Notes under the pieces: model-generated
What the model was told of the DNA's origin: nothing
What the model saw: the letters and a program-made list of their open reading frames with translations, nothing else
The model's database searches: none
DNA from: Acinetobacter sp. WCHA45
GTDB taxonomy: Bacteria; Pseudomonadota; Gammaproteobacteria; Pseudomonadales; Moraxellaceae
NCBI RefSeq assembly: GCF_002165255.2
Contig: NZ_CP028561.1
Span: forward strand, 2,728,001 to 2,792,000
Reading direction: 5' to 3'
DNA: 64,000 nt
Made by a program: the position numbers and the translations under genes
In this document: positions 1-64,000 of the stretch, piece after piece
Layout: each line of letters begins with the position of its first letter
How positions within the stretch are numbered: the first letter of the stretch is position 1

Positions 1-923
1 TGCCATTCACCTAAACTAATTAAGGTTTCGACAAAGGTGGCAGGATAGTCATCATGACGTAATCCTTTAATAACACCTTGAGGCTGTAAATCCGTTAAAG
101 CTGCATAACCAATCGGTATCGGCACGAGCCAACCTTTTAAATGTTCAGGCCGTGGTCGTAACGTCCAAACACCGTCTACTGACTCTTGATCGACTGATGC
201 TTCCTGTGCAGTACTGACAAAATTGAAGCGGTGAATGTCCAATAAAGTATCGAGTAAATCAGGACTATTTTTCTGAGTCGCTAAATATGTTGGATACTGA
301 GCCAACCAATTTTGATGTGCCATCAAAAGCTCATGACGATGCTGTAAAGCAAAGCCTGGTAATACACTCCGACGTAGTATTTTGGTTTTATCTACCGCAT
401 CATGTTCTGACCAATTGATCAATTTAGCTTTGACACGCTTATGTGGGAAAACAGAACCACCTGCCAAACGCATGTTATAGACCAAGTGATTTAATCGATC
501 TAACAGGCTTTGTGTCTGAGTAGATAAATCTTCATCATTGGCAGATAGATGCGGATCAAGACCATCTCCCGCCAAACCAATCACTAAACTGACTTCAAAA
601 TGTCCCTTGCCCTCTTCAATCATCGCTGGTGTAGAACCATCTGCTTTCAAGGGGTGACGAGCCAAATTCAGTTGATAAGGCGAATAGCGGAAACTATTGG
701 TTTTGGTAATTTGTGGGTTAAATTGATGAGATATAATCCCGACACCACAACACTCAATAGATGCATATTCAGCAATTTGATTCAGCTGACGCTGTAAATG
801 ATGCATAAATCCAGTGAATGCACTCGGTGCTGGGAAGCCCCACGTTAAATGACTACTGATAATAGATGCATTTTCAACATTTAAACGTACAACATACAAT
901 GCTTTAGGATAAGTCCGATGCAT
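1..923 (-). CDS. csy2: Type I-F Cascade subunit Csy2 (Cas5f), 3' part outside window
   Basis: Open minus-strand frame running off the left edge; about 307 residues are visible, beginning MHRTYPKALYVVRLNVENAS. Csy2 is the Cas5-like subunit that, with Csy1, caps the 5' handle of the crRNA in the type I-F surveillance complex. The start ATG (921-923) shares one base with the csy1 stop (TAATG), so the two are translationally coupled. Identification rests on position directly after csy1 and on Csy2-like sequence such as HLTWGFPAPSAFTGF near residue 26. Csy3 and Cas6f are expected beyond the window. No stop or frameshift in the visible part. Confidence 0.9.
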   Translation of the reverse strand, partial: MHRTYPKALYVVRLNVENASIISSHLTWGFPAPSAFTGFMHHLQRQLNQIAEYASIECCGVGIISHQFNPQITKTNSFRYSPYQLNLARHPLKADGSTPAMIEEGKGHFEVSLVIGLAGDGLDPHLSANDEDLSTQTQSLLDRLNHLVYNMRLAGGSVFPHKRVKAKLINWSEHDAVDKTKILRRSVLPGFALQHRHELLMAHQNWLAQYPTYLATQKNSPDLLDTLLDIHRFNFVSTAQEASVDQESVDGVWTLRPRPEHLKGWLVPIPIGYAALTDLQPQGVIKGLRHDDYPATFVETLISLGEW

Positions 924-2257
924 TAGGCAAACTCCTCTTTCAGCAATTGTAATTTGTCACGTAAAATCAGAGACCAAGCACGGGCTTCATGATCATCTAA
1001 ATCCAAAATTTTTCCTTTTTGGGTGAGGATATCATTGAGCCATTTGCCAAAGTTATAACCCACTTCAGTATGCCAATCTCGTTCACGATAGGCCTGTAAC
1101 CACTCGGTTTCTTCTTCCGTCAATTCTTCGGCATCTTCTTTATCAAACAGTGCTTCTCGGTAGCCATAATCGAGCCAAAAGCTTTCTGCACGACTAAAAT
1201 TAGAATCCTGTGTCCAGCCTGATGGCGCACTTTGTTGTAGTTCAAAACTCATATCAATGATGCAATCCGCCAATTTAGAGACCAAATCATCACGCTGGGA
1301 ACGGAATTCATCATTATTACGACGATTTTCTTTACGATACAAAGCCACGATTTTATGCAACAAAGGCTTAATGTCTTTACGATTGCTTAAATAGGCTGTA
1401 AAAACCGAACCACGTTTTGGTAGTTCAATCTGCTGACCTTTCCAAGTTGGTGGAATAGACGGTAATAGCCACATAGAGCCACGACGGTCACTATTAAGCT
1501 GTGAAATATTTTGTGGTTTAGAACCACCAAAATTTTGTACCAATAGATTCGGGTATTCACGGCTTTCATGTGCATGATGTAATTTTTTAAACCGTGCTTC
1601 ATGTAGTGCTTTACTCTCATCGCTAAACCGATCATATGAGAGCTGTTGATACGCTCGATGAACCAATGAACTCGGATATAAAATCACCAAGGTATGATAT
1701 TCATCATCTTGCACAGGAAATAACACTTGTTTCGATAAACGTCCTGCATTGAGTTCTGTTGGCAACTGACTAAATGCTAAAAAACGCTCATAACGCAGTT
1801 GTGCCGTTTCAGATTTCACAGACAATGCTGTGATTAATTCCTGATCTGCATTTAACAAACGCTCTAGTAACGACGTACCTTGAAAAGATAAACGCAGCAT
1901 CTTAAAGACATCGAGTACAGCTGCATTACCAATGACATCCGCATCTAGTTTGATACCTTGGGAACCCACATAGTCATGTGTTTTATCCGTATTGCTATAA
2001 AACATGGCAGATGCTTTTGAATCAGGATGATGCTGTTTCGGCGTATGAGTCGCCAAACGTAATTGGCTAATACGCAAACTTGCATCATCAAGCCACGTTT
2101 CAACCTCATATTTTTCTAATAACTTGTTACGCTCTGCCGTGTCATCCGCTTTAAGTTTTTCTAGCTTTTCATTCAAACGTCCTTGAATATATTGCTCGAT
2201 TAACTCACGAATGCTAGCAGGCTCGGAGTCTTGAACTCCCTCTACTTCATCATTCAT
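923..2257 (-). CDS. csy1: Type I-F Cascade large subunit Csy1 (Cas8f)
   Basis: 444 residues, the usual Csy1 length. In the I-F complex Csy1 recognises the CC PAM and, with Csy2, holds the 5' end of the crRNA. The sequence is acidic at both ends with no membrane segment. It follows cas2-3 after an unusually long gap of 406 bp, whereas the rest of the operon is overlapped or coupled. That gap carries the CreTA-like unit described separately and must also hold or transmit the promoter for csy1-csy2-csy3-cas6f. Start ATG at 2257 is the only plausible one; no strong Shine-Dalgarno precedes it (AATGAGTACAAAAA). Confidence 0.93.
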   Translation of the reverse strand: MNDEVEGVQDSEPASIRELIEQYIQGRLNEKLEKLKADDTAERNKLLEKYEVETWLDDASLRISQLRLATHTPKQHHPDSKASAMFYSNTDKTHDYVGSQGIKLDADVIGNAAVLDVFKMLRLSFQGTSLLERLLNADQELITALSVKSETAQLRYERFLAFSQLPTELNAGRLSKQVLFPVQDDEYHTLVILYPSSLVHRAYQQLSYDRFSDESKALHEARFKKLHHAHESREYPNLLVQNFGGSKPQNISQLNSDRRGSMWLLPSIPPTWKGQQIELPKRGSVFTAYLSNRKDIKPLLHKIVALYRKENRRNNDEFRSQRDDLVSKLADCIIDMSFELQQSAPSGWTQDSNFSRAESFWLDYGYREALFDKEDAEELTEEETEWLQAYRERDWHTEVGYNFGKWLNDILTQKGKILDLDDHEARAWSLILRDKLQLLKEEFA

Positions 2258-2353
2258 TTTTTGTACTCATTACAAAATAAATTATGTTTTAAATCATTTT
2301 TTGTTATCATCTAGATAGATTAACTATCGTAAATGATGAATGTATCCAATTAA

Positions 2354-2386
2354 TCAGACCCTTCTGATTAAATGCGTGCTAAACAT
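2354..2386 (-). CDS. creT: CreT-like toxin mini-ORF, 10 codons with tandem AGA-AGG
   Basis: Reads M-F-S-T-H-L-I-R-R-V-stop; codons 8 and 9 are AGA and AGG, both minor arginine codons. Eight bases, TAAGGGGG (2399-2392), can pair along the anti-Shine-Dalgarno with one G:U, five bases before the ATG: far stronger than the sites of neighbouring cas genes. TAATCAGA and TCTGATTA (2349-2368) form a perfect 8-bp stem with a 4-nt loop over the tandem codons and stop. Known CreT RNAs are tiny, highly translated ORFs with rare codons plus a stem that sequester a minor tRNA (family knowledge). Function here is inferred from this match, the promoter position and the guide target upstream. Confidence 0.72.
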   Translation of the reverse strand: MFSTHLIRRV

Positions 2387-2448
2387 TATTTCCCCCTTAC
2401 CCTATCGGGTGATGTGTGATCCTGCCAGATCGATGGTTAATCTTTATT

Positions 2449-2481
2449 TAAATATTAAACCTAGTTACTTTAATTCAAACT
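2449..2481 (-). promoter_or_regulatory. Probable creT promoter, covered by the CreA target
   Basis: On the minus strand a -35-like TTGAAT (2478-2473) is followed by AT-rich -10 candidates TAATAT (2457-2452, 15-bp spacer) or TATTTA (2454-2449, 18-bp spacer), about 60-70 bp before the mini-ORF. The guide target (2462-2481) covers the -35 and the spacer, so effector binding would block transcription. An 8-bp inverted repeat, GTTACTTT ... AAAGTAAC (2464-2490), also brackets the -35. The exact -10 is uncertain. Confidence 0.5.
2460..2481 (+). promoter_or_regulatory. CC PAM plus protospacer-like target of the adjacent guide
   Basis: CC at 2460-2461, the type I-F PAM, is followed by TAGTTACTTTAATTCAAACT (2462-2481). 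This matches the guide at 2600-2619 at 17 of 20 positions. Mismatches are at guide positions 6, 11 and 18. Positions 6 and 18 are bases that type I effectors flip out and do not read. Partial pairing of this kind supports binding without Cas2-3 cleavage in known CreA/CreR guides (family knowledge). Confidence 0.75.
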
Positions 2482-2571
2482 AAAAGTAACCATAACAAGT
2501 AAAATACAGATTTTTCTTTTATTCCACAAGCTATTTCTATGTAAAATAAAAAGACTTATCATTACTAAGTA

Positions 2572-2647
2572 AGGCACTACCATAAAGGTAGCTTAGAAAT
2601 AGTTCCTTTTATTCAATCTGTTCACTGCCATATAGGCAGCTTAGAAA
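2572..2647 (+). CRISPR. creA: Minimal CRISPR-like unit (CreA-like guide RNA gene)
   Basis: Two I-F-type repeats flank a 20-nt guide. Repeat 2 (2620-2647) is a full 28-nt I-F repeat starting GTTCACTGCC and ending CTTAGAAA. Repeat 1 (2572-2599) matches it at 22 of the last 25 bases; the first three bases differ and the final CTTAGAAA 5'-handle is intact. Hairpin changes in repeat 1 break part of the stem. The guide (2600-2619) is 12 nt shorter than the usual 32-nt I-F spacer. A -10-like TATCAT at 2557-2562 would start transcription about 10 bases before repeat 1. Orientation is opposite to the cas operon. Most likely a crRNA-like regulatory guide; a relic mini-array is the alternative. Confidence 0.78.
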
Positions 2648-2653
2648 GCAAGG

Positions 2654-2678
2654 TTTATCAGGGTTATTCCCTGATAAA
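2654..2678. terminator. Hairpin over the cas2-3 stop codon
   Basis: Perfect 10-bp inverted repeat TTTATCAGGG / CCCTGATAAA with a 5-nt loop that contains the cas2-3 stop. No clear T-run follows on either strand, so it may terminate weakly, end the CreA transcript or protect the cas2-3 mRNA end. Confidence 0.4.
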
Positions 2679-5600
2679 TCCTAACCAATCGTGGTATTTC
2701 CACTTTTGCAGGTCTTCTAGCTTGGGTAAATTTAAACTTAAATAACGCCCACAATTCTCACTCCAAATTCTTTCATTTGGATTGACCTCCACATATTTCT
2801 GCAATGCCTGCTGAGGATTCTGATTTGGCCAACAATGAATCTGCGGATTGTTAGGTAGCTCAACTCGTCGAATTAAACTTTCTTCATAAAGCCAATTTCC
2901 CGTTTTATCGTTATAGGCATAAAGACCTAACTCGCTCTCTTCTTCCTCTGCCCTAAATGCCATTAACTTTTCTGCTTGTGATTGTCTAAATTGGCTCAAG
3001 CGTTGCAGAATACCTGTGTAATGAATGGGCGTGTTCCAAAAAGCATAGGTTGGAAATTTAATCGGTACACTTTTACTCACTCGCATATCAGAGCTAATTC
3101 CTTGCCCCAATAAAATTGAATGCATGCGATCATGTTCTAAATCAACTAAATTTGGATAACCAAATTTTTCATAATATTTCTTTAAGTAGTTTGCTCCCGG
3201 TTGTTGCAAACGTGGTATAGCATCTAATTGATCTAGATGTACTTTTCGAATTAACCCATTATCAACATTCTCAGCAGTACCATTTAAAAAATGTCTATCC
3301 GCTTTAAACTCGAAACCTGTCGCTTCAAAGCCTGGGCGTGAAAAACAACTTCGATCAGGATGTTTAAAATGTCGAATATTGGTTTCCATTAAAAATACAT
3401 TTGGTTTGTTATAAGCTTCTATCCGATGGCGTCGCACCCTTCCAGAAGCCTGAATAATCGAACGCATAGATGATGGTTCTAAGATCATCCAATCATAGTC
3501 GTGATCTCGCCCCACCTCACAGACAGGCGAGGCGAAAACCAAAATAATATGTTGTTGTTCTGGATATCTTTTTAACCACCCCTTAACCATGGCATGATCG
3601 TGTGGCTGTTTAGCTTGGTTTCGATCTAAAATTTCGTCTAAATATTTTTCAATATTTGCACGCATTAACAATGGAAAACGCGAATGATAGACACAAATAT
3701 GAATACGTATATTTGGATCAATTTGCTGTTTTAATATTTGCTGAGCAATCTCCGCCAAAGGATCAATATTGGCAAAACGTACCAAGCCTACGCTGTATTG
3801 TTTGCCTGTATCGGGATCTGTAATCGAATTTTCACGATGTGCAAGCATTGTTGTTTGCAGAATTTTTTCCGCAAATACTTTTTCCCACTTCTCCTGAGCT
3901 GATATTTTTCGGGGTAATCCCACCCATTCAACTGTACGTCGTTTAGTGTGCTGTGCTTGCTGATTTAAGAATTCAACACGTTGTTTAGTAAATTTGAGAT
4001 GGGCTTTTTTAAAGATGTCGTTCGCTTGACTGTCACTGATATTTTGATCACAAGGAATGACCTCATGATAAATACTGCTTGGATTTTCATCAAACCACGC
4101 AGCAATAATCGGTTGGTCTGCTTGTGTACGATTGGCATTATAAAATTTTCGCCCTGAACTATACGCTAAATACAAACCATTAATTTCGGCAGGTGTTAGC
4201 GTTGCAGAGGACAATAATACCCGACTACCCAGTAAACCTGCCCAGTGTACTAAACGTGTCAATGCATAATAATCTTCAGGAGAAAAATCATCAGGTTCAT
4301 CAAGTACCAAATCTGAAGACATTAAACGTAACATCGGTGCAATTTGTTTACCGCCACGCGTACTTTCAGTGGCTGGAATCAAATGATCTATCGTGCAACA
4401 TAAAATAGGACTCATCAGCATTTTTCTAACTTGATGATTTCCCTTTAACCATTTGGCAAACATATGCTGCTGATCCAGAATGCCTTCGAAATCTAGCTCA
4501 TGATCATCGTAATCCACATAACTTTCTTCATCTGTAAGACCATTTAAGGATTCTGAACCAATATTTTCTGCAATATACTGATTTTGTTTAGGATCAAGAT
4601 TTTCTATATTTTCTTGTAAAATTTCAGATGAATCTTTCTGACTATAACTTTCAAATATTTCTTTAACTGCTCCGCCACCGACCATAATGGCTAAATCAGT
4701 TTCATCCAAATCGAGTTTTTGACGTAAAGCCTTACCTGTTTGCAAAGTTAATGTTCTAAGACCTAAAGCAATATTAAAACGTGCACCTTTTTCAGGATCA
4801 GCAAGGCCGTACATAATGCGGGTATTACCCAAGGTTTTGCCTCGACCTGTCGAAGCTAAATTCACACCAAAAAAACCATGATTTGGATAGTCTTTTTGTA
4901 TTTTACGCGCCAGTTGATAAGACTTATCTTGCCATTGGTAATATGGATTATTGGTTTTTCCTTCCAAACTTTTTTGCTGAGGTAAATGATCAAACAAGGC
5001 ATCTAATCGAGTCAATGCCCCCATAAGTTGCCTAACCGATTGACTCACTCCCACCAAATGATCATCTAGTGTTTGTTTTAATGATCCAAATTTATCTGTA
5101 TTAGCATATCGCTCATAACTTGGATCATGCCATTTAGGATTGGCATCACAGCTTGAATAATAATGATCTGACAACATTAAGGTCAACCGTGAAATATGAC
5201 TCACATACGGATCATATAACCCAATTGAATGAGGAAGATTCAGCAGTTGCATTAAATTTCCTGCACATGAATTTGCTTCTTTACACCACGTGTCACTATT
5301 GAAAGGAATATGCTCTTGCCGAATATCCCAGCATTTCTTAATTTCTTTTTGTTTACTGGTATCATCCTCTAAATATTGTTTTGGATAGCACCATTTAAAG
5401 TTTAAGTCATCCAAAACCGTTTTAAATTTGTTTGCTTCATAACTTGGATCCTTTGTATTTAGTATAGGTAAGCGATGATGTGAAACAATGAGCCATGCGG
5501 TTAGTTTTGCAATCGATGGTAAATTTTGAAAAGGCGAATTTGATACTTGGTCGATTTCATCTTTAATAACATTTTCAAACCACGAAAAATCATGACGTTT

Positions 5601-6149
5601 TCCAGATATTGAAGTTAGCTGAGAAATCCAATCCTTATCTGTATCGCCACAACTATGCACAAAAGCTTCAAATAATCTCAAAGAAATCCATTCATGTCGA
5701 AACGGATCTGCTACTGGTTTTTTATTCTTTAAAGCATTTTTTAGCTTTGCTGCAAAAAAAGGATTAATTTTACCAAAATCATGAAATAGTGCCGCGATAC
5801 GAGTGATTTGACTAACAAAACTTGCTGAGTGCCAATTCTGATCACAATAATCTACTTTTAGCTGTTTTGATGTTCGATTGACTGGCACAATTCCTTCACT
5901 ATTAAATTTGTTGTGATTGCCCACTATCCACAGCAACTCACTTCTACGCCTGCCCCGAATCCAATGACAACTTACTGCTGTACTTTTAGTCACAGTCTTA
6001 CGCAACAATTTTTTAACTGAGATTAGACCTTCTTCGGTAATCACCGTTTGCCAGGTGTTATCTCCAATCCGATCAGCAAAAGCATCTAGCACACGCCTGG
6101 TTCGAGGAATCGCTTTCTTTTCGCATTGGCTAATAAACGTCACAATCAT
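2664..6149 (-). CDS. cas2-3: Type I-F Cas2-Cas3 fusion nuclease-helicase
   Basis: 1161 residues, the normal size for the I-F fusion that both partners Cas1 in spacer acquisition and degrades targets. Residues 1 to about 95 form the Cas2 domain. The HD nuclease follows (HDFGK near residue 123). The helicase has Walker A GRGKT near 434, a DEPD box near 617, SSATL (motif III) and QASGRVRRHR (motif VI) near 898. All motifs are intact, so the nuclease should be active. Its start overlaps the cas1 stop by four bases (ATGA). The gene ends 16 bp from the canonical repeat of the creA-like unit. Confidence 0.95.
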   Translation of the reverse strand: MIVTFISQCEKKAIPRTRRVLDAFADRIGDNTWQTVITEEGLISVKKLLRKTVTKSTAVSCHWIRGRRRSELLWIVGNHNKFNSEGIVPVNRTSKQLKVDYCDQNWHSASFVSQITRIAALFHDFGKINPFFAAKLKNALKNKKPVADPFRHEWISLRLFEAFVHSCGDTDKDWISQLTSISGKRHDFSWFENVIKDEIDQVSNSPFQNLPSIAKLTAWLIVSHHRLPILNTKDPSYEANKFKTVLDDLNFKWCYPKQYLEDDTSKQKEIKKCWDIRQEHIPFNSDTWCKEANSCAGNLMQLLNLPHSIGLYDPYVSHISRLTLMLSDHYYSSCDANPKWHDPSYERYANTDKFGSLKQTLDDHLVGVSQSVRQLMGALTRLDALFDHLPQQKSLEGKTNNPYYQWQDKSYQLARKIQKDYPNHGFFGVNLASTGRGKTLGNTRIMYGLADPEKGARFNIALGLRTLTLQTGKALRQKLDLDETDLAIMVGGGAVKEIFESYSQKDSSEILQENIENLDPKQNQYIAENIGSESLNGLTDEESYVDYDDHELDFEGILDQQHMFAKWLKGNHQVRKMLMSPILCCTIDHLIPATESTRGGKQIAPMLRLMSSDLVLDEPDDFSPEDYYALTRLVHWAGLLGSRVLLSSATLTPAEINGLYLAYSSGRKFYNANRTQADQPIIAAWFDENPSSIYHEVIPCDQNISDSQANDIFKKAHLKFTKQRVEFLNQQAQHTKRRTVEWVGLPRKISAQEKWEKVFAEKILQTTMLAHRENSITDPDTGKQYSVGLVRFANIDPLAEIAQQILKQQIDPNIRIHICVYHSRFPLLMRANIEKYLDEILDRNQAKQPHDHAMVKGWLKRYPEQQHIILVFASPVCEVGRDHDYDWMILEPSSMRSIIQASGRVRRHRIEAYNKPNVFLMETNIRHFKHPDRSCFSRPGFEATGFEFKADRHFLNGTAENVDNGLIRKVHLDQLDAIPRLQQPGANYLKKYYEKFGYPNLVDLEHDRMHSILLGQGISSDMRVSKSVPIKFPTYAFWNTPIHYTGILQRLSQFRQSQAEKLMAFRAEEEESELGLYAYNDKTGNWLYEESLIRRVELPNNPQIHCWPNQNPQQALQKYVEVNPNERIWSENCGRYLSLNLPKLEDLQKWKYHDWLGFIRE

Positions 6150-7126
6150 AATGCTTCTCCATCTACATCATGATTTTTACAAGCTTGTGCTTTAACTTGA
6201 TCAAACATAAAGTCCAGACATTTATGCTCGGTAAATTTCTGCAAAATCTGCTGTCTAAATTCTTGTTCAGTCATTTTTTCTTTGGCGCAAATAAAGGCAT
6301 AAGGCAAAACCACAGCATCCTTAATTAAATCTGCCACATCAAACACTAAAGCCCCTCGACGCGTCTTGCCATGCATGACTGCAAAACCGTGTGGAATTCC
6401 AAGTACCCAAAGTGTTGTCGCTGCTAAACCATAAGCCAGATAATTGCCATGATTTAAAAAATCATTGGCTAAATCACCTTGTTCAGGATTGCGACTAAAA
6501 TCCTTTAAACCTGTACGAGTCGCTGCAATTTTATAAAGTTGCTTTGTGGTTGCAGCTTCTGCAAGTAGTAAGTCTCCAACTTTAGTTTGTTGTGAAATTC
6601 TTGCTGCATAACCCGTTAAAGCCTGTTGAATATCTAAATCATCCACATGAAAGGTATATTCTTTTAAATCTCGGTCTTTCGACCAAATCTTCTGAATATA
6701 TTCAACTCGTGCCAATTGAAAATGTTTAGCAACATCTAAGCGTTTGGCTTCATCAAACCAAAATTGCATCCAACCTTGCATATACTCAGTTGGACGGTAT
6801 TCACTTTGTGGTGTCATCCATTCAATTTCACAGCCCATAAACAAAGGCGTGCCACCTCCACCTGCAAAACCAACCAGAACACCTGCACTTGCGAGCATGC
6901 GCATTGCTGCTTGAGTAATTGATGTGCCTGTACCCAATAGAATCACTGTAGTATTGGCAATTGGAATATTCCAGTACTGATTTTCGTTTTTAGCCTCGGT
7001 CAGATAAAGAACTCGACCATCTTTCTGCATCACACGGCAATGTTCAAGATAGTACAAATTGGCACGTTTCGAATGTAATATTGCTTTTAGATCTGATGGA
7101 TTAAGCTGTTCCATTCTTATCATCAA
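6146..7126 (-). CDS. cas1: Type I-F CRISPR integrase Cas1
   Basis: 326 residues as drawn. Cas1 is the metal-dependent DNA integrase that inserts new spacers, working with the Cas2 domain of Cas2-3. The C-terminal half has the expected helical domain with conserved stretch GNYLAYGLAATTLWVLGIPH and acidic/histidine residues further on. Family members usually begin M-E-x-L-N-P-S-D-L-K, so the true start may be the ATG at 7114 (322 residues) rather than 7126; neither has a strong Shine-Dalgarno. First gene of the operon; the promoter should lie in 7127-7271, where a CGTCA/TGACG inverted repeat (7195-7209) is visible. Confidence 0.93.
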   Translation of the reverse strand: MMIRMEQLNPSDLKAILHSKRANLYYLEHCRVMQKDGRVLYLTEAKNENQYWNIPIANTTVILLGTGTSITQAAMRMLASAGVLVGFAGGGGTPLFMGCEIEWMTPQSEYRPTEYMQGWMQFWFDEAKRLDVAKHFQLARVEYIQKIWSKDRDLKEYTFHVDDLDIQQALTGYAARISQQTKVGDLLLAEAATTKQLYKIAATRTGLKDFSRNPEQGDLANDFLNHGNYLAYGLAATTLWVLGIPHGFAVMHGKTRRGALVFDVADLIKDAVVLPYAFICAKEKMTEQEFRQQILQKFTEHKCLDFMFDQVKAQACKNHDVDGEAL

Positions 7127-7271
7127 TTATGAAGAAGAGTTATCCTTAAAATATCCTGTTCCAATAATTATTTAAACAAATTTCAGGAAATTAACGTCAC
7201 ATATTGACGCAGTCTTTTTTAAAGAATTTGTGTGATTCCTACAGTTAAAAATATTTTTAAAACTTAATACT

Positions 7272-8321
7272 TTAATACACTGGGGCTAATATCTTCTTCT
7301 CTTTCCCCCCTAACCAGACTAAATACTCATTCTCTATCGCCTGTTTATAAGCCCAATCAGCAACTCGATGTGAGCGTTGGAGATCAGTCAAAAAACCAAA
7401 TTGCGAAATTTCCTGAGTAATCGCATGATTATGCAGATGATTACGTTCTCTCCATTGCTCCAAGAATTGCTCGGATGCTAAATAATTACTTTTCTGTGAA
7501 TTACATTTGTCATCTGACAGAACAAAGTTATGTCCGGTATCGGCAGGATATAAAGACCATGGAATAAAATGATCTACAGCATATTTGGAATTTTTTAGGC
7601 TTTTGCCACAGTAAAAACACTGGCATTGCTGTAAATCAATTAAGAAGTCCGCGACCTGCCCCAGTTGATTGCGACTTGGGGCAAACATGAATTCATCCAG
7701 GTCAGGCAAACCATCCAGTACCACCAGGTTCTGCTTGTTTAGCCGAACGAAATCAATCCAGCGTTTCTGACACAACTCTTCAATGATTTCACTAAATTGT
7801 CTTAAGCAATACATCACCTTGGGCAACAGCTTGAGGGACTGCTTGGAATCTTCAAGATTATAGAGAAATTCTACGATTTGACCATTTAAATTCTGCAAAT
7901 ATACTACCGGCATTTGCTTTACCGTTGTCGCAACTGTTCGCTTCAGCCTGTTCCAGTAAAGTACATCCTTTCTCAACGCGGCCAAGGTCTTGAATTGTTG
8001 CTGTGCATTCTGAATTTCACTGATGATCTTTGCCTGCTTACCAGTGCTTTGATGAATAGTAAAAGGCTCATACTGGTTAAACTGAAACGGCAGTGACTGT
8101 TTCCAGTACAGGTCAATAAACTTTTCAGCAATATCCTGATATTCCAAATGCAAGGCAGCACCGGTATCTTGACCCTGTTCAATCGCCAGACGCGTGATAC
8201 TTATCAGCAAAGCAAACTTATATGTCGAAGTAAATGCCCCTGACTGCAAAATCTGCTGAATATGCTTCAAGAATTTTAACTGTTCTTGAGGGGTTGGTAT
8301 TTCGGCTATACTGAATAACAT
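7272..8321 (-). CDS. HNH endonuclease, probable defence gene
   Basis: 349 residues. The C-terminal third is an HNH nuclease: CxxC (CFYCGK, near residue 235), the DHFIPW strand near 248, then a His-Asn and DDKCNSQKSNYL near 268-279. The CxxC would form the zinc site with a second pair. The N-terminal 230 residues are helical and not recognised. The start is 2 bp after the methyltransferase stop, so the two form an operon, and the pair sits directly upstream of cas1. The context suggests an anti-phage role, but the substrate is unknown. Restriction with protective methylation is one option; the partner looks more like a small-molecule methyltransferase than a DNA one. Confidence 0.75.
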   Translation of the reverse strand: MLFSIAEIPTPQEQLKFLKHIQQILQSGAFTSTYKFALLISITRLAIEQGQDTGAALHLEYQDIAEKFIDLYWKQSLPFQFNQYEPFTIHQSTGKQAKIISEIQNAQQQFKTLAALRKDVLYWNRLKRTVATTVKQMPVVYLQNLNGQIVEFLYNLEDSKQSLKLLPKVMYCLRQFSEIIEELCQKRWIDFVRLNKQNLVVLDGLPDLDEFMFAPSRNQLGQVADFLIDLQQCQCFYCGKSLKNSKYAVDHFIPWSLYPADTGHNFVLSDDKCNSQKSNYLASEQFLEQWRERNHLHNHAITQEISQFGFLTDLQRSHRVADWAYKQAIENEYLVWLGGKEKKILAPVY

Positions 8322-8323
8322 AT

Positions 8324-8914
8324 CTAAGCCTGCACTTTTCTAATCAGAATATTAAGCCACTCTTCTGTACGGTCTGGACGTTTATCTACAGTAATCCATT
8401 GCTGTAACAGTAAAGCCTGATCTATTTGTTTGAGTAAGTCGTAAGCTTGCTGCTCATTCAAGTCAGTAAAGCTGCGCCCTTCTTTCTCACGGTCTGTATC
8501 GCCATATTTAAAAGACATATAACACACACCATTTGGCTTTAATGCTTTAAATATTCGCGCCAGTACTTCAGTCAGGCGATCTCTTTCACAGTGTAAAAGA
8601 GAAGCACAAGCCCAAATCCCATCATACTTAGCTACTTCATTCAGCTCATAAAAATTTTGCTGACGTACCTCGATGCCTGTCAGCTCTCTCGCCTTTTCAA
8701 CCAGCTCGGCAGAATAATCAATTGCCTCAACTTGATAGCCTTTTTTCTTAAATGCCAGAGTGTCACGCCCAGAGCCACAGCCCAAATCCAGGATCAATGC
8801 CTGTTCCGGCAAATATCTTAGAAATGGTGTGTAAAGACTTTCCATCTCAACCTGATAGGTATTTTCAAAAAATGCTTGAGCATGTTGATTGTAATAATTT
8901 GATGTTTGATTCAT
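8324..8914 (-). CDS. Class I SAM-dependent methyltransferase (TehB/UbiE-like)
   Basis: 196 residues with a Rossmann fold. Motif I is LDLGCGSGRDTLAFKKKG near residue 42, followed by the acidic EAIDYS strand that binds the ribose of SAM. There is no NPPY or DPPY motif of amino-DNA methylases and no PC motif of cytosine-C5 methylases, so a small molecule or protein is the likelier target. It is the first gene of a two-gene operon with the HNH nuclease, 2 bp apart. The substrate cannot be read from sequence. Confidence 0.8.
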   Translation of the reverse strand: MNQTSNYYNQHAQAFFENTYQVEMESLYTPFLRYLPEQALILDLGCGSGRDTLAFKKKGYQVEAIDYSAELVEKARELTGIEVRQQNFYELNEVAKYDGIWACASLLHCERDRLTEVLARIFKALKPNGVCYMSFKYGDTDREKEGRSFTDLNEQQAYDLLKQIDQALLLQQWITVDKRPDRTEEWLNILIRKVQA

Positions 8915-9065
8915 TGTCTAAAAGCCAATATCTTATGTTAAAGAACATACTGATATTTCACTAGCTAAGTCAAATGATCAGTCCTATGAATGAATCAAAC
9001 TTTTATTTCACTGTATCCGGACAACTGAGATAGAAACCAAACTGGTTCTTGTAAATGGAAAAAAT

Positions 9066-9347
9066 ATGGGCTTCAGATTTCGCAAGAGTATTAAACTGCT
9101 ACCTGGATTAAAAATTAATCTGACGCATAAAGGCATCAGCAGTGCAAGCATTGGCAAACCTGGTGCTTCTTTAAATATTGGCAAAAAAGGCACCCGAACC
9201 AGCGTTGGTATTCCAGGCACAAGCCTATCCTATTCCAAGCACCAGCCCTATAAAAACAGAGTTGGCAACCAAAAAAATCCTATTCAGGAACAGCAATCGT
9301 TCTATACATCACATACTGAGCAACCCAAATCGAATGTCTGGATTTAG
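9066..9347 (+). CDS. DUF4236 domain protein
   Basis: 93 residues. The first 60 match the DUF4236 pattern: MGFRFRKSIKLLPG followed by glycine-rich repeats of the form K-G-x-S-x-S-x-G-x-P-G (SIGKPGASLNIGKKGTR, SVGIPGTSLSYSK). Longer relatives carry a C-terminal membrane or hydrolase part; here a polar tail of about 30 residues follows. Function unknown. It stands alone between the methyltransferase operon (divergent) and the hipA remnant. Start ATG chosen because the domain begins at its first residue. Confidence 0.75.
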   Translation: MGFRFRKSIKLLPGLKINLTHKGISSASIGKPGASLNIGKKGTRTSVGIPGTSLSYSKHQPYKNRVGNQKNPIQEQQSFYTSHTEQPKSNVWI

Positions 9348-9495
9348 GTAATTTTTGGATTATTTTGTTTTATTGTCGGGGCTATTATTTTTTAGAATTA
9401 GCCGTCCTTTGTACCCATAACATTTATTCCGCTAGGCAAAATTAAATTCACTCATTACTATGGACGGATGTTAAATACAATAAAGGCTGCCGCTG

Positions 9496-9884
9496 ATGTC
9501 TGATCATGACAGTACTATGGATTATGATGCACACTTAAAAAACTGGAGTATGATTTATCAGGACAAAAGACACCAAGATTATCTCCCGCATACGATATAT
9601 TGATGACTAGTGTATATATTGAAAATGAGCGTCATTTCGCATTGAATCTTGCTAAAAATAAAGATTGGTATTTAGCTGAGATGAAACACTTTGAACAATG
9701 GGCTGAAAAAGTCGGTGTTCCATGGCGTGTTATTGAAAAACAACTTCACGCGATCATGGACAAAGCACGGTCAGTATGGCCAGTGCTATTACTAGACTTA
9801 CCTATGATTTCTGCTCATAAAGAAAAATTAAGAGAACATTGGAAAAAATTGCATCCAGACTTTCAGATACTTACAGATGATTAG
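9496..9884 (+). pseudogene. HipA-like toxin remnant, C-terminal half, frameshifted
   Basis: Two overlapping frames rebuild one HipA C-terminal region. The first (9496-9603) reads DAHLKNWSMIYQDKRH, the HipA catalytic-loop pattern. The second (from about 9583, in frame with ATG 9603) reads RLSPAYDILMTSVYIENE, the metal-binding DxD-equivalent segment, then HFALNLAKNKDWYLAEMKHF and a C-terminal helical tail ending LHPDFQI. A single-base shift near 9580 separates them. The N-terminal kinase half and any HipB partner are absent. It could still be translated as two coupled short peptides (stop/start TGATG at 9601-9605) but not as a working kinase. Confidence 0.72.
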
Positions 9885-9901
9885 GGTAATCTGAAACCAA
9901 A

Positions 9902-12900
9902 CTAAAATTTCTCAAACAAGTTCATCACGTCATTTTCCGTCAGTTTCGCTTCGCCCTCATGATCGGTACTTAGAATAGACTGTGCCAGTTCTGCTTTATT
10001 TTGCTGTAAGGCAAGAATTTTTTCTTCTATGCTTTTATTGGTAATCAGCTTATACACAAATACCGGCTTATCCTGTCCAATCCGCCATGCACGATCGGAA
10101 GCTTGATCTTCAGCAGCAGGGTTCCACCATGGATCATAGTGAATGACCGTATCTGCGGCAGTTAGATTCAGACCGACCCCTCCTGCTTTCAGACTGATTA
10201 AAAATACCGGCACTTGTCCAGACTGAAACGCTGTAATGACTTCATCTCGCTTTTTGGTCTTTCCAGTCAGCTTCACATAGCCAATTTCTGCATGATGGAG
10301 CTGTTGTTCAATCAGTTCCAACATTGAGGTAAACTGAGAGAAGATCAGAATTTTTCGCCCCTCTTCCACCATTGGAACAACCATATCCATCAACTGTTCA
10401 AGTTTGGCAGAGTGTGTCTGCCCAATTTTCACTGAATCCAGCTTTAGTAAGCTAGGATGGCAGCACACCTGACGTAGCTTCAGTAAGGCATCTAAAATTT
10501 GAATTTGACTACGTTTAAAGCCTTTTTCTGCCACAATTTTCTGAATGCTTGCCTGCATCGTGGCACGAACAGCCTCATATAACTTGGATTGCTGGTCATT
10601 CATATCAATATTGACTTCAATCGTGGTTTTTTCTGGCAACTCTTTGGCTACGTCAGTTTTCAAGCGACGTAAAATGAAGGGCTTAATCCGGTTGACCAAC
10701 TTTTGTCTTAACTGCTGATCACCGCGTTTTTCAATCGGATGACGGTACTTTTTATTAAAAATTTCTTGTGAATATAAAAATCCTGGCATCAGGAAATAAA
10801 ATAGTGCCCACAGTTCACCCAAATGATTTTCCATCGGGGTACCTGTTAGACACAAACGATGTCGTGCTTTTAATTGGCGTACTACCTGTGCAGCTTTGGC
10901 ACGCGGATTTTTGATATTCTGCGCCTCATCCAAAATGAGTTGATGATATTCATATTGCTTTAGTTGTTCTTCATCTCTCGCTAGAAGCGGATAGGTGGTT
11001 AACACAATATCATAGTGCGGAATCTGCTCAAAATTCTGATGGCGGTCGGGCCCCTGTAGCAGCAATACCTTGAGCTCAGGGGTAAATTTCTCCGCTTCTT
11101 TGAACCAGTTATGCATCAGCGATGTGGGTGCAACAATTAAGGCGGGACTGTCCTGCAAATATCCAGCCTGCTTTTCCATGAGTAAATGGGCTAAAGTTTG
11201 TGCTGTTTTCCCCAAGCCCATATCATCTGCCAGAATCCCGCCATGCTGGGTTTCCCTTAAAAACTGTAACCAGCCTAAGCCCTGCTGCTGGTATGGACGC
11301 AACTCCCCCTGAAAACCTTGTGGTGTCGGCAGTTGTTGCTGATAGCCTTGTTTGAATTTCTGTACAAATTGCTGCAGGCGATCACTGACCTGCCATGTCA
11401 TCCCAAGATTATGCTGCAATTCTAATAATTGACTCGCATCATAGCGATCAATACTGCGCTCTTCTTGCTGTAAAATGCTCTGCAGATGCAACAATATCGG
11501 CTTAATATCCCTAGCAGATAGAGCCAAATCAGGTTGATCAACTGCAGTTTTTACGGTGAAAATTTGACTGTCATGCAGATGAATAAAAGTCCGCGGATCA
11601 AGTAAATCAGGATTTACTCGCACCAAAGCTACGAGCGCATCAAGCAAATTATAAGAATTGCCTGCACTGTCTTGAACCGTCGCCCCGATATTGAACCAGT
11701 CCTGCTGGCCTTCAGATTCAGTGATGGAAATATTTAAATTTTCAACATATTGCAGGTTAAAGGGGCTGTTTTCCAGATGCTCTATCTGCCAGCCCATCAA
11801 CTCAATTTGATTGATGGGCATCAGCTGTTTGATCCAGTCTCCATAGAAAGCAAAAACCATAGAATCAAGACGTTGTTTATCCAGTTTTAATTGCTGGTCA
11901 TAACTAAGATCTTTCACCCACTTCAGTGATTCGACCAACAGCTGTAAACGCTGGATTGACTGTTGTTCCTGAACGAAGTCCCGAAGCTGTCGCACCATTT
12001 TTCCATGCTGCTCACCAATAAAACTGTCACCTGATGTACCTGCTTTTATTCGCCCACCAGCATAGGAGAATTCAATTTCAGCACAAACAGACTCTTCCCA
12101 TTTCCAATCAAATGTATCTAAAACACCGAAGCGTAAAATTGGCTGGGGACTACCCTCAAGGACATCAATATGCTGAACAGACTCAGGCTGAGGCAGATTT
12201 TTCACATCTGAATATTGATGAGTCAGTTTCTCAAACTCTGGCAAGAGCATAGATGGAAGATCAGGCATCTGTAAAAAATGGTACAGAAGATTTGCCGTAT
12301 ATTCACCATATAACTGGCCCACCGTGTTCTGTTGAATATCCACATAACATGGTGGATGGCTCGCGAGAATCTGAATATGAGGATTTGATTTTAAATCGAG
12401 TCGAATATCACCATTGACCAATTCAATATTTAAATGCTCAGTCTGTTGTTTAGCCCCTTGTTCCCATCTAAATTCGATGTTGTAGCCTTGTTCTGACCAT
12501 TGAAGTGCAGTATGGCTCTTTTTTTGCCAGTACACATCGCCACTTTGAATAAAAGATTTGAAATGCTCCAATAAAATTCCGGAGATATCAAGATTGCTTT
12601 GATAAAAGCGTTCGTCACTGTTTATTTTGGCATAATAATAAATCTGGTTAAATAATTGTCGTTTTTGTTCAGGTAAAGTCAGATGCTTTCTGGTGATATT
12701 TTCATATTGGGTATAATAACTTTCCCCCGCAATTGAGCCGTTTTTATTGCGTCTGGCCTTCTGAACATCAACTGTCAATTTCTTTAAGCTGACAGACTGA
12801 TCTAGCAGGTAAATTAAATAATTGTTTGTTTTGACAGATTGCTCTGGTTCAGTCTGTTGTAAATACCGTTTAAAATCATTCAACCAGCGCTGTGCCTGAT

Positions 12901-13249
12901 CATCCCCCCGTAGGCGTTTTGCGATTCCCTGCGGGGATTGAGAGTCAGCATAACGCTGCTGAAATTCCTGACGATATTCTTGAAAGAATAACCGCGCTAA
13001 AGCAGCAGCATGTTTACAGTTATATCCAACCGGACAAGTGCAGTCGTCATCGATTAAACGGTCTTTTTGGGGATTATAGGTAATTGCAGTATCGTAATAA
13101 TCTGTCCCTTCAATTTGGGCATACATCGTAACCCCGTCTTTGTCCTCAAAGAACTCAATCGTTTCCCTATCAATGTGTTTAGCATAGCTCAGACTGCGCT
13201 GAAGAGTTGCAGTACTAAAGCGAGATAGAAAATTGATCAATGAGGACAT
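9902..13249 (-). CDS. SNF2-family helicase-like ATPase with SWIM zinc finger
   Basis: 1115 residues. Near the N-terminus (about residues 70-86) is a SWIM zinc finger, CTCPVGYNCKH. After a long middle region comes the SNF2 ATPase: Walker A GILADDMGLGKTAQT near 670, DEAQN near 771, LTGTPMENHLGELW, and motifs V-VI (GGVGLNLTAADTVIHYDPWW near 1021, then QASDRAWRIGQ). All helicase motifs are intact. Such proteins translocate on double-stranded DNA and remodel protein-DNA complexes; the bacterial SWIM/SNF2 class is not well assigned. Monocistronic, flanked by the hipA remnant and IS debris. A defence role is possible but not shown. Confidence 0.88.
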   Translation of the reverse strand: MSSLINFLSRFSTATLQRSLSYAKHIDRETIEFFEDKDGVTMYAQIEGTDYYDTAITYNPQKDRLIDDDCTCPVGYNCKHAAALARLFFQEYRQEFQQRYADSQSPQGIAKRLRGDDQAQRWLNDFKRYLQQTEPEQSVKTNNYLIYLLDQSVSLKKLTVDVQKARRNKNGSIAGESYYTQYENITRKHLTLPEQKRQLFNQIYYYAKINSDERFYQSNLDISGILLEHFKSFIQSGDVYWQKKSHTALQWSEQGYNIEFRWEQGAKQQTEHLNIELVNGDIRLDLKSNPHIQILASHPPCYVDIQQNTVGQLYGEYTANLLYHFLQMPDLPSMLLPEFEKLTHQYSDVKNLPQPESVQHIDVLEGSPQPILRFGVLDTFDWKWEESVCAEIEFSYAGGRIKAGTSGDSFIGEQHGKMVRQLRDFVQEQQSIQRLQLLVESLKWVKDLSYDQQLKLDKQRLDSMVFAFYGDWIKQLMPINQIELMGWQIEHLENSPFNLQYVENLNISITESEGQQDWFNIGATVQDSAGNSYNLLDALVALVRVNPDLLDPRTFIHLHDSQIFTVKTAVDQPDLALSARDIKPILLHLQSILQQEERSIDRYDASQLLELQHNLGMTWQVSDRLQQFVQKFKQGYQQQLPTPQGFQGELRPYQQQGLGWLQFLRETQHGGILADDMGLGKTAQTLAHLLMEKQAGYLQDSPALIVAPTSLMHNWFKEAEKFTPELKVLLLQGPDRHQNFEQIPHYDIVLTTYPLLARDEEQLKQYEYHQLILDEAQNIKNPRAKAAQVVRQLKARHRLCLTGTPMENHLGELWALFYFLMPGFLYSQEIFNKKYRHPIEKRGDQQLRQKLVNRIKPFILRRLKTDVAKELPEKTTIEVNIDMNDQQSKLYEAVRATMQASIQKIVAEKGFKRSQIQILDALLKLRQVCCHPSLLKLDSVKIGQTHSAKLEQLMDMVVPMVEEGRKILIFSQFTSMLELIEQQLHHAEIGYVKLTGKTKKRDEVITAFQSGQVPVFLISLKAGGVGLNLTAADTVIHYDPWWNPAAEDQASDRAWRIGQDKPVFVYKLITNKSIEEKILALQQNKAELAQSILSTDHEGEAKLTENDVMNLFEKF

Positions 13250-13312
13250 GATTACCAGATACTAAAAATGTTTATACAATTATAACGGACAAAGCTGTCA
13301 TTTCAGAATAGT

Positions 13313-13432
13313 GGGGCTTTGTTGCACAAAGATTTATAATTTGAAGCATCCCCCAACTCACTCAAATTTAAATTATAACTCGCTATCTGGTAGTGAACTT
13401 TGGTGTTTTCTATTGGCTGGGGCTTTGTTGCA
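13313..13432 (-). repeat. IS-derived remnant bounded by two GGGGCTTTGTTGCA ends
   Basis: GGGGCTTTGTTGCA occurs at 13313-13326 and again, same orientation, at 13419-13432, with about 92 bp of AT-rich sequence between. The same terminal motif recurs at 14400 as the end of an IS5-type transposase remnant, so these are scars of that element group. The rest of 13433-13560 shows no gene. Confidence 0.6.
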
Positions 13433-13560
13433 TAAATATGTAAGCAACTGATTTAAATAAATTTAATTTTGGATTAAAAAATAATCAAAACTTTTAAAAT
13501 CATATAGTTATGAAATCTTTATGCAAAAAAGCCTATTTGATATAAAACTGTTACACAAAA

Positions 13561-13589
13561 TTGACAACATGTACAGAATCCTGTACATT
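13561..13589 (+). promoter_or_regulatory. yefM-yoeB promoter with paired TGTACA operator
   Basis: TTGACA (13561-13566), 17 bp, then TACATT (13584-13589). Two TGTACA boxes at 13570-13575 and 13582-13587 lie between and over these elements, 12 bp centre to centre. TGTACA is the known core bound by YefM-YoeB in E. coli, so autorepression by the toxin-antitoxin complex is expected. Confidence 0.7.
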
Positions 13590-13664
13590 TTAGATTATAA
13601 AGTTCAATCACTATCATCTAGTCAGTAGCGTTTTAATACAGCTTACTTTATGAGGGAGAAATAT

Positions 13665-13928
13665 ATGCATGTATTTACATATACAGACGCACGTAACAAC
13701 TTAAAATCTGTTTTAGATAAAGTTATTGATGATGCAGATGTCGCTTTCATTACAAGAAAAGAAGGCGGTCATGCTGTAGTAATGGGACAAGATCATTACG
13801 ACAGTTTAATGGAAACGTTGTATCTCCTTTCATCTCCAAATAATACCACTCGTTTAAACGAATCAATTGCTCAATTACGCGCAGGTAAAACCAAACAAAG
13901 AGAGTTGATTAAAGATGACGAGTCGTAA
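13665..13928 (+). CDS. yefM: YefM-type antitoxin (Phd/YefM family)
   Basis: 87 residues from ATG 13665, which has AGGGAGAA five bases upstream; an ATG at 13650 in the same frame lies before that site and is less likely. The N-terminal MHVFTYTDARNNLKSVLDKV is the Phd/YefM DNA-binding and dimer part. The C-terminal tail (RAGKTKQRELIKDDES) is the flexible toxin-binding part. It neutralises YoeB and represses its own promoter through the TGTACA boxes upstream. It overlaps yoeB by 14 bp, the normal arrangement. Confidence 0.92.
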   Translation: MHVFTYTDARNNLKSVLDKVIDDADVAFITRKEGGHAVVMGQDHYDSLMETLYLLSSPNNTTRLNESIAQLRAGKTKQRELIKDDES

Positions 13929-14178
13929 TGTCGAATGGACTGAAAATGCCTGGGATGAATATATCTATTGGCAAACACAGGATATAAAGATACTCAAACG
14001 TATCAATACCTTAATCAGAGAATGTCAAAGAACACCCTTTGAAGGAACTGGAAAACCAGAACCTTTAAAAGCAAATCTTTCAGGATTCTGGAGCCGTAGA
14101 ATTGATGAGAAGCATAGATTAGTTTATGAAGTGACGGATGAACGAATTTCCATTGTTCAATGTTGGTTCCATTACTAA
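13915..14178 (+). CDS. yoeB: YoeB-type ribosome-dependent mRNA interferase
   Basis: 87 residues, the Txe/YoeB length. The motif FEGTGKPEPLKANLSGFWSR and the C-terminal FHY are typical. By alignment to E. coli YoeB, catalytic Glu46, Arg65 and His83 correspond to Glu49, Arg68 and His86, with Tyr87 last; all are present, so the toxin should be active. It binds the 50S subunit and cuts mRNA in the A site. Co-transcribed with yefM. Confidence 0.93.
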   Translation: MTSRNVEWTENAWDEYIYWQTQDIKILKRINTLIRECQRTPFEGTGKPEPLKANLSGFWSRRIDEKHRLVYEVTDERISIVQCWFHY

Positions 14179-14249
14179 TAATATTCCCTATTCTTAGTAT
14201 GGGAGAATATTTTATAAGTACTTATTGACTAGATCTCTTGCGAAAGTGA

Positions 14250-14399
14250 TTATTTCAACTTTATCCGGTTTACGAGTGCAGCAATTAAGTTAATGCGTAA
14301 ACTGAATCTTTTCCGTCTATTTCGATAGTGTTCACTTAATATTCTAAATGTTTTCAATTGACTATTAATGTGTTCGATCACAACTCGTATTTTTCCAAG
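14250..14399 (-). pseudogene. IS5-family transposase 3' remnant
   Basis: Minus-strand translation gives RVVIEHINSQLKTFRIL, then HYRNRRKRFSLRINLIAALV and a stop at 14250-14252: the C-terminus of an IS5-family (IS427-like) transposase. Its 5' part is missing, cut off at about 14399 by the next IS remnant. The left end near AGATCTCTTGCGAAA (14231-14245) may be its terminal repeat. Confidence 0.65.
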
Positions 14400-14648
14400 G
14401 CTTTGTTGCATAAAGATTTTAAAGATAGAGCCTTCCTAAGTTATTCAAATTTAAGTGGCAACTTGGGTGTGAGGTCGGCCGAGCTCCGTAAACTTATTTA
14501 AGATGGCCACACGTGCATGAATCTCGTTGACTTGGCTATCAAAATTCCGAGCATTGAGTTTATCGCCTAATAATTTGATGCAGTGCATCTTGGTTTCTAC
14601 CAGACTTCGCTGATGGTAGCCCGACCATTTTTTCCATAGTGTATAGTG
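14400..14648 (-). pseudogene. Second IS5-family transposase 3' remnant
   Basis: Minus-strand frame reads LWKKWSGYHQRSLVETKMHC and on to ARVAILNKFTELGRPHTQ, stop at 14451-14453. This is the C-terminal Y-(2)-R-(3)-E region of an IS5-family DDE transposase. The terminal motif GGCTTTGTTGCATAAAG starts at about 14399. The 5' side ends near 14648, just before the IS3-family left end, so three insertions are nested here. Confidence 0.7.
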
Positions 14649-14757
14649 TCCTGCCTAAACGTTTAATAGAGAGATGGATCAGGAAATTTGAACAACTCCT
14701 ATAAGTGATATTCTGCTCCTCAAATGATGTTATAAACATCAATATATGGAGTATTTT

Positions 14758-15063
14758 ATGGCACGTAGACCAAGAAGAAATCATTCAAATGATTTTAAAG
14801 CTAAGGTAGCACTTGCTGCGATTAAAGCAGAAAAAACACTTGCTGAATTGAGTGCTGAATTTGATGTTCATCAAAACCAAATTATTGACTGGAAAAATCA
14901 ATTGATCTCAGCTTCCTCGCAAGCTTTCGATCAATCAAAAGCTCCATCAGAACCTCCCATTGATCTTAAAAAGTTACATGCAAAAATCGGTGAGCAGGCA
15001 TTAGAAATTGATTTTTTAGAAGGTGTGTTGAAGAAACTGGGCCGCTTCAACCACAAAAGTTAA
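14758..15063 (+). CDS. IS3-family transposase OrfA
   Basis: 101 residues from ATG 14758, preceded by TGGAG. MARRPRRNHSNDFKAKVALA starts the helix-turn-helix DNA-binding domain, and a heptad-like tail LHAKIGEQALEIDFLEGVLK follows. In IS3 elements OrfA is fused to OrfB by -1 frameshifting; the overlap lies near AAGAAACTGG (15033-15042), and the OrfB frame opens upstream of its first ATG. OrfA is intact here, but its partner is not. Confidence 0.85.
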   Translation: MARRPRRNHSNDFKAKVALAAIKAEKTLAELSAEFDVHQNQIIDWKNQLISASSQAFDQSKAPSEPPIDLKKLHAKIGEQALEIDFLEGVLKKLGRFNHKS

Positions 15064-15793
15064 TCGATCACTCACTTCAGATATCAGTATCTAAACAAGC
15101 TAAGTTACTGAAAGTCTCTCGGGGTTGTTATTATTATCGCCCAAAACCTGTTAGCTCATCAGATCTGAAACTGATGCGGTGTATTGATGAATTACATATG
15201 CAATATCCTTTTGCAGGTAGCCGTATGATGCGTGATTTGTTGAATCGTCAAGGACATCATATAGGACGACGTCATACACGTACTTTAATGAAGAAAATGG
15301 GTATTCAGGCGTTATATTGCAAACCAAATTTAAGCCAGGCTAATCAAGCTCACCGTAAATATCCATATCTGCTCAAAGGATTGGCTATTCAGCGCAGTAA
15401 TCAAGTGTGGTCTACGGATATAACGTATATCCCTATGGCAAAAGGCTTTGTTTATTTATGTGCTGTGATTGATTGGCATAGCCGCAAGGTACTTGCGCAT
15501 AGAGTATCGATTAGTATGGAGGTGGATTTTTGTATTTCGGCTTTAAATGAAGCGATTGAAAAATATATAGTAAAGGTCGATGGGTAGATAATGTGATGGT
15601 TGAACGATTATGGCGGAGCGTTAAATATGAAGAGGTGTATCTCAAAGCTTATAGCAGTGTTACAGATGCGAAAAAGCAATTGAGTGCATATTTTGAGTTT
15701 TATAATTTGAAACGACCTCATTCGAGCCTAGACAAAATGACACCCAATGAGTTTTACTATGATCAGCTACCCCAACAAAACAAGGTGGCTTAA
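15040..15793 (+). pseudogene. IS3-family OrfB with about 100 bp deleted
   Basis: The DDE integrase frame is open from about 15040 through MRCIDELHMQYPFAGSRMMR and the first Asp (WSTDITY). After NEAIEKY it jumps out of frame into VKVDG-stop at 15587. The remainder (MVERLWRSVKYEEVYL ... PHSSLDKMTPNEFYY) continues from 15593 in another frame. Compared with copy 2, roughly 100 bp including the NTDQGSQF segment with the second catalytic Asp are missing, so it cannot transpose itself. Confidence 0.85.
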
Positions 15794-15865
15794 CTAGAGC
15801 GGAATATCACTTATAAATACGCTTTTAGTTGTTCAAACAAGTGGGACCACCTCTGGGAGAAGAAT

Positions 15866-18193
15866 ATGAACAAGAAAATTTTATATGCACTGATGTGTAG
15901 CAGTGCTTTGTTAGTGATGGGTTGTGGAGGCGGCAGTAAGAGTAATAAAGATACAACGAATAATTCCCCTAATCCTGCCCAGCCGAATCTAACGACTTCA
16001 ACAGCACAAGTTACTTTCGCTAATACTGTTTCTGCCCAAACCACAGCAAAAATCACAGAAATCGTTTCACCTGTTGGAACTTCATTAGCTTCCAGTCATC
16101 AGATCGCAACAACTCAACAAGAAACGCTGGTGACTGCTTTAGATGAAAGAGGTGAGATTCGTTTAGCAGGCATTACCACTGCAACGCAACCTTTACAACT
16201 TAATGCCGAAAGTACCGCAATCGCCTTAGTACGTCTAGCCATTCAAGCTCCGCAGGATGTTCCGATGCGTGACGTGAATCAAAAAATCAAGACTGCTGAT
16301 GAGTTTGCCAAATTAACCCGACTGATTCAGACAAGTCTGGATAAAGGTGAACTAGCCACAGATTCAGAAGATGTATTGGTTAGCATCCTGACCGTTACCC
16401 AGCAAGTGGTGACTGCGTTAAAAATGCCTGCAACGGCAACAAAGTCACTGGTACAAGCAAGAGCATTACCGATTGAACCAGCAGTTGAGTCTCCCTTTCC
16501 ATTTTATTTAATTGACAATGCAACCAGTTCCGTGACGATTAATCAGTCAGGTCAGCTCATCAATAATATGCCGATTGCATGGTCAGCACGTAGTACGACC
16601 TATCTTGGCAAGCCGATTATTTCTGTCGATAGTGATGCAAATGGAAATATTGCAATTCCACCTGCGAATTTTTTTAATCGAACAGGGAATGCAGTCAAGG
16701 ATATGACGATCTTTGGGGCATTGCTCAATTACTTTTTGGCAAATAATGTGACCATTCCATCGGATAATGGTAAGAGTTTTGAACTTACGCTGGAACAAAC
16801 TGAACAGACCCGTAAAGCAAATATCTATGATGTTTATAATCGTATGATTTTAGGTGTATTGGATATTGCATCAAAAAACAATGATACAAAGTGTGGAGCT
16901 GCTATTGGAAAAACATTATTACAGGGTGATAAATTTAAAGACTTTGCCGTATCCGAAAATCCTGATGATGGCATGGCGTGGTTAAATGATACAAGCTCTG
17001 CCAATTTACTGGCATATATACAGAATAGTACCACTGTTGCAAATGGCTGTGCCGACACAGTTGAACTCAAATCTATGATTAAAATTGCCAAAACTAATTT
17101 TTCTTTTCAATATAAATTATTTAAAGCAGGTTTAAAAGTATTTAATAAAGTAAACCCAATATTAACTGCATCGGAATATGCCAGTATTACAGAAAAATCA
17201 TGGTTTGTTTATAAATACTGGAATGGTGATGAGAATGGAAAGAAAGTTGTTCGTACCGTCTGTATGGGAAGTTCATTCTTCGGAAGTCCAGTCATTACCA
17301 ACTGTGCAAATAATTTTGAGCGAAAAGACAATAATGAGATTGTCGCAACATTTGGAGCAAAAATTCCATTAGATGACCTTGCCATCATTGCAAAGGATAG
17401 AAATGATAAAGAAACTTTAATTCCCAATAGCATTGAATATAAAACAGATACACCTGATCTTTTAAAAATTAATAAAGATAGTGATGGCAAAGTGACTCTG
17501 GAAACATTGGGTAAATTAGGCGAAGCATCATTGACGGTATTTGACTCTACAACTAATGTTAAAAATGAAAAGCCGATTAACATTAGTATCGTTGAAGCGA
17601 AATTAAATCCCTCCTCTGCCAAGATTAAAAAAGGTGATTCTTTTACATTTAACTTACAGGATAATAAAGGACGGAAAATTAAATATAATGGTAATACTTA
17701 TTGGGAAAGTTTAAATCCAGAGATTGCCAGACTAGTTTTATTTAATGAAGAAACGAAAGGAAGTTCTTTAACCGTACAGGGTGTAAGTAAAGGCATAACG
17801 GATATTGTCGCCAATAATACTACATGGGGAAACTGGTTTGGGGCTACGGTTGAAGTGGTTGAGGAGGAAAATCCAGATATTAATTTAGGTTTAAGGGTGG
17901 AAAAAGGTAGTGATGGCATTGTATCGCATGTAGTCTACTATATTATCGATTCAAAATACACTGAAGAAAATCCATACATTTTATTGCGTTTATGCTCTGA
18001 GTATTCAGGTTATGTTTTAGATAACGATGAGCCTCATCAGTTTCAAACTAATTCAGGATGTAGTGGCTATGGCCATTTCCCTGTAATGAATAATGGTACT
18101 TTTGGAAGCTGGTCGGGATATACTAATACTAATTTAAAATTAACATTCTATTTCAAAAATGGAGAAGTGATTGAAAAAAGTATAAATTGGTAG
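15866..18193 (+). CDS. Large lipoprotein with Ig-like repeats
   Basis: 775 residues. The signal peptide MNKKILYALMCSSALLVMGC ends in a lipobox with Cys20, followed by GGGSKSN, so it is a lipid-anchored envelope protein. The middle (about 250-480) is helical. Residues about 490-680 look like two bacterial Ig-like (Big_2-type) strands (LDDLAIIAKDRNDKETLIPN and LNPSSAKIKKGDSFTFNLQD). The C-terminus has paired Cys. GGGAGAAG sits just before the ATG, only 11 bp from the right end of IS3 copy 1, so its native promoter has been replaced or lost. Function not recognised; the trypsin-like gene behind it may be its partner. Confidence 0.75.
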   Translation: MNKKILYALMCSSALLVMGCGGGSKSNKDTTNNSPNPAQPNLTTSTAQVTFANTVSAQTTAKITEIVSPVGTSLASSHQIATTQQETLVTALDERGEIRLAGITTATQPLQLNAESTAIALVRLAIQAPQDVPMRDVNQKIKTADEFAKLTRLIQTSLDKGELATDSEDVLVSILTVTQQVVTALKMPATATKSLVQARALPIEPAVESPFPFYLIDNATSSVTINQSGQLINNMPIAWSARSTTYLGKPIISVDSDANGNIAIPPANFFNRTGNAVKDMTIFGALLNYFLANNVTIPSDNGKSFELTLEQTEQTRKANIYDVYNRMILGVLDIASKNNDTKCGAAIGKTLLQGDKFKDFAVSENPDDGMAWLNDTSSANLLAYIQNSTTVANGCADTVELKSMIKIAKTNFSFQYKLFKAGLKVFNKVNPILTASEYASITEKSWFVYKYWNGDENGKKVVRTVCMGSSFFGSPVITNCANNFERKDNNEIVATFGAKIPLDDLAIIAKDRNDKETLIPNSIEYKTDTPDLLKINKDSDGKVTLETLGKLGEASLTVFDSTTNVKNEKPINISIVEAKLNPSSAKIKKGDSFTFNLQDNKGRKIKYNGNTYWESLNPEIARLVLFNEETKGSSLTVQGVSKGITDIVANNTTWGNWFGATVEVVEEENPDINLGLRVEKGSDGIVSHVVYYIIDSKYTEENPYILLRLCSEYSGYVLDNDEPHQFQTNSGCSGYGHFPVMNNGTFGSWSGYTNTNLKLTFYFKNGEVIEKSINW

Positions 18194-18326
18194 CTAAATA
18201 AGTGCTTTGTTGCACCTTTTTATGGTGAATGCTAGATGATTTAAAATTGGACTAGGGGCTGAATTTATTAGATATAATCGTATAAGGATGAGTAATCGTC
18301 CTTATTTTGATAGAGGGATTATATTT

Positions 18327-19005
18327 GTGTGTAATAAATATCAGATTATTTTAGCAAGTCTATTATTTGGGCTTACACAAATCGGATGGGCGGATATAAG
18401 TCCACAGCCCCGTATTATTAATGGCAACATAGCATCTAATACACAAACTCCATGGCAAGTTGCTCTTGTTACAAATCCTTTCGATGCTTATCAATCTTAT
18501 ATTTGTTCAGGCAGTCTGATTGCTGATCGTTGGGTGGTGACAGCGGCACATTGTATTCAAGAGCTTAAACAAAAGAATAAAGATGCTTATGTATTGGTCG
18601 GCACACATCATTTACAAGATACCCAACACGGACAAATCATCAAGGCTAAACAAGACTATATTCATGAACAATACAATGATCAGACTTATGATAACGACAT
18701 TGCTTTAATCGAATTAGTAGAACCCGTTAATTTTAGTCAATGTGGCAAATCATGTCAGACTATCGATGCAATTTATCCAGAAATAGAAAAACAATATGCA
18801 CCTATTTCGAGCTTTGTACAGATTGCAGGATGGGGCATAATCGAAGACTGCGAAAATAGTCATTCGCTCATCTGCCAGCAATATTCAGGGCAAATGATCA
18901 GAAATCCCGAACTTTATCCAACAATACTAAGATATACCACTTTAAAACTGAGCCATTGTCTATCTGCTTCATCTTTATATAACAATAAACAAATTACAGA
19001 GAATA
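18327..19005 (+). pseudogene. Trypsin-like serine protease, 3' end cut off by IS3 copy 2
   Basis: Start GTG 18327 is chosen because GAGGG lies nine bases upstream and a signal peptide follows (CNKYQIILASLLFGLTQIGWA); an ATG at 18288 is the alternative. The S1 fold begins at RIINGNIASNTQTPWQVALV. Catalytic His is in TAAHC and Asp in DNDIAL. The GDSGGP serine motif and the last strands are missing: sequence enters the IS3 left end at about 19006 and stops at 19038-19040. The fragment should be secreted but inactive. Confidence 0.82.
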
Positions 19006-19059
19006 AGAGATGGATCCGGAAATTTGAACAACTGCTATAAGTGATATTCTGCTCCTCAA

Positions 19060-19948
19060 ATATTGATCTTAAAAAGTTACATGCAAAAATCGGTGAGCAG
19101 GCATTAGAAATTGATTTTTTAGAAGGTGTGTTGAAGAAACTGGGCCGCTTCAACCACAAAAGTTAATCGATCACTCACTTCAGATATCAGTATCTAAACA
19201 AGCTAAGTTACTGAAAGTCTCTCGGGGTTGTTATTATTATCGCCCAAAACCTGTTAGCTCATCAGATCTGAAACTGATGCGGTGTATTGATGAATTACAT
19301 ATGCAATATCCTTTTGCAGGTAGCCGTATGATGCGTGATTTGTTGAATCGTCAAGGACATCATATAGGACGACGTCATACACGTACTTTAATGAAGAAAA
19401 TGGGTATTCAGGCGTTATATTGCAAACCAAATTTAAGCCAGGCTAATCAAGCTCACCGTAAATATCCATATCTGCTCAAAGGATTGGCTATTCAGCGCAG
19501 TAATCAAGTGTGGTCTACGGATATAACGTATATTCCTATGGCAAAAGGTTTTGTTTATTTATGTGCTGTGATTGATTGGCATAGCCGCAAGGTACTTGCG
19601 CATAGGGTATCGATTAGTATGGATGTGGATTTTTGTATTTCGGCTTTAAATGAAGCGATTGAAAAATATGGATCACCTGAAATATTGAATACAGACCAAG
19701 GCAGTCAGTTTACCAGTGATGCATTTATTGATGTATTGAAATCAAATGGCATTCAAATCAGTATGGATGGTAAACTTGCGCAGTATACTGCTCATAGGTA
19801 GATAATGTGATGGTTGAACGATTATGGCGGAGCGTTAAATATGAAGAGGTGTATCTCAAAGCTTATAGCAGTGTCACAGATGCGAAAAAGCAATTGAGTG
19901 CATATTTTGAGTTTTATAATTTGAAACGACCTCATTCGAGTCTAGACA
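19060..19948 (+). pseudogene. IS3-family OrfA/OrfB remnant of copy 2
   Basis: The tail of OrfA is followed by OrfB from MRCIDELHMQYPFAGSRMMR (19277). Both first and second Asp (WSTDITY, NTDQGSQF) are present, unlike copy 1. After QISMDGK a 22-base patch (CTTGCGCAGTATACTGCTCATA, about 19773-19794) replaces the expected nine bases and brings a stop at 19799-19801. The frame MVERLWRSVKYEEVY then continues to SSLD, where the IS110 sequence begins. Confidence 0.8.
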
Positions 19949-21211
19949 TGAGATACCGTCTTGGTAGTCAATCAGGTTTTGAGATTATTCGACCAATAAA
20001 TAATCTCTTTGATAGGCAGTCTGATGTTTTAAAACGCCATAACACAGATGTATAAGCTTGCGCATTGCAGCACCTAAAGCACACATTTTATTTTTACCCT
20101 GGCTTAATAATCGTTGATATAAAGCTTCAATGTGTGGATTATATTTAATCGCTGTTAATGCTGACATATACAATACTGAGCGTATTTTACTGTCACCTGC
20201 TTTTGATAAGTGACTTTGCTTGTTGACTGAACTGCCAGACAACTGATGTACTGGAACCAAACCTACATATGCAGCAGCTTGACTTGCTTTTTCAAACTTG
20301 TGCGAATGAAATAACCCCAACAGTAATAAGCCTGATCGTTCACCGATTGAAGGAATAGTTTGCAGTAATTTCAAATCCTGTTTCAATGTTGGATCTTGAT
20401 CTATGTGATTATTTATTAACTTATCAATATGTTCAAGTTGCTGATTTAAATACTCAATATTCTCTTCAAGTAATTTAATCACAACAACGGAGGTATGAGT
20501 GGACTGCGCCTTTTCAAGTCGATTCTTTTCCTGCAATAGACTACCTAGATAGACATCTCGTCTGCCTAGTAAAGCTTTTAATAATCTGACATTTTCAGGT
20601 TCAGGCTGCCATATGATTAACTTTGCGGTGTAACCATAACGTGAAAGAGCTTCACTATCAGCTTTATCCGTTTTATTTAGCATGGACATGCCTTTGGCAA
20701 AGGCTCTTACTCGTGAAGGATTAGCCACACAAACCTTTACACCTGCATCATATAGATAATATCACAAATTCTCATGATAAACCGAAGTCGCTTCCATGAT
20801 TGCTGTCACTTGATCAGGTTCAATTTTAAGAGTGATTAGCCATTTGAGCAGACTGCCAAAGCCACTTTCTGTATTAGTAAATATTTTATTTTTTCTTTTT
20901 CCAGTCAAACCTTGAGGGAAAATGCAACAATCTATTTTGGTTTTACTGACATCAATACCTAGCATAATCATGGTGATATTCCTTGAGTTTAAGCTATGAT
21001 TTTTATCCCATTAACCATCATCTTACCTTGTGAATACAGCATCAAAGTGCTTAGTTACCGTTCAGAGTTGTATGAGGGATAAGGGCAAATTGTAGGTTTT
21101 ATCTCAGGTTCAAATTTAAGATTTTAGCAGCACTCCAAACTCTACAATTTGCGTATAGTGGTAGCTAATCACTATATCAATCAAGATACAAGAAGCACTG
21201 CTTCGCAAGGC
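19949..21211 (-). mobile_element. IS110-family element inserted in IS3 copy 2
   Basis: About 1260 bp replacing the OrfB end between TCGAGTCTAGAC and AAATGAATTTTACT. Twelve bases of the host IS3 sequence are missing at the junction. It has no terminal inverted repeats, as usual for IS110. It carries one transposase reading frame on the minus strand. The non-coding part 20972-21211 precedes the transposase, where IS110 elements encode their bridge RNA. Confidence 0.75.
19985..20971 (-). pseudogene. IS110-family DEDD transposase with in-frame TGA
   Basis: About 328 codons. N-terminal RuvC-like DEDD part: GIDVSKTKIDCC, IMEATSVYHE and TDKADSEALSRYG. C-terminal Transposase_20 part: IPSIGERSGLLLLGLF, AAYVGLVPVHQLSGSS and KAGDSKIRSVLYM with the serine region. 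A TGA at 20762-20764 interrupts the frame after HENL; the following codons YYLYDAGVKVCVANPSRV stay in the same frame. So a single nonsense change rather than a frameshift inactivates it, unless the stop is read through. Confidence 0.85.
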
Positions 21212-21408
21212 TAAATGAATTTTACTATGATCAGCTTCCCCAACAAAACAAGGTGGCTTAACTAGAGCGGAATATCACTTATAAATACGCTTTTAGTTGT
21301 TCAAACAAGTGGGACCACCTCTGTAATCCCACCGAAAAATAAAAGGGTTTAAAAGTAGAATGTTTTTTAGGAATTCTAAAATTAACATAATACACCTTAT
21401 ACGAAGGC

Positions 21409-21437
21409 AAAAATGGGAGCTATAAGCTCCCATTTTT
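21409..21437 (-). terminator. Terminator of the RelB/RelE pair
   Basis: Perfect 13-bp stem AAAAATGGGAGCT / AGCTCCCATTTTT with a 3-nt loop. On the minus strand it ends in a T5 run and overlaps the last codon of the toxin gene. Confidence 0.8.
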
Positions 21438-21729
21438 AGTCTTTAATTCGCTTTTTCGCTTCGTCATAAACTATGCTATCAGCTCGTTTTCCGACGGTAA
21501 TGAGCAGGATAACTACCTGATCATCTTTAACTTGATAGACAAGTCGGACACCAGCTTTTAATAATTTGATTTTATAGCAACCCGCAAGATCGCCTCTAAG
21601 CATATTCTTTGGAATATGTGGCTGCTCTATGACTTTGGCTAGTTTCTTTTTAAATTGATCTCGTATAGCAACAGGGAGTTTTTCCCATTCTGCTGTAAAG
21701 TCCTTGTGACGTAAAAGCTTATAAGTCAT
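21436..21729 (-). CDS. RelE/ParE-superfamily toxin
   Basis: 97 residues. MTYKLLRHKDFTAEWEKLPV is the N-terminal strand-helix of RelE proteins, and LRGDLAGCYKIKLLKAGVRLVYQV carries the basic strand with Arg residues used in mRNA cleavage on the ribosome. It overlaps the antitoxin gene by 11 bp and is second in the pair. An intact RelE-type mRNA interferase is most likely; ParE-type gyrase inhibition is less so because of the ILLITVGKR end typical of RelE. Confidence 0.88.
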   Translation of the reverse strand: MTYKLLRHKDFTAEWEKLPVAIRDQFKKKLAKVIEQPHIPKNMLRGDLAGCYKIKLLKAGVRLVYQVKDDQVVILLITVGKRADSIVYDEAKKRIKD

Positions 21730-21964
21730 CTAATGTGACTTCCTCAAACATCTCTTTAGGATCATTAATCCGCTTACGGACAAGAGCTAATAGTTCTTCA
21801 TCTTCTTCCGAAAGCAAAGCTTTTTTGACAGGCAGTTTCCCAGTCGTAGCAACATACTCAAGAATACTAGTGAAGAAATCCGTAGGTGCAATACCTTGCT
21901 CTTTAAGGATTGAATAAGATTTTTCTTTAAGGGCTTCATCGATCCTGAAGTTAACAGTAGCCAT
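21719..21964 (-). CDS. RelB/DinJ-type antitoxin
   Basis: 81 residues from ATG 21964 (MATVNFRIDEALKEKSYSIL); an ATG one codon upstream (21967) is equally close to GGGAAA. The N-terminal ribbon-helix-helix binds DNA, and the acidic tail DPKEMFEEVTLDDL binds the toxin. A perfect palindrome 35 bp upstream (21999-22019) is the likely operator, giving autorepression with the toxin. Confidence 0.88.
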   Translation of the reverse strand: MATVNFRIDEALKEKSYSILKEQGIAPTDFFTSILEYVATTGKLPVKKALLSEEDEELLALVRKRINDPKEMFEEVTLDDL

Positions 21965-21998
21965 CATATTTCCCAAGTATTTAATGTACTAGGAATAG

Positions 21999-22019
21999 TG
22001 TAATGCAAATTGCATTACA
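21999..22019. promoter_or_regulatory. RelB operator palindrome
   Basis: TGTAATGCAA-A-TTGCATTACA: two perfect 10-bp arms around one base, immediately upstream of the antitoxin gene. It fits binding by two ribbon-helix-helix dimers. Confidence 0.7.
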
Positions 22020-22264
22020 AGTCGACTTCGCATAACAGCCATTATGTTAAATGGAGATGTAACAGTTTAAAAATTATAATTAAATTAACCTTTTTAAAGA
22101 GATAAATTTTGCAAAAAAATCATAAAAAAGCTAAACCCTGAACTTTAAGATTATGCATAATCAACTTAGGTATATTAAAAAGGTTAAACTTAGATGGATC
22201 CTTCACCAGGAATAAACTTTAAAAAAAGCAAAACTTCTCTTAGATTTTTAGAGGAGATGGTCTA

Positions 22265-23788
22265 ATGGAATTCTTGTTAGATCCTGGAATTTGGGTAGGT
22301 TTACTCACCCTGATTGTTTTAGAAATTGTTTTAGGTATCGACAACCTAGTCTTTATTGCCATTCTGGCAGATAAACTTCCTCCTGAGCAGCGCGATAAAG
22401 CTCGTATCATAGGTCTATCCTTAGCATTGTTAATGCGTTTAGGTTTGTTGTTTGCGATTGCTTGGTTAGTCACGTTGACCAAACCACTGATTACAGTTTT
22501 CGATTGGACCTTCTCTGGTCGAGATCTGATTCTTTTATTTGGTGGTTTGTTCCTGCTTTATAAAGCGGTCAGTGAATTGCATGAAAGAATGGAAGGTAAA
22601 ACAGAAGTTCATGTTACAACCAATGTTGTATATGCAAGTTTTACAGCAGTTGTAGCTCAGATCGTAGTGTTAGATGCCGTGTTCTCATTAGACTCGGTTA
22701 TTACTGCGATTGGGATGGTAGATAATATTTATGTGATGATGGTGGCTATGATTGTAGCGATGGTTGTCATGTTAGTTGCATCTAAACCCCTCACCAGTTT
22801 TGTAAATCGTCACCCTACAGTAATTATCCTCTGCTTAAGTTTCTTGCTCTTAATTGGTATCAGCTTGATCGCAGAAGGTTTTGGTTTCCATATTCCAAAA
22901 GGTTACATTTATTCTGGTATCGGTGTTGCAATTGTGATTGAAGCTTTTAACCAGTTTAGCCAACGTAATGCGAAAAAACATGAATCAAAAATTCCATTAC
23001 GCCATCGTACTGCCGATTCAATTTTAAGATTGATGGGTGGAAAAATGGAAACGGTCTCAGATAGTCCTCGTCATGCCGAAGCTCAAGAAGCATTTGCGGA
23101 TGAAGAACGCTATATGATTGGAGGGGTACTTACCCTAGCTGAAAGATCGGTTGCTTCTATCATGACTCCACGAAGTCAAATCTCCTGGATCAATGTAAAC
23201 GAGACACCTGAAAAAATCCGTGAACAGGTATTGTCTGTCCCCCACAGCCTATTTCCCGTTTGCCGAGGTAGTTTGGATAAAGTCTTAAGTGTCGTTCGTG
23301 CTAAGGAAATATTAGAAGTACTGGATGATCAGGAACAGCTGAATGTACTAATTAAACGTCATCGTCCAATTTTCATTTTTGAAAATATGAAAGTGATTGA
23401 TGCGATTAATACTTTACGAACGTCTAAAGGTTCATTGGTTTTAGTCAATGATGAATTTGGTAATGTACAAGGCTTAATTTCACCGCTTGATGTATTTGAA
23501 GCAATTGCAGGTGAATTTCCTGATGCAGATGAACAACTAGATTTGGTAAAGCTAGATGACTACACGTGGAAAGCATCCGGCATGTTAGATCTTTATCAGC
23601 TTGAACTCGTATCAGGATTAGATCTGGTAGAGTACGATGCAGGCTATATCAGTGTTGCAGGGTTGATTCTGGATAAATCTAATGGTGTGGTAGAGGTTGG
23701 ATCAACGCTAGATTATCAAGGTGCACACTTTGAAGTAACCGAATTAGAAGCCAATCGTATTAAGACTGTTATGATTACTTTAAGATAA
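22265..23788 (+). CDS. TerC-family membrane protein with CBS and CorC/HlyC domains
   Basis: 507 residues, like the YoaE/YegH group. Residues 1 to about 230 form the TerC domain with seven membrane segments and the metal-site acidic motifs [12 protein letters not shown] and DAVFSLDSV. Two CBS repeats follow (about 285-400), then the transporter-associated CorC/HlyC domain ([20 protein letters not shown]) to the end. The start at 22265 has GGAGATGG just before it. The TerC family is linked to metal, often manganese, homeostasis; the substrate here is not shown. 22020-22264 upstream holds an AT-rich promoter region with a GATTATGCATAATC palindrome (22149-22162). Confidence 0.9.
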
Positions 23789-23801
23789 TGAGCAATTGAA
23801 A

Positions 23802-23829
23802 AAGCCCTCATAAAATTATGGGGGCTTCT
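23802..23829 (+). terminator. Terminator of the TerC/CBS gene
   Basis: AAGCCCTCATAA / TTATGGGGGCTT stem with one G:U pair and a 2-nt loop, followed by CTTGATT. It lies 13 bp after the stop codon. Confidence 0.7.
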
Positions 23830-24271
23830 TGATTCAAGCTATTCGTTCGTTAATAAAGAAACTTCGGCTAGAGTATAGCCACGCTCATATAGAATACTTG
23901 TTATAGCTGCTCTAATGTTTTGACAGTTAGATTTCTTATTTTTTTTGAGTAAGTCCAAATCACTATAACCGCTTAAGTTATATTTTAATTCGAGGACTTT
24001 TGAATTTGGTGATGAATAAAGAGAATGTAAAAACTTACGTATTCGGGGGCGCATATGGGGCTTAATCAGGAAATGAAATATCACTTTATCGTATTTTAAA
24101 ACAATAAAAAAGTAGATAAGTAAAAAATTCTACAATACTTAATTGGTGAGTTTTAATTTAAGTATCAGTACTTTAATTAAAGTTAAGCTGATATTCATCA
24201 GTTGTAATCTTAATTTTCATATTTTCTTTGAGTTGAACTAAGAGCTGAATTAGGGCAGAGTAAAACTTGAA

Positions 24272-24469
24272 GTGCGACATAAGCGACAATATATACAAGA
24301 TCTATTAGCCCAACATGGGCATCAAATACTTTGGTTACCACCTTATAGTCCTGACCTTAATCCTATTGAAAAAATGTGGGCATGGGTGAAAGCAAAAAGG
24401 AAAAAATGGTTGGTTAACTCAATAGATAAGCTTTTTAGTCGTTTCTTTAACGCGTGTATGGGTAATTAA
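24272..24469 (+). pseudogene. IS630-family transposase C-terminal remnant
   Basis: 65 codons: HKRQYIQDLLAQHGHQILWL, then PPYSPDLNPIEKMWAWVKAK, the end of a DDE_3 (IS630) transposase with the third catalytic Glu in NPIEK. The upstream two thirds are absent. 24085-24271 and 24470-24550 show no other gene. Confidence 0.8.
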
Positions 24470-24550
24470 ACGGTTTGACTATATAGTGAAATTTACAATT
24501 TAATTACACAATATAGGGTGCGCAACTCTTGACTCTCCCATAAAAAATAC

Positions 24551-25183
24551 GTGAATATTATAGCTTATTTTTCAGCCACTTGGCATAAATATGGGGAGAC
24601 ATCAGCATATGTCTATAAAAAAAAAGCTATTGAAAGTCATCGTGTATCTTCAAAAAACTTACAATTAATGTGTTATCCAAAATGTATGCATGCCTACCAA
24701 ATCTGGATTGCTCTATTTTTTCAGCTTAATGAGAAACAGCAAAACTATCACTTGAATTTAACTTTTAAGCAGAATATCGAAATCCCTCTTCTGACAACAG
24801 ACAAAGCTGATCACTATTTTTTTAGTAGTCATTTCAGCTGGATCTATGCCTATTTTTACAGCAAAAATAAAAATGAATTCAAGTTCAGAGCTTATGAGAA
24901 AAATAATTCCTACGAATTCACCATCATGGCTTTAAGCGAAGTAAAGGCCTTACTATGTTCCGGATTACATCACTCAATTCATGGCTTAGATATCATCGCA
25001 CATTGGCTAAATGAACAATACTTAGCCGCACATCTTCAGGAAGTTTTCGGTCAGGAAGTTCTAACTATCAATCATCTACGAGAACTATCAGGGCTGTCTA
25101 AATCCAAAAGTCCGGTAAGTTCTATTTCAAATTATACAGGTCCATTGTCATTAGAAAAAATTCTGGCTGGAATATCATCATGA
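24551..25183 (+). CDS. Small first protein of a recombinase trio
   Basis: 210 residues from a GTG start. Not recognised. No membrane segment; rich in His and Tyr, with an aromatic centre (YFFSSHFSWIYAYFYSKNK) and a helical end (LNEQYLAAHLQEVFGQEVLT). Its stop overlaps the next start by four bases (ATGA), so it is expressed with the two large recombinases behind it. Three-gene recombinase islands such as Gamma-Mobile-Trio and Tn554-like elements carry a small accessory protein of this kind. Assignment to any named family is inference. Confidence 0.55.
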   Translation: MNIIAYFSATWHKYGETSAYVYKKKAIESHRVSSKNLQLMCYPKCMHAYQIWIALFFQLNEKQQNYHLNLTFKQNIEIPLLTTDKADHYFFSSHFSWIYAYFYSKNKNEFKFRAYEKNNSYEFTIMALSEVKALLCSGLHHSIHGLDIIAHWLNEQYLAAHLQEVFGQEVLTINHLRELSGLSKSKSPVSSISNYTGPLSLEKILAGISS

Positions 25184-27360
25184 ACGGATATAGTTACTTA
25201 GAAGATACTCAAGAATTAAAGCTTGAGCCATTTCGAGACTTCTATCAAGCACTGGCGGAAGCAAAACTGAAAAATGATCAGGACTTCTTTAAGCTGAATG
25301 ATTTCATCCAACCAACTGAAGTCGTTAAACTAATTAAAATTATGACTCAGCATCCTACTGATCTATCGATTAGTAAATATCCATTGGCGCATTATCTCTT
25401 GGCACTGATCAACACTCCATCAGCATATCAATCAAATGCACTGAAATGGGCCATTTTCAATACTCAATGCATTGAATTACTTGATAGCAAAGAACATGCA
25501 GCTACTGTAGCTAATCTTTGTAGGCGTTTTCGTTTAGCAAGCACAATTGAACAATACTATTGGCTTTACAATTTTTTACCGTCTCTTCCGATCGAATTAG
25601 ACGATCTTGTTAAATTTCTAAAAAAAGCTGAAACTGAGAATGGAAAATTATTTGACGAATCCAAAGAGAGTTTAAAGAAAACGGAAATGGGCCAATTGGC
25701 AGAAATCCGCGTTATTTATACGTATACCTATACTCAATCAGAACGTCAAAAAAGAAATCGTCAAAGTAATCCAAACACCCCAAAACAGTCTCAAACTGAC
25801 GTTAAAAAGACATTAAGAATTTCACTTGATGGAGAAAAAACATATCAAACTCATTTTGAGCGAGGTGTGGCAAAACAGCCACCTGAGGATAAAACTATAG
25901 AAAAAGTTGAAGATCATAATTTTGAATTTAACTCACTAGAGCAATGTTCTATTACAGCTCAGATCAATAATCTCAAAAATAAAATTCTGCATCAAAACAA
26001 GAATGAGCTAATGAACAAGCCAAATCCTCGGGTTTTCGATTTACCTACTGCACGGCACGTTATGCAAGTTTTATTTGAAGAAGCAGAAAGTTCTCCCATT
26101 CATGCTTTACTTCTATTTTCAGTACTCAGCCTTACTTATTATAAAGATCTGCCAGTTTTCCAAAAAAACTCACGAATCACTGCAAAAAATAAAAAGGTTT
26201 TACTGAAGCCTGACTCGTGTTTCTTCAAACAAAGCTTTGAAATCTCTAAATTCAAAGATTTTGTTTTGAAAGAACATATGCTGAATACCATAAACTCTTT
26301 TACAATTCCCTTGCCTCAAGTTTACTTTAAAAATATTTTTCAACTAAAAAAGTGGGATCATGCAAAAATTGATTCAAAGGTACAAGAGCATTTACGTAGC
26401 ATCAATAAAGAGCTGACTTTCCAGCTAACTCAACAAAATCTCCCACGTTTACTCAGTGACATTACATTGAATGAGCTAGGTTATGAATTGGAAAGTAAGT
26501 TACTTAGCGGCGTAAGCGTTCAGCACTATATTCCATGCCATTACTCTTCAACACAGATCATAGATATTCTCGATATTTATAGCCAAACACTTTATCTAGT
26601 TTGCCCGCAGCTCAACAGCAGTTATATCGAAGAATTTAAATCTCCTATTACTTTCGGTAGTCAGCAAACACCAGATCTGCCACTGGTTAAATCTTTATTT
26701 AAACAGCTTGATGAACAAGTTCGGAATAATCCCAATCCCTTTCAGACTTTAAATCATTATTCAATCTGGCTTTGGCATATTTGCATGCTGACAACTTCAG
26801 CACGGCCGAGTGAGTCCTTCCCACCCAATCTAGATTATATTGACCTTGACAACCAATTGATGGCTGTTGCAGATAAAGAGCAGCGTTATTCGGGCACCAT
26901 TGGACGCTATTTACCTTTTAATAATTTTCTCCGTGATGAAATACAGCATTACCTAAAGTATTTGAAACATTTTCTGCACCTCACTAAAGCCTATCTGTCG
27001 CAAGAACAAGTACAAGCAATCCAAGAGGTCTTCGATGGTGAACATCTCTTGCTCTTATTTTACGATTCGAAAGGAGATATCCAAAATTTAGAACTTTCTG
27101 ATATTCAAAAATTCTGTACAGAAATAGCCCTTCAGCGCAATTGGACCCGCCACTTTTCTCGTTATTTTTTTGCACAATACTGCAATGAAGATATAGTTAA
27201 AGACATCTTTGGTCATGACGAAGCAATGCAGGGACTGTTTGATCGTTATTCGGGTTTTCAGGCAACTGATTACGATCATATTCGAGTAGCACAAGACAAG
27301 CTTGTCGAAATATTAGAACTTAAAAGTATGTCTACATTTAACGGGTTCCTGATTGAATGA
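25180..27360 (+). CDS. Large tyrosine recombinase, trio member 2
   Basis: 726 residues. The C-terminal 200 residues look like a tyrosine-recombinase catalytic domain: Arg in TTSARPSESF (about residue 542), the H-x-x-R box in TRHFSRYFFAQY (about 657), then GHDEAMQGLFDRYSGF (about 680) with the H and the candidate nucleophile Tyr. The first 500 residues are unassigned; a Lys/Gln-rich linker lies near 185-240. It overlaps its neighbours by four bases on each side. Twice the size of phage integrases, as in transposon-type recombinase pairs. Probably moves the island it sits in. Confidence 0.75.
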   Translation: MNGYSYLEDTQELKLEPFRDFYQALAEAKLKNDQDFFKLNDFIQPTEVVKLIKIMTQHPTDLSISKYPLAHYLLALINTPSAYQSNALKWAIFNTQCIELLDSKEHAATVANLCRRFRLASTIEQYYWLYNFLPSLPIELDDLVKFLKKAETENGKLFDESKESLKKTEMGQLAEIRVIYTYTYTQSERQKRNRQSNPNTPKQSQTDVKKTLRISLDGEKTYQTHFERGVAKQPPEDKTIEKVEDHNFEFNSLEQCSITAQINNLKNKILHQNKNELMNKPNPRVFDLPTARHVMQVLFEEAESSPIHALLLFSVLSLTYYKDLPVFQKNSRITAKNKKVLLKPDSCFFKQSFEISKFKDFVLKEHMLNTINSFTIPLPQVYFKNIFQLKKWDHAKIDSKVQEHLRSINKELTFQLTQQNLPRLLSDITLNELGYELESKLLSGVSVQHYIPCHYSSTQIIDILDIYSQTLYLVCPQLNSSYIEEFKSPITFGSQQTPDLPLVKSLFKQLDEQVRNNPNPFQTLNHYSIWLWHICMLTTSARPSESFPPNLDYIDLDNQLMAVADKEQRYSGTIGRYLPFNNFLRDEIQHYLKYLKHFLHLTKAYLSQEQVQAIQEVFDGEHLLLLFYDSKGDIQNLELSDIQKFCTEIALQRNWTRHFSRYFFAQYCNEDIVKDIFGHDEAMQGLFDRYSGFQATDYDHIRVAQDKLVEILELKSMSTFNGFLIE

Positions 27361-30314
27361 GTAAACACCCACACTCCCTCAAAAGAATAAAAAAGCATAG
27401 AAAAAACAAAGCATTTCTTCTGAACTTGTTTAGTGAGAAATGTATAGAGCTGACGCCTGAGAACTATTCGGAAATTTGTCGTCAAGTTGATAATCAGCTT
27501 TTAGAACACTGTAAGTCAAACATCCGTAGCTATCAGATGGCACGTATAGAATTTGCTAAATATATCAAGCGCTTTAATCTTTCATCGAATCACTACTATC
27601 CAGTGCCTGCCGCTCCCGTAAGGTACGAAAGGTCTCTGCCACTACAAAATATTGAAACCTTAAAACATGGTAAAAAAGTTACTCAATTTGCCCAAAATAT
27701 GATTGCTTACTGGACAAAACATAATGACTTCAGTCTAACTCAATCACTTGGCTTCTGTTTGATCAGTTCAATATTATTTAATGGCATTTATAATGAGAAC
27801 GAACTACAAAAGTTTTTAAAAATCATTTTAAAAACAAAGAAATTTCAAAGTTTTTTAAACCTGAATCATATTGTTTCACTTGATATCCCGAACCGGAATT
27901 TCGGTAATCAGCGTATATATGACCCTGATTTTTCAGTCAGCTATACCAAAACGTTTGTGCTACACGACATTGTGAAATGCTGGATCTACAGACTAAAACA
28001 TCAAAAATTTGATTTATTTTCGGATATTGAAGATGCAGAACATCTGATTAACGCTTGTATTATTGAATGCTTCCCTGAGGAAAAGGTGCGTTGTAAAGAC
28101 CTGTTAAAATACGGTTTTTACTATACACAGTTCCTGAAAAACAGCGGGCTGGATCAAATGTCCATTTGTATCTTAAAAAATGAAATTTATAGTTCCAGTC
28201 CTCTTGAAAAACAATTAGCAGCTTATTTTAGTCAGCCTGAACCCACGCCTACCCATACGATTCAGAAAGTTTATGAGAACCCTCAGAACCAGTCTACAGT
28301 CACTATTGCATTAGATATAGCCGATATTTTAGTAGAAATACGTCAAGCTATTCGTGCAAAAAACTATAGCGATCAACTCATAGAATTATATGCTAAAGAA
28401 CAATCTCCAGCCTTGGAACGTTTGCTGCTGTGGAGCATTCTACGCTCAAAATTAACGGAACCTCAACTGGACCTTCTAAATCATATTATTCAGCAGCAGC
28501 AACGATTTAAGCGCAAGCTTATACGTGCAGATTTTCAGCCGCTCAAGCAAAGTTCTCTGAAGACCATGTTTTCACAGTTTGCAGTCCATTGGCTGCAGGC
28601 AACCCAAGACAAAGATATTTCATCATTTTCAGATGCTGATTTTGAAGATTTGTATGGAGAAATGCTTCTATTAAAGAAAGAAACAACTAGAGCAACTCTA
28701 CAAAAACGTCTACAGGAGTTTCATCACAAACAGACCCTATTTTTTAACGCACCCACTGTTGATCTGGATAATTTAATCCAGGTAAAAATCTGCAGAACCG
28801 CATTGATCTCGCCCCATATTTTTCACCACATGCTAGAGCAGCTCGAAAATACTCAAAATATTTCGATTCAGGATAAAAATATATTTAAACTGATTTTTAT
28901 TCTGGGGTTCAGAGTCGGACTACGGATCAATGAAACATTGAATATCTTCGTACGTGATCTATTTATTAGTGAAGATGCTGTGATAATCACTATTCGCAAC
29001 AATCGCAATAAAAATCAAAAAAGCTACTCAGCTTACCGCAAGATTCCCCTGCATCATCTACTTAAAGCCGACGAATTACATGCATTTAAAATATATAGTC
29101 AGAATAGAAAACGTCTGCTAAAAGAACAAGGAAAATCAGTTGCACAACCGCTGTTTTTAAAACAGTCCTTAGAAGAAACTCATGAAAATGAAGTGAATTC
29201 CCTATTGAAACAATTGATCCAGCCAGTTTTTGGAGAACACAATTTTACTTACCATAGTCTGCGCCATTCTGCATTTAATCATCTTTACCTGATTTTAAAA
29301 AACTCAACACTTTCAGATGCATTTACTGACTATAGCCCACATGAGCAATTACGTATCCGTTATGCATTGTTGCGAAACAGAAATACTCAGCAAACCTGGT
29401 ATGCACTTTCTCATTTTGCCGGGCACCTAACCCCTGACACGACCTGTTCAAGCTATCTGCATTTAATGCATCTGGCAATTAGCTACCAGCTGAATCAAAT
29501 GCACAGCCCACTTCCTAAAGAAGCCTATTTTAATATTCTGAAACATGATGATTCTATTAAATATCCTGTTCAGCAGCGGGCGATCAAACAGTTTTTATTT
29601 GAGCAACTCACTAAAGACCGTTACAGGCAACATGATCATCAATTTCAACTAGGTCAACAGAAATCGCCTGATTCACTGATGCTAGGAGCTCATGACTCAG
29701 CGATGACTTTTGAATTATTGCATCACATTCTTGCAGTAGAAAAAGAACAAGACCTTATGTTACCTGAAGCCATTCCTTTGCAAATCGCGCAAAAATTACG
29801 TGCTAGAGCCCAGCATTTGAAAACCTCCTATGTAAACCAAAAAAAATCATCGAGGTTATTTACCACAGATTTTTTAAGGAAAACTCCGAATGCATTGGTC
29901 ACCATGTTGCCAACCAATCAGGAGGAGAAAAAAGTCATTCACCATGTCCAAGAGCGTTATGCAAATGTACAAAGTAAATATAAAAAACAGCTTCATACGA
30001 TCTACTCAATTTATCTTGAAAAAGTTCAGCCCAATTCAGCCCAGTTAATTTTTGAACTGAATGAAAAACGGCAACTGAAGAAACTTCTTTCTTTTATTCA
30101 TAGCTTATTTCCCAAGAAATATCTTCATCTAGAACTCTCTCAGCAGAGCAAGATAGAGCTCAAAAAGACATTACAGGATTTAACATTACGGGCAGAAAAT
30201 TTTAGCCTGAATGAGGAGGAAGAGCGAATCAAGTTCTCTTTCAAGTATAAAGATGCAAAAGCACTTGGGGTATTCAAACTACTGATGTATCTAATGATCG
30301 TTTCTCATCTTTAA
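27357..30314 (+). CDS. Very large tyrosine recombinase, trio member 3
   Basis: 985 residues. The catalytic domain is central (about 490-710): GLRINETLNI (Arg, about 522), the basic strand near YRKIPLHH, YHSLRHSAFN (about 635) and HFAGHLTPDTTCSSYLH with His and Tyr near 690-702. A further 280-residue helical, basic C-terminal part follows the nucleophile, which is unusual for integrases. The start overlaps the previous stop (ATGA). The three genes are one transcription unit with no promoter inside. Size and order resemble GmtZ-type or Tn554 TnpB-type recombinases; I cannot choose between them from sequence alone. Confidence 0.78.
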   Translation: MSKHPHSLKRIKKHRKNKAFLLNLFSEKCIELTPENYSEICRQVDNQLLEHCKSNIRSYQMARIEFAKYIKRFNLSSNHYYPVPAAPVRYERSLPLQNIETLKHGKKVTQFAQNMIAYWTKHNDFSLTQSLGFCLISSILFNGIYNENELQKFLKIILKTKKFQSFLNLNHIVSLDIPNRNFGNQRIYDPDFSVSYTKTFVLHDIVKCWIYRLKHQKFDLFSDIEDAEHLINACIIECFPEEKVRCKDLLKYGFYYTQFLKNSGLDQMSICILKNEIYSSSPLEKQLAAYFSQPEPTPTHTIQKVYENPQNQSTVTIALDIADILVEIRQAIRAKNYSDQLIELYAKEQSPALERLLLWSILRSKLTEPQLDLLNHIIQQQQRFKRKLIRADFQPLKQSSLKTMFSQFAVHWLQATQDKDISSFSDADFEDLYGEMLLLKKETTRATLQKRLQEFHHKQTLFFNAPTVDLDNLIQVKICRTALISPHIFHHMLEQLENTQNISIQDKNIFKLIFILGFRVGLRINETLNIFVRDLFISEDAVIITIRNNRNKNQKSYSAYRKIPLHHLLKADELHAFKIYSQNRKRLLKEQGKSVAQPLFLKQSLEETHENEVNSLLKQLIQPVFGEHNFTYHSLRHSAFNHLYLILKNSTLSDAFTDYSPHEQLRIRYALLRNRNTQQTWYALSHFAGHLTPDTTCSSYLHLMHLAISYQLNQMHSPLPKEAYFNILKHDDSIKYPVQQRAIKQFLFEQLTKDRYRQHDHQFQLGQQKSPDSLMLGAHDSAMTFELLHHILAVEKEQDLMLPEAIPLQIAQKLRARAQHLKTSYVNQKKSSRLFTTDFLRKTPNALVTMLPTNQEEKKVIHHVQERYANVQSKYKKQLHTIYSIYLEKVQPNSAQLIFELNEKRQLKKLLSFIHSLFPKKYLHLELSQQSKIELKKTLQDLTLRAENFSLNEEEERIKFSFKYKDAKALGVFKLLMYLMIVSHL

Positions 30315-30783
30315 TGCAAATTATTGGATAAGTTTGCCACGCATTCTTATTCGTGGTTTACCAGTCATTCCTGTAATGATTTAATATGGACTTCCAAGCG
30401 TGAGTGATTAAATTAATCATCTTAAAGAGCAATAACTGTTTGTCCCACTAGCCAAATAATGTCTGTCCAAGTTAGCACAAAATTTAATGATCATTTAAAC
30501 AAGAATTTGCAGTATTGATTTACAATTCGAAGTGATTAAAAAAGCATAAATTGCCGCAGCACAATGAAATTGAAGAAATATTTTCAGAATATGATGAATA
30601 AATTGTGAATCGGTACCCAATAAGTTATCAGAAAAGATGAACCACTGCCCATAACCTCATTGCTCCAAACCACTTGTGCCAGATATTCCAGATTGAACTG
30701 ATAGCAAATACTGGTTCCTCGCGACATCAGGCGAAACTGATTAAGCTTAAAGCAGGTTGTTAGACTCTATTAAATTGTAAATG

Positions 30784-30812
30784 TCTAATTAGACTTCTTT
30801 AGTCTAATTAGA
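30784..30812. repeat. 12-bp-arm palindrome between recombinase trio and hipBA
   Basis: TCTAATTAGACT / AGTCTAATTAGA with a 5-nt spacer. It lies in the 682-bp gene-free stretch 30315-30996. No T-run follows, so an operator or recombination site is likelier than a terminator. A shorter CCACG/CGTGG hairpin lies near 30337-30355. Otherwise I see no gene in this stretch apart from the possible 5' end of hipB. Confidence 0.55.
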
Positions 30813-30996
30813 TCCAATCAGGCCAATTAAGCACCCTCCCTACATCAAATGGTTTATTTTTATAAATCCATTATTTTGTGTTTTAATAGATATATATAGA
30901 TATAAGATACAATATTATGGATTTAAATTTCAAAAACCTGAAGAGGTTGTCACGTTATTATGTGAAAGGCTTCGCAAAGAACGACTTTATCTGGAA

Positions 30997-31218
30997 ATGA
31001 CTCAGGCAGACGTCGCTACACGTGCTGGTATTAGTGTGAATACAGTATCTAATCTGGAAGCTGGTCGAAATGTTTCATTTGAAAATTTAGTGCGCGTTGC
31101 CATGGTATTGGGCCGATTAAAAGAATTAGAGGAACTCTTCAAACCTCATTTAAACAGTGTAAATGACATTCTCCGCTATGAGAGCAATACGGCTCGCCAA
31201 CGTATCAAAAGGAAATAA
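30997..31218 (+). CDS. hipB: HipB-type antitoxin, 5' end probably frameshifted
   Basis: 73 residues from ATG 30997; Xre-type helix-turn-helix MTQADVATRAGISVNTVSNL with a basic tail. Helix 1 of the fold (EEVVTLLCERLRKERLYLEM) is encoded in the same frame just upstream but has no start codon there. An ATG at 30917 opens the neighbouring frame, and one extra A in the A5 run at 30932-30936 would join the two into MDLNFKKPEEVV... of normal HipB length. So either a one-base deletion (or read error) shortened it or a rare start is used. It represses the operon and neutralises HipA. Confidence 0.78.
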   Translation: MTQADVATRAGISVNTVSNLEAGRNVSFENLVRVAMVLGRLKELEELFKPHLNSVNDILRYESNTARQRIKRK

Positions 31219-31222
31219 GTGC

Positions 31223-32482
31223 ATGCTCAAAAAACTTAATGTTTACTACAATGGATGGGGTGAATATTGGCTTTGGGGTACACTGGTCTCCTCAACCGCA
31301 ATCACAGGTCGGCCATTAATCGCCTTTGAATACAGTGCAGAAGCGATCAGTAAAGGTTTAGAACTTTCCTCTTACCTACTTCCATTAAAAGGTGACTCAT
31401 TAAGAACGAACTTTCCTACACATCAAATGGGATTGCCAGGTCCTATATATGATGCCTTGCCCGATGGTTGGGGCATGCTTCTTATGGATCGCTTATTTAA
31501 AAAAAATGGACTCAATCCAGCACGGATTGGGCCATTAGAACGACTCACGTATATCAGTATACATGCGATGGGGGCGTTATCCTTTGAACCTTCAGCACCT
31601 GAGTTAACATTAACTGAAAATATTCCACTGATTAAACTCGCTCAAGAAGTTCAGGAAGTTCTCAAAGGAGAAGGTGCAGAATTTTTACAGCATTTATTAA
31701 TTATGGGTGGATCTCCACAAGGTGCAAGGCCAAAAGCGCTCGTCTACCGTGATCCTGTCACCAACGAATTCTCAACAGTTAGCTCACATCAACATGAAGC
31801 ATGGCTGATCAAATTTCCCGCTCAGCAAGAGCATCCTGAAGTTTGTGCAATTGAAGCTGTTTATGCAGAATGTTTACGTCATTGTGATATTGACACCCCT
31901 AACACCCAATATTTTACTCTTCCGAATGGATTAACCGCATTTGCATCAAAAAGATTTGACCGCCACGATGGCATGCGTATCCCTATGCAAAGTTTAGCAG
32001 CCTTCACTGGAGCTGATTTTAAATCACCAGGGAGTTTAGACTACAGCAACTTTCTTCGCGCTGCACACTTTTGCACCAATGATGTTCGCGAAAAAGCAAT
32101 TGCATTTAAGCGAGCTGTTTTCAATGTAGTCTTCAATAATCGAGATGATCATTGCAAAAACTTTTCATTTCTGATGTCCCAAAATGGACAATGGAAACTC
32201 GCCCCTGCCTATGATGTTACTTTCTGTGAAGGACAAGGGGGATATCATCAAATGGATATCATGGGTGAGGCACTAGATATTCCTCGACAAGCTCTTGTAA
32301 AACTTGGTACTCAGGAAACGGAACTTTCTGCCCAAGAAGTCGATGAAATTATTAGTTCGATTTGTAAGGTTGCAATCCGATTCAGCAATATCGCTCATGA
32401 TCTATTACCTGGACAAATTCAAGCAGAGACTATCCAAATGATCCAAAATAGGATTGAGCATAATATTCATTTATTGAATTGA
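31223..32482 (+). CDS. hipA: HipA-family serine/threonine kinase toxin
   Basis: 419 residues from ATG 31223, four bases after the hipB stop. The N-terminal couple-HipA domain starts LKKLNVYYNGWGEYWLWGTL. The kinase part has MGGSPQGARPKALV (P-loop-like and ATP lysine region), VFNNRDDHCKNFSF (catalytic Asp-His-x-x-Asn, about residue 306) and LAPAYDVTF (metal-binding Asp). All are intact. HipA kinases phosphorylate aminoacyl-tRNA synthetases such as GltX and cause dormancy. Upstream in-frame ATG 31163 lies inside hipB and is unlikely. The pair may be cargo of the recombinase island. Confidence 0.9.
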   Translation: MLKKLNVYYNGWGEYWLWGTLVSSTAITGRPLIAFEYSAEAISKGLELSSYLLPLKGDSLRTNFPTHQMGLPGPIYDALPDGWGMLLMDRLFKKNGLNPARIGPLERLTYISIHAMGALSFEPSAPELTLTENIPLIKLAQEVQEVLKGEGAEFLQHLLIMGGSPQGARPKALVYRDPVTNEFSTVSSHQHEAWLIKFPAQQEHPEVCAIEAVYAECLRHCDIDTPNTQYFTLPNGLTAFASKRFDRHDGMRIPMQSLAAFTGADFKSPGSLDYSNFLRAAHFCTNDVREKAIAFKRAVFNVVFNNRDDHCKNFSFLMSQNGQWKLAPAYDVTFCEGQGGYHQMDIMGEALDIPRQALVKLGTQETELSAQEVDEIISSICKVAIRFSNIAHDLLPGQIQAETIQMIQNRIEHNIHLLN

Positions 32483-32760
32483 ATATAAAAAATTTTCATG
32501 AGGATCAAGAATCATTATATTAAATTATATATTGTTATTATTTCTCATGAAAATCAGCATCAAAACATAGGTGACTTTTACAAACTAAAATGTCTAAAAT
32601 AAAGTGACCAAAACTACATTAAATGATCTAAATTGATCAAAATTTTACCCCACCGAAAACAACATACAACCAATTAAATCATATATTTACAATTAATGTA
32701 ATTTAATGACGTAAATCTCGGTGACCTTGCCAAGGTTGGTGGAATGTTCATCTCATCAAT

Positions 32761-32793
32761 AAAAAAGGTGCCTCATTGAGATAGAGACACCCG
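32761..32793 (-). terminator. Terminator after cycA
   Basis: On the minus strand GGGTGTCTC ... GAGGCACC followed by TTTTTT, 27 bp after the cycA stop. The rest of 32483-32819 is AT-rich with no visible gene. Confidence 0.7.
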
Positions 32794-32819
32794 TGTTTTA
32801 GTTCGGTCAATCTATCTGA

Positions 32820-34256
32820 CTAAACAACTGACTTTTCATTTAATCGGCGCATTCTCGGTTTATAGAGCACACGATAAGTCACGCTTAAAATTAAAATCCA
32901 TAACGGACTAATGTATAAGGCTTTCAAGGTATCGGGCTCAAGCGCCAAAATCACTAAAGTAAACATCAAGAACGCGATCACGATATAAGACATGAACACC
33001 CCACCCGGCATTTTGAATGTTGATTGGGCATGTAATTCAGGACGTAACTTACGGTAGCGGATATAACACACCATAATCAGACTCCAGACGCTGATAAATA
33101 GAATCACGCATAAAGAGCTTGCTAAGGTAAATGCTTCAATCGTATTTGGCACGAAGTATTGTAGTACCGCGCCCCCCATGATGAATATACAAGAGAAGAT
33201 CAGACCATTGGCTGGAACAGCACTCTTTGATAACCGACCAAAAGCATTAGGCGCCTGACCATCTTTCGATAAACCAAATAACATCCGACTCGTTGAAAAC
33301 ACACCACTATTCATGGATGACATCACCGAAGATAACACCACAAGATTCATGATAATCGCAGAAGTCACAATCCCTGCATTTAAGAATAATTCAACGAAAG
33401 GACTTTTATCCGCACGAATATGATCCCAAGGTGTCACAGACATCACCACGAGTAAAGCCAAGACATAGAACAAAATAATACGAATCGGAATCGCATTAAT
33501 CGCCTTGGGTAAGTTCTTGTGAGGATCTTTGGTTTCAGCGGCTGTTGTTCCGATTAACTCCACTCCAACAAACGCAAAAACTGCGATTTGGAATCCTGCT
33601 AAGAAGCCATCTAAACCTTTGGGGAACATCCCACCATGCGACCAAATATTACTAAATGAAGCAACGCTACCATGTGGTGCAACAAAGTGGCTGAAAATCA
33701 TATAACCACCCACCACAATTAATCCCATAATTGCCAAAATTTTGATTAAAGCAAACCAAAATTCGACTTCACCAAACAATTTGACCGTAAGCAAATTCAA
33801 CGCTAAGACAAATAAGACACAGCCCGCACTAATCATCGCCTGACCAATTGGCGTAAAGGTTGTGCCGTCAGGCAACCAAAAGCCAAGATAATTAATCACA
33901 GCCGCTAAGTCAGCGATACCGACCAAAACCCAACCTAGCCAATACGTCCAACCCAAATAATAACCAGCCCATGGACCAATCAGATCATGTGCCATATCTA
34001 CAAAAGATTTGTACTGTAAGTTTGCAAGTAATAACTCTCCTAATGCACGCATCAGGAAAAAGAACATCCCACCAATAATCATATAAATGAACAGAATAGA
34101 TGGGCCTGCAAGGGAGATCGTTTTACCTGAACCCATAAAGAGTCCTGTACCAATCGCACCACCGATCGCAATCAATTGCAAATGGCGATTGGAAAGTTTC
34201 CGTTGTAAGTCTTGAGGTGCATCATCACCTGAAGACTGATTATGTATCACCGTCAT
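32820..34256 (-). CDS. cycA: D-serine/D-alanine/glycine permease
   Basis: 478 residues, 12 predicted membrane segments, APC-superfamily amino-acid transporter. RKLSNRHLQLIAIGGAIGTG near the N-terminus is the family signature. Closest in pattern to CycA, the proton symporter for D-alanine, D-serine and glycine. Last gene of the group dadA-alr-ridA-cycA, which fits import and catabolism of D/L-alanine. A gap of 191 bp to ridA may hold its own promoter. Confidence 0.88.
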   Translation of the reverse strand: MTVIHNQSSGDDAPQDLQRKLSNRHLQLIAIGGAIGTGLFMGSGKTISLAGPSILFIYMIIGGMFFFLMRALGELLLANLQYKSFVDMAHDLIGPWAGYYLGWTYWLGWVLVGIADLAAVINYLGFWLPDGTTFTPIGQAMISAGCVLFVLALNLLTVKLFGEVEFWFALIKILAIMGLIVVGGYMIFSHFVAPHGSVASFSNIWSHGGMFPKGLDGFLAGFQIAVFAFVGVELIGTTAAETKDPHKNLPKAINAIPIRIILFYVLALLVVMSVTPWDHIRADKSPFVELFLNAGIVTSAIIMNLVVLSSVMSSMNSGVFSTSRMLFGLSKDGQAPNAFGRLSKSAVPANGLIFSCIFIMGGAVLQYFVPNTIEAFTLASSLCVILFISVWSLIMVCYIRYRKLRPELHAQSTFKMPGGVFMSYIVIAFLMFTLVILALEPDTLKALYISPLWILILSVTYRVLYKPRMRRLNEKSVV

Positions 34257-34447
34257 AAAAAAGTTCCTTTTTACTACTTCCTAAAATGAATCGGTCGCTA
34301 ATTTATGAGCTTAACCAGCTGTCCTTTATAAATGACCCATTCATTTTGACTGCAAGAAAATACGTATTTGCCTTACTTTTATCTATGACAAATACGTTAC
34401 TTTTCTTTTTTTTTAATCTCATTTAAACAAAAATAAAGCGATTCGCT

Positions 34448-34807
34448 TTATTTTTGTGCTGCAATCACTGCAATTTCAATTAACCAATTTGGATTGACCA
34501 AATCAGCTTGAATCGTAGCGCGTGATGGCGCCACACAGTCTTTTAACCAATCAACATAGATCGCATTGACCTTAGGAAAATCCGCTAGTTCTTTCAGAAA
34601 AAGCTGTACCGAAAGTAAACGTGATTTATCGCTATTTGCGGAGGCTAATAATTGCTCGATCGTTGCCAATACATCACGCGTTTGTCCTTCGATATCTAAA
34701 TCAGGATTTTTAGGCACTTGTCCTGATAGATACACCACCTGATTAAAAACCGTGACAGCACTCATCACTTCGGTGCTATTGATTTTCTGGATCTCTGAAT
34801 ATAACAT
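34448..34807 (-). CDS. RidA-family enamine/imine deaminase
   Basis: 119 residues of the YjgF/YER057c/UK114 family, which hydrolyses reactive imines made by PLP enzymes and amino-acid oxidases. Conserved pieces: QVPKNPDLDIEGQTRDVLAT and CVAPSRATIQADLVNPNWLI, with the Arg that binds the carboxylate. It sits 10 bp after alr and downstream of dadA, whose product is an imino acid, so detoxification of 2-iminopropionate is the natural role. Confidence 0.88.
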   Translation of the reverse strand: MLYSEIQKINSTEVMSAVTVFNQVVYLSGQVPKNPDLDIEGQTRDVLATIEQLLASANSDKSRLLSVQLFLKELADFPKVNAIYVDWLKDCVAPSRATIQADLVNPNWLIEIAVIAAQK

Positions 34808-34817
34808 GATGACTTCC

Positions 34818-35921
34818 TTAGTCTTGAGTGATAAATGGAACTCGTGCAGTTACGCCACACATAAGTTCATAGCCAACTGTGCCTGAGGCTGCTGCAACAT
34901 CATCAATAGAGAGAATTTGTCCTGTTTTTGATGTTCCCCAAAGCACAACTTCACTGCCAATTTCAGCATTCGGAACTGGCGTTAGATAGACTGCCAACAT
35001 ATCCATACTGACTCGCCCAATGGTTCGGGTACGGATTCCATTGACTAACACGGGCGTGCCTGTAGGAGAGGTACGCTGATAACCATCTGCATAACCACAC
35101 GCGACAATACCAATCGTCATTGCATGTGCAGCTACGAAACTTGAACCATAACCCACACTTTCATTGGCATTTAACTGCTGGATCGCGATCAATTCACTGC
35201 GCAAACTCATGGTCGGTGCAAGTCCCCAATCTTGGATACTATGCTTCGGATAATCGGGAGAGCTGCCATAGAGCATGATGCCGCCACGGACATAATCGGA
35301 GTGTACTTGCGAGGGATATCTGAGAATGGCAGCACTATTACTCACCGATCTTTCGCCAGGTAAGTCCTGAATGGTGCTTTCAAATTCTGCGAGTTGATAT
35401 TCAACCCCAGCTTGACCAAAACGTTCGCCATCCGCATCAGAGAAATGCGTCATATGAGTGATGTTGGAAACATTATTGAGGCGTTGCAGATGCTGCCAGA
35501 TTTTTCGGTATTGTTGAGGCTTGAAACCTAGACGGTTCATGCCACTGTTCATTTTTAAGAAAATATCAAACTGGGCTGGATAGATATGCTGCTGTATCCA
35601 TTCGACTTGATGCTCGCTATGTACCGTGAAACTCAACTGATATTCAGCGCAGTCAAATAAATCCTGTGGCGAAAAAATTCCTTCCAGCAATAGAATTGGA
35701 CCTGTCCAACCTAATGCACGCAAACGTTTCGCTTCATCTATATCAAGCAATGCGAAGCCGTCCGCAGTTTTTAAAGCATCGTAAACTCGTTCGATTCCAT
35801 GTCCATAGGCATTGGCTTTGACTACAGCAAACACCTTGCTATTTGGAACACTTGCCCTCAAGACATCAAGGTTTTGACGCAAAGCCTGAGTATGGATGAC
35901 CGCAGTAATTGGGCGAGGCAT
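34818..35921 (-). CDS. dadX: Catabolic alanine racemase
   Basis: 367 residues, PLP-dependent. Lys35 in VVKANAYGHG is the Schiff-base lysine; CGYADGYQRTSPTGTPV carries the second catalytic Tyr, and RTIGRVSMDM is the C-terminal barrel motif. It interconverts L- and D-alanine in the cytoplasm. Directly behind dadA (24-bp gap), so the catabolic isozyme (DadX/Alr) rather than the cell-wall one. Confidence 0.92.
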   Translation of the reverse strand: MPRPITAVIHTQALRQNLDVLRASVPNSKVFAVVKANAYGHGIERVYDALKTADGFALLDIDEAKRLRALGWTGPILLLEGIFSPQDLFDCAEYQLSFTVHSEHQVEWIQQHIYPAQFDIFLKMNSGMNRLGFKPQQYRKIWQHLQRLNNVSNITHMTHFSDADGERFGQAGVEYQLAEFESTIQDLPGERSVSNSAAILRYPSQVHSDYVRGGIMLYGSSPDYPKHSIQDWGLAPTMSLRSELIAIQQLNANESVGYGSSFVAAHAMTIGIVACGYADGYQRTSPTGTPVLVNGIRTRTIGRVSMDMLAVYLTPVPNAEIGSEVVLWGTSKTGQILSIDDVAAASGTVGYELMCGVTARVPFITQD

Positions 35922-35945
35922 AATAAACTTCCTTGTACGCTGTAA

Positions 35946-37202
35946 TTATGCTGCGTGTGAATAGCGCTGAATGGACAAACCATCCGTACTAATATCTGTG
36001 CGATGATTCATCACCAGATCACTAATTAATTTTCCTGAACCACATGCCATCGTCCAACCTAAAGTGCCATGTCCAGTATTCAAGAATAAATTCTTATACT
36101 GAGTCGCACCGATAATCGGGGTACTATCAGGTGTCATTGGACGTAGACCTGTCCAGAACGAAGCTTGCTGTAAATCACCACCCGGGAATAAGTCTTGAGT
36201 CACCATTTCCAAAGTTGCACGGCGGTCTTCATTCAAGCCCAAGTTAAAGCCACTTAATTCCGCCATACCACCAACACGAATACGTTGATCAAAACGTGTA
36301 ATCGCAACTTTGTAAGTTTCATCTAAAACGGTGGATTGTGGTGCAAGTGCAGGATCAACAATTGGAATTGTTAATGAATAGCCCTTCACTGGATATACAG
36401 GCAAATTGAGCGCCAATGGTTTGAGGAAGTCACGAGAATAACTACCAAAAGCTAAAACAAAACGGTCGGCTGTTAAAACTGCTCCATTGACCATGACGCC
36501 TTTGATTTCATCACCTTCAACAATTAAATTTTCAACATTCTGATCAAACTTAAACTCCACACCCAAATCTTGTGCCAGTTTTGCCAAGGCATTGGTGAAT
36601 AAATAACAATCACCTGTCTCATCATTTGGCAAATGTAAGCCACCCACTAACTTATCGGTATGCGCTAAAGCAGGCTCTACACGTGCTAACTCTTGTGCAT
36701 TAAGTAAATCGAAATCCACACCACATTCTTTGAGCACTTGAATATCACGTTGCACCGTCTCTAGCTGAGCGTCATTACGGAATACTTGCAACGTACCTCT
36801 AGAACGATTTTCGTAATTAATGCCAGTTTTTGTTCTTAGATCACGCAGACAGTCACGGCTATATTCCGCAACACGCATCATGCGCTCTTTGTTCACTGCA
36901 TAGCTTTGTGGATTACAGTTTTTCAGCATTTGAGCCATCCACTGTAACTGCCACATACTGCCGTCAATATTAATGGCTAGTGGTGCATGATGTTGAAACA
37001 TCCATTTAACTGCTTTAAAAGGAATTCCTGGCGCTGCCCACGGTGTCGAATATCCTGGGGAAATTTGCCCTGCATTACCAAAGCTAGTTTCCTTGGCAGG
37101 ACCCGATTGACGATCAAGCACAGTGACTTGAGCACCTTGCTGTGCAAGGTAATAAGCACTTGCTACACCAATAACACCACTTCCTAAGACGATGACGCGC
37201 AT
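35946..37202 (-). CDS. dadA: D-amino-acid dehydrogenase small subunit
   Basis: 418 residues, usual DadA length. FAD motif [20 protein letters not shown] at residues 4-23; [16 protein letters not shown] and [16 protein letters not shown] at the C-terminus are DAO-family signatures. It oxidises D-alanine to pyruvate and ammonia, passing electrons to the respiratory chain. First gene of the operon; the divergent Lrp-type regulator starts 137 bp away, so the gap 37203-37338 holds both promoters. Confidence 0.95.
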
Positions 37203-37338
37203 AACAATCCCTCACGCACACTAGTTTATTTAACTAGTATATTTTTGCATCAATAGTTTTTTTCACTATTTTTAGGATTATAATCTAGGTAATTTCATGT
37301 TTTCGTCGTGAAAAAATTAAAATAAAAGGGAATAATCT

Positions 37339-37806
37339 ATGCGTAAATTAGACCGTATTGATCGCCTGATTTTAGATATTCTGCAACGTGAAGGTCGGAT
37401 TGCGATTAGTGAGCTGGCTTCACGTGTCAATTTGTCCACCACCCCGTGTTCAGAACGTGTTAAACGCTTAGAGCGTGAAGGGATCATCATGGGCTATTAC
37501 GCACGGCTCAATCCTGCCCATGTTGACCGCAGTCTTTTGGTATTTTTAGAAATTAAACTTTCAGCCAAATCTGGTGATGTTTTTGATCAAGTTGCACGTG
37601 ACCTTGTTGATATTCCCGAAGTTTTGGAATGTCATTTGATCTCAGGAGAGTTTGATTATTTAGTCAAAGCAAGATTAAAAGAAATGAGTGCTTATCGACG
37701 TTTATTAGGTGATTTACTTAAAAAACTACCTGCTTCGGCATCTTCACATAGCTATGTCGTGATGGAAGAAGTCAAAGAAAGTCTTTATTTGGATGTGAGT
37801 AAATAA
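37339..37806 (+). CDS. Lrp/AsnC-family regulator of the dad operon
   Basis: 155 residues. N-terminal winged helix DRIDRLILDILQREGRIAIS followed by the recognition helix in NLSTTPCSERVKRLEREGII; C-terminal RAM ligand domain (LLVFLEIKLSAKSGDVFD). AGGGAA precedes the ATG. It is divergent from dadA, as in other bacteria where the Lrp-type regulator (DadR in Pseudomonas) activates dadAX in response to L-alanine. That role is inferred from context. Confidence 0.9.
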   Translation: MRKLDRIDRLILDILQREGRIAISELASRVNLSTTPCSERVKRLEREGIIMGYYARLNPAHVDRSLLVFLEIKLSAKSGDVFDQVARDLVDIPEVLECHLISGEFDYLVKARLKEMSAYRRLLGDLLKKLPASASSHSYVVMEEVKESLYLDVSK

Positions 37807-37840
37807 GATTAAATTGCATCCTACCAACGATTAAAAATGT

Positions 37841-37864
37841 TTCAGCCTGCAGATGCAGGCTGAA
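37841..37864. terminator. Hairpin between Lrp-type gene and rraB
   Basis: TTCAGCCTGC / GCAGGCTGAA perfect 10-bp stem with a 4-nt loop between two convergent genes. T-runs are weak on both sides. Confidence 0.55.
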
Positions 37865-37873
37865 TAGGTATAA

Positions 37874-38242
37874 TTACTCGTCTTCATCATCGTAGATATA
37901 GCTCATACAACCCCAACCGTCATATTCACCATCAAACTCTTGTGCAATACGTGTCATCCACTCTTCTAAGTCTGCAATATCATTGTATTCAAGCATCATA
38001 TTAATATGGATATTCAACACCCACATATCTGAGCCATCTGAGTGTAACTCTTCTTGATAAAGTGAGATCTTTTGTTCTTGGTGCAACAGATGGAGTGCAC
38101 ATTTTTCAACTTGCTCTTGTTTTTCAAACACAATCGAAAATTCAACTTCATGTGGCTCAGTGAGATCATTGCCATCTTCAACCATCTGCCACAAGACATT
38201 ACCATTATCATTGTCTGGAAATTGTTCATAGTCGCGTGTCAT
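37874..38242 (-). CDS. rraB: RraB-like ribonuclease E inhibitor
   Basis: 122 residues, very acidic, ending YIYDDEDE. Similar in layout to RraB: FSIVFEKQEQVEKCALHLLH in the middle and WMTRIAQEFDGEYDGWGC near the end. RraB binds RNase E and changes which mRNAs the degradosome cuts. No membrane segment; monocistronic with GATATTG before the ATG. Confidence 0.78.
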   Translation of the reverse strand: MTRDYEQFPDNDNGNVLWQMVEDGNDLTEPHEVEFSIVFEKQEQVEKCALHLLHQEQKISLYQEELHSDGSDMWVLNIHINMMLEYNDIADLEEWMTRIAQEFDGEYDGWGCMSYIYDDEDE

Positions 38243-38481
38243 ATCAATATCCTTTGTTATGTTTTGATTTCATGATTGGCTATAGATTAACCTATTTTTA
38301 TGTCAGTTTTTAGACGCAACAATTATATGATCATCAAAAAAGGATAGAAATTTTTAACTACTCGCATCCATCTCATCCAACAAAGGCTCAAAACATTATA
38401 TGATTTTATAATCTATTATAGATCTTCAAATTTGGCTAGCCATACTATGCTTTTCTTTGAGAATGCTCTTGTGAGCATACT

Positions 38482-39147
38482 TTAAAAAGGAACTACCGAC
38501 TCAAGCTCGATTGCAGATTGTTTTAATGGATGTTGGAAAGCAAGATAGGTGGCATGCAATGCCATACGTTTAAAATGGAATTTGGCAGGCTCAGGATGAT
38601 AAAGTTTATCGCCCATAATGGGATGCCCAATATGCATCATATGTACACGAAGCTGATGTGAACGTCCTGTCACTGGTTCTAAACACACTCTACTTTGATC
38701 TGTTGTCACATCATACTCAATTGATTGGAATAGCGTTTTGGCAGGCTTTCCCAATTCAAAATGCACCATCTGACGAGGACGATTTTCCCAATCTGTCATC
38801 AAGGGCACTTCGACACTGCCGTCTTGCTGAATCTGTCCTTGTACAAGCGCCACATAATATTTTTTAACCGTTCGCGCTTGGAACATTTTGCTAATCGCAA
38901 CTTCAGCATCTCTATGTTTTGCGAACATCAACAATCCTGATGTTGCCATATCTAAACGATGTGTAACTTTAGCAGAAGGATATTGTGCTAAAACGCGCAA
39001 ATACGCACTATCTTGATGTTCAGGCAAACGCCCCATGACCGACAATAGCCCTGCTGGCTTATTAATCACCACTAAATCTTCATCCTCATAGATCATCTCA
39101 AGTGGATCTTGCGGCGGTAGATAAATAAAGTTGTCATTTAGGGGCAT
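38482..39147 (-). CDS. rluA: RluA-type 23S rRNA/tRNA pseudouridine synthase
   Basis: 221 residues, close to E. coli RluA (219). HRLDMATSGLL holds the catalytic Asp; LVVINKPAGLLSV (motif I), PLMTDWENRPRQMVHFELGK and TGRSHQLRVHMMHIGHPIMG (motif III) match RluA rather than the longer RluC/RluD, and there is no S4 domain. It makes pseudouridine 746 of 23S rRNA and 32 of some tRNAs. 38243-38481 upstream of its end holds nothing I recognise. Confidence 0.9.
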   Translation of the reverse strand: MPLNDNFIYLPPQDPLEMIYEDEDLVVINKPAGLLSVMGRLPEHQDSAYLRVLAQYPSAKVTHRLDMATSGLLMFAKHRDAEVAISKMFQARTVKKYYVALVQGQIQQDGSVEVPLMTDWENRPRQMVHFELGKPAKTLFQSIEYDVTTDQSRVCLEPVTGRSHQLRVHMMHIGHPIMGDKLYHPEPAKFHFKRMALHATYLAFQHPLKQSAIELESVVPF

Positions 39148-39324
39148 GAGCAGTAAAGGTTCTAAATAAAGCGGGGCAATTATAGCGACTTCTCAGCCAA
39201 AAACGAATTTTGAGATGAAATCTTGAACAGAGAACTCGTTTTATTGAAATGGTATTGAAGATGTCTAGAGTTAATGCCGTTGCCTATTTTGATTATTATT
39301 GTTGCGACATTAACTCGTATATTT

Positions 39325-39777
39325 TTATGATGCTGTTTTTATCGCTTTATTTAAACTGTCTTTATAAAGCTGCTCTAAAGTTGCAATGTCTCGATTTAAA
39401 AAAGTAATCAAATATTCTTTGGCACGACTCAACGTTAAGTAATTAAAAGAAATCGTGTCTTTGCTCTTACGTGTCACCAATCCGAATAAATCTTTTTTAG
39501 GAATAAACACAGGAATATCGCTTTCTAATTTAAATTCAAGCTGCTGTGTTTGTGAAAAGGCATCTATTGTGATGCGTAAGGTTTGTTCAGTGTAATCATC
39601 TCGTACAATAAAGCTGGTACTTACACCATCTAGCTGTAACTGACGAACCAATTGCTGACGCCATCCCATCTCATCGAAACGAGCAACGATCGTTTCTAAA
39701 TCAAAAGCACCCAAATGATCAGCTTCATTTCGATTAGTTTGATGCGGATAACGTATTTTAAGATCGAATTCTTTCAT
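39325..39777 (-). CDS. Hypothetical protein
   Basis: 150 residues from ATG 39777 (MKEFDLKIRYPHQTNRNEAD); an upstream ATG (39867) would add a 30-residue, AT-rich, unlikely leader. AGAGG lies 11 bases before the chosen start. Not recognised. Predicted mixed strand-helix fold, no signal or membrane segment, with a basic C-terminal helix SRAKEYLITFLNRDIATLEQ. Base composition is like the neighbouring core genes. Confidence 0.65.
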   Translation of the reverse strand: MKEFDLKIRYPHQTNRNEADHLGAFDLETIVARFDEMGWRQQLVRQLQLDGVSTSFIVRDDYTEQTLRITIDAFSQTQQLEFKLESDIPVFIPKKDLFGLVTRKSKDTISFNYLTLSRAKEYLITFLNRDIATLEQLYKDSLNKAIKTAS

Positions 39778-39981
39778 TATTTTTATGACCTCTTCCAATA
39801 TGATCAATTTTCTAGTTTCAATTATATCATTTTGTTTTTTATTATAAAAACAGGAGTTTATATTCAAAAAATAAATATTATAAGACCTATTTCACACTTA
39901 TATTTAAATTCATTGATCGGGTTTTTATTATTTATATCTGATTGGTCATATTCTGTTTATATTAAATTTTAGGGTATCAAG

Positions 39982-40207
39982 GGAAAACATGTTGTTTACT
40001 TCAACACCTATGACTTTGTAAGCCATAACCTTTGCCTATAGACTTTTGATCTATAGCGTCCTAAGCCGAATCGAGACCTTTTGGGTTTGTACACACTTGC
40101 TTTATAAGCATCGGTGCATGCTACTCTTTTCGATCCCCTTACGGAACTTTAATCGTTCCTCAACCCTTGAGACATAGTTTAGGCAGATCAGTGCGGGATT
40201 GTTTTCC
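39982..40207 (-). ncRNA. Candidate structured RNA, about 226 nt
   Basis: In the 486-bp gene-free stretch 39868-40353. Its ends pair: GGAAAACA / TGTTTTCC (40207-40200 with 39989-39982 read on the minus strand). Inside are hairpins CTCAA-GGG-TTGAG, GGAAC-GATTAAA-GTTCC, TGCTT-ATA-AAGCA, CTATAGA-TCAAAAG-TCTATAG and TATGGCTT-ACA-AAGTCATA, and GGATCGA can pair with TCGATTC. Two stems need G:U pairs on the minus strand and would be A:C on the plus strand, which points to the minus strand. The family is not recognised; 6S-like size but without 6S landmarks I can confirm. Confidence 0.5.
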
Positions 40208-40353
40208 TAAAAACTGGTATTTTTCGCCACTAATGAAATAATTTTGCATATCTCATCCAATAATAAGAATTATTTTCCATTTCAATAAAAAATAACTGAT
40301 TTAAATTTCAATATATTCCAATTTAGCCGTGTATTTTTTCATTAAAAAACAGA

Positions 40354-41250
40354 TTAGGCCCAAATCACCATAATGGCCGCCACAATTACCAGCCATAAAC
40401 CTAAATGATCCGTCTTTGCCAACTTTTCTTTAAAGAAAAATACTGAGATCAGTAAGCTAAATAGAATTTCGATCTGACCCAGTGTTTTCACAATCGCCAC
40501 AGTTTGCATACTCATGGCACTGAACCATCCCAAAGATGCTAAAAAACTGCAAATACTTACACGAAAGGTCAGACCAAGACGTTGCCACATGTTATACAAC
40601 GTACTGCGACTAAAGATTCCCAAATACAGCAATAATGCAATGCACTGAAAACTAATCAAACTGCATAACACCCATCCTGCACGATGCAAAAATGGCAACA
40701 TGCTCAGCTCTAAACTGGCTTCACGTACCAGAAGTGAAGTAATGGCAAAACATAAACCACTGCCTAAACCAATGATTAAAGTATTGAAGGAAAGTTGCGT
40801 ACTATGTCGACCTTTACTCAATAAAAAAACTGCGATTGCCCCAATCAATACACCAACCCAGCCCAAAGTGGTCAACCGCTCCTGTAGAAAAACCACTGCA
40901 ATCAAGGCTGCCAAAATCGCTTCGCTTTTAGCCAACCCGATACCAATCGCATAGTTCTTTTGTTGAAATAGTTTCACCATCAACGCTGTCGCAAAAATTT
41001 GGCTGATTCCTGCAATCACTACATAAAGCCAAAATGTATTGGAAAAATGGGCTTGAACAGTGACAGGTTGATGCAGATAAAGGAATGCTAAATAACTAAA
41101 CGCAAAAATCGGAGAAAAAATAAATCGAGCCAATGTCGTACCATAAGCATCGACTGTGGTACTGAGCTGTTTTTGAAATGCGTTGCGCCACGCCTGCATA
41201 AACGCAGCCATGATCGTGAATAGAATCCAAGTAAATGCCATAAACGCCAA
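40354..41250 (-). CDS. EamA/DMT-family transporter
   Basis: 298 residues, about ten hydrophobic segments in two EamA repeats (about 7-135 and 155-297). ALIAVVFLQERLTTLGWVGV and LLISVFFFKEKLAKTDHLGL are the repeat signatures with the conserved Glu. Inner-membrane drug/metabolite exporter of unknown substrate. It follows the DUF4126 gene with a 57-bp gap and may be co-transcribed; the structured RNA candidate lies downstream on the same strand. Confidence 0.87.
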   Translation of the reverse strand: MAFMAFTWILFTIMAAFMQAWRNAFQKQLSTTVDAYGTTLARFIFSPIFAFSYLAFLYLHQPVTVQAHFSNTFWLYVVIAGISQIFATALMVKLFQQKNYAIGIGLAKSEAILAALIAVVFLQERLTTLGWVGVLIGAIAVFLLSKGRHSTQLSFNTLIIGLGSGLCFAITSLLVREASLELSMLPFLHRAGWVLCSLISFQCIALLLYLGIFSRSTLYNMWQRLGLTFRVSICSFLASLGWFSAMSMQTVAIVKTLGQIEILFSLLISVFFFKEKLAKTDHLGLWLVIVAAIMVIWA

Positions 41251-41307
41251 CGCACCATCAAAATGTGTGTGTAATTTACTCGCTTCCTTATGATTTTTCG
41301 AGTGTTA

Positions 41308-41886
41308 TTAACACGCTGACGGATTGATCTGATTTTTTCTCTTTTTATGTATCCAACGTGCAACCACAATCACGAGAATAATCACAAATACCGTAATCAC
41401 GACAGGCATCACAAATGCCAAGATCGACAAGACAATTGAGCCAATCAACTCACCCGTTGCCACTACAAAATTCCCCAGTCCACCAGTGCTTGCTGTTGAA
41501 ACGCCACGTGCCGCTACGGTACTCATTTGCACCACACCTGCCGTTCCACCGCCCACGATCAGTGCGGCTGCCCACGTCGCAAACTGTGACATTTCTCCAC
41601 TACTGACTGCCAACGTACTGAGTGTGCCTGCCACTACAGCAGCAGGCGTAGCGATGGTATCCAAGAGATTATCGATCCACGGCACATAGTAAGCTGCGAT
41701 TTCACAGATGGTTACAAATCCAAGTGCAGCGCATACAGATGGAATGGCTAACCATTCAAAACCTTTGGCAGGTTCATACCAACCCAACAAAGTTGCAATG
41801 CTCATCACCAATAAAGGAACAAAGACACGGAATCCACAGGCAGCGCTTAATCCTACGCCGATACAAAGTCCTAATATTGTTTCCAT
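41308..41886 (-). CDS. DUF4126 membrane protein
   Basis: 192 residues with five or six hydrophobic segments. METILGLCIGVGLSAACGFR and VPWIDNLLDTIATPAAVVAG are DUF4126 patterns; the end is basic (RWIHKKRKNQ). Function unknown; inner membrane. ATG preceded by AAGGAAAACCAAG. Confidence 0.82.
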   Translation of the reverse strand: METILGLCIGVGLSAACGFRVFVPLLVMSIATLLGWYEPAKGFEWLAIPSVCAALGFVTICEIAAYYVPWIDNLLDTIATPAAVVAGTLSTLAVSSGEMSQFATWAAALIVGGGTAGVVQMSTVAARGVSTASTGGLGNFVVATGELIGSIVLSILAFVMPVVITVFVIILVIVVARWIHKKRKNQINPSAC

Positions 41887-41946
41887 CTTGGTTTTCCTTA
41901 TATTTGTCGGATATCGTTATCTTGTTATTTCATATTTTACAGTAAC

Positions 41947-41975
41947 AAAAAAGCCCTATCGAGTGACAGGGCTTT
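41947..41975 (-). terminator. Terminator of the zinc ribbon gene
   Basis: AAAGCCCT ... AGGGCTTT stem; on the minus strand it runs into TTTTTTG, so it ends the transcript of the small gene at 42012-42155. Confidence 0.7.
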
Positions 41976-42011
41976 CATCAAAACAGTGGGTAACTGTTTG
42001 GTGTTTGCGGC

Positions 42012-42155
42012 TTAGGCATTCTTACTGTTGAATTGATTGCCAAGGCATTTGGTACACGGAGGTAGACGATCAGTACCAATTTCTAAATAGGTGCGATGTC
42101 CGCATTGGACACAAAAATAGAAGCCAGTTCCAGGTTTTTCGCCAGCAGTAACCAT
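42012..42155 (-). CDS. Small zinc ribbon protein, 47 residues
   Basis: Reads MVTAGEKPGTGFYFCVQCGH and ends NQFNSKNA. Cys15-x-x-Cys18 and Cys34-x-x-Cys37 form a four-cysteine zinc ribbon with a proline turn (RLPPCTKC). GGAGAAC precedes the ATG and a terminator follows the stop, so it is a complete gene. Small ribbons of this shape (GxGxYxCxxCG) are common in gammaproteobacteria, of unknown function, and often left unannotated because of their size. Confidence 0.85.
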   Translation of the reverse strand: MVTAGEKPGTGFYFCVQCGHRTYLEIGTDRLPPCTKCLGNQFNSKNA

Positions 42156-42310
42156 CTTTGTTCTCCATAGATTTTAGAAATGGTTCATATACTATAGCGT
42201 GATAGTTTTGATTATTTATTGACCTTTCTGACGAAAGGCAGTGGCAGAAAGGTTAAGTAGGAGTACAAAATCTATATTCACATTAAAATTACCTGAACAA
42301 CATCTAAACC

Positions 42311-42796
42311 TTATTTACTTAGTTGATGATAAATTTGCAAATCATCATCTAATGACCAGATAAAAATCTCACTCATTGGAAATTTTGTACAGTTTTTCTC
42401 AAATTCTTTAATTATTGATAGATCACCAAAACTTGTTCCTTCAGTTGTTTTGGTTGGTGATTTATTTCGTTGTGCATGACTTGGAAACTCTATAAGCCAT
42501 GCTCTAATTTCAAATTGTGATAACCATTCGGAAATACGAAAGGGTGCTTCACCTGTGAAGGTTTTTTCCAAAGTATCAACAAAAAGTTGTGCAACTTTAC
42601 GACGAATATTTCCATCGCCGTTTTGTGCAATATGATTACCCGTTTCAATAACAGTTGCCATTGGGATAATAAAGCTACATCCCAACTCTACATATTCTTG
42701 AAATTTCTTTAAAATTTCATCTCTTTCATTATTGCGATTAGGAACATCTAAAATATTAAGAAAAACACTGGTATCTACTAGACAAATACTACTCAT
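42311..42796 (-). CDS. PIN-like nuclease partnered with AAA ATPase
   Basis: 161 residues from ATG 42796 (MSSICLVDTSVFLNILDVPN); ATG 42808 is possible. First acidic residue of the PIN site in LVDTSVFLNIL, then Glu in ATVIETGNHI, and Asp in EGTSFGDLSII near residue 130. These match a metal-dependent RNase fold; the C-terminal SLDDDLQIY may add the fourth. The start lies inside the end of the ATPase gene (8-bp overlap), so the two are translated together. A toxin or effector controlled by the ATPase is inferred. Confidence 0.72.
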   Translation of the reverse strand: MSSICLVDTSVFLNILDVPNRNNERDEILKKFQEYVELGCSFIIPMATVIETGNHIAQNGDGNIRRKVAQLFVDTLEKTFTGEAPFRISEWLSQFEIRAWLIEFPSHAQRNKSPTKTTEGTSFGDLSIIKEFEKNCTKFPMSEIFIWSLDDDLQIYHQLSK

Positions 42797-44132
42797 TAGA
42801 TATTCCACGCATTTGTTCCAACCAATTTAATGCATTTTGCTTTTTCTCTTGTGAAGAAACAGGATTTTTTACAAAACGGTCAACCACATCTTTTGTAACC
42901 AATTCACCAAGAGAACCTTGAGAAACCAATCCCTCATAATCATCTAAATCACTTAAACGAATTAAACGACTATCCCCTTGTTTTGGATCACGATATGCAA
43001 AAACCACATCACCTAATGCCTGATCTGGCAATGCATCCATAAGAGCTGGGTTATGTGTTGTGAGCAAAAGTTTTAAATTCCTTTTTTCAGCAAACAACAA
43101 CATTGTGTTAAGTAATGATTTGGCTCGGGATGGATGAATACCATTGTCAATTTCTTCAATCACCAACGTAGAATTTTCAGGAACAGATAAAATTGCTGCA
43201 GCGATACCCAAAACCCTTAGCGTCCCATCTGATAGGACATCAGAATTCCACTCTTGTTCTTGATTAGCAAAATTTTCGACTAAAGCGAGTTCGATACGAT
43301 CACGATGATCGGGATAGAATTTTAAAGTTTTAAAATCTTGTTCAGGTAAACTTTTAATAAATTTTAAAATATCTTCTTGATGTGGTTCGTGCTGCCATAG
43401 GGTATATAATACACCTGATAAATTTTGACCATTTTGACGCAATCTTGTATCTTCTAGACTCTCATTACGCATTTGTGATGGGACAAAATCAAAAAAATAC
43501 GTACTAGATAATATTTCTTCTATGAATCTTACCTCATTAAGCCTTTGCTCTATTCTTTCATCGACTTTCTCTTCTAGATCAATTCGTATTTGAAAGGTAT
43601 TTTTAACCCTTTGTAAATTTGACGAATTACTATCAAAACGTGTAAATATCCCTGAAAGACGATTCATTTCTATTTTTGGTGAAATCTGAATTCTGAGTGC
43701 TTTATCATTATCTTTAGAATTATTTCTAACAATGGCTTTGGGGTAAGCATCTATTTTATATAAATATTTATCTGTTTTAAAAAATTTTAATTTTTCATCT
43801 TTTACATTTAACTCATTTAACTCATTAGATGTAATTTCAATCCTCAAATCAGAAAAAAACTCAGAAAAATCTGCACCTAAAGTAAACTCCTCTGATTCAA
43901 AATAAAATAAATCCCTAATATCCCCTCTAAAAATTTTTTCAGAATCATTAATACGATTTTGGATGGTTGATAATTTTTCTCCACCTACATACCAGCTTAA
44001 AAACCGAAATGCTTCAATAGCATTAGATTTTCCTGATGCATTTGCACCAATCATTAACGTAAGAGGTGCTAAAGGCAAAAGTTGTCCTGTCCGATAACTT
44101 TTAAAGTTTTCTATCCAAATACCTTTTAGCAT
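42789..44132 (-). CDS. AAA/ABC-type ATPase (OLD/RecF-like), probable defence sensor
   Basis: 447 residues. FKSYRTGQLLPLAPLTLMIG then GANASGKSN (Walker A, about 28-36), LSDGTLRVLG (signature, about 297), LVIEEIDNGIHPS (Walker B, about 322) and LLTTHNPAL (H-loop, about 362). This is the AAA_21/SMC-like group found in many phage-defence pairs. There is no TOPRIM domain; the nuclease is the separate PIN protein. The pair sits between the prp operon terminator and core genes and is AT-richer than acnD. An ATPase/effector defence pair comparable in logic to PARIS is inferred. Confidence 0.82.
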   Translation of the reverse strand: MLKGIWIENFKSYRTGQLLPLAPLTLMIGANASGKSNAIEAFRFLSWYVGGEKLSTIQNRINDSEKIFRGDIRDLFYFESEEFTLGADFSEFFSDLRIEITSNELNELNVKDEKLKFFKTDKYLYKIDAYPKAIVRNNSKDNDKALRIQISPKIEMNRLSGIFTRFDSNSSNLQRVKNTFQIRIDLEEKVDERIEQRLNEVRFIEEILSSTYFFDFVPSQMRNESLEDTRLRQNGQNLSGVLYTLWQHEPHQEDILKFIKSLPEQDFKTLKFYPDHRDRIELALVENFANQEQEWNSDVLSDGTLRVLGIAAAILSVPENSTLVIEEIDNGIHPSRAKSLLNTMLLFAEKRNLKLLLTTHNPALMDALPDQALGDVVFAYRDPKQGDSRLIRLSDLDDYEGLVSQGSLGELVTKDVVDRFVKNPVSSQEKKQNALNWLEQMRGISNE

Positions 44133-44150
44133 AATCTCACAATAACAAAT

Positions 44151-44180
44151 AAAAAAAGCTCTATCCTAAGATAGAGCTTT
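44151..44180 (-). terminator. Terminator of the prp operon
   Basis: AAAGCTCTATC / GATAGAGCTTT perfect 11-bp stem, 4-nt loop, followed on the minus strand by TTTTTTT. It lies between acnD and the ATPase gene. Confidence 0.88.
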
Positions 44181-44211
44181 CCTTCCATTTTTACAACGTC
44201 AAAGCATTAAC

Positions 44212-46818
44212 TCACACAACCGAACCTTCTAAAAAGTCTTGTGCAAAACGCTGTAATACACCGCCCGCTTCATATACAGAAACTTCTTCTTCTGTATCTA
44301 AACGACAGGTCACAGGCACTTCAAAAATTTCTTCTTTACCATCAGCAGTTGAACGCTCAATCACTAAAGTCAAAGTCGAACGCGGTGAGATATTACCAAT
44401 CACGCTATACAGCTCAGTACCATCTAACTTCAACGTTTTACGGTTCACACCTGGTTTAAACTCAAGCGGTAACACACCCATACCCACTAAGTTAGTACGG
44501 TGAATACGCTCAAAACCTTCAGCCACGATCGCTTCAACACCTGCAAGACGAACACCTTTCGCTGCCCAGTCACGGCTTGAACCTTGACCATAATCCGCAC
44601 CTGCAACAATGATCAACGGTTGCTTACGGTTCATGTAAGTTTCAATCGCTTCCCACATACGCATCACTTCGCCTTCAGGCTCTACACGCGCTTTTGAACC
44701 TTGTTTAATCGTGCCGTCAGAACGAACCACCATTTCATTAAACAATTTCGGGTTGGCAAATGTTGCACGTTGTGCAGTCAAATGGTCACCACGGTGTGTC
44801 GCATATGAGTTGAAGTCTTCTTCAGGTACGCCCATTTTGTGTAGGTATTCACCCGCAGCCGAATCCATCATGATCGCATTTGAAGGCGATAAATGGTCAG
44901 TCGTGATGTTATCACCCAAAATTGCAAGCGGACGCATGTTGGTCAAAGTACGTGGTGCAGCCAACGCCCCTTCCCAATACGGCGGACGACGGATGTAAGT
45001 ACTCATTGGACGCCAGTCGTAAAGTGGGCTTTCCGCTTGCTCAACTTCACCGAGGTCAAACATAGGAATGTAGACTTTACGGAATTGTTCAGGCTTCACC
45101 GCTTCTTTTACCAGTGCATCGATTTCAGCATCAGATGGCCAGATGTCTTTCAGGTAAATTGGATTACCATCTTTGTCTGTACCCAATGAATCTTTTTCGA
45201 TGTCAAAACGAATTGTCCCTGCAATCGCATACGCTACCACAAGTGGAGGCGATGCCAAGAACGCTTGTTTTGCATAAGGATGGATACGACCATCGAAGTT
45301 ACGGTTACCCGAAAGTACCGCTGTCGCATACAAATCACGGTCAATGATTTCTTGTTGAATCACTGGATCAAGCGCACCTGACATACCATTACACGTAGTA
45401 CATGCATACGCCACGATACCAAAACCAAGTTTTTCTAGGTCTTTCAGTACGCCAGCTTCTTCAAGATAAAGTGCAGCAGCTTTAGAACCTGGTGCAAATG
45501 AAGATTTCACCCAAGGTTTACGCACTAAACCAAGTTCATTGGCTTTACGTGCCAATAGACCTGCTGCCACCGTGTTACGTGGATTTGAGGTATTGGTACA
45601 AGAAGTAATTGCCGCAATGATGATCGCGCCATCAGGCATTAAACCATCAGTACGGTTTTCAACAACACCTGCAATACCTTTTTCTTTCAAGTCAGCAGTA
45701 GATACACGTGCATGTGGGTTTGATGGACCTGCAATGTTACGAGTCACTGTTGAAAGATCAAAACGAAGTACGCGTGGGTACTGTGCTTTGGTCATATCCG
45801 ATGCCCAAAGACCGATTTCTTTTGCGTATTGCTCAACCAATGCCACTTGCGCATCTTCACGACCCGTCAGACGTAAATAATCAATCGTGTTTTGGTCGAT
45901 GTAGAACATCGCAGCCGTTGCACCGTATTCAGGTGTCATGTTCGAGATGGTTGCACGGTCACCAATCGACATGGTGTCTGCGCCTTCACCGAAGAACTCA
46001 AGATATGCACCAACGACACGTTCTTTACGTAAGAACTCAGTGAGTGCCAATACGATATCAGTCGCCGTGATGCCTGCTTGACGCTGACCGACTAGCTCAA
46101 CACCGATAATGTCTGGAAGACGCATCCAAGATGCACGACCCAACATCACGTTTTCAGCTTCTAAACCACCTACACCCACTGAGATCACACCAAGCGCATC
46201 CGTATGTGGTGTATGTGAGTCTGTACCTACACATGTGTCTGGGAACGCTAAACCATCACGATTTTGGATCACTGGAGACATTTTCTCCAAGTTGATCTGG
46301 TGCATGATGCCGTTACCCGCAGGGATTACGTCGACATTTTTAAATGCAGTCTTCGTCCACTCGATAAAGTGGAAACGGTCTTCGTTACGACGATCTTCTA
46401 CTGCACGGTTTTTTTCAAACGCGTCAGGATCAAAGCCGCCATATTCCACTGCCAAAGAGTGATCCACGATCAACTGCGTTGGAACTACTGGGTTCACTTT
46501 AGAAGGATCGCCACCTTTGTCAGCAATCGCATCACGTAAACCAGCAAGGTCGACGAGTGCGGTTTGACCTAAGATGTCATGACATACCACACGTGCAGGA
46601 TACCAAGGAAAATCCATGTCCTGACGGCGTTCAATCAATTGCTTTAAATAATCAGTTAAGTTTTCTGCATCAGCTTTACGTACAAGCTGCTCTGCCAACA
46701 CTTTAGATGTGTATGGCAAAGTTTCATATGCGCCTGGCTGAATATCTTCAACGGCTTGACGCACGTCATAGTATTCGAGCTGGGTACCTGCCAGCGGTTT
46801 ACGGTATTGATTTGTCAT
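44212..46818 (-). CDS. acnD: Fe/S-dependent 2-methylisocitrate dehydratase AcnD
   Basis: 868 residues, aconitase superfamily. Iron-sulfur ligands are in ITSCTNTSNP and in ACTTCNGMSG; substrate residues lie in AGADYGQGSSRDWAAKG. It dehydrates 2-methylcitrate in the methylcitrate cycle that clears propionyl-CoA. The start overlaps the prpC stop by one base (TAATG). Operon position after prpB-prpC identifies it as AcnD rather than AcnA. AcnD normally works with PrpF; no prpF follows here (terminator at 44151-44180). Confidence 0.93.
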   Translation of the reverse strand: MTNQYRKPLAGTQLEYYDVRQAVEDIQPGAYETLPYTSKVLAEQLVRKADAENLTDYLKQLIERRQDMDFPWYPARVVCHDILGQTALVDLAGLRDAIADKGGDPSKVNPVVPTQLIVDHSLAVEYGGFDPDAFEKNRAVEDRRNEDRFHFIEWTKTAFKNVDVIPAGNGIMHQINLEKMSPVIQNRDGLAFPDTCVGTDSHTPHTDALGVISVGVGGLEAENVMLGRASWMRLPDIIGVELVGQRQAGITATDIVLALTEFLRKERVVGAYLEFFGEGADTMSIGDRATISNMTPEYGATAAMFYIDQNTIDYLRLTGREDAQVALVEQYAKEIGLWASDMTKAQYPRVLRFDLSTVTRNIAGPSNPHARVSTADLKEKGIAGVVENRTDGLMPDGAIIIAAITSCTNTSNPRNTVAAGLLARKANELGLVRKPWVKSSFAPGSKAAALYLEEAGVLKDLEKLGFGIVAYACTTCNGMSGALDPVIQQEIIDRDLYATAVLSGNRNFDGRIHPYAKQAFLASPPLVVAYAIAGTIRFDIEKDSLGTDKDGNPIYLKDIWPSDAEIDALVKEAVKPEQFRKVYIPMFDLGEVEQAESPLYDWRPMSTYIRRPPYWEGALAAPRTLTNMRPLAILGDNITTDHLSPSNAIMMDSAAGEYLHKMGVPEEDFNSYATHRGDHLTAQRATFANPKLFNEMVVRSDGTIKQGSKARVEPEGEVMRMWEAIETYMNRKQPLIIVAGADYGQGSSRDWAAKGVRLAGVEAIVAEGFERIHRTNLVGMGVLPLEFKPGVNRKTLKLDGTELYSVIGNISPRSTLTLVIERSTADGKEEIFEVPVTCRLDTEEEVSVYEAGGVLQRFAQDFLEGSVV

Positions 46819-47975
46819 TAACCACGCTCCGCCAATGGTTTAAATTCTAAGTTTTCAGGGCCAGTATAGTTCGCGCTTGGACGAATAATCTTGCCGTCTT
46901 GACGTTGTTCAATCACATGTGCAGACCAACCCGCTGTACGTGCAATCACGAATAATGGAGTGAACATTGCTGTTGGAACACCCATCAAGTGATAGCTCAC
47001 CGCGCTGAACCAGTCGAGATTCGGGAACATGTTCTTCACTTCTTTCATCACTGCTTCTAAACGTTCAGCAATGAGGTACATTTTGGTGTTCTCTTGCGCT
47101 TCAGCAAGGTCACGCGCCACTTTCTTGATCACTTCGTTACGTGGATCAGAGATGGTATAAACAGGATGACCAAAGCCGATGATCACTTCTTTCTTCTCTA
47201 CGCGGCTACGGATGTCTGCTTCTGCTTCGTCAGCGTTGTCATAACGTTGTTGAATCACGAATGCAACTTCGTTGGCACCACCATGTTTTGGACCACGTAG
47301 CGCACCAATACCACCTGTAATTGCTGAGTACATGTCTGAACCTGTACCTGCAACAACACGTGACGTAAATGTAGAAGCGTTGAATTCATGCTCAGCATAC
47401 AGAATCAAAGACGTATGCATTGCTTGAATCCATTCTTCAGATGGCGCTTCGCCATGAAGTAAATGGAGGAAATGTGCAGCGATTGAGTCATCATTCGTTT
47501 CAACTTCGATACGACGACCGTTGTTGCTGAAGTGGTACCAATACAACAACATTGAACCCAAGCTTGCCATCAATTTGTCAGCGATGTCTTTTGCACCTGC
47601 TTCATTGTGGTCTTCATGTTCAGGCGTTAAACAACCTAAAACTGATACACCTGTACGCATCACATCCATTGGGTGTGCAGATGGTGGAAGTTGTTCAAGT
47701 GCGGTTTTCAATGCTGCTGGCAAACCACGAAGCGCTTTAAGTTTAGCTTTATAGGCTTTGAGTTCAGCTTTATTTGGGAGTTTGCCATGTACCAATAAGT
47801 GAGCGACTTCTTCAAACTCACTGCCGACTGCAAGGTCAAGAATGTCATAACCACGGTAGTGTAAGTCATTACCGCTACGACCTACGGTACATAGTGCAGT
47901 GTTCCCTGCAACTTGACCACTTAACGCAACTGATTTTTTTGGCTTGAAGCCTGTTGGAGTTTCATTACTGCTCAT
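46818..47975 (-). CDS. prpC: 2-methylcitrate synthase
   Basis: 385 residues from ATG 47975 ([20 protein letters not shown]), preceded by AAAAGGACAATCTT; upstream in-frame starts lie in the repeat region and are unlikely. Citrate-synthase fold: [29 protein letters not shown] and the catalytic Asp region [17 protein letters not shown]. It joins propionyl-CoA and oxaloacetate. Second gene of the operon, 136 bp after prpB, a gap that holds an interspersed repeat. Confidence 0.93.
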
Positions 47976-48027
47976 AAGATTGTCCTTTTCTGTTCTTTCT
48001 ATGTGAATTATGAGTTCTAAAATCCCA

Positions 48028-48107
48028 CTTGCGGAGCCACAACCGCTCCTCACCTCCCTTTCCAAAGGGAGGGAAGTCCCCCTTTGAAAAAGGGGGATTT
48101 AGGGGGA
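48028..48107 (+). repeat. Interspersed palindromic repeat, copy A
   Basis: CTTGCGGAGCCACAACCGCT followed by CCTCACCTCCCTTTCCAAAGGG: the first 45 bases recur with few changes at 51351-51394. A second palindrome, TCCCCCTTTGAAAAAGGGGGA (48077-48097), follows only here. Lies between prpB and prpC and may form mRNA hairpins that set expression of the downstream genes. Confidence 0.7.
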
Positions 48108-48111
48108 TTCC

Positions 48112-48993
48112 TTATTTTGCTTTTTCAAATGACGCATCAAGATATTGTTCAAACGCATGGTAGTTAATGCGTTCATACAATTCTTGACGAGTTTGCATGG
48201 TGTCAACAACGTTCTTCTGTGTGCCTTCTTTACGCAGAGTCTCATACACATTTTCCGCTGCTTTGTTCATCGCGCGGAATGCTGAAAGTGGGTACAACGC
48301 AATGCTCACATCCGCAGAAGCCAATTCTTCAGTCGTAAACAATGGTGTAGAACCAAATTCAGTAATGTTCGCTAATACTGGAACTTTGGTCAGATCAGCA
48401 AACTGCTTGTACATTGCCAATTCAGTGATTGCTTCAGGGAATAACATATCCGCACCTGCTTCAATGTAAGCACCTGCACGATCAATTGCTGCTTGTAAGC
48501 CTTCTACCGCTAAAGCATCGGTACGTGCCATGATCACAAAGTTTTCATCGGTACGAGCATCAACCGCAGCTTTAATACGATCAACCATTTCTTGTTGGGT
48601 CACGATCGCTTTGTTTGGACGGTGGCCACAACGCTTTGCGCCCACTTGGTCTTCGATGTGCATTGCTGCTGCGCCGAACTTAATCATTGATTTAGTGGTA
48701 CGTGCAATGTTGAATGCTGAAGCACCAAAACCTGTATCCACATCAACTAATAATGGTAGATCACAGACATCCGTAATACGGCGTACATCGGTCAAGACAT
48801 CATCAAGGTTGCTAATTCCCAAGTCAGGTAAACCTAACGAACCTGCGGCAACACCACCACCTGACAAATAAATTGCTTTATAGCCTGCACGTTTTGCTAA
48901 CAATGCATGATTGGCGTTAATCGCACCAACCACTTGTAATGGTTTTTCATTTGCGACCGCGTCGCGGAATAGCTGACCAGCAGATTTAGCCAT
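48112..48993 (-). CDS. prpB: 2-methylisocitrate lyase
   Basis: 293 residues from ATG 48993, which has GGAG ten bases upstream. Isocitrate-lyase superfamily: the KRCGHRPNK loop carries the catalytic Cys, DVDTGFG the metal-binding Asp residues, and [19 protein letters not shown] lies near the N-terminus. It splits 2-methylisocitrate to pyruvate and succinate, the last step of the cycle. The start overlaps the end of the regulator gene by 8 bp. Confidence 0.94.
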
Positions 48994-49696
48994 GTTGATG
49001 TTCTCCTTGGGTTTGCAGCAATGTTTGCTCAACAATTTTGTAGGATGCATTGATGTGACGGTGCATTAGCATTTCAGCAAGTTCACCATCACCCTCTGCA
49101 ATCGCATCTAAAATGCGGATATGTTCATCCCAAGCTTTGCTCGGTCGATTTGGGGTGTTTGAAAATTGAATTCGGTACATACGGATGAGGTGATACAGCT
49201 CATCACATAACATTTTTTCTAAGGTTTTATTGCCACTGCTTTTGATAATGCAGTAATGGAAATCGTCTTGACCTTCTTGTAGGTAATAACCCTTACCTGC
49301 CTTAAAATTTTCATCTTCAGCATGCATTCGCAACACATCACGCAATGCTAAGATTTGTTTTTTATCAATATGCTGTGCAGCCAACTTACAAGCTAAGCCT
49401 TCAAGTGAAGCACGAATTTGGTAAAGTTCTTTAAATTGTTGTAGAGAAAGAGAAACAACTCGCGCGCCAACATGGGCGGTACGCTCAACCAATCGCTGGC
49501 CTTCTAGACGATGAATCGCCTCACGCAATGGACCACGACTGATCCCGTAAATACGTGCCAACTCGGGTTCTGAAATCTTGCTGCCCGCAGGAATTTGTCC
49601 TAATACGATTGCTGATTGAATTTGCTTAAATACATGTTCCGTCAGGGTAATACTCTGACTTGTGCTGATGGCTTGAGGAACAAGGGTATCTTGCAT
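48986..49696 (-). CDS. GntR/FadR-family regulator of the prp operon
   Basis: 236 residues from ATG 49696. N-terminal winged helix: [20 protein letters not shown], then [21 protein letters not shown]-terminal FCD ligand domain with metal-binding residues in [13 protein letters not shown] and HEDEN-like positions. It begins the operon prpB-prpC-acnD. The palindrome ATTGTCGACAAT lies against its start codon and again 52 bp upstream, so autorepression is likely, with a methylcitrate-cycle intermediate as the probable signal (inference). Confidence 0.9.
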
Positions 49697-49708
49697 ATTG
49701 TCGACAAT
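49697..49708. promoter_or_regulatory. GntR operator 1
   Basis: ATTGTCGACAAT, a perfect 12-bp palindrome directly upstream of the regulator start codon and downstream of its predicted promoter. Confidence 0.65.
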
Positions 49709-49726
49709 CTCTACAGTTTTTATGAT

Positions 49727-49755
49727 TTTATAACGAGATAGAAGAAAAAATGCAA
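49727..49755 (-). promoter_or_regulatory. Promoter of the GntR-prpBC-acnD operon
   Basis: Minus strand TTGCAT (49755-49750), 17 bp, TATAAA (49732-49727). Operators 1 and 2 lie on either side of it. Confidence 0.65.
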
Positions 49756-49759
49756 TAGG

Positions 49760-49771
49760 ATTGTCGACAAT
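49760..49771. promoter_or_regulatory. GntR operator 2
   Basis: Second perfect copy of ATTGTCGACAAT, just upstream of the -35 element; spacing to operator 1 is 63 bp, six helical turns. Confidence 0.65.
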
Positions 49772-49961
49772 AAAATAGAATGATCCAGTCAATACTATTC
49801 GATTGCCTCACAATAGAATGTTCTAAAAAGGTACTAAAAATATATAATAATTATATATAAAACATACTCTTACTAAAATCTAAGTACTTTATTCCGATTG
49901 ATTCAAGGCATTTTTCCCAGTATTTATGTTACGTATGCTACGACCATGGTATGACAGCTTG

Positions 49962-49973
49962 ATTGTAGACAAT
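49962..49973. promoter_or_regulatory. GntR operator 3, in front of the aminotransferase gene
   Basis: ATTGTAGACAAT, one base from operators 1 and 2, four bases before a plus-strand -10 box TATAAT (49977-49982). Binding here would block the divergent aminotransferase promoter. The rest of the gap 49793-50138 is AT-rich leader with no gene. Confidence 0.55.
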
Positions 49974-50138
49974 CCTTATAATCGATCGATTTTATACGAA
50001 TTTTTGTAAGTAAATACTGCACCAGAAATGTAAATAACAGCGTGCTTCATAGGCGCTTTATTGGTACATTATTGGGCATCTGGAGCAGTGCTCCACAAGA
50101 CACATCCATGCACCTTGTTGAATAAAAGGACATTGTTA

Positions 50139-51344
50139 ATGTTTCAACATATCCCACCTTATGCAGGCGACCCAATTCTCTCTTTAATGGAACAGTTTAA
50201 TGCTGATCCACGCGCTGAAAAGGTTAATCTAAGTATTGGTTTGTACTATAACGAAGACAGTATCGTTCCTCAGCTTGATACCATTATCGAAGCGCAAAAA
50301 CGTATTGCACCTAAAAATGATAAAACCAAACTTTATCTTCCAATGGAAGGTTTTAAACCTTACCGTGACGCAATTCAAGCTCTATTGTTTGGCGCAAACA
50401 GCCCTGCTATTCAACAAGGTCGTGTTGCAACCATTCAAACATTGGGTGGTTCAGGTGCATTAAAAGTCGGTGCAGATTTCTTAAAAACTTATTTCCCAGA
50501 TTCAGAAGTTTGGGTGAGCCAACCAACGTGGGATAACCATGTCGCAATTTTCAACGGTGCTGGCATCAAGAGCAACTACTATCCATATTTCGATGCCGAA
50601 ACACGTGGCGTTGATTTTGATGGTATGTTGTCGACATTAAAAACTTTGCCAGAGCAAAGCATTGTATTGTTACACCCTTGCTGCCACAACCCGACAGGTG
50701 CGGATCTAAATCCAGCACAGTGGGATCAAGTAATTGCGGTATTAAAAGAGCGTAACTTGATTCCATTCCTTGATATCGCTTATCAAGGCTTTGGCGATAG
50801 CATGGAACAAGATGCTTATGCGATTCGTGCTTTAGACCAAGCTGGTTTAAACTTCATCGTCAGCAACTCGTTCTCTAAAATCTTCTCACTTTATGGTGAG
50901 CGTGTTGGTGGTTTAACTTTCGTGTGTGATGATGCTGAAGCAGCAAAATGCACATTCGGTCAGTTAAAAGCAACGGTACGTCGTATCTACTCAAGCCCAC
51001 CAACAACGGGTGCATGGTTGGTTGATCAAGTGCTCAATGACGCTGATCTGAATCAACAATGGCAAGGCGAAGTCAAAGAGATGCGCGAACGTATTATCAA
51101 AATGCGTAGTATCTTAAAAGATGAGTTGACGAAAGCACTTCCTGAGCGTGACTTTAGCTACCTTGTAAACCAGAAAGGTATGTTCAGCTACACAGGTTTA
51201 ACGGGTAAGCAAGTCGATATTCTTCGTGAGGAATATGCAATTTATCTGGTACGTAGTGGTCGTATCTGCGTTGCAGGTTTAAATATGAATAATATTTATA
51301 AAGTTGCAAAAGCAATGGCTGAAGTTCTAGCAAAATCAGCTTAA
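50139..51344 (+). CDS. tyrB: Aromatic amino-acid aminotransferase
   Basis: 401 residues from ATG 50139 ([20 protein letters not shown]) with AAAAGGA eight bases upstream; a longer frame from 50061 has no such site. Class I PLP aminotransferase: [12 protein letters not shown], and the Schiff-base Lys in [16 protein letters not shown]. The length and N-terminus fit the aspartate/aromatic (AspC/TyrB) group; aromatic preference is inferred from Acinetobacter gene order. It is divergent from the GntR operon and carries the third operator in its promoter; parS and a hairpin follow the stop. Confidence 0.88.
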
Positions 51345-51350
51345 CATCCC

Positions 51351-51394
51351 CTTGCAGAGCTATAATCGCTCGTCATCTCCCTTTTAAAAGGGAG
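51351..51394 (+). repeat. Interspersed palindromic repeat, copy B
   Basis: CTTGCAGAGCTATAATCGCT followed by CGTCATCTCCCTTTTAAAAGGG: the same element as 48028-48072, same orientation, with about nine changes including compensating ones in the terminal stem (CTCCCTTT / AAAGGGAG). Confidence 0.7.
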
Positions 51395-51406
51395 ACTTTA
51401 TGGATC

Positions 51407-51440
51407 AAAAATGGTTGTTTCACGTGAAACAACCATTTTT
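51407..51440. other. parS centromere site within a 34-bp palindrome (also terminator-like)
   Basis: TGTTTCACGTGAAACA at 51416-51431 equals the bacterial parS consensus bound by ParB. It is embedded in a longer perfect palindrome (51407-51440) followed by TTTTTATTTTT, so the RNA form can also terminate tyrB transcripts. parS sites cluster near the replication origin, which fits the position of the Acinetobacter K locus. Confidence 0.82.
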
Positions 51441-51599
51441 ATTTTTACAAAACCAGCTTCATTAAAACTAAAATTTATCCGACAACTAGAGCCAAGAATA
51501 AATGTACTAAATGATTAAATCTGTATCATTCAATGTTCAATCCAGCTTAGTCTTTGTATACTGCAACACATGAATAAACAACAAACAGTACCTTTAAAT

Positions 51600-52970
51600 A
51601 TGACTCAACTGACCTGCTTTAAAGCCTACGATATTCGCGGAAAACTAGGCACCGAACTCAATGAAGAAATCGCCTATAAAATTGGTCGTGCATACGGACA
51701 AATCTATCAACCTAAAAAAGTGGTGATTGGTTGTGACATCCGTCTAAGTAGTGAAGGCTTAAAGCAAGCAACCATTCGAGGTCTCAATGATGCGGGTGTC
51801 AATGTTCTAGATTTAGGCATGACGGGCACCGAAGAAGTTTATTTCGGCGCTTTCCATCTTGATGTACAAGGTGGCATTGAAGTTACGGCGAGCCATAATC
51901 CAATGGATTATAACGGCATGAAATTAGTTCGTGAAAATGCACGTCCAATCAGTGCTGATACAGGCTTAAAAGACATCCAAGAACTCGCTGAAGCAGGTAC
52001 TTTTACAGAAGTTGAGCAAAAAGGTACAACTGAAAACTATAATATTTTGCCAGAGTTTGTTGATCACCTATTAACCTACATCGACCCACAAAAAATTAAG
52101 CCACTTAAACTTGTGGTAAATGCAGGCAATGGGGCTGCGGGTCATGTGATTGATGCCATTGAACAAAAATTCCAACAACTCAATATTCCCGTTGAATTTA
52201 TCAAAATCCATCATGAAGCCGATGGAACTTTTCCTAATGGGATTCCAAATCCAATCTTGATTGAAAATCGTGACAGTACCCGTGACGCAGTGCTGCAACA
52301 TCAGGCGGATATGGGGATTGCCTGGGATGGTGACTTTGACCGCTGCTTCCTATTCGATGAAAAAGGACAATTCATCGAGGGCTATTACATTGTTGGTTTA
52401 TTGGCACAAGCTTTCCTGATCAAACAATCAGGCGAAAAAATTGTGCATGACCCACGTTTGGTTTGGAATACTTTTGATATCGTAGAGCAATACCAAGGTA
52501 TCGCAGTTCAATCAAAGTCTGGACATGCTTTCATCAAAGATGTCATGCGTGAACACAATGCTGTTTACGGTGGAGAAATGAGTGCACATCATTATTTCCG
52601 TGACTTTGCTTATTGTGATAGCGGTATGATTCCTTGGTTACTCACGATTGCCCTACTCTCAGAAACAGAACAATCACTCTCGACACTCGTTGAAAATATG
52701 ATTGCCAAATTCCCATGTAGCGGTGAAATCAATTTTAAAGTGGCGGATACACAAGCAACGGTTCAAAAGATCTTTGATCATTATGCAGACCAAAATCCAT
52801 TAGTAGACCGTACCGATGGTGTTAGCCTTGATTTTGGTGCATGGCGTTTGAATGTCCGCGCATCGAATACAGAACCATTACTACGCTTAAATATTGAAAG
52901 TCGTGCTGATAAAAATCCGCAACCTATGCAAAATTATGTGGATGAGTTGACAGATTTGATTCAAGGATAA
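51600..52970 (+). CDS. pgm: Phosphomannomutase/phosphoglucomutase
   Basis: 456 residues from ATG 51600 ([20 protein letters not shown]); an ATG at 51570 would add ten residues. Alpha-D-phosphohexomutase: catalytic phosphoserine in [13 protein letters not shown], metal loop DGDFDRC, sugar loop [10 protein letters not shown] and phosphate loop [12 protein letters not shown]. It interconverts hexose 1- and 6-phosphates and supplies sugar nucleotide synthesis. It closes the K locus, convergent with galE, as is usual in Acinetobacter. Confidence 0.93.
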
Positions 52971-52983
52971 GCGAAAAGTTAAA

Positions 52984-53009
52984 AAACAGGGAGCTGTTAC
53001 TCCCTGTTT
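52984..53009. terminator. Bidirectional terminator between pgm and galE
   Basis: AAACAGGGAG / CTCCCTGTTT perfect 10-bp stem with a 6-nt loop, A-rich on one side and TTTATAT on the other, between two convergent genes. Confidence 0.8.
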
Positions 53010-53023
53010 ATATGAAACAATAA

Positions 53024-54040
53024 TTATTGATATCCACTTGGATTTTGTTTTTGCCAATTCCAGCTATCCGCCAGCATATCTTGCAATGTATATTGCGGCT
53101 TCCAACCTAACTCTGCTATAGCACGGGTATTATCTGCAAATGAAATGGCCACATCACCTGCACGGCGTGGTGCAAATTCAAACGCAACAGGCACACCATT
53201 AATTTGCTCAAAGGTGTTTTTGACTTGTAATACAGATGAGCCATTGCCCGTGCCAATGTTCCAAGCACGGCAGCCTTGTGTAGATAAGCGATGATTTAAG
53301 GCACATAAATGGGCTTTGGCTAAATCGACTACATGGATATAATCACGAACCCCTGTACCATCGATGGTGTCATAGTCATTGCCATAGATAGATAACTTGT
53401 CACGGCGACCTACAGCCACCTGAGTCACATAAGGCATTAAATTATTTGGAATTCCTTGTGGATCTTCACCAATCTGACCGCTTTTATGCGCGCCAACAGG
53501 GTTAAAATAACGAAGTAAAGCAATCGACCAACGCGAGTCTGCCTGTGCCAGTTTTTGCAGTATTTGCTCAACAATCAGTTTGGTATAACCATAATTGTTA
53601 TTTGGCATTCCTGTTGGCATATCTTCATTCAACGGAGAAGTATTGGCCTCATCATATACCGTTGCAGATGAACTAAAAACGAGTTTAAATACACTAGCTT
53701 TCTCCATTGACTTCATTAATTGAATACTGCCAGCAATATTATGATCAAAATAGACCAGTGGAATCTGCTGGCTTTCACCAACCGCTTTCAGACCAGCAAA
53801 ATGAATGACTGCATCAATCTGATGGTCTTGGAAAACTGAATCTAACTCAGCCTGATTGCGAATATCACCCTGCACAAACACCAAATTTTTATTTGCTAAT
53901 GCTTGTACTCGACGCAAAGACTCTTCAGAGCTATTTGAGAGGTTATCGAAGACAATCACCTCGTGACCTGCGGTAAGCAACTCTAAACAGGTATGGGAGC
54001 CAATATAGCCCGCACCACCCGTCACTAAAACTTTAGCCAT
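53024..54040 (-). CDS. galE: UDP-glucose 4-epimerase
   Basis: 338 residues, the standard GalE length. NAD motif [17 protein letters not shown]; catalytic Ser in SSSATVY and Tyr-x-x-x-Lys in [11 protein letters not shown]. It makes UDP-galactose from UDP-glucose (or GalNAc from GlcNAc; called gne1 in some Acinetobacter K loci). It overlaps the gpi stop by 8 bp and is the last gene of the long polysaccharide operon. Confidence 0.93.
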
Positions 54041-55706
54041 CTGTTTTTCCTAATAATATTTTCAACAAACCTTGTGTTGATGCATCAAATTTAAAGAGAT
54101 CATCCTGTTCACGGTTCAAAATCGGTAACAGCTGATTGGCAATTTCTTTGCCTTTTTCAACGCCCCATTGATCAAAAGGGTTAATATTCCACAACACCGA
54201 CTGCACAAAAACCTTATGTTCATACATCGCAATCAGCATCCCTAAGCTATAAGGGTTCAACTCTTTGAGTAAAATAGTGGAGCTAGGTTGATTGCCTTCA
54301 TATTGTTTATAGGTTGGTAAATCTTCTAGCTCATCTGCTGCCAAGGCTTGATTCCCAAAGGCCAACAGGCGCGACTGTGCCAAACAGTTGGATAAAGCCA
54401 AATGATGCTGCTCAACCAATGCCTCTGCACTTTCGGCATAGGTAAATTGGTTTGCATTATAACGTTTTACAGGTGCAATAAAGTCACAACTAACGGAATG
54501 GGTACCCTGATGTAAAAGCTGATAAAAGGCATGCTGTGCATTGGGCCCAACCTCTCCCCAAACAATTGGGCAAGTGGCTGAACTGACCTTTTCTCCATTG
54601 CGTTGAATCGATTTCCCATTAGATTCCATTTCAAGCTGCTGCAAATAAGCTGCAAAATATTTGAGACGACCATCATACGGTAAAACTGCATGGGTCTGGA
54701 TATCCAGAAAATTGTTATTCCACGCGCCTAATAGCCCCATCAAAACAGGAATATTCTGCTGAAATGGTGCGGATTGAAAATGCTGGTCTATCGCATAAGC
54801 ACCTGCTAACAGTTGCTTAAATCCGTCAACACCAATGGTCAGGGCAATTGGTAAACCAATACATGACCACAGTGAATAACGACCGCCGACCCAATCCCAG
54901 AGCAACAGCTGTTTATCAGCAGCAATGCCCCACTCTGTCATCTTGTCAGGCTTAGTCGAAACCCCGATAAAATGATTTTGCAGAATCTTGTCATTATGCC
55001 CCAATGCTTTTTCCAACCATTGTCGTACTGTTTGGGCATTGGACAAAGTATCAATCGTACCAAACGATTTTGAAGAAATAATAAATAAAGTCGTCTCAGG
55101 TCGAAGCTGATGCAGTAGCTCAGAAAGCTGGCTCCCATCCATCGTTGAAACAAAATGTACAGTTAAAGGTTTGGCGGTTTTTACCTTAAAATCAGAAAGC
55201 GCATGCGTAACCATCAATGGGCCTAAATCAGACCCACCCACGCCAATATTGACGACATCCTGAATCACCTCACCCGTCGCACCACGATACTGCCCTGCAT
55301 GGATTTTATCCACCAAGGCATACATACGTTCTAGCTGCTGCTGTACCAGTTGATTGACTTCGGAAAAATCTGAACCCGATTGAGGTAAACGCAAAGCCCA
55401 ATGCATCGCTGCACGATGTTCTGTATAGTTAATCTGCTCAGATGAAAACAGTGTTTTGATCCACCGTTTTAAATCTTGTGCCTGCGCTAAATCCACTAAG
55501 CTATTTAAAATCGTTTGATCAATACGATGCTTACTAAAGTCCAAAACAATTTGGTCATACTCAACCGAAAAACGTTTAAAGCGTGCAGAATCTGCTGCAA
55601 ATAATGTATTTAGATGAACCTCTTTAAATTGCTGTTGTAAAGATATCAGGTGCTCCACGACGGAAGCCTGCTCTTTTACAGCAAAAGGCTGAATCTGCTC
55701 GATCAT
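54033..55706 (-). CDS. gpi: Glucose-6-phosphate isomerase
   Basis: 557 residues. PGI signatures: [15 protein letters not shown] and [17 protein letters not shown] in the first domain, [16 protein letters not shown] in the middle, and [20 protein letters not shown] with [12 protein letters not shown] at the end. It interconverts glucose 6-phosphate and fructose 6-phosphate and sits as usual between ugd and galE, 2 bp after ugd. Confidence 0.95.
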
Positions 55707-55708
55707 CT

Positions 55709-56968
55709 TTAACGTCCCACGCCCATATATGCAAAACCTTGTGCTTTGACATAGTCAGGATCATAAATATTGCGACCATCCAAAATTAAAGGATGCCTCA
55801 TCAACTGTTCAAGCTGCTTAAATTCTGGACTCCAGTATTGTTTCCAAGCCGTAAGTACACAAAGACCATGCACATCTTTTACCGCATCATACTGATTTTC
55901 ACAAAGAATCAGATCGTCACGTTGACCATACATTAGCTTTATTTCATCTAAAGCTTGAGGATCATGAAGATGAACCTTTACCCCTTGCGCCCAGAGTGCT
56001 GCAAGCATTTGGTGAATAGGTGATTGCTGAATACTTGAGGTATTTTCTTTAAAAGAAGCACCCCAAATTGCAACAGATTTTCCCTGTAAATCCCCATGAT
56101 AATAGTTCCAAAACTTACGGAACAGGATTTCTTTTTGTTGCTCATTAATTTGCCACACTTGTGCAAGCAATTGGCTTTTCACGCCTGTATTTGCAACTGT
56201 ATTAGAGAGTGTCAGAATATCATGAGAAAAATTTTCACCGCCAAAACCAGCACCAGGGGCTAAGTAAGCTGAACCAATACGGTTATCCGCTGCCATACCC
56301 TGACGTACTGATGCAATATCAATCCCAAGTTTCTCAGCAACCACAGCCAAATCATTGATATAACTGATCCGTGTTGCCAACATGCCTGAGATACTCAGTT
56401 TGGTAAACTCAGCATCTAGAATCGGCATAAATAGATATTGCTGCGCCAAAGGGAAAAAAGGACGAAGTAATTCTTTGACTTTGGTCTGAACATTAGCTTG
56501 AGTACATCCCACGATCAACTGCTTAGCTTGGGTCAAACTCTGTAACGCATTTCCCTCTTGGATGGTATCTGGTAAATAGACCCAGTCATCTTCAGAAAGG
56601 ATTTGTTGAAACTGCTCAGTCCCATGTAAACCAAAGGTGGATGCATTGATCATCAGTTTAGGATGAATAATCGGACGCTGTTTTAGTGATGCTAACAGTT
56701 GAAAAACTTGTTGCTCTTGGGTTTGATTAAAACTAAATAAGTAGGCATCAATGTCTAAAGGAATACCATCCAGATCACGATAAATCAAAAATCCACTACT
56801 GAGTTGTTTTTCAAGTAAGCGACTGACATTTTCATCATGAAAAGAATATTGCTGACCACTTTCATTTGGGTTGAGGTGGGAACACCAATATACAAAATGC
56901 CCAGATTCAGACAATAATGCAGACATCACGCCTGCATATAATGTATTGCCAAAGATTGCAACTTTCAT
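55709..56968 (-). CDS. ugd: UDP-glucose 6-dehydrogenase family protein, atypical active site
   Basis: 419 residues in UDP-glucose/GDP-mannose dehydrogenase layout: N-terminal NAD domain, central helix, C-terminal UDP domain ([29 protein letters not shown]). Two deviations: the NAD loop reads IFGNTLYAG rather than GxGYVG, and the segment that normally reads GFGGSCFPKD reads [10 protein letters not shown], so Asn246 stands where the catalytic Cys is expected and the following Lys is His. Gene order says Ugd (UDP-glucuronate synthesis); the sequence leaves activity in doubt unless this is a lineage-wide variant. Confidence 0.82.
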
Positions 56969-56985
56969 AACTACACGCCCTAAAA

Positions 56986-57861
56986 CTATAGGACTAATTC
57001 TTGGATTAAGCCCTTAAACTCTGCGCCCAATTTTGGATGCTCGATACCATAGTGTAATACAGCTTTTAAATATCCAAGCTTACTACCACAATCAAAGGTT
57101 TGTCCCTTCATACGGTAGGCTTCCACAGTTTCTGATTGCTGCAATGCTGCAATCGCATCCGTGAGTTGGATTTCATTCCCTGCCCCACGGGGTGTATCTG
57201 CTAATAGACCCATAATCTGAGCGGGTAAAATATAACGTCCCACCACTGATAAATTTGAAGGAGCTGTGCCGACAGCAGGCTTTTCAACAATGCCCTGCAT
57301 CGTAATACTTTCACCTTCGTTCGGTGTAACTGCAACATCCACAATACCATATTGATCGACTAGATGATCAGGCACCGCTTCTACCATGATTTGTGCTGCT
57401 TGCGACTGTTCAAAACGCTGAATCATGAGTGACAAATCATTATCACAGCTTTGATTCTTGACCAGTACATCAGGCAATAACACCGCAAAAGCTTCATCGC
57501 CCACGATATCTTTCGCACACAATACCGCATGACCTAGTCCTAGGGGTTGTGGTTGGCGTACACTGACCACACTGACATGCTTCGGTAAAATATCAGTAAT
57601 TTCTTTCAGCAGGTCAAATTTCTTTTTTTGTTCTAAAGTTGTTTCAAGCTCAAAATTACGATCAAAATAGTTTTCAATTGAAGCTTTTGAGGAATGAGTG
57701 ACCAAAATAATTTGTTCAATACCCGCTTCAACCGCTTCTCGTACTACATACTCAATTGCTGGACGATCGACTACCGTCACCATTTCCTTTGGAATGGATT
57801 TACTTGCTGGTAAAAAACGAGTGCCTAAACCTGCGACGGGTAAAATTGCTTTTTTGATCAT
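56986..57861 (-). CDS. galU: UTP-glucose-1-phosphate uridylyltransferase
   Basis: 291 residues. Nucleotide-binding start LPVAGLGTRFLPASKSIPKE with the activating Lys, EYVVREAVEAGIEQI, and VEKPAVGTAPSNLSVVGRYI. It makes UDP-glucose for galE and ugd downstream. 17 bp before ugd, 11 bp after the dehydratase gene. Confidence 0.95.
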   Translation of the reverse strand: MIKKAILPVAGLGTRFLPASKSIPKEMVTVVDRPAIEYVVREAVEAGIEQIILVTHSSKASIENYFDRNFELETTLEQKKKFDLLKEITDILPKHVSVVSVRQPQPLGLGHAVLCAKDIVGDEAFAVLLPDVLVKNQSCDNDLSLMIQRFEQSQAAQIMVEAVPDHLVDQYGIVDVAVTPNEGESITMQGIVEKPAVGTAPSNLSVVGRYILPAQIMGLLADTPRGAGNEIQLTDAIAALQQSETVEAYRMKGQTFDCGSKLGYLKAVLHYGIEHPKLGAEFKGLIQELVL

Positions 57862-57872
57862 ACAATACTCTC

Positions 57873-59753
57873 TTAATTAACTCGTACTTCGCCGCTACGT
57901 TTATAGCCATCAACATAATATTCTAACTGACTTAAAGCCCAATCTACATCATGATCTACTGCAGTCATTTGATTGATTCGACTGAATACAGACTGAATCT
58001 CTTGTAACGGATAATGCTTTTCAAAAGAACGTAAAATACGAGTATGCTCGGTATAATCTGTGTTATCTTGATCAATGAGTAGTTCCTCGTAAAGTTTTTC
58101 TCCCGGACGTAAACCACTATAAGCGATTTCAATATCACCATCCGTTGTATTTGCTTCTCGAACTTTTAAACCACTTAAAGCGATCATTTGTCGTGCTAAA
58201 TCCTGAATTCGAACAGGTTCACCCATATCAAGTAAGAACACATCACCACCTGAACCTAATGCCCCAGCTTGAATGACTAACTGAGAAGCTTCAGGAATCG
58301 TCATAAAATAACGTGTTACATCAGGATGAGTCACCGTAATTGGGCCACCTTTTGCAATCTGCTGTCTAAATAAAGGTACAACTGAACCTGATGAACCTAA
58401 TACATTTCCGAAACGTACGATACTGATCTGAGTATTTGGTTTCGTTTCAGCCACGGCTTGACAATACAATTCCGCCATCCGTTTCGATGCACCCATGACA
58501 TTCGTCGGTCTAACCGCTTTATCCGTTGAAATCAATACAAAGGTTTCCACGCCTTTTTTTACAGCGGCATTTAAACTATTTGCGGTTCCAATTGCATTAT
58601 TTTTTAATCCAGCAATTGGATTACACTCAACCAATGGAACATGTTTATAAGCGGCGGCATGATAGACTGTCTGCACATGATATTGTTCAATGATACGTTC
58701 TAATTTTTGTTGATCTTGTACAGTCCCTAAAATGGGAACAATGTCGCAACTGGCAGTTTGCCTTAACTCTTTATCAATATCATATAATGCAAACTCAGTT
58801 AATTCATATAAAACCAGCATTTTAGGTTGATTTTTTATGATTTGTCGACAAAGCTCTGAACCAATGGATCCACCAGCACCTGTCACCATAACAATTTTAT
58901 TTTGAATATTTTTAGCCAATAAATGGGCAATAGGTGGAACAGGATCTCGTCCTAAAAGGTCGATAATATCAACCTCACGGATATCTGAAACTCGAATATC
59001 ACCATCAACAAGTTTAGTGAGCCCTGGCAGTTCTGTGACTTTCACAAACGCTGGTTCTAGTTGTTGAATAATTTCACTTTTTCGTACACGCCCCACAGAA
59101 GGTAAAGCAAGTAAGATTTCATCTATCTTATATTTTTTAAAATTCCGCAGTGCTTTCGCAGTAGAATAAACTTTTAAGCCACCTACAATTTGATCTTGTA
59201 ATGAAACTTTATCATCAATAAAGAAAACTGGCGTATGGTCATCTGAGCGATGTAAAGCTGCTGCGATTTGCTGACCAGCATCACCTGCACCATAGATTGC
59301 AACCCTTTTACAGCCCCCATGTGTGTGCAATGTTGCTTTCACAATAAAACGAATAAATGCTCGACTGCACCATATCCATGCAAACATCATAAAGCCAAAC
59401 ATAAATGGAATCGACATCGGAATATATGCATGACTAAATGCATTAAATCCATACAGTATTATCATCATACTGCATACAGCAAATGCCAGTTTGATGATAA
59501 AGACTTCATCAAATGTTCGAACAATAAAATGATAAACGCCTGTCAACAATAAGCTAATAATTGAAAGAAATGTGATTAAAATTACACCGTGGTTAAGCCC
59601 AGGTATAACTTCTGCTCCTAAATCAAATAAGCGAATGACATAACACAGCCATAGGATTACAGGAAAAGCAAATAAATCTAAAAGGACAAGAAAAGCTTGT
59701 TTAAAAAGCCTTGGTGCTAATGAAAACTTTTGTATTATTGCCTTAATAAACAT
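57873..59753 (-). CDS. gdr: WbpM/FlaA1-like UDP-GlcNAc 4,6-dehydratase (membrane)
   Basis: 626 residues. Four N-terminal membrane segments (to about residue 135), a first Rossmann-like domain (KRVAIYGAGDAGQQIAAALH), then the dehydratase domain: VTGAGGSIGSELCRQ near 305, AAAYKHVPLVE and the Ser-Met-Lys-type site in VMGASKRMAELYCQA. It makes the UDP-4-keto-6-deoxy-HexNAc that is reduced to D-FucNAc or D-QuiNAc by the reductase at 61323. Common last variable gene of such clusters (wbpM in Pseudomonas). Confidence 0.9.
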   Translation of the reverse strand: MFIKAIIQKFSLAPRLFKQAFLVLLDLFAFPVILWLCYVIRLFDLGAEVIPGLNHGVILITFLSIISLLLTGVYHFIVRTFDEVFIIKLAFAVCSMMIILYGFNAFSHAYIPMSIPFMFGFMMFAWIWCSRAFIRFIVKATLHTHGGCKRVAIYGAGDAGQQIAAALHRSDDHTPVFFIDDKVSLQDQIVGGLKVYSTAKALRNFKKYKIDEILLALPSVGRVRKSEIIQQLEPAFVKVTELPGLTKLVDGDIRVSDIREVDIIDLLGRDPVPPIAHLLAKNIQNKIVMVTGAGGSIGSELCRQIIKNQPKMLVLYELTEFALYDIDKELRQTASCDIVPILGTVQDQQKLERIIEQYHVQTVYHAAAYKHVPLVECNPIAGLKNNAIGTANSLNAAVKKGVETFVLISTDKAVRPTNVMGASKRMAELYCQAVAETKPNTQISIVRFGNVLGSSGSVVPLFRQQIAKGGPITVTHPDVTRYFMTIPEASQLVIQAGALGSGGDVFLLDMGEPVRIQDLARQMIALSGLKVREANTTDGDIEIAYSGLRPGEKLYEELLIDQDNTDYTEHTRILRSFEKHYPLQEIQSVFSRINQMTAVDHDVDWALSQLEYYVDGYKRSGEVRVN

Positions 59754-59784
59754 TAAATATCTTCTTAATCAAATTTATGAATTT

Positions 59785-60327
59785 TTAGCCTGCTACAATA
59801 GTGCCAGCCTTTAAAAAAGAGAGAGGGGCTATTTTCGTACCACCAGTTACCTTAACTCCAATGCTTAAATGGGCACACGAACCAATTTCTACATCATGAT
59901 CAATTAAAGTCCCGAGATTTAAAATAGCTCCGCTTTGAATTTTTACTGCCGCACCGACTACACAACCAGCCATAATAATTACACCATCCGCTACCTTTAC
60001 ACTTGAACAAAGGATAGAGGTAGGGTCTATAACAGAGGCTAACGGTATATTTAATTCATCTAATATCTTATACCATTTGTGTCTTAATCCATTATTCCCT
60101 ACGGCAACAATTGCTTGATAAGCATATAAATTTAGCTCACTTAGGTTCAAAATATCTGAGATAATCTTATAATTATTTATTTCTGTTGTACTAGGCCAAC
60201 TATCATCAACAAAAAAAATTTCGTGCCAAATACCTAGCGACGTTGCCACTTCCGCAACGGATTTCCCAAAACCACCAGCCCCTAAAATCAGTAAATTTGG
60301 CTTGTTTTTATTATTCATTAGAAGCAC
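59785..60327 (-). CDS. NeuD-like sugar O/N-acyltransferase, short C-terminus
   Basis: 180 residues. N-terminal Rossmann-like PglD/NeuD domain (NLLILGAGGFGKSVAEVATS) and a left-handed beta-helix of hexapeptide repeats (GVIIMAGCVVGAAVKIQSGA, then LNLGTLIDHDVEIGSCAHLS) with the catalytic His in IDHD. It ends at FLKAGTIVAG, about 25-30 residues earlier than usual, before the last coil. It overlaps the initiating transferase gene by 17 bp. It probably acetylates a nucleotide-linked or glycan sugar of this polysaccharide. Confidence 0.78.
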   Translation of the reverse strand: MLLMNNKNKPNLLILGAGGFGKSVAEVATSLGIWHEIFFVDDSWPSTTEINNYKIISDILNLSELNLYAYQAIVAVGNNGLRHKWYKILDELNIPLASVIDPTSILCSSVKVADGVIIMAGCVVGAAVKIQSGAILNLGTLIDHDVEIGSCAHLSIGVKVTGGTKIAPLSFLKAGTIVAG

Positions 60328-61315
60328 CAGCTTTCAAATATATCGTGACTAATATTAATGGGAGATAAGCAACCAATACACCAAACTCAGGATAATTAAA
60401 TTCTGTATTTACTGTCCAGTATGCGACAGGCAATAGCCAAAGAATATTAACCAAAGCAACTGCTATTGTTACGGGGGTATGGCTACTAAGTTTCCTAGAT
60501 AAAATTTGGTATGCATGACTACGATGAGCATCGTACATTTTATAACCACCCAACACTCGACGTATCAGTGTAAAAGTAGCATCTACGATGAATACACCTA
60601 AACAAATAATCCAAGCGCAAAATAAAGCTAAATTTTCTTTGAGTGCTATTAACGCTAAGATACCTAGTGTCAAGCCAAGGAAACCACTACAAGCATCCCC
60701 CATAAAAATCTTAGCTTTTGGAAAATTCCAGAGTAAAAAACCAAATGCGCATGCGGACAATAACCAGAGTATTTCTATATTTAATTGGAGGTTAAATATA
60801 AAATAAATTACAGACATGCTCATCAGCGTTGTGATCGCTTCAACACTAGCAATGCCATTAATTCCATCCATGAAATTATACAAGTTCAGTAGCCAAACTA
60901 AAAAAAGAACCGCAATTATATTTGCACTAAAACCTAACAAAAAATTATTAAAAATTTTTACTTCTGAAAAACCACCCAAGCTAACCACAACTCCTATAGC
61001 CACCATAAAGTGAATTGCTAAGCGGAGCATGGAGTTAATATGCCCATGATCATCTAAGAAACCTAACAAAGCGATTATGAAACCAGAAAAAATGAGAGTT
61101 AAACCAACGTGTTGAGATAAATGACCTAAGTAAATAAGTAACATTATTCCTACAATATAACTGACAACAACGGCAACACCTCCACCCCTAGGAGTAGGAA
61201 TGCTATGGGAGCTACGCTCATTTGGATTATCAATAATATTTCTCTTTAATGCATAAACCCTCATTAAATAGGTCAACATAAAAGTGAGCAAGAAAAAAAT
61301 AATAGCAAATACCAT
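60311..61315 (-). CDS. itrB: WbpL/ItrB-type initiating glycosyl-1-phosphate transferase
   Basis: 334 residues, ten or eleven membrane segments, MraY/WecA superfamily. Aspartates in LLGFLDDHG and NLYNFMDGINGIA, GDACSGFLG, and the cytoplasmic HRSHAYQ loop are the family's catalytic and UDP-sugar residues. It loads the first sugar (D-FucNAc- or D-QuiNAc-type 1-phosphate) on undecaprenyl phosphate. Overlaps the acetyltransferase gene and follows the reductase gene, as in Pseudomonas wbpL clusters. Confidence 0.9.
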   Translation of the reverse strand: MVFAIIFFLLTFMLTYLMRVYALKRNIIDNPNERSSHSIPTPRGGGVAVVVSYIVGIMLLIYLGHLSQHVGLTLIFSGFIIALLGFLDDHGHINSMLRLAIHFMVAIGVVVSLGGFSEVKIFNNFLLGFSANIIAVLFLVWLLNLYNFMDGINGIASVEAITTLMSMSVIYFIFNLQLNIEILWLLSACAFGFLLWNFPKAKIFMGDACSGFLGLTLGILALIALKENLALFCAWIICLGVFIVDATFTLIRRVLGGYKMYDAHRSHAYQILSRKLSSHTPVTIAVALVNILWLLPVAYWTVNTEFNYPEFGVLVAYLPLILVTIYLKAGASNE

Positions 61316-61322
61316 TGGTTTA

Positions 61323-62261
61323 TCACATTTCCCTAAACATTTTAATTAGGCTTTGTTCTGTTGAATATGGAGCTTTCCAACCTAAAACTTGCGTATTCTT
61401 TGAACTGTCCACAACTAACTCTGAGCATAAACGAGATGCCATTGCAGATCGACCAATAAGACCTGCGAGAAAACAAATAAGATACTTCGATATTGGTAAT
61501 ACAATTAACTTATTATTCTGCAAAAAAGCTAACTTCTCAAACAGTTGCTTCACAGAGATATCATCTTGGTCACTAGCTAAAAAGACTTGACCAACTGCAT
61601 TTGGATGTGTCATGCACACATGGATCAGGTCTGCTAAATTATACACGCTAACCATACTTCGTTTATTATCTAAACAACCAATTGGTAAGGGGATTTTCTT
61701 TGTCGCAAGAGATACCATACTCTTAAAATTAGCTTTTACATCTGGCCCATAAATCAAAACAGGTCGGATAATAACAACTTCTAAACCTGTTTCATCAGCC
61801 AATTTCATCAATGCTTGTTCGGCTTCGTATTTAGATAGACCATAGGGATCATCAGTACGAATTTGATCATCAGCGGTAAAAGGAGTTTGCTGGGTAGCCT
61901 CTTCACCATTTACCTTGATACTACTTAAATAGATAAAGCGTTTTACACCACTTTGAGCAGCTTTACGAGCAAGATTGAGTGTACCCTTGACATTAATTTG
62001 ACGGTATGCGTCTAAAGGAGAAGATTCTGTTTCATTCATTACATGCGCACGACCTGCACAGTGAATAATGACATCAACTTGCGATAAATCTATATGTTCT
62101 AAATCATCATTCAAATCAAAAACTATCGCTTTGATACTTCTTTTTGACTGTAAAGGCTGTTTTCTAGTTTGTGCCCATACATTATAAGATTCTTGGCTAG
62201 AAAAATAGCTACATAAATGCGAGCCGAGAAACCCATTAGCACCCGTAATTAAAAGATTCAT
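61323..62261 (-). CDS. fnr: WbpV-like 4-keto-6-deoxy-HexNAc reductase
   Basis: 312 residues from ATG 62261 (MNLLITGANGFLGSHLCSYF); a GTG at 62273 adjoining the previous stop is the alternative. SDR fold: TGANGFLG NAD motif, YLSSIKVNGEE and YGLSKYEAEQAL (Tyr-x-x-x-Lys). It reduces the product of the dehydratase at 57873 to UDP-D-FucNAc or UDP-D-QuiNAc, which the neighbouring itrB product uses. Which epimer cannot be told from sequence. Confidence 0.8.
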   Translation of the reverse strand: MNLLITGANGFLGSHLCSYFSSQESYNVWAQTRKQPLQSKRSIKAIVFDLNDDLEHIDLSQVDVIIHCAGRAHVMNETESSPLDAYRQINVKGTLNLARKAAQSGVKRFIYLSSIKVNGEEATQQTPFTADDQIRTDDPYGLSKYEAEQALMKLADETGLEVVIIRPVLIYGPDVKANFKSMVSLATKKIPLPIGCLDNKRSMVSVYNLADLIHVCMTHPNAVGQVFLASDQDDISVKQLFEKLAFLQNNKLIVLPISKYLICFLAGLIGRSAMASRLCSELVVDSSKNTQVLGWKAPYSTEQSLIKMFREM

Positions 62262-62273
62262 TATCGACACCAC

Positions 62274-63455
62274 TTAATTAATTTTCGCAATTATTTTTAA
62301 AATCTTATCCATTGCCACTTGCTCTGAATAATATTGTTCCAGAATAGCTCTAGAAGAGTTCAACTCTAGTTGGTGCCTACTCAAAACTATTTGATCCAAA
62401 ATAAAAGCCAGTTTGTTTTCATCATCAGGTGATGCAACCCACCCTATTTTATGAGTTCTAACCATGTCTGCTACTTCAGACTCTTGATCCATAATAGCCA
62501 GAATAGGTTTATCTGCAGCCATAGAAAAATAGGATTTGCTTGGTACACCCAACCCCAACATTCCTTCAGCTAAGGTTACTAATGCAATATCGCAAGCATT
62601 AAGACCTTTTGTTTTCTCTTGTTGATTTAAAGAACCATAATAACGAACATTCTCAGAGCCTATCGCTTGTATTTGATCCTTCAACTCAGAAACATAAGCT
62701 CCATTACCAATAAAAATAAATTTTGCCAAATGCAAATTTTCCATTTTTTTTATGGCATTTAAAATAATTCCTACACCTTGCATTCGACCGATATTTCCGA
62801 AGAATTGGAACACCGTAGTATCATCTTTATTCCAACTCAACTCTTTCAAGATTTGGTTATTCTGCTTAATCTCAATTCCAACATCCGATGGATCAATCCA
62901 ATTTTGTACAATCGTAATATTCTCTTTATTTGTTTTTTGGAAGATTAATTCTTTCATATCTCTCCCTATTACAATTACTTCATCGGCACTAGCGTAGATT
63001 TTATCAAATAACCACTTTGCAGTTTTATATAAAAAATTTTTCTCTTTCAAAATTTTTGCAGGGACTAAATTTTCTGGAAAAACATCATGAACAAGCAAAA
63101 CCCATTTAAAATTCAAAACTTTTTTAACGAAATAAAGTACAAAAAGTAGAAAAATAGGAGTCGTTCCTGTAAATACGATACTTCCTTTTTCCACCACTCT
63201 CAAAGTTTTTATTAAGAACTTAATCGATATTACTAATTCGTATAAAAATCTCTTAATAAGACTTCTTTTATCTGGCTCTTTTGCATTAATGTAGTGTGCA
63301 TTCGAATATTCAGGACAATTCAGATCTTTTTTTGCTATTAGAGTAAGGTCTATATCACTTTGCTCATTGAATGTTTCATACAATTTACCCAATAAATAAC
63401 CAGTTGTATTCTGATTCTGATGATAATATTCTGTGATTAAATAGACCTTCTTCAC
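62274..63455 (-). CDS. WbuB-like glycosyltransferase (L-FucNAc transferase candidate)
   Basis: 393 residues, GT-B fold, GT4 family. VYLITEYYHQNQNTTGYLLG start, FQFFGNIGRMQGVGIILNAI in the second domain and EGMLGLGVPSKSYFSMAADK with the GT4 E-x7-E-like site. It resembles WbuB/WbjE enzymes that add L-FucNAc. Nine bases after the fnlC-like gene, which makes the donor UDP-L-FucNAc, supporting that role. Confidence 0.8.
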   Translation of the reverse strand: MKKVYLITEYYHQNQNTTGYLLGKLYETFNEQSDIDLTLIAKKDLNCPEYSNAHYINAKEPDKRSLIKRFLYELVISIKFLIKTLRVVEKGSIVFTGTTPIFLLFVLYFVKKVLNFKWVLLVHDVFPENLVPAKILKEKNFLYKTAKWLFDKIYASADEVIVIGRDMKELIFQKTNKENITIVQNWIDPSDVGIEIKQNNQILKELSWNKDDTTVFQFFGNIGRMQGVGIILNAIKKMENLHLAKFIFIGNGAYVSELKDQIQAIGSENVRYYGSLNQQEKTKGLNACDIALVTLAEGMLGLGVPSKSYFSMAADKPILAIMDQESEVADMVRTHKIGWVASPDDENKLAFILDQIVLSRHQLELNSSRAILEQYYSEQVAMDKILKIIAKIN

Positions 63456-63464
63456 CTTACAACC

Positions 63465-64000
63465 TCAATACTTTTTCCAAATCACACGATTGACATAGTC
63501 TGTATAACTCATAATGATACGAACAACCTTATCACTCACATTTGGCATACTGTAGTCTTCCACCAAACGCAATTGACGCTCTTCACCACGTGCCTGTGAC
63601 TCTAAAATTTCTAAACCTTGCAAAATTCGTTCAGCGGTTAACCCCACCATCATAACTGCTGCTTCTTCCATACCTTCTGGACGTTCATGCGCTTGACGTA
63701 AATTCAATGCAGGGAAATTCATAATAGAAGATTCTTCATTGATCGTACCGCTATCAGATAATGCTGCTTTTGCTGAAAGTTGTAATTTATTATAGTCACT
63801 AAAACCAAGTGGCTTTAGTAATTGAATCAATGGATGGAACTCAATATTGAGCTGTTCAATACGTTTACGAGTTCTAGGATGTGTAGAAACAATGACAGGG
63901 AACTGATATTTTTCAGCCACTGCATTTAACATAGCGACAAGATCTAGGAAGTTTTGATCAGAGTTAATATTCTCTTCACGATGCGCACTCACAATAAAGT
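63465..64000 (-). CDS. fnlC: UDP-HexNAc 2-epimerase, FnlC-like, 5' part outside window
   Basis: C-terminal 178 residues, open to the right edge (FIVSAHREENINSDQNFLDL...). WecB-type epimerase motifs: SAHREEN, STHPRTRKRIE, LSDSGTINEESSIMNFPALN and RQAHERPEG. The match with FnlC/WbjD (last step to UDP-L-FucNAc) is favoured over WecB by the adjacent WbuB-like transferase and by the C-terminal tail. fnlA and fnlB are expected just beyond the window. Confidence 0.85.
   Translation of the reverse strand, partial: FIVSAHREENINSDQNFLDLVAMLNAVAEKYQFPVIVSTHPRTRKRIEQLNIEFHPLIQLLKPLGFSDYNKLQLSAKAALSDSGTINEESSIMNFPALNLRQAHERPEGMEEAAVMMVGLTAERILQGLEILESQARGEERQLRLVEDYSMPNVSDKVVRIIMSYTDYVNRVIWKKY

Follow-up and report, generated by a model that had tools for sequence, protein, structure and literature searches.

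What does a two-repeat CRISPR element do in the gap between cas2-3 and csy1 of an Acinetobacter type I-F locus, and does its guide serve a toxin gene, the cas genes, or both? The question arises from a stretch of 64,000 nucleotides, here called the window, and from an earlier note on it that was made from the sequence alone. We followed it through the anatomy of the gap, the match of the guide to its target and a comparison with related csy1 loci.

The CreTA module of Haloarcula hispanica belongs to subtype I-B, and its repeats and PAM are other than those of the window. As in the window, a crRNA-like CreA represses an RNA toxin beside the cas genes (PMC9458426, PMC8501985); the gap also drives cas transcription (PMC9458426), and CreT, a bacteriostatic toxin, sequesters a rare tRNA (PMC10097628). 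For type I-F, Wang et al. (2023, Nat Commun, PMC10097628) reported creTA in Acinetobacter sp. WCHA45, LoGeW2-3 and ANC3789 and mentioned 19 further modules, to which some of the relatives named below may belong. For the WCHA45 module they described processing by Csy4, Csy-dependent repression at the transcript level and a bactericidal RNA toxicity, the toxic agent being the RNA and not a peptide (PMC10097628). Both toxicity and repression were assayed in A. baumannii AYE, not in the native host, and the repression assay used a creA with replaced repeats (PMC10097628). In a related arrangement, CreR, a crRNA-like RNA steers the effector to the cas promoter through partial complementarity (PMC12737573, PMC13131331), and autorepression of this type has been reported in I-B, I-E and V-A systems (PMC13131331).

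Results

The cas locus and its mini-CRISPR

Each of the genes csy1, csy2, csy3, csy4, cas2-3 and cas1 scores above the NCBIfam cut-off of its type I-F model, the effector set is complete, and a scan of the genome contigs gave a single locus. Starting about 130 nt past csy4, the CRISPR array is very long (G000:C6 from ~2710933 to L175:1030, with 252 repeat matches on one strand). On the other side of the locus, the ORF beside cas1 (7272-8321, -) carries by eye an HNH-like cysteine/histidine motif, and a further ORF near cas1 (8324-8914, -) looks methyltransferase-like by eye. Coordinates of the features discussed are collected in Table 1.

Table 1. Features of the cas2-3/csy1 gap and of the genes around it (window coordinates)
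Feature	Position	Strand	Basis or detail
csy1 (cas8f)	923-2257	-	TIGR02564
Third hairpin, creT-csy1 interval, without T run after it	2306-2337	-	fold of window
Second CreT hairpin, 9 bp, covering mini-ORF 3' half and stop	2350-2371	-	covariation; fold
creT mini-ORF, 33 nt, MFSTHLIRRV + stop	2354-2386	-	codons 2/3/5 TTT/AGC/CAT
CreT start-codon hairpin, nt 1-4 with 12-15, loop 5-11	2372-2386	-	covariation in 17 loci
creT Shine-Dalgarno AAGGGGG	2392-2398	-	
CreA target: CC PAM 2460-2461 and protospacer 2462-2481	2460-2481	+	17/20 match
Predicted creT promoter	2501-2529	-	-35 TTGTGG 2524-2529, 17-nt spacer, -10 TATTTT 2501-2506
creA, two-repeat mini-CRISPR	2572-2647	+	read from sequence
creA PsiR1, degenerate CRISPR repeat	2572-2599	+	sequence; 88% to PsiR2 over 25 nt
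5' handle CTTAGAAA ending PsiR1	2592-2599	+	5-bp stem plus handle
creA guide PsiS, 20 nt, TAGTTCCTTTTATTCAATCT	2600-2619	+	
creA PsiR2, canonical type I-F repeat	2620-2647	+	Rfam CRISPR-DR4, 44.8 bits, gathering 35
Terminator-like hairpin, cas2-3 3' end	2654-2678	-	1 found, 0.1 expected in shuffles
cas2-3 (cas3f)	2664-6149	-	TIGR02562
cas1f	6146-7126	-	TIGR03637

The gap measures 406 nt, from cas2-3 (ending at 2664) to csy1 (starting at 2257), both genes being on the minus strand. The degenerate repeat, 20-nt guide and canonical I-F repeat that the earlier note had described there are confirmed on the sequence, with PsiR2 passing the Rfam CRISPR-DR4 model. Over its last 27 nt PsiR2 agrees fully with one repeat of the genome's own array and is one base off the repeat that dominates the first 100 matches listed by a repeat-pattern search of the genome; with up to three mismatches, that pattern gave 252 reverse matches and one forward match, the latter being PsiR2. 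The stem of PsiR1 is altered on both sides (CTACC/GGTAG vs CTGCC/GGCAG), so the hairpin is kept. As in CreTA modules, two CRISPR-repeat-like elements thus enclose a single short spacer outside the main array and within the cas locus. The terminator-like hairpin at the end of cas2-3, of a kind also seen by eye in relatives, would separate csy1-4 from cas1-cas2-3 transcription.

Match of the guide to its target

The guide TAGTTCCTTTTATTCAATCT agrees with TAGTTACTTTAATTCAAACT (2462-2481), right after CC, at 17 of 20 positions, the mismatches being 6, 11 and 18. Direct reading bore out the earlier note in this, and its claim that such a match goes beyond chance held as well: none of 5000 dinucleotide-shuffled gaps gave 17/20 after CC (best 16), 100 shuffles of the window held no guide match with at most three mismatches, and in the whole 3.09-Mb genome CC plus guide, at up to three mismatches, matched only the guide itself and 2462-2481. 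As in CreTA, the site with which the spacer can partly pair has a PAM next to it and lies at the promoter or leader of the toxin gene. A dead CRISPR-array remnant whose match is due to chance would also show a degenerate PsiR1 and a match of just 17/20. It is hardly conceivable here, being ruled out by the shuffles, the uniqueness of the match in the genome and the relatives, in which guide and target are coupled and mismatches cluster at 6/12/18 in 49 distinct guides; the published function also speaks against it.

The creT gene and its hairpins

We locate creT, for which the earlier note gave no position, at 2354-2386 (-), where it reads ATG TTT AGC ACG CAT TTA ATC AGA AGG GTC TGA. This 33-bp mini-ORF follows a strong Shine-Dalgarno sequence, diverges from creA and lies downstream of the target, as in CreTA. 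CreR generally comes without a coupled toxin gene, and the guide-repressed toxin of CrePA is a protein, typically with a KilA-N domain (PMC12737573); the window differs from both in having creT, with ten codons and a stop. The predicted creT promoter, read by eye, lies upstream of the CreA target on the creT/csy1 strand and is missing from the output of a consensus promoter scan. The motif TTGTGR-N17-TATYTT is also seen by eye in three relatives (L011, L069, L070), and the creT start site of WCHA45 was mapped upstream of the target (PMC10097628).

The published WCHA45 module has, like the window, a cas3-csy1 gap of about 400 bp, two PsiR elements, a 20-nt guide and a CC PAM; 17 of 20 guide positions are paired, all but the 6th, 11th and 18th, and TTT, AGC and CAT are codons 2, 3 and 5 of a divergent 33-bp mini-ORF (PMC10097628). 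No difference from the window was found in the accessible text of that paper. From the shared mismatches and mini-ORF codons we infer that the window holds the WCHA45 creTA locus or one identical to it, and its strain is probably WCHA45 or a sibling. The CreA-type antitoxin proposed by the earlier note is therefore correct and already in print for Acinetobacter sp. WCHA45 (PMC10097628). Since the locus has been described, the module is already known, and the suggestion that it might be new fails on position, PAM, mismatches and mini-ORF codons alike. A sister locus (L011) shares creT codons 2/3/5 with the window and has its mismatches at 6, 12 and 13. The LoGeW2-3 module (plasmid NZ_CP024012.1, L070) has the same gap, a guide-target match of 17/20, a creT reading MFSTHLVRRV and a csy1 92% identical to the window's; it differs in being plasmid-borne, in an inter-repeat spacer of 31 nt vs 20 and in its mismatches (6, 12, 14).

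Natural variation bears on the structure of CreT. Across 17 creT loci, the start-codon stem (nt 1-4/12-15) is paired in 97.1% of cells, and the pair nt1-nt15 is A-U in 10, G-C in 6 and G-U in 1. For this stem, neither the paired percentage nor the covariation score nor the count of cells with both sides changed was reached in any of 500 shuffles; the count of pairs changed on both sides was reached by 375/500 and the number of pair types by 56/500. The start codon changes together with its nt15 partner, as the published mutants predict: an A1-U15 to G-C mutant remains toxic (PMC10097628). Both L056 and L107 have C at loop nt 5, a change that was reported to retain toxicity (PMC10097628). On covariation, the start codon is thus held in the CreT hairpin, as expected of CreTA. 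Folding programs alone express no preference for this hairpin of 4 bp: the lowest-energy structure of the short CreT RNA by itself is another one, and the fold of the 233-nt leader lacks the hairpin. In the second hairpin, 4 of 9 pairs are changed on both sides among 8 close loci, a count that 136 of 500 shuffles reached for the whole structure; none reached the covariation score. Where the third hairpin sits, a 12-pair hairpin is found in L013, L015, L016, L019 and L085, and stricter hairpin criteria list none for the window.

Taken together with the published work, the window locus is almost certainly a type I-F CreTA module (type VIII toxin-antitoxin) of Acinetobacter, as described for WCHA45. 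In the proposed mechanism, creA would be transcribed on the plus strand, Csy4 would cut both PsiR hairpins and the crRNA-like CreA RNA would enter the Csy complex. Bound to the CC-flanked site just downstream of the creT start site, CreA-Csy would block transcription without productive cleavage. Upon loss or inhibition of the Csy complex creT would be transcribed, and its RNA, with a strong Shine-Dalgarno sequence and a start-codon hairpin, would kill the cell, probably through disturbed translation initiation. Because creT would kill once Csy fails, the cell would be tied to a working Csy complex. The anatomy, the uniqueness of the target and the covariation were observed here; the window strain presumably behaves as published for WCHA45, and the bound site is presumably not productively cut. 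The creT of ANC3789 is non-toxic in AYE (PMC10097628), so toxicity is not provable from sequence alone.

Guide-target coupling in relatives

We found csy1 in 36/175 genomes of the genus, 51/390 of the order, 72/346 of the family (profile A1) and 32/369 of the class, these sets overlapping, and in 17 plasmid records, 5 of which were retrieved; the genome matches were likewise retrieved in part. Of 174 loci collected, 25 were dropped (duplicates, array or pattern matches) and 149 were scanned, many of them having no cas gap. The scan looked for a hairpin plus handle, took the next 20 nt as guide and searched the gap for a CC-flanked target. Pairs of at least 14/20 were obtained in 56/149 loci, and with reversed guides after CC in 0/149. 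When GG, AA, TT, GT or CA replaced CC, 2, 8, 7, 2 and 6 of the 149 loci reached at least 14/20 with true guides and 2, 8, 6, 1 and 4 with reversed ones.

With a shuffled-guide p of at most 0.005 as a further demand, 54/149 csy1 loci have a self-matching guide, and these comprise 49 distinct guides. The earlier note had named covariation of guide and target across relatives as a check, and it is found: the own gap is strictly the best for 40/49 distinct guides and best or tied for 47/49. The mean match of these guides is 15.96 in the own gap vs 9.92 in other gaps, and 0.9% of cross pairs reach 14, the best (19) coming from close relatives. Targets identical to the guide were excluded from the cross-pairing, so L094 (20/20) is undercounted there. 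Three loci fell outside the 54: L016 (14/20, p 0.0175), and L019 and L062, undetected by the scan, whose hand-read guides match at 12/20 and 11/20 with mismatches not limited to 6/12/18. The gap of some relatives held no convincing guide-target pair; in L043, L054, L058 and L111, for example, the best was 10, 9, 10 and 8 of 20. As for arrangement, the mini-CRISPR of L063 and L136 is oriented as csy1, unlike that of the window, and L016 has about 0.9 kb of extra DNA between cas2-3 and creA (about 3200-4110 of the locus).

Mismatches in the 49 guides fall at position 6 in 34, at 12 in 33 and at 18 in 30, with a mean of 3.7 at the fifteen other positions up to 18, none at positions 1-5, which are part of those fifteen, and 15 and 22 at positions 19 and 20. 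Type I effectors flip out guide positions 6, 12 and 18. The best matches of shuffled guides have a flat profile of about 0.5 at every position, and the cut-off of at least 14/20 constrains the number of mismatches, not their location. The window itself has 6 and 18, with 11 in place of 12.

This pattern also bears on whether CreA pairs with creT RNA rather than guiding Csy to DNA. Such antisense action would be in keeping with the complementarity between the guide and the 5' part of the creT RNA. It is nevertheless very improbable, since the CC flank and the 6/12/18 pattern are unexpected for antisense pairing and the target lies on the strand opposite to the window's in L013, L015, L016, L085, L052 and L066. 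Moreover, antitoxic function depends on the Csy complex and is accompanied by a drop in transcript levels; the published tests also included a PAM mutant (PMC10097628). With targets on either strand, repression by a guided Csy complex may not require one fixed target strand.

Cargo between target and csy1

By our own classes, in which a toxin-bearing locus has a creT-like start behind a strong Shine-Dalgarno sequence and a locus without cargo has a short distance to csy1, the 54 accepted loci divide into 15 toxin-bearing, one with a decayed creT (L069), 27 without cargo, 5 with a small protein ORF and 6 unclassed. The assignment of L094 to the small-ORF class is weak, as it shows just a 34-aa ORF, and below the acceptance line stand L016 and L019 (creT) and L062 (small ORF). 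A strict hairpin search gave 13 creT loci of 149, and L016, L056, L085 and L107 were added from reading the mini-ORF; not all are standard 33-bp ORFs, the frame being open at codon 11 in L048 and L110 and L114 having only 5 codons. Beyond the window's clade, toxin-less states are based on distance and on the lack of an ORF with a strong Shine-Dalgarno sequence; neither L105 nor L163 showed a csy1 start with a fair Shine-Dalgarno sequence.

The clade that holds the window in a csy1 tree of 68 rows has 13 members (support 100/100): 8 toxin-bearing loci, the decayed L069 and 4 toxin-less ones (L012, L014, L017, L018). A topology uniting the four toxin-less rows is rejected (AU p 8e-87). In the clade, several of whose inner branches are weak, the toxin state requires 4 changes; states were fixed before the tree, and the restriction to this clade was chosen afterwards. 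Creation or removal of the toxin gene cannot be separated by the tree itself; creT-like elements outside the clade (L044, L048, L049, L052, L053, L056, L107, L110, L114) make loss within it likelier. In L069 (plasmid NZ_CP156773.1), the creT core at 6856-6920 reads MSSKT and its start-codon hairpin is broken, so that from its sequence creT looks decayed; guide and target still match at 17/20. In L012, L014, L017 and L018 the target lies 18, 20, 26 and 24 nt before csy1, where a bound Csy complex would cover the csy1 promoter or leader.

Other ORFs occupy the same interval elsewhere. After the target, two order relatives, L062 and L064, have 67-aa ORFs that resemble each other and contain one hydrophobic stretch, possibly encoding a guide-repressed small membrane protein; the guide-target match is 19/20 in L064, with the only mismatch at 6, and 11/20 in L062. 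Further ORFs are found in L063 (76 aa), L066 (47 aa, from reading only) and L089 (a DUF2188 protein). A Pfam search of four small cargo proteins, that of L062 included, gave nothing except DUF2188 for the piece from L089.

Discussion

The anatomy of the window leads to the question of what the guide does for the cas genes. The creT promoter may also be the main promoter of csy1-csy4, in which case CreA-Csy would repress the toxin together with its own genes; such a dual role would complement the CreTA explanation and not replace it. We incline slightly towards it. CreT and csy1 share a strand with no terminator-like site in between, and a terminator-like hairpin closes cas2-3 upstream. The four clade loci without creT, which do not form a single group, keep their target close to csy1, and L069 keeps a matched guide beside its decayed creT. 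In Haloarcula hispanica, removal of the cas6-cas8 gap, which holds creTA, cut cas8 transcription by 91.1% (PMC9458426). Against the dual role, a weak -35/-10-like pair (9/12) at 2310-2281 is a possible own promoter of csy1; one such pair was found where shuffled sequences gave a mean of 2.8. Toxin-bearing loci of other families have a strong hairpin in the creT-csy1 interval, followed in some by T residues, and promoter scans of the toxin-less gaps came out empty for L012 and L014 and at chance level for L017 and L018.

That weak pair downstream of creT is also what would be expected if csy1 had its own promoter and CreA acted on creT alone, and the reporter work described in the accessible text of PMC10097628 is limited to the creT promoter. 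This restricted action is quite possible, if a little short of an even chance; it gives no reason for the continued guide-target match in loci whose creT is missing or decayed.

The toxin-less relatives and CreR look alike. CreR is known from I-B, I-E and V-A (PMC13131331), whereas the relatives are of type I-F and have their target at a site that holds creT in sister loci. The CreR target is at the cas promoter or leader; in the four sisters the target lies 18-26 nt before csy1, and in the window 204 nt before csy1 with creT in between. Shmakov and colleagues are said to have described, in 2023, mini-arrays partly complementary to cas8 promoters, reportedly with autoregulation through I-F mini-arrays and one I-F1 case tested. 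In a limited literature search, no title or abstract was found that treats toxin-bearing and toxin-less states in one I-F clade.

A broader reading, which to us stands evenly poised, is that the I-F cas3-csy1 junction would be a guide-controlled slot with exchangeable cargo, CreTA and CreR being states of one device and the window's CreA having a dual role. If so, a mini-CRISPR in many I-F systems would direct Csy to the promoter supplying csy1. The slot would be empty in the case of autorepression, and would otherwise be filled by the creT RNA toxin, giving addiction, or by a gene for a small protein. Repeated loss or gain of creT would have taken place in the window's clade while the guide was retained, and partial loss of Csy would raise csy expression and toxin together.

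An RNA toxin-antitoxin of Acinetobacter, known from the literature to make cells CRISPR-dependent, is confirmed here in unannotated DNA, and the present analysis adds the comparison of relatives. The creT loci provide natural evidence for the CreT start-codon hairpin, and the mismatch pattern is an evolutionary reading of the guide positions used by the Csy complex. Finally, the presence, decay and absence of creT in one csy1 clade, with guide and target staying matched, bears on how addiction modules and CRISPR autorepressors may arise from one another.
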